Positions 1-44,531 of a DNA stretch of 44,531 nt are shown here, one piece after another. Position 1 is the stretch's first letter. Each line of letters opens with the position of its first letter. The notes under the pieces are model-generated. The model saw only the letters and a program-made list of their open reading frames with translations. It did no database searches and had not been told where the DNA came from. Both the position numbers and the translations under genes were made by a program. The stretch is from NCBI GenBank assembly GCA_020720385.1, contig DYOR01000012.1, forward strand, positions 1 to 44,531, written 5' to 3'. Origin of the DNA: Rubrivivax sp. Its GTDB lineage: Bacteria; Pseudomonadota; Gammaproteobacteria; Burkholderiales; Burkholderiaceae_C.

Positions 1-241
1 GGTTGACCCCCGCCTGGCCCGCGGCCAGGCCGCGCCCGATGCGCTCGAGCACGTCTTCCTCGGCGATGCCCAGCTCCAAGAGCTTGGCGTGGGCGTGCTC
101 GGCGAGCGTCTGCGCGAGGTCCTCGCAGAACTCGTGGCGCTGGGCGATCTCCTCGCGCGGCAGGGTGAGCCGGCCCCGGCCCGGTGCCACGAACAGCGCG
201 ATGAACGCGGGCGGGACGACGATCTGGCTTTCCTCGGACAT
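1..241 (-). CDS. Conserved hypothetical protein, partial (runs off the left edge)
   Basis: Only the first 80 codons are in the window. The start ATG is at 241 and the frame stays open to base 1. The protein begins MSEESQIVVPPAFIALF and continues with a charged, probably helical stretch (PREEIAQRHEFCEDLAQTL). I recall this N-terminus from a small Comamonadaceae/Burkholderiales family sometimes labelled 'ATPase with chaperone activity'. No ATP-binding motif is visible here, so that label should not be taken as function. It starts 25 bases after the cfa stop on the same strand and is probably co-transcribed with it. The family assignment rests on memory of the N-terminus. Confidence 0.6.
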   Translation of the reverse strand, partial: MSEESQIVVPPAFIALFVAPGRGRLTLPREEIAQRHEFCEDLAQTLAEHAHAKLLELGIAEEDVLERIGRGLAAGQAGVN

Positions 242-266
242 CGCCGATTCTCGCCAGTGGCCGCCC

Positions 267-1565
267 TCAGTGCCAGCGCAGCGGTTCGCCTGGCGGCAGA
301 CCGCGGCCGTCGTCGGCGGTCGGCGCCACGCCGTACATGTAGCCGCGGTTGAACGGGTACGCCGACTGCGCGCCGGGCAGCGGCCCGGCGCCGACGGCGC
401 CGTCGGGCCGGGAAGCGAGCAGCTGGTAGAGCGCGAGCCAGCCGCGCTCGAAGCACATGGCGCTGCCCGCCAGGTACAGGCGGTAGGCGCGCAGCGTGGC
501 CTCGCTGGTGAGCGCGCGCGCCTCGTCGATGCGCTCCTCCAGTGCATCCGACCACGCCCACAGCGTGCGCGCGTAGTGCGGGCGCAGGTTCTCGGCATCC
601 AGCAGCTCGAGCCCGCCGCGCGCCAGGCTCTCGCTCACCCGCGACACGTGGACCAGTTCGCCGCCGGGGAAGATGTGGTCCTCGATGAACTCGCCCATTC
701 CCGCGCCGAGCCGGTCGTTGCGCAGGCCGCAGGCGGTGATGCCGTGGTTCAGCACCAGCCCGCCGGGCGCGACGAGGCCGGCCAGGCGCGTGAAGTACTC
801 GCTCAGGCGGGCGCTGCCCACGTGTTCGAACATGCCGATGGAGGCGATGCGGTCGAACGCACCCGCGCGCGGCAGCTCGCGGTAGTCCACGAGACGCATG
901 TCCACGCGCCCGCGCAGGCCCTTCTCGTCGATGAGCCGGTTGACATGGGCGTGCTGGTTGGCCGACAAGGTGATGCCCGAGGCGCGCACGCCGTAGTGCT
1001 CGGCGGCCCAGAGCAGCAAGCCACCCCAGCCGGCACCGATGTCCAGGAAGCGCTGCCCGTGCGACAGCGCGAGCTTGCGGCAGACATGGTCGAGCTTGGC
1101 CTGCTGCGCCTGCGCCAGGCTCATAGCCGGCTCGGCGTAGTAGGCGCAGGAGTAGACGCGCAACGGGTCGAGCCAGAGGGCGAAGAAGTCGTCGCTCACG
1201 TCATAGTGGAAGCGCACCTGGCGCGCGTCGCGCTGCCGATGGTGCAGCCAGGCCGAGCGCCATTGCTGCAGCCAGCGTAGCCAGGCCAGGCGTTCGCCGC
1301 GCTTGACCGGGTCGCCCACCAGGGCCCCGGCCACGGCCATGAGGTCGTGCATCGAGCCCTCGATGTCGATCTCGCCGCTGGCGTAGGCCGCCGCGAGCTG
1401 GCCGACCTCGCCGCGCGCCAGCCAGGCCAGCGCGCGGCGTCCGCCCAGCTTCAGGCGCACATCGGCCGCAGGGCCTCCCGCACTGCCCCCCGGCCACTGC
1501 AGGGCCAGGCTGCGCGGCAAGCGCGCCAGGCGGTCATCGATGAGGACGGAGAGTGCGGACATCAT
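267..1565 (-). CDS. cfa: Cyclopropane-fatty-acyl-phospholipid synthase family methyltransferase
   Basis: This 432-residue SAM-dependent enzyme of the Cfa/mycolic acid synthase family adds a methylene group to unsaturated acyl chains of membrane phospholipids. Visible motifs are HYDVSDDFF (about 120-128), YSCAYY (138-143), the SAM-binding LDIGAGWGG (174-182), and a late cysteine in AMCFERGW (about 393) that lines up with the active-site region of E. coli Cfa. An N-terminal domain of about 100 residues precedes the methyltransferase fold, as is usual. Two adjacent ATGs (1565 and 1562) follow a GGGAGG ribosome site. The second has the more normal spacing, so the protein may be 431 residues. It follows lldG by 86 bases on the same strand. 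Cyclopropanation typically accompanies stationary phase or stress. A link to the lactate genes is positional only. Confidence 0.93.
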   Translation of the reverse strand: MMSALSVLIDDRLARLPRSLALQWPGGSAGGPAADVRLKLGGRRALAWLARGEVGQLAAAYASGEIDIEGSMHDLMAVAGALVGDPVKRGERLAWLRWLQQWRSAWLHHRQRDARQVRFHYDVSDDFFALWLDPLRVYSCAYYAEPAMSLAQAQQAKLDHVCRKLALSHGQRFLDIGAGWGGLLLWAAEHYGVRASGITLSANQHAHVNRLIDEKGLRGRVDMRLVDYRELPRAGAFDRIASIGMFEHVGSARLSEYFTRLAGLVAPGGLVLNHGITACGLRNDRLGAGMGEFIEDHIFPGGELVHVSRVSESLARGGLELLDAENLRPHYARTLWAWSDALEERIDEARALTSEATLRAYRLYLAGSAMCFERGWLALYQLLASRPDGAVGAGPLPGAQSAYPFNRGYMYGVAPTADDGRGLPPGEPLRWH

Positions 1566-1640
1566 GACCTCCCGATGTCACCACGGCGCGCACAGTATTC
1601 GCGTACCCGCCGGGCGGCGCAAGTGCCACCACCCAAGTCA

Positions 1641-1655
1641 TTGATGCCGCATCAA
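1641..1655. promoter_or_regulatory. Perfect 15-base palindrome at the lldG/cfa boundary
   Basis: TTGATGC-C-GCATCAA is a perfect inverted repeat with 7-base arms and one central base. It overlaps the lldG stop codon and lies about 76 bases upstream of cfa. The outer TTGAT/ATCAA halves look like FNR half-sites, but they are separated by five bases, not four, so a standard FNR site is not supported. It could be an operator for another dimeric regulator acting on cfa, or chance. Confidence 0.3.
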
Positions 1656-2245
1656 CGTGGCGGCAGCAGCACCACCGTGAGGCTGCGGATGCCCTGCGCG
1701 CCGCGGATGAGCACGCCCTCGATGTCGGCCGTGGCCGACGGGCCGGTCATGAACACGGCGTAGCGTGCGCGCGCCAGCGCCGCCTCGCGGTAGGCGGCAT
1801 GCATGTCGGCAACGATGCGCTGCGGGTCGAGCAGCACCACCAGGTGCTGCGACAGGAAGCCCAGCGCCGGAACGACGAACTGCGCGTCGTCGATGAGCAC
1901 CGAGCCCGTCTCGGCCACGCCGAAGAGCGCGCGCACGATGCCCACGTCGACGTCGTCCAGGCTCGCCGGGGGCGCCTTCGCATCCAGCGGCCGCGTGCCC
2001 GCCACCTCGGGCGTGGCCGAGACCACCACCTTGGCCTGCGGGAAGAGCGTGGCCAGAAGCGCGCCCAGGTCACCGTCCGCCGGCGCGTCGGCCCAGCGGC
2101 CACCCATGCGCTCGAGCGCGGCGCCGAAGGCCTGCAGCGGCGCCGCGGCATCGGCGGCGGCCGGGAACACGGGCACCGCGGGCAACGGCACGGATGCGGG
2201 CTGGTGGGCGCGGATGCGCGCCAGCATCTCGTCGCGGACGTTCAT
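1652..2245 (-). CDS. lldG: L-lactate dehydrogenase complex protein LldG/LutC (LUD domain)
   Basis: This 197-residue LUD-domain protein is the smallest part of the three-component LldEFG (LutABC) complex, which oxidises L-lactate to pyruvate. It begins MNVRDEMLARIRAH. The family-typical segment ETGSVLIDD, followed by a block ending RGAQGIRSLTVVLL, fills the C-terminal half. No cysteine cluster is present, as expected for this subunit. The ATG at 2245 overlaps the lldF stop as ATGA, so it is translationally coupled and last in the dld-lldE-lldF-lldG operon. Length and gene order match the Shewanella dld-II/lldEFG and Bacillus lutABC loci. The exact role of LldG in the complex is poorly known. 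Confidence 0.9.
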   Translation of the reverse strand: MNVRDEMLARIRAHQPASVPLPAVPVFPAAADAAAPLQAFGAALERMGGRWADAPADGDLGALLATLFPQAKVVVSATPEVAGTRPLDAKAPPASLDDVDVGIVRALFGVAETGSVLIDDAQFVVPALGFLSQHLVVLLDPQRIVADMHAAYREAALARARYAVFMTGPSATADIEGVLIRGAQGIRSLTVVLLPPR

Positions 2246-3618
2246 TTCTTTCCCCGGTTCGCCAGGTACCACTGGCGGAAGGTCTGCTTGGGTGCCACCG
2301 GCACCTCGCGCTGCTTGCCCCAGGCGTTCATGCGGTTGTAGAGCATGATGCGCGGCAGGTGCTCCACGCCGGCCCCGGCGGTTTCCACTGCGGCGCGGTA
2401 CAGGCGCGGGCTGGCGAGCAGCTTGCCGCCCAGGCTCATCGCCTGCTTCTTCACGAAGGGCAGCGCACCGCGCTCGGCGACGATGCGACGCCATTTGTAG
2501 ATCTGGTCGTGGATGTCGATCTTCACCGGGCACACCGCGGTGCAGCTGCCGTTGAGCGTGGAGGCGAAGGGCAGCGTGCTGTATTTGCGCAGGTCGTAGG
2601 TGGGGTCGATGATCACGCCGATGGGCCCCGAGTAGGTGGCGCCGTAGCTCAGGCCGCCGCTGCGCCGGTAGACCGGGCAGGTGTTCATGCAGGCGCCGCA
2701 GCGGATGCACTTGAGCGAATACCAGAAGTCGTCCATGCCCAGGCGTTCGGCGCGGCCGTTGTCGACGAGCACGATGTGCATCTCGGTGCCCGGGCGCGGC
2801 GCGCGGAAGTGCGAGGTGAGCTGGGTGATGGGCGAGCCCAGCGCGCTGCGCGAGAGCATGCGCACGAACACGCCCAGGTGCTCGGTGCGCGGGATGATCT
2901 TCTCGATGCCGATGCTGGCGATGTAGAGCCTGGGCAGGTGCACGCTGAGGTCGGCGTTGCCCTCGTTGGTGCACACCACCACGGCGCCGGTCTCGGCCAC
3001 GGCGAAGTTGGCGCCGGTCATGCCGGCATCGGCTTGCAGGAAGTGCGGGCGCGTGGTGCGGCGCTGGCTCTCCGCCAGGTAGTGCACGTCGCTGTTCTCC
3101 GGGTCGGTGCCCAGGGTGCGCGCGAAGACCCGCGCCACGTCGCTGCGCAGCTTGTGCACGGCGGGCACGACGATGTGGCTGGGCGGCTCGTCGTCGAGCT
3201 GCTGGATGCGCTCGCCCAGATCGGTCTCGATCACGGCAATGCCGCGCTTCTCGAGGAAGGGCCGCATGTCGCACTCGTCGGTGAGCATCGACTTGGCCTT
3301 CACCAGCGACTTGGCGCCATGTGCAGCCAAGATGTCGTGCACGATCTGATTGTGCTCGGCGGCGTCGCGCGCCCAGTGCACGATGGCGCCGTTGGCCTGG
3401 GCCTTGCGTTCGAACTCCTCCAGGTACTCGGCCAGGTGGGTGAGCGTGTGCTCCTTGATCTGCGAGGCGAGGCTGCGCAGCGCGTCCCACTCGGGCACCA
3501 GGGCCACCGCGGCGTCGCGCTTGGTGCGCAATTCCCACAGGCGGCGATCGTGGAACTCCAGGTTGCCGGTGGCGGCGATGAATTCCGAGGAGGCCTCGGC
3601 ATGGGCGATGGGCTTCAT
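2242..3618 (-). CDS. lldF: L-lactate dehydrogenase Fe-S protein LldF/LutB
   Basis: This 458-residue protein has an N-terminal LUD domain (about 60-290) followed by a ferredoxin-like region with CIRCGACMNTCP (Cys 304, 307, 310, 314) and CTAVCPVKIDI (Cys 359, 363). The layout is diagnostic of LldF/LutB, the electron-transfer subunit of the LldEFG L-lactate dehydrogenase. The N-terminal ATG at 3618 overlaps the lldE stop (ATGA), and the 3' end overlaps lldG the same way. No signal peptide or membrane segment is evident, so it acts in the cytoplasm and passes electrons on to a carrier not identified here. The length is normal for the family. Confidence 0.93.
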   Translation of the reverse strand: MKPIAHAEASSEFIAATGNLEFHDRRLWELRTKRDAAVALVPEWDALRSLASQIKEHTLTHLAEYLEEFERKAQANGAIVHWARDAAEHNQIVHDILAAHGAKSLVKAKSMLTDECDMRPFLEKRGIAVIETDLGERIQQLDDEPPSHIVVPAVHKLRSDVARVFARTLGTDPENSDVHYLAESQRRTTRPHFLQADAGMTGANFAVAETGAVVVCTNEGNADLSVHLPRLYIASIGIEKIIPRTEHLGVFVRMLSRSALGSPITQLTSHFRAPRPGTEMHIVLVDNGRAERLGMDDFWYSLKCIRCGACMNTCPVYRRSGGLSYGATYSGPIGVIIDPTYDLRKYSTLPFASTLNGSCTAVCPVKIDIHDQIYKWRRIVAERGALPFVKKQAMSLGGKLLASPRLYRAAVETAGAGVEHLPRIMLYNRMNAWGKQREVPVAPKQTFRQWYLANRGKK

Positions 3619-4354
3619 GCGCGCGCTCCGTTGAGCACCTGGGCGATGTGCATGAACTTGACCGGAAGCTCCAGTCTGTCCGCGCAGCCCTTCTGGTGCA
3701 TGAGGCAGGACATGTCGGCCGAGACGATGTACTCGGCACCGGCCTGGACATGGTCCTGCACCTTGTCGTAGCCCATGCGTGCCGAGACGGGTTCCTCGAA
3801 CACCGAGAAGGTGCCGCCGAAGCCGCAGCACTCGTCGGGCCGCTTGGGCTGCGCGAAGCGGATGCCCTTCACCGCCGAGAGCAGCGTCATGGGCTTGGAG
3901 AACGGCGTCTCGATGAGCTCGGACATGCTCGCCGTGCGCAGCGCGCGCAGCGAGCTGCAGCCGTTGTGCAGGCCCACCGTGTGCGGGAACTCGGCCCAGG
4001 GAAACTCGCGCACGCCCAGCACGTCGTGCAGGAACTCGACGAGCTCGTAGGAGCGCTGGCGCACCTGGCGCACCTCCTCGGTCTGCTCGATGGCCGTGAA
4101 GTGCTCGCGCACGTGGTGCGTGCAGCTGCCCGAGGGCGAGACGATGTACTCGAAGCCGGCGAAGTTGCGCACGAACAGGGCCTCGGCGCCGGCGGCGTCG
4201 GCCTCGCAGCCGCTGTTGGCCATGGGCTGGCCGCAGCAGGTCTGCTCCAGCGGGTAGGCCACTTCGACGCCGAGCCGCTCCAACAACTCGAGTGTGGCCA
4301 CCGCCACCTCGGGGAAGAAGGCATCCACGTAACACGGCACGAACAACGCCACCT

Positions 4355-4358
<4 letters not shown>
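3615..4358 (-). CDS. lldE: L-lactate dehydrogenase protein LldE/LutA (two CCG domains)
   Basis: This 247-residue cytoplasmic protein is made of two CCG (DUF224) domains. They show as TCCGQPMANSGC (Cys 41-42) and DECCGFGGTF (Cys 177-178), with extra cysteines at SGSCTHH and HNGCSS. CCG pairs bind an Fe-S cofactor in heterodisulfide-reductase-like proteins. In LldE/LutA they form part of the L-lactate oxidising complex with LldF and LldG. The start is ATG 4358, overlapping the stop of the upstream D-lactate dehydrogenase gene (ATGA). Together the four genes cover oxidation of both lactate enantiomers. Glycolate oxidase Fe-S subunits are related, but the length and the lldFG neighbours make LldE the better call. 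Confidence 0.92.
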
Positions 4359-7204
<2,846 letters not shown>

Positions 7205-7670
7205 GGCATCTCCCTGTGCTTGCACCCGCACGCCAGTCGGCCAGGTGGCGTCCGGGCACAACGCCGCACCATTTTGGAAGAGGCTCGGCGACGAACCCGA
7301 GACCGTGCCGCGCCCTGCACGGAGCGCCGCCACGTCGCCCTCCAACCGCCACTGCCGACCCCATGGATCTCCCTGTCTACACCAAGGTTGAGCTCGGCTT
7401 CGGCCGTGGCGGTTGACATGCGTCAAGACACCCGCAGGGCCTTCTGACGGACACTCCCCCGCGGACAAGTGCGGTACATCCGTCGACAACAAAGAGGACT
7501 CAGGACATGCAGTGGCAAGCCGACGCGAGGGCCGGAGAAGGACCCGCAACCGCGCCCCCCCAGCGTCGCCTGACCGTCTGCCTGGACCTGTCCCCGGCAT
7601 CCCCCCCTGGCCACGCACGCCGCCACCCTGCCCCGCAGATTGGTGAGTGCCGGCCCCACGTGAGCGCACG
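7205..7670. other. Divergent control region between the lactate operon and nuo
   Basis: This 466-base stretch separates the divergent starts of dld (minus) and nuoA (plus). It holds an FNR-like palindrome at 7413-7426 and a possible 55-codon leader ORF at 7507-7674. I see no other gene. No convincing -10 hexamer stands at the class II distance from the palindrome on either strand, so the true start points cannot be placed by eye. Confidence 0.6.
7413..7426. promoter_or_regulatory. FNR/CRP-family binding site (TTGAC-N4-GTCAA)
   Basis: TTGAC-ATGC-GTCAA is a perfectly symmetrical 14-base site that fits the FNR consensus TTGAT-N4-ATCAA with a symmetrical T-to-C change. It lies 209 bases upstream of dld and 245 bases upstream of nuoA, in the only divergent promoter region of the window. 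The same form recurs at 44213. FNR-type regulators sense low oxygen. Control of both flanking operons from this one site is an inference. Confidence 0.6.
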
Positions 7671-7674
7671 ATGA
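7507..7674 (+). CDS. Possible 55-residue leader ORF coupled to nuoA
   Basis: ATG 7507 follows a good ribosome site (AGAGGA, 7 bases upstream). The frame runs 55 codons and ends at a TGA that overlaps the nuoA ATG as ATGA. The predicted peptide begins MQWQADARAGEG and is rich in Pro, Arg and Ala, with two cysteines (VCLDLS, GECRP). It resembles nothing I know. What makes it worth listing is that nuoA itself has only a weak ribosome site, while every later nuo junction but one is tight or overlapping. Coupled translation through this ORF would explain that. It may equally be untranslated leader, and the base composition is not decisive. Confidence 0.35.
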   Translation: MQWQADARAGEGPATAPPQRRLTVCLDLSPASPPGHARRHPAPQIGECRPHVSAR

Positions 7675-8036
7675 GCAGCTATCTCACCTTCGGCCTGTGG
7701 TTCCTGACCATCGTCGGCTTCGTCGTCGTCGCGCTGGTGTCGAACCGCTACCTCGGGCCCCAGCCCAAGGCCAACAACATCAAGCTCGAGCCCTTCGAGT
7801 GCGGTGCCACACCGGTGCAGACACGCAACGTGAAGGCCGTGCCGATCAAGTACTACGCGATCGCCATCGTCTTCATCCTGTTCGACCTGGAAACGGTGTT
7901 TCTCTTCATCTGGGCGCTCGGCGCCCAGCCCTTGAGCGGCTTTTTGCTGCTCACCTTCGGTTTCTTCATCGCCCTGCTCGTGCTGATGCTCGCCTACGTC
8001 TGGAAGAGCCGGCTGATCGAAGGTGTCACGGAGTAA
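7671..8036 (+). CDS. nuoA: NADH-quinone oxidoreductase subunit A
   Basis: This 121-residue membrane subunit of complex I has three transmembrane helices (about 5-27, 62-84 and 89-112). The conserved loop KLEPFECGATP carries the family cysteine, and FDLETVFLF is the usual acidic motif in helix 2. It packs beside NuoH and NuoJ near the quinone tunnel. The start chosen is ATG 7671. A GTG at 7647 would add eight residues without improving the match. It is the first gene of a complete nuoA-to-N operon. Confidence 0.95.
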   Translation: MSSYLTFGLWFLTIVGFVVVALVSNRYLGPQPKANNIKLEPFECGATPVQTRNVKAVPIKYYAIAIVFILFDLETVFLFIWALGAQPLSGFLLLTFGFFIALLVLMLAYVWKSRLIEGVTE

Positions 8037-8038
8037 GC

Positions 8039-8566
<528 letters not shown>

Positions 8567-8568
8567 GC

Positions 8569-9069
8569 ATGGACGCGAACCTCCCGGAACGCATCCGCGC
8601 CCGCGTGGTGCCCGAATGCGCCGAGCTCACCATCGCCCACGGCATGCCCGTCGTGGTCCTGCAGCCCGGTCAATGGCTGGCCGCCGCGCGCACGCTGCGC
8701 GATGAATTCGGCTTCGACATGCTGCTCGACATCACCGCGGTCGACTGGCCCGGGCAGGCGCAGCGCTTCGAGGTGGTGATGCACATGTACTCGACGCACG
8801 AGCGCGTGCGCGTGCGCCTGAAGACGCGCGTCACCGAGTCCGACCCGACCGTGGACAGCCTGGTGCCGCTGTTCGGCTCCGCGGCCTTCCTGGAGCGCGA
8901 GTGCCACGAGATGTTCGGCATCCGCTTCAACGGCAACGCCGACCTGCGCCCGATCCTGCTCTACGAGGGATTCGTCGGCCACCCGTTGCGCAAGGATTAC
9001 CCCAAGGAGCAGGAGCAGCCCCTGGTGCCCTATCTCGAAACCGCGCGCGACAACCCGCGCGACGCATGA
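8569..9069 (+). CDS. nuoC: NADH-quinone oxidoreductase subunit C
   Basis: This 166-residue hydrophilic connecting subunit of complex I has the 30-kDa-family signature as ERECHEMFGI followed by GHPLRKDYPK near residue 150. It is separate from NuoD, unlike the NuoCD fusion of E. coli. The start ATG 8569 is two bases after nuoB, and the stop overlaps the nuoD ATG. Its C-terminus (EQPLVPYLET) is of ordinary length. Confidence 0.95.
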   Translation: MDANLPERIRARVVPECAELTIAHGMPVVVLQPGQWLAAARTLRDEFGFDMLLDITAVDWPGQAQRFEVVMHMYSTHERVRVRLKTRVTESDPTVDSLVPLFGSAAFLERECHEMFGIRFNGNADLRPILLYEGFVGHPLRKDYPKEQEQPLVPYLETARDNPRDA

Positions 9070-10298
9070 GGCCAGCCGTGGAACTGAAAATCGCCAACCC
9101 GGTACGCCCCGCCTTCGGCCAGGTGCTCGATGACGACAGCCGCGTCATCGTCAACATCGGTCCCTCGCACCCGGCCACGCACGGCACGGTGCAGATCATC
9201 GCCGAGCTCGACGCCGAACGCGTCATGCGCGCCGACGTGCACTGCGGCTACCTGCACCGCGGCTTCGAGAAGGAGTGCGAGGCCCACACCTGGCAGAACC
9301 TGATCCCCTACACCGACCGGCTCAACTACTGCTCGGCGCTGATCAACAACTTCGCCTACTGCCAGGCGGTCGAGCAGCTCATGGGCGTCGAGCTCACGCC
9401 GCGCACGCGCATCCTGCGCACGCTGCTCTCGGAGTACTCGCGCATCGCCGACCACGTGACCTGCGTCGCCGCCATGCTCATGGAGATGGGCGCGATGACC
9501 GCGTTCCTCTACCTGATGACGCTGCGCGACTACATCTACGAGCACCTCGCCGACGTCACCGGCGCGCGCGTCACCTACTCCTACGGCCGCATCGGCGGCC
9601 TGGCGCGCGACCTGCCCCCGGGCTGGCTCAAGCGCCTCGAGGAAGTGCTCAAGGAGTACGACACCTACATCGAGCGCATCCACGGCCTGGTCGACCGCAA
9701 CCGCATCTTCATCGACCGCCTGCGCAACACCGGCGTGCTCACCCAGGCGCAGGCGCTGAGCTACGGCTGCACCGGGCCGGTGCTGCGTTCCACCGGCCTG
9801 AAGATCGACACGCGCAAGGACTCCCCCTACCTGGCCTACCCCGACCTCGACTTCGTCGTGCCGGTGGGCATCAAGGGCGACAACTACGACCGTTACGTGC
9901 TGCGCATGCAGGAGATGGACGAGTCGGTGTACATGATGCGCCAGCTCGTGGACATGCTGCCCGAGGGGCCGATCAACACCGAAGACCCACGCTGCACGCT
10001 GCCGCCCAAGCCCCTGGTGTATGGCGAGATCGAATCGCTCATCACCCACTTCAAGCTCATCATCGACGGCCCGCGCGTGCCCGTCGGCGACATCTATTCG
10101 GCGCAGGAAGGCGCCAATGGCGAACTCGGCTTCTACATCGTCAGCACCGGCGAGGGGCAACCCTACCGCGTGCACTGCCGGGCCCCGAGTTTCAACCACG
10201 TGGGAGCGGCGCACCTGATGGTCAAGGGCGGACAACTCGCCGACGTCGTGCCGACGTTCGGCTCCATCAACATGATCGGCGGGGAGTGCGATCGATGA
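9066..10298 (+). CDS. nuoD: NADH-quinone oxidoreductase subunit D
   Basis: This 410-residue 49-kDa-type subunit forms the quinone-reduction site with NuoB. The N-terminal GPSHPATHGTV loop, the GYLHRGFEK segment and the C-terminal VPTFGSINMIGGECDR are all typical. The ATG at 9066 overlaps the nuoC stop (ATGA). A GTG at 9078 has a GAGG sequence seven bases upstream and would give a 406-residue protein, so the start is uncertain by four codons. No NiFe-binding cysteines are present, so it is a complex I subunit and not a hydrogenase. Confidence 0.95.
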   Translation: MRPAVELKIANPVRPAFGQVLDDDSRVIVNIGPSHPATHGTVQIIAELDAERVMRADVHCGYLHRGFEKECEAHTWQNLIPYTDRLNYCSALINNFAYCQAVEQLMGVELTPRTRILRTLLSEYSRIADHVTCVAAMLMEMGAMTAFLYLMTLRDYIYEHLADVTGARVTYSYGRIGGLARDLPPGWLKRLEEVLKEYDTYIERIHGLVDRNRIFIDRLRNTGVLTQAQALSYGCTGPVLRSTGLKIDTRKDSPYLAYPDLDFVVPVGIKGDNYDRYVLRMQEMDESVYMMRQLVDMLPEGPINTEDPRCTLPPKPLVYGEIESLITHFKLIIDGPRVPVGDIYSAQEGANGELGFYIVSTGEGQPYRVHCRAPSFNHVGAAHLMVKGGQLADVVPTFGSINMIGGECDR

Positions 10299-10759
10299 AG
10301 CACCTCTTGCCCGAATTCGAGAAGATGAAGGAGCGCTACCCGGCGGGGTTCGAGTCGTCGCTCGTGCTGCCGTGCCTGAGGCGCATCCAGGAAGACCGCG
10401 GCTACATCGCCGAGACCGACATCGACGGCCTGGTCGAGTACCTCGGCGTGCCGCGCATCCAGATCGAGGAAGTGCTGAGCTTCTACACCCAGTACCGGCG
10501 CCAGCCGGTGGGGCGCTGGCACCTGGAAGTCTGTCGCAACGTCTCGTGCTCGATGCGCGGCGCGGAGCGGCTCATCGACCACCTCAGCAACAAGCTCGGC
10601 GTGAAGCCCGGAGAGACCACGCCCGACGGTCGTTTCACGCTCGGCACCGCGGAGTGCCTGGGTTCGTGCGGCACGGCGCCGGTGATCGTGGTGAACAACA
10701 CCTACCACGAGAACATGAGCCTGGAGAAGATCGACCAACTGCTTGGAGGCCTGGAATGA
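10295..10759 (+). CDS. nuoE: NADH-quinone oxidoreductase subunit E (cluster N1a)
   Basis: This 154-residue thioredoxin-fold subunit of the electron-input module carries the [2Fe-2S] cluster N1a. Ligands show as CRNVSC (C-x4-C) and CLGSCGTAP (C-x3-C). The N-terminal helical part (LRRIQEDRGYIAETDIDGL) is canonical. The ATG overlaps the nuoD stop. A 78-base gap holding two hairpins separates it from nuoF, which is unusual in this otherwise overlapping operon. Confidence 0.95.
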   Translation: MKHLLPEFEKMKERYPAGFESSLVLPCLRRIQEDRGYIAETDIDGLVEYLGVPRIQIEEVLSFYTQYRRQPVGRWHLEVCRNVSCSMRGAERLIDHLSNKLGVKPGETTPDGRFTLGTAECLGSCGTAPVIVVNNTYHENMSLEKIDQLLGGLE

Positions 10760-10760
10760 G

Positions 10761-10837
10761 CGGCCCCCGCGTTCACTTCGTTCACTGCCCCCCAGGGGGG
10801 CGCTCAATGCCCTTCGGGCGGCCGGGCGGGCATTGAC
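10761..10837. repeat. Double-hairpin intergenic repeat between nuoE and nuoF (copy 1)
   Basis: Two perfect inverted repeats fill this gap. GCCCCCC-A-GGGGGGC lies at 10787-10801, and CAATGCCC/GGGCATTG has arms at 10805-10812 and 10828-10835. The stretch around the first hairpin (GCCCCCG..TTC..TTC..TGCCCCCC.GGGGG) matches, in inverted orientation, the element at 41163-41199. That suggests a dispersed REP-like family. I recall similar GCCCCCC..GGGGGC elements in Comamonadaceae genomes. No T-run follows, so a simple terminator is unlikely, though the hairpins could affect mRNA stability or the level of NuoF relative to NuoE. Confidence 0.6.
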
Positions 10838-12120
10838 ATGGCCAAGGACACCAAGCTTCTGATGACCTTTCCGGTCACCGCCACCTCCCACCTGCTGGAG
10901 GAGTACCGCGCACGCGGCGGCTACCAGGTCCTGCACAAGGTCCTCACGCAGATGACGCGCGATGCCGTGGCCAAGGAAGTCCTCGCCTCGGGCCTGCAGG
11001 GGCGCGGCGGTGCGGCTTTCGCCGTCGGCCGCAAATGGGCGGTGATCAACCTCGACGACGGGCAGCCGCACTACCTGTGCGCCAACGCCGACGAGGGCGA
11101 ACCCGGCACGTTCAAGGACCGCTGGCTGCTCGAGAACGCACCGCACCGACTCATCGAATCGATGCTCATCGCGGCCTATGCGCTGCAGGTGCGCAATGCC
11201 TTCGTCTACATCCGCGGCGAGTTCGAGGGGCCCTACCAGCGCCTGCAGGGCGCCGTCGAGGAAGCCTATGCCGCGGGGCTGCTGGGCAAGAACATCCTCG
11301 GCCTGGGCTTCGATTGCGACCTCGTCATCTACCGTGGCGCGGGCTCCTACGTCTGCGGCGAGGCCTCGGGCCTCATCACCTCGATCGAGGGCAAGCGCGG
11401 CTACCCGCGCAACCGCCCGCCACGCCTGACCGTGAAGGGCCTGTTCCAGCGGCCCACGGTGATCAACAACGTCGAGTCGCTGTCCAACCTGGTCGGCATC
11501 CTGGACATGGGCGCCGAAGCCTTCCGCAAGGTCGGCACGGCGAAGAACCCGGGCACGCGGCTGATCTCGATCAGCGGGCACATCGCCAAGCCCGGCGTCT
11601 ACGAGATCGAGGTCGGCTACCCCTGGAAGCGCCTGATCTACGACGACTGCGGCGGCATGATGGACGGCGCCTCGCTCAAGTGCGTCATCCCCGGCGGCAT
11701 CTCCACCAAGGTGCTCACCGCCGCCGAGATCGAGAACCTGAACCTCGACAACAACGAAGTCGAAGCGGCGGGTTCGTCGCTCGGCTCGGGGGGCATGGTG
11801 GCCATCGCCGAAGGCACCTGCATGGTGCGCCTGCTGCAGGTCATGCTGCGCTTCTACCACCACGAGTCCTGCGGGCAGTGCACGCCGTGCCGTGAAGGCA
11901 TGGGCTGGCTGCATCGCATCATCGACCGCATCGTCGCCGGTCAAGGTCAGCTCGAAGACCTGGACATGATGGTGCGCATCTCCAAGCTCAACGACGGCAA
12001 CACGATCTGCGGCATGGGCGACGCCGCCGGCTACGCCACCGTGGGCATCCTCGCCAAGTACCGAGACGAATTCGAGTACTGGATCGAGAACAAGCGTTCG
12101 AAGTACGAAGGGAACCTGGA

Positions 12121-12139
<19 letters not shown>
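10838..12139 (+). CDS. nuoF: NADH-quinone oxidoreductase subunit F, divergent NADH site
   Basis: This 433-residue subunit normally binds FMN, NADH and cluster N3. The N3 ligands are intact (ESCGQCTPC, Cys 345, 348, 351; Cys 391 in NTICGMGD), as is NADEGEPG (83-90). Several nucleotide-site residues differ from the usual pattern. GRGGAGFPTG is GRGGAAFAVG (55-64). CGEETAL is CGEASGL (173-179), replacing the second glutamate with alanine. KPPFPA is RPPRLT (193-198), removing a phenylalanine that stacks on NADH in known structures. These changes could alter donor use (NADH, NADPH or another carrier), but that is inference. The start is ATG 10838 after the hairpin repeat. The 3' end overlaps nuoG by 19 bases. 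Confidence 0.93.
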
Positions 12140-13553
<1,414 letters not shown>

Positions 13554-13557
<4 letters not shown>

Positions 13558-14702
13558 TGCAAGACTTGGTCGTCTACGTGGCGTACGCGGTGTACGCGCT
13601 GCTCGTGCTGCTCATCTTCGCCACCGTGCTCACCTGGGTGGAGCGCAAGCAGGCGGCGGTGATGGCCGACCGGATCGGCGCCAACCGGGCCTACGTGCGC
13701 ATTCCGTTCACGCAGATCAAGCTCATCTGGATCGGGCTGTTCCACGGCCTGGCCGATGGCCTGAAGATGCTCCTCAAGGAGGATTTCCGGCCAGCGACCT
13801 ACGACCAGTTCGCCTACACCATCGCGCCGTGGATCGTCTTCGTCCCGGTGCTGCTGGTCTTCGGCGTGATCCCCTTCGGCGGCACGCTGGTGCCCGCGCA
13901 GATCTTCTCGGGCATCCCGGCGCTGGCGGAGTGGTTCGGCACGCGCAGCTACCAGATGCGCCTCGCCGACCTGGACGGCGGCCTGCTCGTCATCTTTGCC
14001 TTCGGTGGCCTGCCCGTCATCGGCGCCATGCTCGCCGGCTGGTCGTCGAACAACAAGTTCTCCATGCTCGGCGCCCTGCGTGCCGGCTCGCAGATGATCT
14101 CCTACGAGCTCATCATGGGCCTGACGGTGCTCGGCCTGATCCTCATCTACGGCACGGTCGACCTGAGCGCGATGGTGGCGCAGCAGTCGGGCATGATCTT
14201 CGGCTTCCTCCCGGCCTGGGGCATCTTCGTGCAGCCCTTCGCCGCGATCCTCTTCCTCGTCGCCGCCATGGCCGAGAACCGGCGCGCACCGTTCGACCTG
14301 CCCGAGGCCGAATCCGAACTCATCGCCGGCTTCTTCACCGAATACAGCGCGATGAAGATGGGCCTGTTCATGTTCGCCGAGTTCATCGAGATCGCGGTCC
14401 TCTCGGCGCTCTTCCTCACCTTGTTCCTCGGTGGAGCCAACCTGCCCTACATGAGCGACGCCGGCTTCGCCTTCCCTGGGGGCTACACGCTGGCGCTGAG
14501 CCACTGGGCGGTGGTGCTCATCCAGGTCGTCGTTTTCCTGGTGAAGATGCTCCTCATGAGCAGCTTCCAGATCCTGGTGCGCTGGACCTTGCCGCGCTTC
14601 CGCTATGACCAACTTCTGGGGTTCGCGTGGAAATTCATGCTCCCGCTGTGTCTGGCCAACCTGGTGGTGACTGCGCTGGCAGTCTGGCTGCTGCGGGGAT
14701 GA
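13554..14702 (+). CDS. nuoH: NADH-quinone oxidoreductase subunit H
   Basis: This 382-residue membrane subunit closes the quinone tunnel and links the peripheral arm to the proton pumps. It has about eight to nine hydrophobic segments. The acidic cytoplasmic loop motifs are present, notably LTWVERKQAAVMADRIG near the start and FDLPEAESELIAGFFTEYS near residue 250. Tandem ATGs at 13554 and 13557 offer two starts, and the first overlaps the nuoG stop (ATGA). Its length is slightly above the usual 330-350 residues. Confidence 0.95.
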
Positions 14703-14703
14703 C

Positions 14704-15306
14704 ATGAACAAACCTGCCGTGACCCGCAAGCCCCACGTGCGCCGCGTGTACTGGAACGAGCCCGAGATGGGCCCGTGGGAGAAGTTCTACCTGTGGGAGG
14801 TCATCCGTGGCCTCAACATCACCGGTGGCGTGTTCCTGCGCAACATGTGGAAGTGGTGCACCGGCCGCAAGGGTGCCGTCACCGCCTACTACCCGGAGGA
14901 GATCCGTGCCGACTACGCCAAGGGCAACCGCGGCAAGCACGTGCTCACGCAGCGCCCCGACGGACGCCCGCAGTGCGTGGCATGCAACATGTGCGCCACC
15001 GTGTGCCCGGCGCAGGTCATCGAGATCGACGCCGGCTTCGACCCCAGCGACGCGGCGCACCCGAAGTTCCCGACGCGCTTCGAGATCGACTACTCGCGCT
15101 GCGTCTTCTGCGGCATGTGCGTCGAAGCCTGTCCCGAGGACGCCATCCGCATGGTCAAGGAAGTGCCTGACCTGCCGGGCAAGAACCGCCACGCGATGTG
15201 GCTCAAGAAGGACGAGTTGCTGCACTGGCAACCGCTCAAGGACGTGGCCAAGCCCTACCCGGTGGCCGGCCGCGCCCAACCCTCGGCCAAGGGGCACGCG
15301 AAATGA
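14704..15306 (+). CDS. nuoI: NADH-quinone oxidoreductase subunit I (clusters N6a/N6b)
   Basis: This 200-residue ferredoxin-like subunit has two [4Fe-4S] motifs, CVACNMCATVCP and CVFCGMCVEACP. They carry electrons from NuoG towards N2 in NuoB. The N-terminal tail (FYLWEVIRGLNITGGVF) lies along the membrane, as is usual. The ATG at 14704 is one base after the nuoH stop, and the stop overlaps the nuoJ ATG. Confidence 0.96.
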   Translation: MNKPAVTRKPHVRRVYWNEPEMGPWEKFYLWEVIRGLNITGGVFLRNMWKWCTGRKGAVTAYYPEEIRADYAKGNRGKHVLTQRPDGRPQCVACNMCATVCPAQVIEIDAGFDPSDAAHPKFPTRFEIDYSRCVFCGMCVEACPEDAIRMVKEVPDLPGKNRHAMWLKKDELLHWQPLKDVAKPYPVAGRAQPSAKGHAK

Positions 15307-15809
15307 TCGAGGATCTGCTTATCTACGCCTTTGGCGCCACCGCGGTTGCCGGCGCCGCGCTGATGATCCTGCTGCGCCAGCCGATGCGCGTGGCCATGGC
15401 GCTGATCTACACCATGATCGCCCTGGGTGCGATCTACGGCCTCATGCGCGTCGACGTGATCGCGGTCTTCCAGATCATGATCTACGTGGGCGCGGTGATG
15501 GTCTTCATGGTCTACGCGATCATGCTCGCCGACGTGCGCGACGCTTCCTTCGTCGAGCGCTACTCGCCGCTGCTCTGGCCTGGCCTCGTCGCCACGCTCG
15601 TCTTCGGCGCGGTGCTCCTGGGCGCGGCGCTGGACGGCATCCTGCCCGGCACCACCACGCTGGGGACGGCGCGCTTCGGTGTGCAGGCCTTCTCGATCGC
15701 CTTCCTCGGCCAATACTGGCTGTACTTCGAGCTCACCTCGGTGCTGCTGGTGGTGGCCGTCCTGGCCGCCATCGCGGTGATCAAGCCCCGGAGGGGCCAG
15801 CATGGATAA
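15303..15809 (+). CDS. nuoJ: NADH-quinone oxidoreductase subunit J
   Basis: This 168-residue membrane subunit has five predicted helices. The helix 3 segment FQIMIYVGAVMVFMVYAIML is the conserved coupling helix (pi-bulge region) of NuoJ. The start is ATG 15303, overlapping the nuoI stop. The 3' end overlaps nuoK by eight bases. Confidence 0.95.
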   Translation: MIEDLLIYAFGATAVAGAALMILLRQPMRVAMALIYTMIALGAIYGLMRVDVIAVFQIMIYVGAVMVFMVYAIMLADVRDASFVERYSPLLWPGLVATLVFGAVLLGAALDGILPGTTTLGTARFGVQAFSIAFLGQYWLYFELTSVLLVVAVLAAIAVIKPRRGQHG

Positions 15810-16104
15810 AGTCTCCTTCCTCATCGCCGTGAGCATGGCCTTGTTCGCCATCGGCCTGCTCGGCCTGGTCATCCGCCGCAACCTGCTGGTGATGCTGATG
15901 TGCATGGAGCTCATGCTCAATGCCGTCAACCTCGCCCTGGTGACCTTCGCGCAGCGCGGCGGCAGCCTCGACGGCGCGGTGATGGTCTTCCTCATCTTCA
16001 TCGTCGCCGCTTCCGAGATCGCCATCGCGATCCCGATCGTGCTGATGCTGGTCCACCAGCGCCACACGCTCGACGCTGGCGTCTACAGCGACCTGAAGGG
16101 ATAG
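15802..16104 (+). CDS. nuoK: NADH-quinone oxidoreductase subunit K
   Basis: This 100-residue subunit has three transmembrane helices, the standard length for the family. Helix 2 carries the conserved glutamate in MCMELMLNAVNL, and a second acidic residue is in AASEIAIAIP. Both are part of the proton-transfer path. It begins inside the end of nuoJ. Confidence 0.96.
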   Translation: MDKVSFLIAVSMALFAIGLLGLVIRRNLLVMLMCMELMLNAVNLALVTFAQRGGSLDGAVMVFLIFIVAASEIAIAIPIVLMLVHQRHTLDAGVYSDLKG

Positions 16105-16108
16105 TTCG

Positions 16109-17993
<1,885 letters not shown>

Positions 17994-18001
<8 letters not shown>

Positions 18002-19544
18002 CGCCGTGCTATTGAATCTGGTTCTCTTCCTGCCGCTGGTCGGCATGCTGCTCCTCATCGTCGTGCCCGCCAGCCAGCCTGGCACGGTGCGCCAGGTCAG
18101 CCTGTGGGCCATGCTCGTGCAGCTTGCGCTCAGCGCGTGGCTCTACACGCGCTTCGACGCCACCGTGCCCGGTCTGCAGTTCCAGACCGTGCTGCCGTGG
18201 ATCGCCGACTGGGGCGTGTACTACCGCATCGGCCTGGACGGCTACAACCTGCTGCTCGTGCTCATGACGGCCTTCCTCGGCCCCATCGTCGTGGCCGGTT
18301 CGTTCAGCGCCATCAGCAAGGACGTGAAGCTCTTCTACGCCATGGTCTTCCTCATCCAGTTCGCGATGATGGGCACCTTCCTGGCGCAGGACCTGTTCCT
18401 CTTCTACGTCTTCTGGGAGACGATGCTCATCCCGATGTTCCTGCTCATCGGCATCTGGGGCGGCGAGCGGCGCATCTACGCCACCATCAAGTTCTTCCTC
18501 TACACCGCCTTCGGCAGCATCCTCATGCTCGCCGCGGTGATCTACCTGGTGATGTCGGCCAAGGCCGCCGGCGGCGTGGCGAGCTTCGCCTTCGCCGACC
18601 TGTACCAGGTCAAGCTGCCGCTGCAGGCGCAGACCTGGCTGCTTGCCGCCTTTGGCCTGTCCTTCGCCATCAAGGTGCCGATGGTGCCTTTGCACACCTG
18701 GTTGCCCGACGCCCACGTCGAGGCGCCGACCACGGGCTCGGTGATCCTGGCCGGCGTGATGCTGAAGATGGGCACCTACGGCTTCATGAAGCTCGGCTTC
18801 CCGCTCTTCCCCGAGGCGACGCAGGCGTGGACGCCGCTGATCATGACGCTGGCGGTGATCAGCATCGTCTACGGCGCCTGCCTGGCGCTGGTGCAGGACG
18901 ACATCAAGAAGATCATCGCCTACTCCTCGATCAGCCACCTGGGCTACGTCATGCTCGGGCTGGTGAGCCTGGACCTGCTCGGCATCCAGGGCGCGGTGGT
19001 GCAGATGGTGAGCCACGGCCTGGTCGCCGCCGGCCTGTTCCTCATGATCGGCATGATCTACGAGCGCTGCCACACGCGTGACCTGGCGGCCTACGGCGGC
19101 ATCGCCAAGCTGCTGCCGATCTACTCGGTGGGCTTCATGATCCTCACCCTGGCCTCGATCGGCCTGCCCACCACGAGCGGCTTCACCGGCGAGTTCCTGG
19201 TGCTGCTGGGGGCCTTCACGGCGGCCTGGCCCATTCACCTGCAAGGCAACAGCTATCCGCTGTTGATGGCGGTGGTGGCGACCACCGGCGTGGTGCTCGG
19301 CGCGCTGTACATGCTGCGCTTCGCCCTGAAGTTCCTTTTCGGCCAGGCCAAGGCGCCGCACCTGCCGCTGGCCGACCTGAACGGGCGCGAGATCTCGATC
19401 CTCCTGGCCCTGGTCGTGGCGATCTTCGCCCTCGGCCTGTTCCCGGATGAACCGATGCGCAAAACCGAGTTGGCCGCGCGCCAGTACCAGCAATTGATGA
19501 CGGCCGGGCATGGCGCGGCCGCTACCGCAGGGAGCAAGCCATGA
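17994..19544 (+). CDS. nuoM: NADH-quinone oxidoreductase subunit M (proton pump)
   Basis: This 516-residue antiporter-like subunit has about 14 membrane helices. It has FYVFWETMLIPMFLLIG with the conserved glutamate and PLHTWLPDAHVEAPTTGSV, which are characteristic of NuoM as distinct from NuoL and NuoN. The ATG at 17994 lies within the end of nuoL and the stop overlaps nuoN. Length is normal. Confidence 0.95.
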
Positions 19545-20932
19545 ACTGGGGCGTGGTCTTTATCGGCATGCTGCCGGAGAACCTGCTTCTCCTGGGCATC
19601 CTGCTGCTCATCATCAACGACATCGGCAGCGACAACCCGAGCGGCGCTTCGGCCTACGCGCTCATCGCCGTCGCCGCCGCGTCGCTCGCTGCGGCCTGGC
19701 TCGGCTTCACCGGCTTCAGTGCCAGCGTCTTCCCGGGGCAGTTCTCGGTCGGACCCTCCGGCTCGCTGGCCAAGGCGGCCGTGCTCGCCCTGGCGCTGCC
19801 GGTGCTGCTCATGTGCCGCGACGACAGCGAAGACTCGGGGCCGCTCTACCCGCTGCTCCTGTCCTCGCTCTACGGCCTGGTGCTGATGATCTCCGCCGAC
19901 AGCTTCCTCACCCTCTTCCTGGGTCTGGAACTGATGTCGCTGCCCGTGTACGTGATGGTCATGCTGGCGCGGCGCCGCCCGCAAAGCACCGAGGCCGCGC
20001 TCAAGTACCTGGTGCTGGGCGGAGCGGCCACGGCGACCATGCTCATGGGCATCGCGCTGCTCTACGGCTGGGGCAACAACCTGAGCGTGGCCACCTTCGG
20101 CCGCGCCCTGGCCTCGCACGACCCGATGGCCATCACCGGTTCGGCGATGATCCTGCTCGCCTTCTTCCTCAAGGCCGCGGTGGTCCCCTTCCACACCTGG
20201 GCCCCCGACGCCTATGAAGGCGCCAGCGTTCCGGTGACGGCCTACATGGCCGCGCTGATCAAGGCCGGTGCGGTGCTCGCCACGCTGCGCCTGTTCGGCC
20301 AGAGCGCGCTTCCGGCACCCATGGTCGACCTGCTCGCCATCCTGCCGCTGGCGTCCATCGTCTGGGGCAACCTCGCCGCCATGCGCCAGGGCAACCTGCG
20401 CCGCATGATGGCGTATTCGTCGATCGGCCACGCCGGCTACCTCTTCTACGCCTTCCTCGGCAACGGCCCCGGGCGCTTCCAGGCGGTGATGTTCTACCTC
20501 GTCGCCTACGGCCTGATGACGCTGCTGGCCTTCGCCGCCGTGCCGCCGCACGCCGACGACAAGCAGCGCGACCAGCTCGACCAGATCAAGGGCTTGTTCC
20601 ATCGCCAGCCCTACGCCGCCATCACCATCGGCCTGGCCATGCTCTCGCTGGCGGGCATCCCGCCGCTGCCGGGCTTCATCGGCAAGTTCCTCATCTTCCG
20701 TGAGGTCATGGCCGCGGGCTACACCTGGTACGCCGTGCTCGGCCTGGTGGGCAGCTACCTGGGCATCTACTTCTACCTGCGCGTGATCCAGTACATGTTC
20801 ATGAGCCCGCAGACGGTGACGGCGGGGGGCGAAACGCCTGCGCGCTCCGCCGCCCTGCTCGCCAGCGTGCTGTGTCTCGTGCCGGCCGTGGTCGTGTCGG
20901 TCTTCCCGGGGCGGATTCTGGCGATCCTGTAG
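19541..20932 (+). CDS. nuoN: NADH-quinone oxidoreductase subunit N (proton pump)
   Basis: This 463-residue antiporter-like subunit is the last gene of the complex I operon. FLGLELMSLPVYVMVM carries the conserved glutamate, and FHTWAPDAYEGASVPVTAYMA is the NuoN form of the TM7-8 motif. The ATG overlaps the nuoM stop. The 183 bases after it contain no gene before the succinate dehydrogenase/fumarate reductase genes begin on the same strand. Confidence 0.95.
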   Translation: MNWGVVFIGMLPENLLLLGILLLIINDIGSDNPSGASAYALIAVAAASLAAAWLGFTGFSASVFPGQFSVGPSGSLAKAAVLALALPVLLMCRDDSEDSGPLYPLLLSSLYGLVLMISADSFLTLFLGLELMSLPVYVMVMLARRRPQSTEAALKYLVLGGAATATMLMGIALLYGWGNNLSVATFGRALASHDPMAITGSAMILLAFFLKAAVVPFHTWAPDAYEGASVPVTAYMAALIKAGAVLATLRLFGQSALPAPMVDLLAILPLASIVWGNLAAMRQGNLRRMMAYSSIGHAGYLFYAFLGNGPGRFQAVMFYLVAYGLMTLLAFAAVPPHADDKQRDQLDQIKGLFHRQPYAAITIGLAMLSLAGIPPLPGFIGKFLIFREVMAAGYTWYAVLGLVGSYLGIYFYLRVIQYMFMSPQTVTAGGETPARSAALLASVLCLVPAVVVSVFPGRILAIL

Positions 20933-20990
20933 CTCGCGCGCACCGCGCCCGCATCGGACCCCACCGAACCCGCTGCCCCCGGCAACCCAT

Positions 20991-21036
20991 CGTGAAGCCC
21001 ACCGTGCGCGCCGCCACCGACGCGCCTGGCTTCACG
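20991..21036 (+). other. Inverted repeat in the nuoN-sdhC spacer
   Basis: CGTGAAGCC (20991-20999) and GGCTTCACG (21028-21036) are perfect 9-base arms around a 28-base GC-rich loop. No T-run follows, so this is not a clear terminator. It sits 80 bases upstream of the sdhC ATG. It could be an mRNA structure separating the nuo and sdh transcripts, or part of the sdh leader. Confidence 0.35.
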
Positions 21037-21115
21037 GGTGCATGGCCCCCCTCGGCTCGCCTGGACGTCCGTCCGGCGCCCTCACTCGTTTGCGCATTTC
21101 TCTAGGAGTCCACCC

Positions 21116-21811
21116 ATGTCCGTTGCCGAACACAGCATCGCGGGCGCGCAAGCACGCGGCCACGGCTTCCTGGCGTCCTCGGTCGGCCGCAAGATCATCA
21201 TGGCCGGCACCGGCGTGATCCTCTTCGCCTTCGTCACCGTCCACATGATCGGCAACACCCAGGCCTACATGGGTGCCGAGTCCTTCAACGGCTACGCCAA
21301 GTTCCTGCACACCATGCTCCACGGTGGCGGCATCTGGATCTTCCGCGCGGTGATGCTTGTGGTGACGCTGGTGCACGTCTGGGCGGCGCTCTCGCTGACC
21401 CTGTCCAACGAGGCGGCGCGCCCCGTCGGCTACCGCCTGCTGCGCCCCAGCGCCTCGACCTTCGCCTCGCGCATGATGCGCTGGAGCGGCATCGTCGTGG
21501 GCATCTTCATCGTCTACCACCTGATGCACCTGACCACCGGCGCGGCGCACCCCGCATTCGACCCCGCCGACCCCTACGCCAACTTCGTCAGCGGATTCAA
21601 GGTGCCGGCGGTGGCCGGCTTCTACATCTTCGCCCAGTTCTGCCTGGGCCTGCACATGTGGCACGGCGTGTGGAGCTTCACCCAGACGCTCGGGCTCGCC
21701 CATCCCCGCTACGACACCCTGCGGCGTGCCTTCGCCGCCGGGCTGACCCTGCTCGTGGTGGGCGTGAACATCTCCTATCCCCTCGCCGTCCTCGCCGGCG
21801 TCATCCACTGA
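21116..21811 (+). CDS. sdhC: Type-B succinate dehydrogenase/fumarate reductase cytochrome b
   Basis: This 231-residue, five-helix diheme cytochrome b anchors the complex to the membrane and exchanges electrons with quinone. Histidines typical of the b558 family are visible in FVTVHMIGN, LVHVWAALSL, IVYHLMHLT and LHMWHGVWSF, enough for two hemes in one polypeptide. This is the single-subunit type-B anchor found in Bacillus, Wolinella, Bacteroidetes and Chlorobi. Betaproteobacteria normally use a two-subunit SdhC/SdhD anchor. The start is ATG 21116 behind AGGAG. Type-B enzymes usually work with low-potential quinones, often as fumarate reductases. Direction here is not provable from sequence. 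Confidence 0.93.
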   Translation: MSVAEHSIAGAQARGHGFLASSVGRKIIMAGTGVILFAFVTVHMIGNTQAYMGAESFNGYAKFLHTMLHGGGIWIFRAVMLVVTLVHVWAALSLTLSNEAARPVGYRLLRPSASTFASRMMRWSGIVVGIFIVYHLMHLTTGAAHPAFDPADPYANFVSGFKVPAVAGFYIFAQFCLGLHMWHGVWSFTQTLGLAHPRYDTLRRAFAAGLTLLVVGVNISYPLAVLAGVIH

Positions 21812-21829
21812 CCCGAAGGAGAGACCTCC

Positions 21830-23749
<1,920 letters not shown>

Positions 23750-23760
23750 TGAACTGAGCC

Positions 23761-24549
23761 ATGGCCAAGCACATCAATCTCACCCTGCAAGTCTGGCGGC
23801 AGAAGAACGCCGCCAGTGAAGGCGAGTTCGTCGACTACCCCGCCAAGGACATCAGCCCCGACATGTCCTTCCTGGAGATGCTCGACGTGGTCAACGAGGG
23901 TCTCATCCGCAAGGGCAAGGACCCCATCGCCTTCGACCACGACTGCCGCGAAGGCATCTGCGGCACCTGCGGCATGGTCATCAGCGGCCAGCCCCATGGC
24001 CCCAAGGAGCGCACCACCACCTGCCAGCTGCACATGCGCAGCTTCAAGGACGGCGAGACGCTGACCCTCGAGCCCTGGCGCGCCGAGGCCTTCCCGGTGA
24101 TCAAGGACCTGGTGGTCGACCGCGGCGCCTTCGACCGCATCATCGCCGCCGGCGGCTTCGTCAGCGTGCCCACGGGCTCGCCGCAGGACGCCAACGCCCT
24201 GCCCGTGCCCAAACAGAACGCCGACCTGGCCATGGATGCCGCCGCGTGCATCGGCTGCGGCGCCTGCGTCGCTGCCTGCCCCAACGCCAGCGCCATGCTC
24301 TTCGTTTCCGCCAAGATCAGCCAGCTCGCCCTGCTGCCCCAGGGCCAGCCCGAGCGCTACACGCGCGTGCGCGACATGATCGCGCAGATGGATGCCGAAG
24401 GCTTCGGCACCTGCACCAACCACGCCGAATGCGAAGCCGTGTGCCCCAAGGGAATCAAGCTGGAGAACATCGCGCGCATGAACCGCGACTTCATCAAGGC
24501 CAGCCTCAGCTACCGACCGGCCACCGGCGACGGCGGCGGCACGGGCTGA
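23761..24549 (+). CDS. sdhB: Type-B succinate dehydrogenase/fumarate reductase Fe-S protein
   Basis: This 262-residue subunit carries the three-cluster chain between flavin and heme. The [2Fe-2S] ligands are in [10 protein letters not shown] plus a later cysteine (TTCQLH). The [4Fe-4S] ligands are in [12 protein letters not shown], and the [3Fe-4S] ligands in [15 protein letters not shown]. All ligands are present. It is last in the sdhCAB set, and a strong terminator starts 32 bases after its stop. Confidence 0.95.
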
Positions 24550-24580
24550 GCGCCCGCGCGCGATCCGCCGCGCGCCCGTG

Positions 24581-24611
24581 AAAAAGCCCGGCACGGCCGG
24601 GCCCTTTTTTT
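24581..24611. terminator. Bidirectional rho-independent terminator
   Basis: A-run, GCCCGGC-ACG-GCCGGGC stem-loop, then a T-run make a symmetrical intrinsic terminator that works on both strands. It lies between the converging sdhB (plus) and the cyclic-nucleotide-binding-domain gene (minus). It is the end point of both long transcription blocks in the window. Confidence 0.92.
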
Positions 24612-24648
24612 GCCCACGCGCGCGGCGGCGTGGCCGCGCCGCGTGGGC
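24612..24648. other. GC-rich hairpin next to the terminator
   Basis: GCCCACGCG (24612-24620) and CGCGTGGGC (24640-24648) are perfect 9-base arms. For the minus-strand transcript this structure comes just before the true terminator and may help pausing or protect the 3' end. It has no T-run of its own on that strand. Confidence 0.6.
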
Positions 24649-24655
24649 CAGCGCT

Positions 24656-25135
24656 TCAGGTGCCGGCGCGCTTGGCCATGGGCGAGTGCAGGTCGTGAAT
24701 CTGCATGCGTGCGGCCTGCAGGCGCTCGGACACCACGCCGAGCATGCGGTACATGAGCGCGAAGCCGAAGGCACGGTCCTGACGGCAGGCTTCGAACATC
24801 GCCGGGCCGTCGAAGGCCAGCGCCTTCACCGGCTCGAGCACGCGCGCCTGGAAATACTTGCCGCGGCCCATCATGATCGCCGACCAACCCAGTTCGTCGC
24901 CCGCGCTCAGCGTTTGCACGCGCAGCACGTAGTCCGGCTCGACCATCTCCAGCGCCACGCGCCCTTCGACGATGAGGTAGAAGTCGTGGCAGTCGTCCCC
25001 CTCGCGGAAGATGACCTGGTCCTTCTCGAAGCTCACCTCGCGGGCGAGCGAATGCAGGATCTCGATATGTTCCGGCAAGAACTCGTCCACGAAGGCGTGC
25101 TTGCGGAGCATGGACAGCAGCGGCGTAGAAGACAT
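24656..25135 (-). CDS. Cyclic-nucleotide-binding-domain protein without DNA-binding domain
   Basis: This 159-residue protein consists of a CRP/FNR-type beta-roll (about 10-125). KDQVIFREGDDCHDFYLIVEGRVAL is the typical roll motif, broken here only for naming. It is followed by a short helix. It ends where a helix-turn-helix would begin, so it is not itself a transcription factor. The classic phosphate-binding arginine signature is not clear (GWSAIMMGRGK stands in that region), so ligand binding is uncertain. It is the last gene of the minus-strand block, downstream of the KOR genes. A regulatory or electron-transfer-sensing role is possible, but nothing in the sequence fixes it. Confidence 0.8.
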   Translation of the reverse strand: MSSTPLLSMLRKHAFVDEFLPEHIEILHSLAREVSFEKDQVIFREGDDCHDFYLIVEGRVALEMVEPDYVLRVQTLSAGDELGWSAIMMGRGKYFQARVLEPVKALAFDGPAMFEACRQDRAFGFALMYRMLGVVSERLQAARMQIHDLHSPMAKRAGT

Positions 25136-25210
25136 GACTGGGGGTCCTTTGCTTCAACCGGTGCAGCACACCGGCATGGGGTGGTTCATCGTCGCAGCAG
25201 CGTGCCGCGG

Positions 25211-27430
25211 CTACATGTAGGGTTTGGCGCGTTCGATCAGGGCCTCCAGCCCCGGCTCCTTGGGATTGTGCGGCTTGCCGGGGTGGATGATGGCCACCTG
25301 GCACGCTTCTGCAGCCTCCACCATCTGTGCGTAGGTGCCCGCGTTGATGTCCTTGATGTAGGCCTGCTTGTTCTCGTTGTAGCCGAACATGCGGTCGTTG
25401 ATGAGCTGGCACTCGTTGCAGCTCGGGCAGCGCGAGGTCTCGATCCAGGCCTCGTCGGAGGGTGGCTTGTCCGCCACCGGCGCGGGTTCGGCCGCGGGCG
25501 CTGCTGCCGCAGCTGCCGCTGCGGCCGGCGCAGGCACCGCCGCGGGCTGAACCGCGGCGCTGGCGGCTTGCGCCGCGCGCTCGGCGCGCTCGCGCGCCAG
25601 GGCGCGTTCGGTGTGCGAATCGTTGATGCCGGCATGCTCCTGCAGGCGGTGCCACAGCAGCAGGCAGCGCTTGGTCGCCTGCATCATCGCCGCATCGACG
25701 ATGACGCGCTGCAGGCGGTCCTGGCCGTCCACCGCCAGCAGGTAGGGCAGGCGTGTCGCGGCCAGGTTCTCGGGCAAGGCCAGCCAGTCGCCCACCGGGA
25801 GCATGGCGGCATGCCAGCGCTCGCGCGGCACGACCGCGAAGTGCTTGGCGTGGCGGCTGTCGCACAGGGCAAAGTCGGCGTAGGTGAAGGCGAGCTGTTC
25901 GACGGCGCGCTGCAGACCCTCGTCGGCGTACTCGAAGGACTCGAGGGCCCAGTCTGCCGCGGCGTTGCGGTTGTTCTCGAGCGAGAAACGCTCGGCCCAG
26001 TTGGCGCCGGCGGCGGCGTCGTAGGTGAACGAGGGGAAGGCCCGCGACTCGGCGGCCACGGCCGCGGTGAGGTAGCGCTCCAGCCCGGCCGCCGCATGCG
26101 GCGAACCCGCGTACACCGCGAAGAGCGACGGGCCGGCGCAGGCCATGCCGCGTGCCACGCGCTGGCGCAGCGGGTACAGCGCCGAGCTGGCGGCCTGCAT
26201 CACGAACATGCCGCCCAGGCCCATCGCCGTGGTCGCCAGGCGCGCGCTGCGCACGCCGAAGGCGAAGTGGCCGGTGCCGATCGAGGCTTCCTCGAGCAGG
26301 TCGGAGACCTGCACCAGCACCTTCACCGGCATGCCCGAGGAGAGCATGTCGAGCAACGGGGCGTTCTCGGGCGCCTCGTTGCGCTCGGGCGGGATGCACA
26401 CCAGGTAATCGGGCATCAGCGCCAGGTCGTCGGCGGTGAGCGAGTGCACGTCGTAGCGCGCGAACACGGCATCGTGCTCGCCTTCCACGTAGTGGCCCAC
26501 GACCTCGAGCTCGGCCACGGCCATGGCCTTGACGAATTCGGCCACGGCCGGCAGGCGGTTGCGGTAGGCCTCCATGGCGGCCGCGCATTGCTCGAAGGCG
26601 TAGTTCGCCTCCATCGCTGCCGCCGCCCCGGCGCCGCGCGCCGGGTAGAAGGTCTGCTTGGCGAGCACGCCCAGCGCCCATTCGATGCGCCCACGGCGTG
26701 CCGCGGGCAGCTCGTCCACCGGGGCACGGCGCGCCACCAGGCGCGACATGGCGGCAAAGTCGAACACGTCCCGGTGGCCCGAACCCACCGCCTGCTGCAG
26801 CGCCTGCGGCTGCTGGCCGGCCTGGGAGTGCACCCAGGCGGCGCGCTTGATGTCGGAAAGCTTGCGCATCAGGGCGTCGACGCGGGCGTGGAAGGCACGC
26901 GCCTTGTTCGCCTGCGCGTGGCGCCACGCCTGCCTGAGCAGCTTCGCCGGCAGAGCCTCGTCGCAGCCCGCGAGCACGCCGCTCACATCCTGCGCCGCAT
27001 CGCCCGGCGAGGCGGTGGTGTGGGTCAGCAGGCCCGCCACCGAGGTCTCGTCGCCACCCATGCCCAGGTGCTCGGCCGCTGCGGTCCACAGGTCCGCCAG
27101 CGTCCCCTGCGCCCCGCCGGCGACCATGCTGCGCATCTCCCGCTCCAGCCGCAGCAGGCTCTTGCGCAGGTGTTCACCCTCGATGCCGCGCGGCGCCAGC
27201 TTGTGCAGCACCTGGTTGACGACGCTGGACAGCGAGAGCGCGAAGCCCTCGCCGCCGGGCTCGTCGATGAGCACCAGCGGGTAGTCGTGGCGCAGCCGGT
27301 TGAGCTCGCGGTAGGGCGCGAGCAGGGCCGGACGCAGCGTGGCAACGTCGAGGGCGGCAAAGCCCTCGGCGCCACGTTGGCCGGTCATGTGAAAGAGCTG
27401 GTGTTCCTGGTGCTTCGTGGGCACGTCCAT
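25211..27430 (-). CDS. Large KOR-linked protein with C-terminal ferredoxin domain, unrecognised N-terminus
   Basis: This 739-residue protein has three parts. Residues 1-610 form a soluble region I cannot assign to a named family. It has segments such as ARGMACAGPSLFAVYAG and SRAFPSFTYDAAAG, and I faintly recall similar blocks beside 2-oxoacid:ferredoxin oxidoreductases in other phyla. Residues 619-667 are an Ala/Pro-rich linker. Residues 668-715 form a single-cluster ferredoxin domain with Cys 668, 671, 674 (CPSCNEC) and Cys 710. It follows korB by 45 bases on the same strand. KorA and KorB here lack a ferredoxin-type cluster motif, so this protein may be the electron-accepting subunit of the complex. 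The start is ATG 27430. Confidence 0.6.
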   Translation of the reverse strand: MDVPTKHQEHQLFHMTGQRGAEGFAALDVATLRPALLAPYRELNRLRHDYPLVLIDEPGGEGFALSLSSVVNQVLHKLAPRGIEGEHLRKSLLRLEREMRSMVAGGAQGTLADLWTAAAEHLGMGGDETSVAGLLTHTTASPGDAAQDVSGVLAGCDEALPAKLLRQAWRHAQANKARAFHARVDALMRKLSDIKRAAWVHSQAGQQPQALQQAVGSGHRDVFDFAAMSRLVARRAPVDELPAARRGRIEWALGVLAKQTFYPARGAGAAAAMEANYAFEQCAAAMEAYRNRLPAVAEFVKAMAVAELEVVGHYVEGEHDAVFARYDVHSLTADDLALMPDYLVCIPPERNEAPENAPLLDMLSSGMPVKVLVQVSDLLEEASIGTGHFAFGVRSARLATTAMGLGGMFVMQAASSALYPLRQRVARGMACAGPSLFAVYAGSPHAAAGLERYLTAAVAAESRAFPSFTYDAAAGANWAERFSLENNRNAAADWALESFEYADEGLQRAVEQLAFTYADFALCDSRHAKHFAVVPRERWHAAMLPVGDWLALPENLAATRLPYLLAVDGQDRLQRVIVDAAMMQATKRCLLLWHRLQEHAGINDSHTERALARERAERAAQAASAAVQPAAVPAPAAAAAAAAAPAAEPAPVADKPPSDEAWIETSRCPSCNECQLINDRMFGYNENKQAYIKDINAGTYAQMVEAAEACQVAIIHPGKPHNPKEPGLEALIERAKPYM

Positions 27431-27475
27431 GGCCTGGGCCTCTCGCGCGATGGTCTGTGTGGTGTGACTGGGGGT

Positions 27476-28465
27476 TCAGGCCTTGCGCTTGCCGGTGGCA
27501 GCGGCTTCGGGCCAGATCGTGTACTTGTCGAGCTCGCCGTTGAGCCCCGAGCGCGTGAGCTCGGGTGAACGCGGCGCCCCTGCGTTGCGCAGTTCCTCGT
27601 AGCACGGGATCTCGGGGTTGTGATAAAGGATGCCCACCGGAATCGGGTCCTCGCACGAGGCGATCTCGCGCGCCGTGTTCATGTCCAGCGGGTCGTGCTC
27701 GCGCTGGTTGCGATAGGTGCGGCTGACCTCGGCGCTGGGCTGCAGGCCGTTGGCGTGCGTGAGCAGCAAGGTCTTGCCCGGGTCCTGCAGCCACGGCTCG
27801 AGCAGTTTGGGCAGGAATTCCGGGCAGCGCTGGATCACGCGCACCAGGGAGAATCCGCGGTGATGGAAGGCCTTCTTGATGATGTCGTACAGCGACTCGG
27901 GCATCCAGTCCACGGCCTGGGCGATGAAGGACGCGTTCTGCACCCCCAGCGACACCGTCAGCGGGTTCAGGGCCTCGAGCACCGCACCGCGCGGCGTGGT
28001 GTTGCTCTTCAGCCCGACGGGCGAGGTCGGCGAGGCCTGCTTCTTGGTCAGGCCGTAGACATGGTTGTCATGCAGGATGACCGTCATGTTCATGTTGTAG
28101 CGCAGCGCGTGGATCCAGTGCGCCGCGCCAATGCTGCAGCAGTCGCCGTCGCCGGTGTTGACGAAGACATGCAGGTCGGGCCGCGCCATCTTCACGCCCT
28201 CGGCGAGCGGGAAGGCGCGGCCGTGGATGCCGTGGAAGCCGTAGGTCTTCATGTAGTGCGGGAAGCGGCTGGAGCAGCCGATGCCCGAGACGAACACCGT
28301 GCGCTCGGGCGCCAGGTTTTCGTCGCGGCACAGGCGCTGCACGGCGGTGAGGATGGCGCTGTCGCCACAGCCGACACACCAGCGTGGCACGCCACCCTGG
28401 TAGTCCTCGAGCGAGTGCTGCTCTTCGTGCAGCCGGATGACGCACTGGTCGAGTGAGGAGCCCAT
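27476..28465 (-). CDS. korB: 2-oxoacid:ferredoxin oxidoreductase beta subunit (KorB type)
   Basis: This 329-residue TPP-binding subunit cleaves a 2-oxoacid, probably 2-oxoglutarate, to the CoA ester with reduction of ferredoxin. It has WCVGCGDS (29-36), GIGCSSRFP (61-69), the Mg-TPP motif GDGD (105-108) and DNHVYGLTKKQASPTSP (from 133). It is longer than usual (about 280-300 residues) because of a C-terminal extension after about residue 285. It is two bases downstream of korA. Substrate choice between 2-oxoglutarate, pyruvate and branched-chain oxoacids cannot be settled by motif. A separate PFOR nearby favours 2-oxoglutarate. Confidence 0.88.
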   Translation of the reverse strand: MGSSLDQCVIRLHEEQHSLEDYQGGVPRWCVGCGDSAILTAVQRLCRDENLAPERTVFVSGIGCSSRFPHYMKTYGFHGIHGRAFPLAEGVKMARPDLHVFVNTGDGDCCSIGAAHWIHALRYNMNMTVILHDNHVYGLTKKQASPTSPVGLKSNTTPRGAVLEALNPLTVSLGVQNASFIAQAVDWMPESLYDIIKKAFHHRGFSLVRVIQRCPEFLPKLLEPWLQDPGKTLLLTHANGLQPSAEVSRTYRNQREHDPLDMNTAREIASCEDPIPVGILYHNPEIPCYEELRNAGAPRSPELTRSGLNGELDKYTIWPEAAATGKRKA

Positions 28466-28467
28466 GT

Positions 28468-30378
28468 TCAGCCTTTGCGATTCAAACGGTTAAGAGCGAC
28501 GTCGACGACACTGCCGGGCTTGATGGGCTGGCCACGCGCCTCGCTCCAGCAGTCGATGTCGACCAGGTAGCGCGAACGCAGCATGAGCGCCAGTTGCGAA
28601 TAGCGGCGGTTGTCTTCGTCGATGAGTTCGTCCTGGAGGCTGTCGGACCAGTTGCCTTCGATCGTCATCACGCGCTTGAAGCGCTTGAGGATCTCGCGGA
28701 TGCCCGAGGGCAGCGGCTGAATGAAGCGCAGGTGCAGGGAGCCGACCTTCTGGCCCTGGACACGCAGGCGGTCCACCGCTTCCTCGATGGCGCCCTGGTT
28801 GCTGCCCCAGCCCACCAGCAGCAGGTCGCCCTCGGGCTCGCCGTACACGGGCGGTGTCTTCAGGGTCTTTTGCAGCGCGGCGAGCTTGAGGCTGCGCATG
28901 CGCAGGCCCTCTTCGTTGATCGTCGGGTCGTAGGCGACCTTGCTGAAGCGGTCGTGCGCCAGACCGGTGACGGTGTGCATGCCACCCGGCTGGCCGGGGA
29001 TGAAGCGCCGGGCGATGCCGGTCACTGGATCCCAGTCGTAGGGCTTGGCGCCCTCGGGGATGGGCGTCTGGTCGATCGGCGGCGCGAGCCATTCCTCGCT
29101 GAACTGCGGGCGCACGAAGGGCTGCTGCGCCGTCGCCAGCGAGGCGTCGGTGAGCACCACGACGACCATGTTGAAGGTCTCGGCGATCTTGCGCGCGGTG
29201 ATCATCGAGTAGAAGCAGTCCTCGATGCCGCTGGCGGCCATCACCACCTTGGGCGCGTCACCGTGGCTGCCGAAGACGGCGGCCATCAGGTCGCCCTGCT
29301 CCACCTTGGTCGGCTGACCGGTGCTCGGGCCACCACGCTGCACGTTGACGACGACGAGCGGGATCTCCGCCATCACCGCCAGGCCAATGCCCTCTTGCTT
29401 GAGCGAATAACCCGGGCCCGAGGTGATGGTCACCGCGCAGCGGCCAGCGTACGAGGCGCCGATGGCAAAGGCGCAGGCGGCGATTTCATCCTCGGCCTGG
29501 TGCACCATGCCGCCCACGCGCTCGAAGCACTCGCTGAGGTAATGCGAGGCGGAGGTCGCCGGGGTGATCGGGTACATGGCGCAGATGTCCATGCCCGAGG
29601 CCAGCACGCCGAGTGCCACGGCCGTGTTGCCGCTGATCACGATCTGCGGCTCGGTGATCGGCGGGGCCGGAATGCGGAACTTGAAGTCCAGCGTCTTCTC
29701 GGCCCAGGCGAAGCCGGCCTCCATGAGCTTGACGTTGGTCTGGATGACCTTGGCTTCCTTCTTGCCGAAGATGAGTGCAATCTGCGCCCGCGCCAGTTCC
29801 AGGTCGAAGCTGTAGATGCTGCACAGCACGCCGAGCACGAACATGTTCTTGCCGCGCCGCGGGTCGCTCATCAGGGCACGGCACTCGCGCTCCAGCGGCA
29901 TCTCGATGAGGCGGTAGCCCTTGCCCTCGAGCATCTTCACCGTCTCGAGGTAGGCCGTGGCGATCTTCGCATCCCTGTGCTCGGCCCACACGCTCTCGAG
30001 CATGATGGTGGCGCCGGGCTTGAGCTCGCCGGCCTGCTCGCGGCCCAGGATCACCTGCTCGTTGAAGGCCATCACCAGGTCGGTCTGGTCGCCGCCGTTG
30101 GTGATGCGCTCGGCACCGATGCGGATGCGGATGCCGCTGGCGCCGGCGGTGCTGCGCGCCGGAGGCTGGATCTCGGCGGGGATGATCTCCACCGTCCAGA
30201 TGCCGTTGCCGCTGCGCGCCGCAATGGCCGCCAGCGACTGGCCGCAACGCTGGGCGCCTTCGCCCGAGTCGCTGATCACCTCGACGATGTGTTCGGTCAG
30301 TTGGACCGCCGGTTTGCGGCTGGGCACATCGCCCACCGGTTCGGTGCGGTCGAGGACTGCAGCGTCGTTCTTGGTCAT
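28468..30378 (-). CDS. korA: 2-oxoacid:ferredoxin oxidoreductase alpha subunit, gamma-alpha fusion (KorA type)
   Basis: This 636-residue subunit has an N-terminal gamma domain (about 25-215, binding CoA-handling features) fused to the alpha domain (about 245-636). Typical alpha motifs are CAMYPITPATSASHYL, TSGPGYSLKQEGIGLA and NVQRGGPSTGQPTKVEQGDL. The fused gamma-alpha layout is the usual KorA form in aerobes and microaerophiles. It is 48 bases downstream of the unfused NfnB gene and two bases upstream of korB, consistent with one transcript from the promoter near 33050. In the oxidative TCA cycle it would replace 2-oxoglutarate dehydrogenase and save electrons as ferredoxin. Confidence 0.9.
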   Translation of the reverse strand: MTKNDAAVLDRTEPVGDVPSRKPAVQLTEHIVEVISDSGEGAQRCGQSLAAIAARSGNGIWTVEIIPAEIQPPARSTAGASGIRIRIGAERITNGGDQTDLVMAFNEQVILGREQAGELKPGATIMLESVWAEHRDAKIATAYLETVKMLEGKGYRLIEMPLERECRALMSDPRRGKNMFVLGVLCSIYSFDLELARAQIALIFGKKEAKVIQTNVKLMEAGFAWAEKTLDFKFRIPAPPITEPQIVISGNTAVALGVLASGMDICAMYPITPATSASHYLSECFERVGGMVHQAEDEIAACAFAIGASYAGRCAVTITSGPGYSLKQEGIGLAVMAEIPLVVVNVQRGGPSTGQPTKVEQGDLMAAVFGSHGDAPKVVMAASGIEDCFYSMITARKIAETFNMVVVVLTDASLATAQQPFVRPQFSEEWLAPPIDQTPIPEGAKPYDWDPVTGIARRFIPGQPGGMHTVTGLAHDRFSKVAYDPTINEEGLRMRSLKLAALQKTLKTPPVYGEPEGDLLLVGWGSNQGAIEEAVDRLRVQGQKVGSLHLRFIQPLPSGIREILKRFKRVMTIEGNWSDSLQDELIDEDNRRYSQLALMLRSRYLVDIDCWSEARGQPIKPGSVVDVALNRLNRKG

Positions 30379-30426
30379 GCCTGGTCTCTTGAGGTTGTCT
30401 TGCAGATGGGTGGGGAGGTCCGCGGC

Positions 30427-31932
30427 TCAGACCACGCGCACGCGGGCGCAGCCATGCTCTTCGCGGGCGATGCCGAAGAGCGTGTCGCTGGCCTCGCCGG
30501 CGTAGACGGCGTTGCTGTCACGCAGGCCCAGCCAGGCCTTCATGTGGCGCGCCGCCTTGCGCCCTGCACCCATGGCCTTGATCACGGTGGCCGCACCGGT
30601 GACGATGTCGCCACCCGCCCAGACGCCCGAGAGCGAGGTGGCCAGGTTCTCGTCGGCCTCCAGGTAGCCCCACTTGTTGAGCTTGATCTTGCAGGTCTGG
30701 CCGATGATCGGGTTGGCGTTGGTGCCGATGGCGAACACGACCATGTCGCACTCGAACTCGAATTCGCTGCCCGGCACCTCGACGGGCTTGCGCCGGCCCG
30801 AGGCATCGGGCTCGCCGAGTTCCATGCGGATGCAGCGCAGTGCGCGCACGCCACCCTTGCCGTCGTCGAGGATCTCCACCGGGCTGGTGAGCCAGTTGAA
30901 GTCCACGCCTTCTTCCTCGGCGTGGTGCACTTCCTCGACGCGCGCCGGGGCTTCCTTCTTCGAGCGGCGGTAGATGCAGTGCACGCTGTTGGCTCCCAGG
31001 CGCAGCGAGACGCGCAGCGCGTCCATCGCTGTATTGCCCGCACCGATCACGGCGACGCGCTTGCCGGGTTGCAGCGGGGTGTCGAAGCTGGGGAAGAAGC
31101 GCGCTTTCATCAGGTTGCAACGCGTGAGCAGCTCGTTGGCCGAGAGCACGCCATTGAGCGACTCGCCGGGGATGCCCATGAAGCTCGGGTAGCCCGCACC
31201 GGTGCCCACGAAGACCGCATCGAAGCCCATCTCGGTGCGCATCTGCTCGAGCGTGAAGAGTCGCCCGACGAGCGTGTTGCACTCGAAGCGGATGCCAAGC
31301 TGGCGCAGCTTCTCGATCTCGGCGTCGATGACGTCGTTGGGCAGGCGGAAATCGGGGATGCCGTACTTGAGCACGCCACCGGGTTCGTGGAAGGCCTCGT
31401 AGACCACCACCTCGCAGCCCGCCTTGGCCATGTCGGCCGCACAGGCCATGCCTGCGGGGCCGGCACCGACAATGCCCACGCGCAGGCCGTTGGGCTCCAT
31501 GTACGGCACGTTGGACCAACCCTCGCGGATGGCCATGTCGCCGACGAAGCGCTCCAGCCGGCCGATGGCCACGGGCTCGAGCGTCGCACCCACGGTGCAC
31601 ACGCCCTCGCACTGGCTCTCCTGCGGGCACACGCGCCCGCAGATCGAGGGCAGCAGGTTGGTGTCGGTGATGATCTCGTAGGCGCCGTGGTGGTGCTTCT
31701 CGGCGATCTTGCGGATGAAGCCCGGGATGTCGATGCTCACCGGGCAGCCGGCGACGCAGGGCTCGTCGGCGCACTGCAGGCAACGCTCGGCTTCGACCAG
31801 CGCGTCCTCGAGCGTGTAGCCCAGCGACACCTCGCTGAAATTGCGCGCACGGACCTTGGGATCCTGCTCCCGCGCCGGCGTGCGCGCCTGCGGGATGGTG
31901 CGGATGGTCTTCTTCTTCGCTTTCACGGCCAT
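30427..31932 (-). CDS. nfnB: NfnB/SudA-like NADPH oxidoreductase (GltD family), unfused copy
   Basis: This 501-residue flavoprotein resembles the glutamate synthase small subunit. The N-terminal Fe-S region has ERCLQCADEPCVAGCPVSIDIPG and CGRVCPQESQCEGVC. The first nucleotide-binding site is VGIVGAGPAGMA and the second VAVIGAGNTAMDALR, followed by YRRSKKEAPAR. It pairs with the NfnA-like gene 10 bases upstream. Such pairs act as NADH-dependent ferredoxin:NADP oxidoreductase (NfnAB) or sulfide dehydrogenase (SudAB). No glutamate synthase large subunit is in the window. The start is ATG 31932. A second version of this module exists as a fusion at 38766-41126. Confidence 0.87.
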   Translation of the reverse strand: MAVKAKKKTIRTIPQARTPAREQDPKVRARNFSEVSLGYTLEDALVEAERCLQCADEPCVAGCPVSIDIPGFIRKIAEKHHHGAYEIITDTNLLPSICGRVCPQESQCEGVCTVGATLEPVAIGRLERFVGDMAIREGWSNVPYMEPNGLRVGIVGAGPAGMACAADMAKAGCEVVVYEAFHEPGGVLKYGIPDFRLPNDVIDAEIEKLRQLGIRFECNTLVGRLFTLEQMRTEMGFDAVFVGTGAGYPSFMGIPGESLNGVLSANELLTRCNLMKARFFPSFDTPLQPGKRVAVIGAGNTAMDALRVSLRLGANSVHCIYRRSKKEAPARVEEVHHAEEEGVDFNWLTSPVEILDDGKGGVRALRCIRMELGEPDASGRRKPVEVPGSEFEFECDMVVFAIGTNANPIIGQTCKIKLNKWGYLEADENLATSLSGVWAGGDIVTGAATVIKAMGAGRKAARHMKAWLGLRDSNAVYAGEASDTLFGIAREEHGCARVRVV

Positions 31933-31942
31933 GGTGCTGTTC

Positions 31943-32866
31943 CTACTTGCCGGCGGCGGGCCGGGTTGCATTGCTGGCCTGGGCCTCGACCTTCGCGGCA
32001 GCGGCCTGCAGGCGGCAGCTCTCCTCGAAGCGTTGGTTGGCCTCGGCCTCGGAGGGCTTGAAGCGCGTCAGGCGCGCGTTGAGATCGTCGAAGTCCACCA
32101 GGTGGCCGTCGAAGTCCGGACCGTCGACGCAGGCAAAGCGCACCTGGTCGCCGATCTTCACGCGGCAGCCGCCGCACATGCCGGTGCCGTCGACCATCAC
32201 CGAGTTCACGCTCACCACCGTGTGGATGCCGTGCGGGCGCGTCACTTCGGCGCAGCCCTTCATCATCACCGGGGGACCGATGGCGACGACTTCATCGATG
32301 TCCTTGTGCTTCGCAATGGCCTGCTCCAGACCGACCGTCACGCGGCCGTGGATGCCCGCCGAACCGTCGTCGGTGCAGACGATCAACTCGTCGCACGCGG
32401 ATGCGAACTTGTCCTGCCAGAAGATCAGCTCCTTGGTGCGAAAGCCGATCACGCCGATGACGTAGGCGCCGCCGTCGTGATGCGCGCGCGCCTGCGGAAA
32501 CACCGGGGCCACGCCCAGACCGCCGCCCACGCAGACCACCTTCTTGGCCTTGCCGATGTGGCTGGGGATGCCCATCGGTCCAACCACCGACAGAAGGGTC
32601 GAGCCGACCTGGCAGTCGCGCTGCATCGAGCGCGTGGTCTTGCCCACGGCCTGGATGACCAGGGTGATGGTGCCCTTCTTGGCGTCGAAATCCGCCAGCG
32701 TCAACGGGATGCGCTCGCCGTGTTCATCGGGCATGACGATGACGAACTGGCCCGGCTTGGCCGCCTTGGCCAGCATCGGATGCTTGATCTCGAGCAGGAA
32801 GGTGACGTCGGAAAAATCCTGCCGCGTCACGACCGGGAAGCGGCTGGTCAAGGTTTCGGTATTCAT
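31943..32866 (-). CDS. nfnA: NfnA/SudB-like ferredoxin-NADP reductase subunit, unfused copy
   Basis: This 307-residue protein of the ferredoxin-reductase fold has an FAD domain (about 1-95) and an NAD(P)H domain starting VVCVGGGLGVAPVFPQ. Its C-terminal [2Fe-2S] motif is DGTGMCGGCRV with a later cysteine in RFACVDGPDFDGH. That set (one Asp and three Cys nearby) is characteristic of NfnA. It is encoded directly upstream of nfnB. The C-terminal 40 residues are Ala-rich and variable. It is first in its transcript, with an FNR-like site 180 bases upstream. Confidence 0.87.
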   Translation of the reverse strand: MNTETLTSRFPVVTRQDFSDVTFLLEIKHPMLAKAAKPGQFVIVMPDEHGERIPLTLADFDAKKGTITLVIQAVGKTTRSMQRDCQVGSTLLSVVGPMGIPSHIGKAKKVVCVGGGLGVAPVFPQARAHHDGGAYVIGVIGFRTKELIFWQDKFASACDELIVCTDDGSAGIHGRVTVGLEQAIAKHKDIDEVVAIGPPVMMKGCAEVTRPHGIHTVVSVNSVMVDGTGMCGGCRVKIGDQVRFACVDGPDFDGHLVDFDDLNARLTRFKPSEAEANQRFEESCRLQAAAAKVEAQASNATRPAAGK

Positions 32867-33113
32867 GATTCTCCGAGGGCCGTTGCCCGTTGTAAAAAAG
32901 ACAGGATCCCGACGTCAACCGCGCAGCCGGCTGCCACCCGGCGCTGCGGCTGACGGGCGGGGATCCAAACCCTCACCTCGGAGCAACCATTCATCGGCCA
33001 ACACGCCGACAAGGCCGCATGCTACGCGCGAGCCAGGATGAGGGCTTGACTTGGAGCAAGGAGCGGCGGCAAGGGGCCCAAAGACCCTGCGCATACCGCT
33101 CCCGGCCACGGCT
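32867..33113 (-). other. Promoter-bearing spacer between ferredoxin and nfnA
   Basis: This 247-base spacer holds the FNR-like site at 33046-33059 with a -10-like TAGCAT at 33019-33024. It also has a GC-rich imperfect stem near 32918-32955 (GCAGCCGG..GCTGC). I see no gene in it. The stem has no T-run on the minus strand, so termination after the ferredoxin gene is possible but not evident. Confidence 0.5.
33019..33059 (-). promoter_or_regulatory. FNR-type class II promoter for nfnA-nfnB-korA-korB
   Basis: Read on the minus strand, the site is TTGCT-CCAA-GTCAA (33059-33046), two changes from the FNR consensus. The hexamer TAGCAT (33024-33019) is centred 31 bases downstream of the site centre, as expected when FNR sits at about -41.5. 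The nfnA ATG is 180 bases from the site. The left half is imperfect, so the call relies partly on spacing and on similar sites elsewhere in the window. Confidence 0.5.
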
Positions 33114-33359
33114 TCAGCCGTGCAGGCGTTCGTACTTCGCCTGCAGTTGTTCGCGCGTTTCGGTGTGCTTCGGATCGACCAGGATGCAGTCGGCGGGGCA
33201 CACGTCGACACACTGGGGGTCATCGAACGCGCCCACGCACTCGGTGCACTTGGCCGGATCGATGATGTAGATTGGCGAGCCCACCTCGATGGCTTCGTTG
33301 GGGCACATCGGCTTGCAGGCGTCGCAGGCGGTGCAGTCGTCGTTGATATACAGGGCCAT
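33114..33359 (-). CDS. fdx: 2[4Fe-4S] ferredoxin, Allochromatium (YfhL) type
   Basis: This 81-residue soluble electron carrier has two cluster motifs. The first is CTACDACKPMCP. The second is CTECVGAFDDPQCVDVCP, with the longer loop between second and third cysteines that marks the Alvin/YfhL type, whose clusters have very low potential. A charged helix (HTETREQLQAKYERL) ends the protein. An AGGAG ribosome site precedes ATG 33359. It is 54 bases downstream of the DHOD-like gene in the PFOR operon, so it is the likely PFOR and Nfn partner. Confidence 0.93.
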   Translation of the reverse strand: MALYINDDCTACDACKPMCPNEAIEVGSPIYIIDPAKCTECVGAFDDPQCVDVCPADCILVDPKHTETREQLQAKYERLHG

Positions 33360-33413
33360 GGGAATCTCCTAGGAAAACGGGATCGGGAAGGGGCGTCGCC
33401 GGGCCGCAGCAGC

Positions 33414-34420
33414 TCAGGCGAATTCGCTGGCAAAAGACTGTAGCGCCTTCATGTAGTTGGCACGCTCGAAGGCGTCGGGGTCGGGGCAGGACTGCTGCGA
33501 GAGCGAGCCCTTCATCTGCTCCACCGAGCTGTACTCGCGCTCGGCCATCCAGGTCTGGATGCCCTTGACCAGGCTGCCGACATGGTCGGGGCCCTTGATC
33601 AGCAGGCTGCTCGCCAGCATGGCGCAATCCGCGCCCGCCAGGAGCAGCTTGAGCACGTCGTCGCTGGTGTGCGCCCCGCCGGTGGCGGCCAGGCTGGCCC
33701 CCACGCGGCCGCGCAGGATGGCGATCCAGCGCAGCGCCAGGCGCAGCTCGTCGGAGGTGGACAGCACCAGGCGCGGCGACACCTCGAGCTCGTCGAGCGC
33801 GATGTCGGGCTGCAGGAAGCGGTTGAAGAGCACGAGCCCCGAGGCGCCGGCCTTCGTCAGCCGCGCCGCCATGTTGGCCATGGCGCTGAAATACGGGGAC
33901 ACCTTGACGGCGACGGGGATCTTCACCTGCCGCGCGACCGACTCGACCAGGTCGACGTAGCGCTGCTCCACGTTCGCGGCGGTGTCGTCCACGCTGGTGG
34001 CAAGGAAGTAGACGTTGAGCTCGATGGCGTCGGCACCCGCCGCCTCGAACTTGCGCGCGATGCCCGTCCAGCCCCCCGGCGTGTGGCCGTTGAGGCTGGC
34101 GATGACCGGCACGGCGAGCGCCTTCTTGGCGCCGGCGATGAGGTCCAGGTACTCGTCGGGCCCGGTGCGGTAGCTCTGCATCTCGGGGAAGAAGCCCTGC
34201 GCCTCGGGCGAGACCTCGGCGCCTTGCAGCATGAGGTTGTGGGTGGCCATCTCCTCGTGCTCGATCTGCTCCTCGAAGAGCGAGGGCAGCACGACGGCGG
34301 CGATGCCGGCGTCCTGCAGGCGCCTGAGGCTGTCGATGTTGCCCGTCAGCGGCGAGGCCGACGCCACGATCGGGTTTTGCAGCGGCAAGCCCAGGTAGCG
34401 GGTACGAAGATCGATGCTCA

Positions 34421-34421
<1 letters not shown>
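33414..34421 (-). CDS. Dihydroorotate dehydrogenase-like flavoprotein linked to PFOR
   Basis: This 335-residue FMN TIM-barrel protein belongs to the dihydroorotate dehydrogenase superfamily, beginning YLGLPLQNPIVASASPLTGN. Barrel segments such as IELNVYFLATS and PVAVKVSPYF are visible. The catalytic cysteine or serine loop of true PyrD is not obvious, and no pyrimidine genes are near. Its ATG overlaps the PFOR stop by one base (TGATG), so the two are translationally coupled. I recall this pairing in many bacteria with PFOR. The substrate is unknown. A redox role tied to PFOR or ferredoxin is more likely than pyrimidine synthesis. Confidence 0.82.
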
Positions 34422-38050
<3,629 letters not shown>

Positions 38051-38133
38051 GGTGTTGTCTCTTGGCTGTGGTGGGCAGGGGCCGGCTCTGCGGCGGCCTT
38101 CGTCGTCGCGGCCGTGCGTCTGCGCGACTCGTG

Positions 38134-38769
38134 CTAAAGGATCCCGGCGCGGCCGGTCTCCCAGCGCTTGAACTCGGTGGTCAGCATTTCGACGTGTTCG
38201 CGCTCCTCGGCGGCGAGCTCCTTGTACAGGGCGCTCTCGACCGAACCGGCAGGCGCCTGCTCGCCCTCGCGGGTGAAGAACTCGACCGCGCGCTGCTCGA
38301 AGGCGATGGCGATGCGGAACAGGTTGGCCGCATCCTCGGGCTTGCGCTCCACGCCGGAGAAGATGGCCGCGCGGTCGATCTGGAAGTCTGCCGACGCCGC
38401 GGGCAGGTCGGCGTGGTAGCGCTTGGACAGCGTGTCCATGTGCTCCTTTTCCATCTCGGCGAAGCGACCGAAGAGCATCTTCAGCTCGGCGTCCTTGGCC
38501 TCTTCGGAGGCGTGCGTATAGAAGGCGTGGCCGCCGAGCTCGATCTCGAAGGCCTTGCGGATCGCGTCCAGGGCGCGGTCTCCCTGAATCGCGCCGCGGT
38601 CGATGAGTTCGAGCTTGCCCTTGCAGTAGGGGCACATGCCGTAAGGGAAGGCGAAGCCCTCGCTCACCTTGTGGCAACTCGTGCAGCGCCAGCGCAGTTC
38701 CTGGCCGGCGCAGCAGATGTAGGGTTCTTCGTCCTCGAGCGGGCGTTTGCAGCGCGGGCAGATGCTCAT
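38134..38769 (-). CDS. rbr: Rubrerythrin with N-terminal rubredoxin-like domain
   Basis: This 211-residue diiron protein reduces peroxide and protects oxygen-sensitive enzymes. The erythrin four-helix domain shows FEIELGGHAF, EMEKEH (Glu107, His110) and EEREH (Glu189, His192). The metal-binding cysteines are at the N-terminus, not at the C-terminus as in classic rubrerythrin: CPRC (4-7), CC (19-20), CTSC (29-32) and CPYC (46-49). The last two pairs look like a rubredoxin. This domain order resembles 'reverse' rubrerythrins. Its ATG overlaps the stop of the fused Nfn gene, and PFOR follows, which fits protection of Fe-S enzymes during brief oxygen exposure. Confidence 0.88.
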   Translation of the reverse strand: MSICPRCKRPLEDEEPYICCAGQELRWRCTSCHKVSEGFAFPYGMCPYCKGKLELIDRGAIQGDRALDAIRKAFEIELGGHAFYTHASEEAKDAELKMLFGRFAEMEKEHMDTLSKRYHADLPAASADFQIDRAAIFSGVERKPEDAANLFRIAIAFEQRAVEFFTREGEQAPAGSVESALYKELAAEEREHVEMLTTEFKRWETGRAGIL

Positions 38770-41126
38770 GAGTGGATCTCGCTGGAGTCGGTTGTGGGAG
38801 TGCTGGCCAGCGGCGTGGGCGGCACGAAGGCGTCGGCGTCGGCCTGCGTCACCGGCCAGCTGCTCTTGCCGCCGGCCAGGTACGCGCCGATGGCCCGCGC
38901 CGCGCGGCGCCCTGCGCCCATGGCCAGGATCACGGTGGCGCCCCCGGTGACGATGTCGCCGCCGGCAAACACACCCGGCACGCTGGTGGCCTGCGTGGCC
39001 GCGTCGGCCACGATGTAGCCCCATTTGTTGAGCACCAGCCCGGGCGTGGACTTGGTGACGATGGGGTTGGCCTTGGTGCCCAGGGCGTAGATCACGGTGT
39101 CGCAGTCGAGTTCGAGGAACTCGTCCTGCGGGATCGGCTGGCGGCGGCCCTTGTCGTCGGGCTCGCCCAGAACCATCTTCTGCACGCGCATGCCGCGCAC
39201 GCTGCCCTCGGCATCGGTGAGGATCTCCACCGGCCCGTGGAGGAAGAAGAAATCGATGCCTTCCTCCTTGGCGTGGCGCAACTCCTCGATGCGCGCCGGC
39301 GCCTCGGCCTCGGAACGCCGGTAGACGCAGCGCACGGTGGGCGTGCCCAGGCGCTTGGCCACGCGCAGGCAGTCCATGGCCGTGTTGCCCGCGCCGATCA
39401 CGACCACGCTCTTGCCCAGGGTGATGGGCGTGTCCAGGTACGGGAACTTGTCGCCGCCCATGAGGTTCACGCGGGTGAGGAATTCGTTGGCCGAGTAGAC
39501 CTGCCCGGCGAACTCGCCGGGGATGCCGAGGAAGGCCGGGGCGCCGGCACCGGCGCCGACGAAGACGGCGTCGAAGCCCATCTCCTGGGTCAGCTGGGTC
39601 ACCGAGAAGGTCTTGCCGATGACCTTGTTGGTCTCGAACTTGATGCCCATGGCCTTGAGCTGGTCGACCTCGCGGGCAATGATCTCGCGCGGCAGGCGGA
39701 ACGACGGGATGCCGTACTGCAGCACGCCACCGACGACGTGCAGGGCCTCGTAGACGGTGACGTCACAACCGTACTTGCGCAGGTCGGCCGCGACGGCCAG
39801 GCCCGACGGGCCGGAGCCGACGATGGCCACGGCGCCGAGCGAAGCCTCGAAGCGCGGCGCTTCGACCTTGTGTGGCCTGGCGTTGTCGCCGACGAAGCGC
39901 TCCAGCCGGCCGATGGCCACGGGCTCGAGCTTGCGCCCGACGACGCACAGCGCCTCGCACTGCGATTCCTGCGGGCAGACGCGGCCGCACACCGACGGGA
40001 ACAGGTTCGTCTCGTTGATCACCGCTTGCGCGCCCTCGATGTCGCGCACCAGGATCTTGCGGATGAAGCCCGGGATGTCGATGGCCACCGGGCAGCCTTC
40101 GATGCACGCCGGCTTGCTGCACATGATGCAGCGCTCGGCCTCGGCCAGCGCATCGGCGGTGCTGTAGCCGAGGTTCACTTCCTTGAAGTTGCGCGAGCGC
40201 TCCAGCGGGTCGCGCTCGGGCATCTTGGTGGCGTGCGGGGCGAGGTCCTTGTACTTCTTGTAGTTGCGCTTGCCCTGCTCGATGAGGACTTTGTCGACAT
40301 GGCACACGTGTGCGTAGTCGGAGTTCGCCGCCGCTTCCTCGCCCTTGAAGCGCTTCTGGCGCAGCAGGAGCTCCTTGAAGTCGACCTGGTGGCCGTCGAA
40401 GTCGGGGCCGTCGACGCAGGCGAACTTGATCTCGTTGCCCACGGTGACGCGGCACGAGCCGCACATGCCGGTGCCGTCGACCATGATGGCATTGAGCGAG
40501 ACCATGGTCTTCACGCCGAAGGGGCGCGAGGTCTCGACGCAGGCATTCATCATCGGCAGCGGACCGATGGCGATGACCAGGTCGGGCTTGTCGGTCTCCA
40601 GCACCTCCTCGAGCGCGGCGGTGACGAAGCCCGGCTTGCCGTAGCTGCCGTCGTCGGTGCAGACGATGAGCTGGTCGCTGTAGCCGCCGAACCTGTCTTC
40701 CCAGAACACCAGGTCCTTGTTGCGAAAGCCGATGATGCTGGTGGTGCGGTTGCCCGCTTCCTTGAACCCGCGCAACTGCGGGTAGATCGGCGCCACGCCC
40801 AGCCCACCACCCACCAGCACCACGTGCCCGACACGGCTCACGTGCTGCGGCAGACCCAGGGGGCCGACGAAGTCGACGATGTGGTCGCCGGCCTTGTAGT
40901 GGTCGCGCATCTCCAGCGTGGTCTTGCCCAGCGCCTGGATGACCATGGTGATGGTGCCGCGCTCACGGTCGTAGTCGGCCACCGTGAGCGGGATGCGCTC
41001 GCCGCCTTCGTGCAGGCGCAGCATGACGAAGTGGCCGGGTTCGGCCGAGCGCGCCACGTCGGGGGCGAGCACCTCCCAGAGGAAGGTGGTGTCCGAAAAG
41101 GACTCGCGTCGAATGATGGGATACAT
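38766..41126 (-). CDS. Fused NfnA-NfnB (SudB-SudA) oxidoreductase
   Basis: This 786-residue protein joins an NfnA-like part (1-275) and an NfnB-like part (about 305-770). The first has GGGLGVAPIYPQ and a [2Fe-2S] set, DGTGMCGSC (Cys 222, 225) and Cys 237. The second has CIMCSKPACIEGCP (Cys 333-345), CGRVCPQESQCEALC (Cys 380-394), VAIVGSGPSGLA and VVVIGAGNTAMDCLR. It would move electrons between ferredoxin, NADH and NADPH in one chain, possibly by flavin-based bifurcation. It heads the PFOR operon, while an unfused pair heads the KOR operon. SudAB-type sulfide or polysulfide chemistry is an alternative. The start is ATG 41126 with AGAGG six bases upstream. Confidence 0.88.
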   Translation of the reverse strand: MYPIIRRESFSDTTFLWEVLAPDVARSAEPGHFVMLRLHEGGERIPLTVADYDRERGTITMVIQALGKTTLEMRDHYKAGDHIVDFVGPLGLPQHVSRVGHVVLVGGGLGVAPIYPQLRGFKEAGNRTTSIIGFRNKDLVFWEDRFGGYSDQLIVCTDDGSYGKPGFVTAALEEVLETDKPDLVIAIGPLPMMNACVETSRPFGVKTMVSLNAIMVDGTGMCGSCRVTVGNEIKFACVDGPDFDGHQVDFKELLLRQKRFKGEEAAANSDYAHVCHVDKVLIEQGKRNYKKYKDLAPHATKMPERDPLERSRNFKEVNLGYSTADALAEAERCIMCSKPACIEGCPVAIDIPGFIRKILVRDIEGAQAVINETNLFPSVCGRVCPQESQCEALCVVGRKLEPVAIGRLERFVGDNARPHKVEAPRFEASLGAVAIVGSGPSGLAVAADLRKYGCDVTVYEALHVVGGVLQYGIPSFRLPREIIAREVDQLKAMGIKFETNKVIGKTFSVTQLTQEMGFDAVFVGAGAGAPAFLGIPGEFAGQVYSANEFLTRVNLMGGDKFPYLDTPITLGKSVVVIGAGNTAMDCLRVAKRLGTPTVRCVYRRSEAEAPARIEELRHAKEEGIDFFFLHGPVEILTDAEGSVRGMRVQKMVLGEPDDKGRRQPIPQDEFLELDCDTVIYALGTKANPIVTKSTPGLVLNKWGYIVADAATQATSVPGVFAGGDIVTGGATVILAMGAGRRAARAIGAYLAGGKSSWPVTQADADAFVPPTPLASTPTTDSSEIHS

Positions 41127-41130
41127 GTCA

Positions 41131-41157
41131 GCCTCTACCGAGCTGCCTCAGAGAGGC
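41131..41157 (-). promoter_or_regulatory. Ribosome-site hairpin upstream of the fused Nfn gene
   Basis: On the minus strand the ribosome site AGAGGC (41136-41131) can pair with an upstream GCCTCT (41157-41152). The same upstream arm can instead pair with a nearer GAGGC (41149-41145), which would leave the ribosome site free. The two structures exclude each other. Whether they form in vivo is unknown. Confidence 0.35.
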
Positions 41158-41162
41158 TGAAA

Positions 41163-41199
41163 CCCCCTCGGGGGGCAATGAAGGAATGGCGCACGGGGG
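41163..41199. repeat. GCCCCCC/GGGGGG intergenic repeat (copy 2)
   Basis: CCCCC-TC-GGGGGG at 41164-41175 continues into TTC-containing flank and a distal GGGGG run near 41194-41199. In reverse complement it aligns with the element at 10761-10802 (shared blocks GCCCCCG, TTC, TTC, TGCCCCCC and GGGGG). It lies 37 bases upstream of the fused Nfn gene. It is consistent with a dispersed host-genome repeat and carries no coding capacity. Confidence 0.5.
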
Positions 41200-41297
41200 C
41201 AACTTCATGCTGGGTCTTCCGCTCCATCGGAACATAGGTCCATCTCTTGCACACTCGGCGCACTGCGCGATGTTGCGGGCAAACGCCGGGCGACCTC

Positions 41298-41311
41298 TTA
41301 ACCTGGATCAA
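41298..41311 (-). promoter_or_regulatory. FNR-like site upstream of the fused Nfn/PFOR operon
   Basis: Read on the minus strand it is TTGAT-CCAG-GTTAA, with one perfect half-site and one half-site with two changes. It lies 172 bases before the ATG at 41126, in the 351-base gene-free gap after hemG. The hexamer CAACAT near 41269-41274 is at roughly the right distance for a -10 but matches weakly. Nothing else was recognised in the gap apart from the repeat and ribosome-site hairpin listed separately. Confidence 0.45.
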
Positions 41312-41477
41312 GGGACCCGGAATCCGGCATTCCCATGAGCGATCCATGGGTACCCGGCGGGAGTGCTGCTTATCGCCGGTCGAACCCGGTCCGGGGATCA
41401 TCGGGTCTGGCAATGAGTCGACCAAGTTCGGGCCACGGGCAGCAGTGGCCGCAGCGGCCCGCGCGCGGCAAGGCAGC

Positions 41478-42017
41478 TCAGTCGCCCCCGGGCAGGCGCG
41501 CCACGGCCGCGCCGAAGGCCTCCACCTGGGCCCAGTCGGTGAACTCGACGACGCTGTCGGGTGCCGTGGGGCCCTTGGTCATCCACATGATCAGGCGGAT
41601 CATCTGGCGGTCGACGAAGCCGTACGAGGGGTAGTCCAGCCGCCCGGCGAAGACCGCCAGGTGTTGCGGCTTCCAGCGGATGCGGCGCAGGAACTTCTGC
41701 ATGTAGGGGTTCGTCTCGGGCCGGTTCTTCTCCGGCTTGCGCGCCACCACGTTGACGGAGAAGAAGGCATTCGGCCGCGCTTCCAGCGCCGCCTGGTGCC
41801 GGGCGATGAACGCCTCCACTTCGGGCCGGTGCTTGCCGTAGCGGATGGCCGCGCCGATGACCACGGCGCTGCACTGCGCCAGGTCCTGCGCCGTGCCCTC
41901 GACCAGCGGCTTGACGCTGACGCTCTGGCCAGCACCCTCGACGATGCCGCGCAGCCGCTCGCAGATCTGCCGCGTGTGGCCGTCGACCGTCGAGTACAGG
42001 ATGAGGATGCCGGCCAC
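41478..42017 (-). CDS. hemG: Menaquinone-dependent protoporphyrinogen IX dehydrogenase (flavodoxin fold)
   Basis: This 179-residue long-chain-flavodoxin protein matches E. coli HemG closely in layout. It has ILILYSTVDGHTR for FMN phosphate binding, VVIGAAIRYGKH, and SVNVVARKPEKNRPETN, which is the HemG-specific insert, then FTDWAQVEAF near the end. HemG oxidises protoporphyrinogen IX and passes electrons to the quinone pool, so heme can be made without oxygen. I expect HemJ rather than HemG in most betaproteobacteria, so this placement is notable. It lies seven bases after the EtfD-like gene and shares its promoter. Confidence 0.9.
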   Translation of the reverse strand: MAGILILYSTVDGHTRQICERLRGIVEGAGQSVSVKPLVEGTAQDLAQCSAVVIGAAIRYGKHRPEVEAFIARHQAALEARPNAFFSVNVVARKPEKNRPETNPYMQKFLRRIRWKPQHLAVFAGRLDYPSYGFVDRQMIRLIMWMTKGPTAPDSVVEFTDWAQVEAFGAAVARLPGGD

Positions 42018-42024
42018 GGGGCCC

Positions 42025-44052
42025 TCAGTGCACGGCGGCCGGCCGCAGCGCCTCGGCCACCAGTTCGGCGATGTCCCTGGTCGTGGCCTCGCCCTCGCGG
42101 CCCAGGGCCTTCAGGCCGTCCTCGATCATCACCGCGCAATACGGGCATGCGGTGGCGATCACCTGCGGCTGCTGGGCCAGCGCCTGCTCGGCACGCTCGA
42201 CGTTGATGCGCGTGCCGATCGACTCCTCCTGCCACATGCGCGCGCCGCCCGCGCCGCAGCACATGGCCTTGGGCCCGTGCAGGTCGAACTCCTTGAGCTC
42301 GTCCTTGGCGAGCAAGCGGATGACCTGGCGCGGCGCGTCGTACTCGCCATTGTGGCGACCCAGGTAGCACGGGTCGTGGAAGAGCACGCGCTCGAAACTC
42401 GGCTGCAGCCTGAGCCGCCCGTCGCGCAGCAGGCCGGCGATGAATACCGAGTGGTGCTGCACCTCGTAGTGGCCACCGAATTCCGGGTACTCGTTCTTCA
42501 GCGAATTGAAGGCATGCGGATCGCAGGTGACGATGCGCTTCACACCCAGGCCGTCGAGCGTGCCCACGAGGGTCGTGGCGAGTTGCTGGAAGAGCATCTC
42601 GTTGCCGGCGCGGCGCACGCACTCGCCGGTGGAGGTCTCGGCCTCGCCGAGGATGGCAAAGCGCACCCCCGCCGCCCGAAGGATGTTCACGAAGGCGCGC
42701 GCGATCTTCTGCCCGCGCGGGTCGAAGGACTCGGCCGAGCCGACGTAGAACAGCACATCGAGCTCCGACCACTGGCTCGCATCGGTCAGCAGCGGCACGT
42801 CCAGGCCCTGGGCCCAGTCCGCCCGCGTCTGCGAAGGCAGGCCCCAGGGGTTGCTCTGCGACTCGTAGGCCTCGAACACGGGCTTGAGCTCGTGCGGGAA
42901 CGCGCCTTCCATCATCACCTGCTGCTGGCGCAGCTTGAAGAACTTGGGCAGGTGTTCGAGCTCGATCGGGCAGGCCGCCTCGCAGTAACCGCAGGTGGTG
43001 CAGGCCCACAGCGCATCCTCGCTGATCACCGTCCCCACCAGCGCCGGCAACGGGTCTTCGGCACCCGCGGCAAGCGGCGCCAGCAGCAGCTCGCGCTGCT
43101 CCAGCAGGTGGTGCTTGAGCTTGTCGTTGACCCACTTCAGCGACAAGGGCTTGCCGGTGAGGAAGGCCGGGCAGGCGTCCTTGCAGCGGCCGCACTCGGT
43201 GCAGGTGAAGGCATCCAGGCCGTCCTTCCAGATCAGGTCGCGCGCGGTGCGCGCTCCCACGCGCACCGAGGCGGCGTCGGCGTCGTCGGACATCATCTTC
43301 TCGAGGTCCACCGAGGGCACCACGTTGGTCGGCCCGCCGCGGCGGAAGAACAGCGTGGGCAGCGCCGTGACGATGTGGAAATGCTCGCCTGCGGGCAGCA
43401 GCACGAGGAAGCTGAACACCGTCACCAGCTGCACCCAGTACGACAGGTGGTAGCCCGCCGTGAGCACGCCGGGCGACCATGGCGCCATCATCGTGCCCAC
43501 CAGGCTGCCCAGGAAGGCGAAGCTGCGCTCGTGGGCGATGCCGGCATCCTGCGCCGAGAACAGGGCGAAGCGGAAGCCGTCGTAGAGCAGGTCGCTGACG
43601 ATGATGACGGAGATCAGCGTCAGCACGAGCAGGGCCTCGCGGTTGGGCTCGAGCCGCTTGGGTCGTGTCACGTAGCGCCGGTAGAAGGCGTAGACCAGGG
43701 CCAGCGCGATGGCCACCTCGACCACGTCCTTGAGTGCCGCGAACAGGCCGCCGAACAGGCCCGGGTAGACGAAGGGCTCGTGGTAGCCGATGACGATGAG
43801 CTGGACCTTGCGCAGCAGCAGCGCCAGGAAGCCGAGGAAGATCGCCGTGTGCATCAGCCCGGGCTTCCAGTCGCGCGCGATCATGCGCTGCTGCAGGAAA
43901 CCGTTGACGAGCACCGCCTTGAGCCGCGCCGCAGGATGGTCCCAGCGCAGCTCGGGCTGCAGGTGCATGACGATGGCCAGCTTGCGCCAGCTGAGGTAGG
44001 CGAAGCCGGCAAGGCTCACCAGCATGAGCAGCGTGATTCCCAGCGGGCTCAT
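42025..44052 (-). CDS. Membrane HdrD/EtfD-like Fe-S oxidoreductase
   Basis: This 675-residue protein has an N-terminal NarI-like membrane part of about six helices (1-235) with histidines suited to heme b (His68, His202, His224/226). A 2[4Fe-4S] domain follows (CTECGRCKDACP, Cys 284-294; CTTCGYCEAACP, Cys 351-361). Two CCG regions end it (CDPHAFNSLKNEYPEFGG; HDPCYLGRHNGEYD with MCCGAGGARMW). The layout is that of EtfD-type electron-transfer-flavoprotein:quinone oxidoreductases and HdrD relatives. Its partner is unknown because no etfAB genes are in the window. The start chosen is ATG 44052. An upstream frame extension adds no recognisable sequence. It is transcribed from the FNR-type promoter near 44200. 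Confidence 0.85.
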   Translation of the reverse strand: MSPLGITLLMLVSLAGFAYLSWRKLAIVMHLQPELRWDHPAARLKAVLVNGFLQQRMIARDWKPGLMHTAIFLGFLALLLRKVQLIVIGYHEPFVYPGLFGGLFAALKDVVEVAIALALVYAFYRRYVTRPKRLEPNREALLVLTLISVIIVSDLLYDGFRFALFSAQDAGIAHERSFAFLGSLVGTMMAPWSPGVLTAGYHLSYWVQLVTVFSFLVLLPAGEHFHIVTALPTLFFRRGGPTNVVPSVDLEKMMSDDADAASVRVGARTARDLIWKDGLDAFTCTECGRCKDACPAFLTGKPLSLKWVNDKLKHHLLEQRELLLAPLAAGAEDPLPALVGTVISEDALWACTTCGYCEAACPIELEHLPKFFKLRQQQVMMEGAFPHELKPVFEAYESQSNPWGLPSQTRADWAQGLDVPLLTDASQWSELDVLFYVGSAESFDPRGQKIARAFVNILRAAGVRFAILGEAETSTGECVRRAGNEMLFQQLATTLVGTLDGLGVKRIVTCDPHAFNSLKNEYPEFGGHYEVQHHSVFIAGLLRDGRLRLQPSFERVLFHDPCYLGRHNGEYDAPRQVIRLLAKDELKEFDLHGPKAMCCGAGGARMWQEESIGTRINVERAEQALAQQPQVIATACPYCAVMIEDGLKALGREGEATTRDIAELVAEALRPAAVH

Positions 44053-44483
44053 CGATGGGCTCCGCGGCGCGCGGACGCCTGTCGGTCCGCATGTACAGGC
44101 CAAGCTTGGGCCATTTCAAACTCCTCGCGCTGCAATGGCCCGCACCAAAGGGGCACTCCCGGTTGGTGTCCCGGGTCTCGCGGCGAATCTACCCTGGCGG
44201 CACGGGCAACGCTTGACACGCGTCAAGCGCATGACAAAGGCGAGCGACCGGCCGAAGCAAACTGCGCTGGTTTCAGAAGACCTCCCCGTGCCGCCAGACC
44301 CAACCCGGCCGCGGGCTTCATGGTGCGCCGCTACCATAGACGGCCAGCGCGATCGTTTCCACTTGATGCCCACACCCAGCTTGCAGCCCGCCGCCATCGG
44401 TTCCCTCAATGCCCTCCCGACGCGTCGCGGGTGCGCGCGGCGCCGCCATGCCGCGCCGCGACGGCTCCGACACGCCTGAGACG
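44053..44483. other. Divergent control region at the right end
   Basis: This 431-base stretch lies between the divergent EtfD-like gene and the partial gene at the right edge. It contains the FNR-type promoter at 44186-44226. The part from about 44230 to 44483 shows no gene I can support. An open frame on the minus strand there is Arg-rich, with no family resemblance. Confidence 0.55.
44186..44226 (-). promoter_or_regulatory. FNR-type class II promoter for the EtfD-like gene and hemG
   Basis: TTGAC-ACGC-GTCAA at 44213-44226 is a perfectly symmetrical FNR-like site of the same form as the one at 7413. On the minus strand a -10-like TAGATT (44191-44186) is centred 31 bases downstream of the site centre, the distance expected for class II FNR activation. 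The ATG lies about 161 bases further on. This is the best promoter candidate in the window. Confidence 0.6.
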
Positions 44484-44531
44484 ATGGAAATTCGCCGCAG
44501 CGCCCTCGTCGGCCACCCCGCCGCACGGATG
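44484..44531 (+). CDS. RatA/COQ10-like polyketide-cyclase family protein, partial (runs off the right edge)
   Basis: Only 16 codons are visible, beginning MEIRRSALVGHPAARM. This N-terminus matches the RatA/COQ10 START-like family as I recall it (IRRSALVEHPAxxMF), whose members bind ubiquinone-like lipids and which is often annotated as ribosome-association toxin RatA. It is usually next to smpB, but no smpB is seen on the visible side. With so little sequence the family call is tentative. Confidence 0.5.
   Translation, partial: MEIRRSALVGHPAARM

What the first reader, a model, noticed from the sequence alone, without database searches (positions are those of the whole stretch)
25211..27430. 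Unassigned 739-residue protein ending in a ferredoxin domain, tied to KorAB
About 610 residues match no family I can name, followed by an Ala/Pro linker and a single-cluster ferredoxin domain (Cys 668, 671, 674, 710). KorA and KorB lack ferredoxin-type clusters, so this may be a tethered electron acceptor or a coupling subunit that channels electrons from KOR.
Basis: partly seen in the sequence, partly recalled or inferred. Interest (0 to 1): 0.8.

Follow-up and report, generated by a model that had tools for sequence, protein, structure and literature searches.

The report
Dead enzyme half carrying a ferredoxin
This gene makes a burnt-out copy of half of a well-known enzyme that has lost its catalytic site but kept a small iron-sulphur electron carrier on a flexible arm; it is found beside a related, working enzyme and beside machines that make NAD(P)H, so it is probably the cable between the two.

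The parts
25211..27430 (-). The 739-residue protein: PFOR-derived pseudoenzyme with a C-terminal ferredoxin domain
27044..27394 (-). Residues 13-129: remnant of PFOR domain V start; first cluster motif lost, second absent
   Evidence: hhalign of residues 1-140 with long PFOR 750-879, E 1.7e-7, three shuffles at 0.35 or more; motif alignment
25631..26983 (-). Residues 150-600: degenerate TPP (beta) domain and following domain of PFOR
26261..26404 (-). Residues 343-390: position of the TPP-binding GDG...NTGG motifs, absent here
   Evidence: 2 of 79 sequences have a GDG nearby, both out of register
25460..25579 (-). Ala/Pro-rich linker (residues 618-657), low model confidence in part
   Evidence: 75% Ala+Pro; pLDDT under 50 at 631-652
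25214..25459 (-). C-terminal single [4Fe-4S] ferredoxin domain (C668, C671, C674, C710)
27476..28465 (-). KorB, TPP subunit with intact GDG...N motif and four proximal-cluster cysteines
28468..30378 (-). KorA, fused gamma-alpha subunit (TIGR03710, 508 bits, cut-off 482.75)
30427..31971 (-). NfnB/NfnL-like (GltD-type) FAD/[4Fe-4S] subunit
   Evidence: phmmer to 4ylf_B, E 9.9e-170, and P. furiosus NfnI 5jca_L, E 2.5e-148
31943..32866 (-). NfnA/NfnS-like FAD/[2Fe-2S] NAD(P)H subunit
   Evidence: phmmer to P. furiosus NfnI 5jca_S, E 9.2e-90, and 4ylf_A, E 1e-66

Best explanation
The gene encodes a non-catalytic subunit of a KorAB-type 2-oxoacid (most likely 2-oxoglutarate) oxidoreductase. It descends from the C-terminal half of a PFOR that ended in a ferredoxin domain. 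The body lost the TPP site, three of the four proximal-cluster ligands and both domain V cluster motifs, and survives as a docking scaffold. The ferredoxin domain, on a ~40-residue Ala/Pro arm, takes electrons one at a time from the proximal [4Fe-4S] cluster of KorB and delivers them to a dedicated ferredoxin:NAD(P) oxidoreductase encoded in the same cluster: an Nfn-like pair in the window's type, the membrane-bound Rnf complex in the other. Electrons thus reach NAD(P) without a free ferredoxin pool, or run backwards to drive carboxylation. Shown: homology, loss of catalytic motifs, retention of the ferredoxin, purifying selection, gene linkage to korAB and to Nfn or Rnf. Inferred: docking, electron path, direction and substrate.
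For: Profile match of the whole protein to long PFORs, E 1.2e-66, and of its segments separately and in order; all 21 shuffled controls at E 0.1 or more. Model pLDDT 88; best PDB matches are PFOR and OFOR beta chains. Motif loss in 15 aligned members and in 79 window-type sequences; ferredoxin Cys in 79 of 79. Order nfnA-nfnB-korA-korB-739 in the window-type loci that reach far enough, with two exceptions for nfnB and one for nfnA. Class sample: 12 of 12 genomes with close KorB (E<1e-100) have the protein next to korB. In the second cluster type rnfB follows the 739-like gene in 11 of 11, and rnfCDGEA follows in order in 8 of 8 clusters read further (family names). So two different partners, Nfn and Rnf, share the one function of ferredoxin:NAD(P) oxidoreductase (recalled function), and the 739-like protein is the constant. 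One homologue carries three tandem ferredoxin domains on Ala/Pro linkers.
Against: No biochemical or interaction evidence; conserved adjacency is not proof of a complex. In G166 korB is intact (76%) but only the first ~55 residues of the 739 protein are recognisable, and in G282 the ferredoxin lies in a separate frame, so the protein or its ferredoxin may be dispensable, unless these are sequence errors. L033 has korAB-739 without NfnAB nearby, and L041 has no NfnB-like hit in its 4.7 kb upstream. In L190 other genes follow the second dead PFOR, and no rnfCDGEA, before the contig ends. L185 and L191 have a GDG six columns off the TPP site, so loss of TPP binding rests on alignment there. C156 is invariant and C282/C345/C589 mostly conserved in the window type, for which a simple scaffold gives no reason. 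The genome also has an ordinary 2-oxoglutarate dehydrogenase E1.
Confidence: 0.7

Rival explanations
1. It is a dedicated ferredoxin carrier for KorAB that delivers electrons to some other acceptor (aromatic-ring reductase, nitrogenase, another enzyme), and Nfn or Rnf works separately on the free ferredoxin pool.
For: PMC9973337 (passages read) states that KorAB supplies benzoyl-CoA reductase in Thauera aromatica, and that Rhodopseudomonas palustris strains have either korAB or the Nfn homologue AadN for this pathway.
Against: nfnB-like and nfnA-like genes are in the same cluster in 57 of 59 and 53 of 54 loci that reach them; rnf genes take their place in the other type. No nifH over its cut-off in this 93%-complete genome. 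Ring-reductase genes were not searched for.
Confidence: 0.13
2. It is a cap or regulator: the dead PFOR body binds KorAB and shields the proximal cluster from oxygen or tunes activity, and the ferredoxin is part of the cap or a sensor.
For: Carriers are probably often facultative or aerobic (inferred from record names and SucA in the window's genome); a C-terminal domain of Desulfovibrio africanus PFOR is said to protect it from oxygen (recalled, no call).
Against: All four ferredoxin ligands are invariant (79 of 79), and one homologue has three tandem ferredoxins on linkers, which fits electron carrying better than capping.
Confidence: 0.1
3. The body has kept or gained a chemistry of its own (another ligand, substrate or metal at the old TPP or cluster site, with C156 as a residue in it).
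For: C156 is in 79 of 79 and C282, C345, C589 in 73, 66 and 74 of 79; 63 invariant columns spread over the protein.
Against: The position of C156 is Tyr in 10 of the 12 class-sample homologues, and no TPP or cluster motif remains in register.
Confidence: 0.07

Closest known systems
~1640-residue PFOR/NifJ-like protein with C-terminal ferredoxin (P0006-P0010 from L014-L017 and L019)
   Same: The 739 protein is collinear with its C-terminal half: domain V start, TPP domain, following domain, ferredoxin I-like C terminus
   Different: The long proteins keep TPP motifs, proximal-cluster Cys and domain V clusters and carry the alpha and gamma parts
Pyruvate:ferredoxin oxidoreductase of Moorella thermoacetica (6cin, 6cio) and Desulfovibrio africanus (1b0p)
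   Different: No catalytic motifs; a ferredoxin I-like domain instead of the domain V dicluster
Ferredoxin I of Desulfovibrio africanus (1fxr)
   Same: Single-cluster ferredoxin fold and CxxCxxC...C pattern
   Different: Here fused to a large scaffold by an Ala/Pro linker
Two-subunit OFORs / KorAB (Sulfolobus 5b46-5b48; 6n2n)
   Same: The neighbouring KorB is of this type
   Different: No solved chain matches the body of the 739 protein by single-sequence search
NfnAB (4ylf; Pyrococcus furiosus NfnI 5jca)
   Same: The two upstream genes match both subunits
   Different: The review PMC6405883 does not mention 2-oxoglutarate or korA in its main text (term counts and passages)
RnfABCDGE complex
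   Same: All six subunits encoded in the second cluster type
   Different: There rnfB is split off by a dead PFOR gene and joined to korAB-739; no rnfCDGEA in the window-type loci held (80 fetched plus L012) or in the window's contig
2-oxoglutarate:NADP+ oxidoreductase KorABC of Azoarcus evansii (recalled; paper not held)
   Same: As recalled, KorAB joined to an NADP-reducing flavoprotein
   Different: Whether a 739-like subunit is present there could not be checked

Membership tests
PFOR (pyruvate:ferredoxin oxidoreductase), catalytic | TPP-binding motif GDG...N in the beta domain | tested here: not met
   In register in none of 79 window-type and none of 12 class-sample sequences; out of register nearby in L065, L100 (of 79) and L185, L191 (of 12)
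PFOR, catalytic | Four proximal-cluster Cys (C812, C815, C840, C1071 in D. africanus, recalled) | tested here: not met
   Only the C815 equivalent (C156) remains in the window type
PFOR, catalytic | Domain V dicluster ferredoxin | tested here: not met
   First motif replaced, second absent in all 15 members aligned; the stretch with the second is skipped in the profile match
PFOR superfamily by descent | Collinear homology and fold | tested here: met
Single-cluster ferredoxin (Fer4_13) | Pfam score over cut-off and four Cys ligands | tested here: met
   24.8 versus 24.5 bits; Cys in 79 of 79
OFOR beta subunit PorB/KorB (TIGR02177) or delta subunit (TIGR02179) | NCBIfam model match | tested here: not met
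   No NCBIfam match at E<=1
KorAB complex subunit | Conserved gene linkage to korAB | tested here: met
   korB adjacent in 77 of 77, korA in 65 of 65
KorAB complex subunit | Physical association with KorAB | not testable with these tools
   No multimer prediction or experiment available
NfnAB (upstream pair) | Both subunits close to solved Nfn | tested here: met
   E 9.2e-90 and 2.5e-148 to P. furiosus NfnI
NfnAB (upstream pair) | Electron bifurcation between NAD(H), NADP(H) and ferredoxin | not testable with these tools
   Homologues need not bifurcate (PMC6405883, passages read)

The most novel reading that the evidence does not exclude
PFOR has been hollowed out at least twice into non-catalytic electron-transfer subunits of a live KorAB: one (this family) keeps only the C-terminal ferredoxin, the other (the neighbour in Rnf-type clusters) keeps only the domain V dicluster. 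They wire KorAB straight into a ferredoxin:NAD(P) oxidoreductase: a soluble Nfn in one lineage, and the membrane Rnf complex in the other, which would make a 2-oxoglutarate-driven, ion-pumping NAD reductase, a new kind of entry point into respiration.
Probability: 0.45. Interest if true: 0.86.

Novelty: new variant of a known kind. Interest (0 to 1): 0.68.

Why it matters
It gives a testable role to a protein that today has no family name beyond its ferredoxin tail, shows an oxidoreductase turned into an electron-carrying scaffold, and offers an answer to how two-subunit KorAB enzymes with a single cluster pass electrons on. KorAB is usually written as dependent on free ferredoxin; if these clusters encode NAD(P)-linked or ion-pumping complexes, the energetics and reversibility of that TCA step change.

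Tried and rejected
Search for a known domain in residues 1-610 by Pfam, NCBIfam and PDB sequence search: nothing beyond the ferredoxin, apart from a chance hit to a hemolysin (E 0.77) over the linker and ferredoxin region. Plasmids: two records (Gemmatirosa, Persicobacter; E 4e-19 and 3e-32) cover 54% of the query, the C-terminal part only; not followed. Some E<=0.001 hits look spurious and were not counted as orthologues: G139 (order sample) matches 612-710 in a stretch beside a gene read by eye as a pyruvate dehydrogenase E1; G225 (607-700) and G169 (598-666) in the family sample match mainly the linker. Two rows were dropped before the 79-row alignment: L043 (truncated contig) and L066 (no usable frame). 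Only the best 80 of 221 relatives were fetched.

A plain GDG...N pattern search over whole sequences hit 12 of 79 window-type and 3 of 12 class-sample proteins; by position, GDG lies near the TPP site only in L065 and L100 and in L185 and L191, six columns off; in L187 it lies elsewhere. A C156-C282-C345-C589 metal site was considered but not pursued: no model coordinates were at hand, and C156 is not kept in most class-sample homologues. Nitrogenase as acceptor: no nifH over cut-off. The phylum sample with the profile (398 genomes) found the short form only in the window's own genome; the other matches were long frames (1651-1698 residues) or frames of 142-592 residues not examined further. 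Promoters and terminators: no more than shuffles give. Literature: searches gave no description of this protein in the listings or in the passages read; supplements could not be read, and the library lacks most subscription papers.

Full report
WHAT IS THERE. The ORF at 25211-27430 on the minus strand encodes 739 residues. It starts 45 nt after korB; korB starts 2 nt after korA; korA follows an NfnB-like gene by 48 nt, and that gene overlaps an NfnA-like gene by 29 nt. KorA passes the TIGR03710 cut-off; KorB scores 250 bits with TIGR02177 (cut-off 261.9). KorB has an intact GDG...N motif and the four cysteines of a proximal [4Fe-4S] cluster, and its best solved relatives are two-subunit OFORs. 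The two upstream proteins match both subunits of solved NfnAB. In the 739 protein only the C-terminal part matches a curated family, Fer4_13 (NCBIfam none).

WHAT THE 610 RESIDUES ARE. A search of 150 genomes of the same order gave 11 with a match at E<=0.001: three with the short form (G000, G103, G010), seven where only the C-terminal part of the query matches, inside a frame of 1640-1801 residues, and one probable artefact (G139). Five of the seven long proteins were read through (P0006-P0010). Two were scanned: they match POR_N, POR, PFOR_II, TPP_enzyme_C and Fer4_13 over their cut-offs and TIGR02176 (PFOR) in part, 407 and 412 bits against a cut-off of 911; P0006 matches solved PFORs. A profile of five short forms matches a profile of five long ones over residues 12-738 at E 1.2e-66. 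To test that this is not carried by the ends alone, segments of the 79-sequence alignment were compared separately: 1-140 matches long 750-879 (E 1.7e-7), 141-290 matches 1005-1116 (5.7e-6), 291-610 matches 1175-1503 (1.2e-40), 656-739 matches 1562-1641 (7.3e-26). The order is the same, and column-shuffled controls, three for each of seven segments, all gave E 0.1 or more. The gaps between blocks fall on the stretches with the second domain V cluster motif and with the third proximal-cluster cysteine of the long form.

IT IS A PSEUDOENZYME. In an alignment of 15 short-form or short-form-like proteins with three long PFORs, none has, in register, the GDG or NTGG motif, the first, third or fourth proximal-cluster cysteine, or the domain V CxxCxxC motifs. 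Near the site but out of register, GDG occurs in two of 79 window-type sequences (L065, L100) and in two of 12 class-sample ones (L185, L191). KorB by contrast keeps its cysteines and motif in every row covering them (73-78 rows per position among 82 loci). C156, C668, C671, C674 and C710 are in 79 of 79, C282 in 73, C345 in 66, C589 in 74. Nei-Gojobori estimates show purifying selection: window against L027 dS 0.58, dN 0.20; L072 against L088 dS 0.45, dN 0.04.

LINKAGE, WINDOW TYPE. One scan of genome contigs found 221 encoded relatives; the best 80 were fetched, mostly labelled Burkholderiales or other Betaproteobacteria, with some labelled Alpha-, Gamma- and Deltaproteobacteria, Acidobacteria and Thermoleophilia (nearly all are MAGs, labels not checked). 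Counting only loci with enough upstream sequence: korB immediately upstream in 77 of 77 (L043, L074, L085 are contig ends), korA in 65 of 65, NfnB-like in 57 of 59 (not L033, L041), NfnA-like in 53 of 54 (not L033). Ranking by similarity favours close relatives, so whole-genome samples were also used. Class, 369 genomes: 12 have KorB at E<1e-100, and in all 12 a 739-like gene is next to korB; a thirteenth genome (G588) has the 739-like gene at a contig end. Order, 150: the three genomes with KorB of 70% or more are the three with the short form. Family, 100: four with KorB of 70% or more; three have the full protein, the fourth (G166) only ~55 recognisable N-terminal residues. The other sampled member of the window's genus, G243, has neither this protein nor this KorB clade. 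The samples share the window's own genome.

THE SECOND CLUSTER TYPE. L184 has the window's order (nfnA, nfnB, korA, korB, 739-like) and a protein with three tandem ferredoxin domains. The other eleven carry a homologue of 750-862 residues (after korB in the ten that reach it), then a RnfB-like gene in 11 of 11 (TIGR01944 over cut-off in the two tested), then a second PFOR-like protein (1143-1599 residues in ten; cut by the contig end in L191). In those ten the second protein keeps two CxxCxxCxxxC motifs but shows no YPITP-type motif in the alpha part and no GDG...N, and its proximal-cluster cysteines and C-terminal ferredoxin are gone; its POR_N match is partial in the two tested: a second dead PFOR, complementary to the first. 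Eight clusters could be read further, and all eight have rnfC, rnfD, rnfG, rnfE and rnfA in this order after it (G577, G581, G350, G595, G282, G414, G465, G466). NCBIfam places rnfC, D, E and A over their cut-offs in those tested, rnfG just below (101.8 and 90.9 against 102). Of the remaining three, L188 and L191 end at the contig edge and L190 has other genes there. sucC and sucD follow the second dead PFOR in four clusters (L182, L183, L187, L189), with rnfC after them, and a 2Fe-2S/4Fe-4S protein, a fumarate reductase-like flavoprotein and a NuoF-like protein lie upstream of korA in six (L182, L183, L187-L190). sucCD points to 2-oxoglutarate/succinyl-CoA as the substrate pair. No rnfCDGEA hit at E<=1e-20 was found in the 80 window-type loci and L012 as held, nor at E<=1e-5 in the window. 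A tree of 310 columns separates the 739-like proteins from the long PFORs and the second dead PFORs by a branch with 98% support; long PFORs and second dead PFORs each form a clade with 100%.

MECHANISM. KorB's single cluster must hand electrons to an outside carrier. The constant element is a PFOR remnant with a ferredoxin on a flexible arm; what changes is the partner, and both partners, Nfn and Rnf, are known as ferredoxin:NAD(P) oxidoreductases (recalled). The most economical reading is an adaptor that docks on KorAB and shuttles electrons between KorB and that partner. In the Rnf type the second dead PFOR, with its dicluster, may bridge to RnfB (inference from gene order only). Which face docks, the direction of flow, and whether the Nfn pair bifurcates here are unknown. 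The window's genome also has an ordinary 2-oxoglutarate dehydrogenase E1 and no nifH over cut-off, so the system is more likely an alternative to that enzyme, perhaps at low oxygen, than a nitrogenase donor.

LITERATURE. PMC6315080 (passages read) reports dimeric korAB near TCA genes in gammaproteobacterial sulphur oxidisers, and Rnf genes within the separate korABCD-containing rTCA gene clusters; its supplementary figure of the korAB locus could not be seen and may show some of these genes. PMC11549363 (passage read) reports korAB with sucCD in endosymbionts, PMC9973337 (passages read) KorAB or Nfn-like AadN for aromatic degradation. Passages were also read in PMC2607301, PMC9765128, PMC10892978 and PMC6501319. 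None of the passages describes this protein. The NADP-linked KorABC of Azoarcus evansii is recalled only.

Noticed in passing
L180-L183, L185-L190 (e.g. L183:11214-15071): A second PFOR-like protein without alpha or beta catalytic motifs that keeps two domain V cluster motifs, encoded after the 739-like and RnfB-like genes and followed, where read further, by rnfCDGEA.
   Followed up: partly
L184:8152-11067: A homologue with three tandem single-cluster ferredoxin domains separated by Ala/Pro linkers.
   Followed up: partly
L014-L017, L019: PFORs of ~1640 residues with intact motifs, ~125 residues between the second and third proximal-cluster cysteines, and a C-terminal ferredoxin I-like domain; seven of 150 genomes of the order have such long frames, none of them with the short form.
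   Followed up: partly
window 24656-25135: Cyclic-nucleotide-binding-domain protein (159 aa, no other Pfam family over its cut-off) 75 nt after the 739 gene on the same strand; also directly after it in L029 and L033.
   Followed up: no
window 21038-24549: On the opposite strand, succinate dehydrogenase/fumarate reductase-like cytochrome b, flavoprotein and iron-sulphur genes (read by eye from the translations), converging on this operon.
   Followed up: no
L024 (G166): korB intact (76%) but the 739 gene recognisable only over its first ~55 residues in a single-contig genome.
   Followed up: partly
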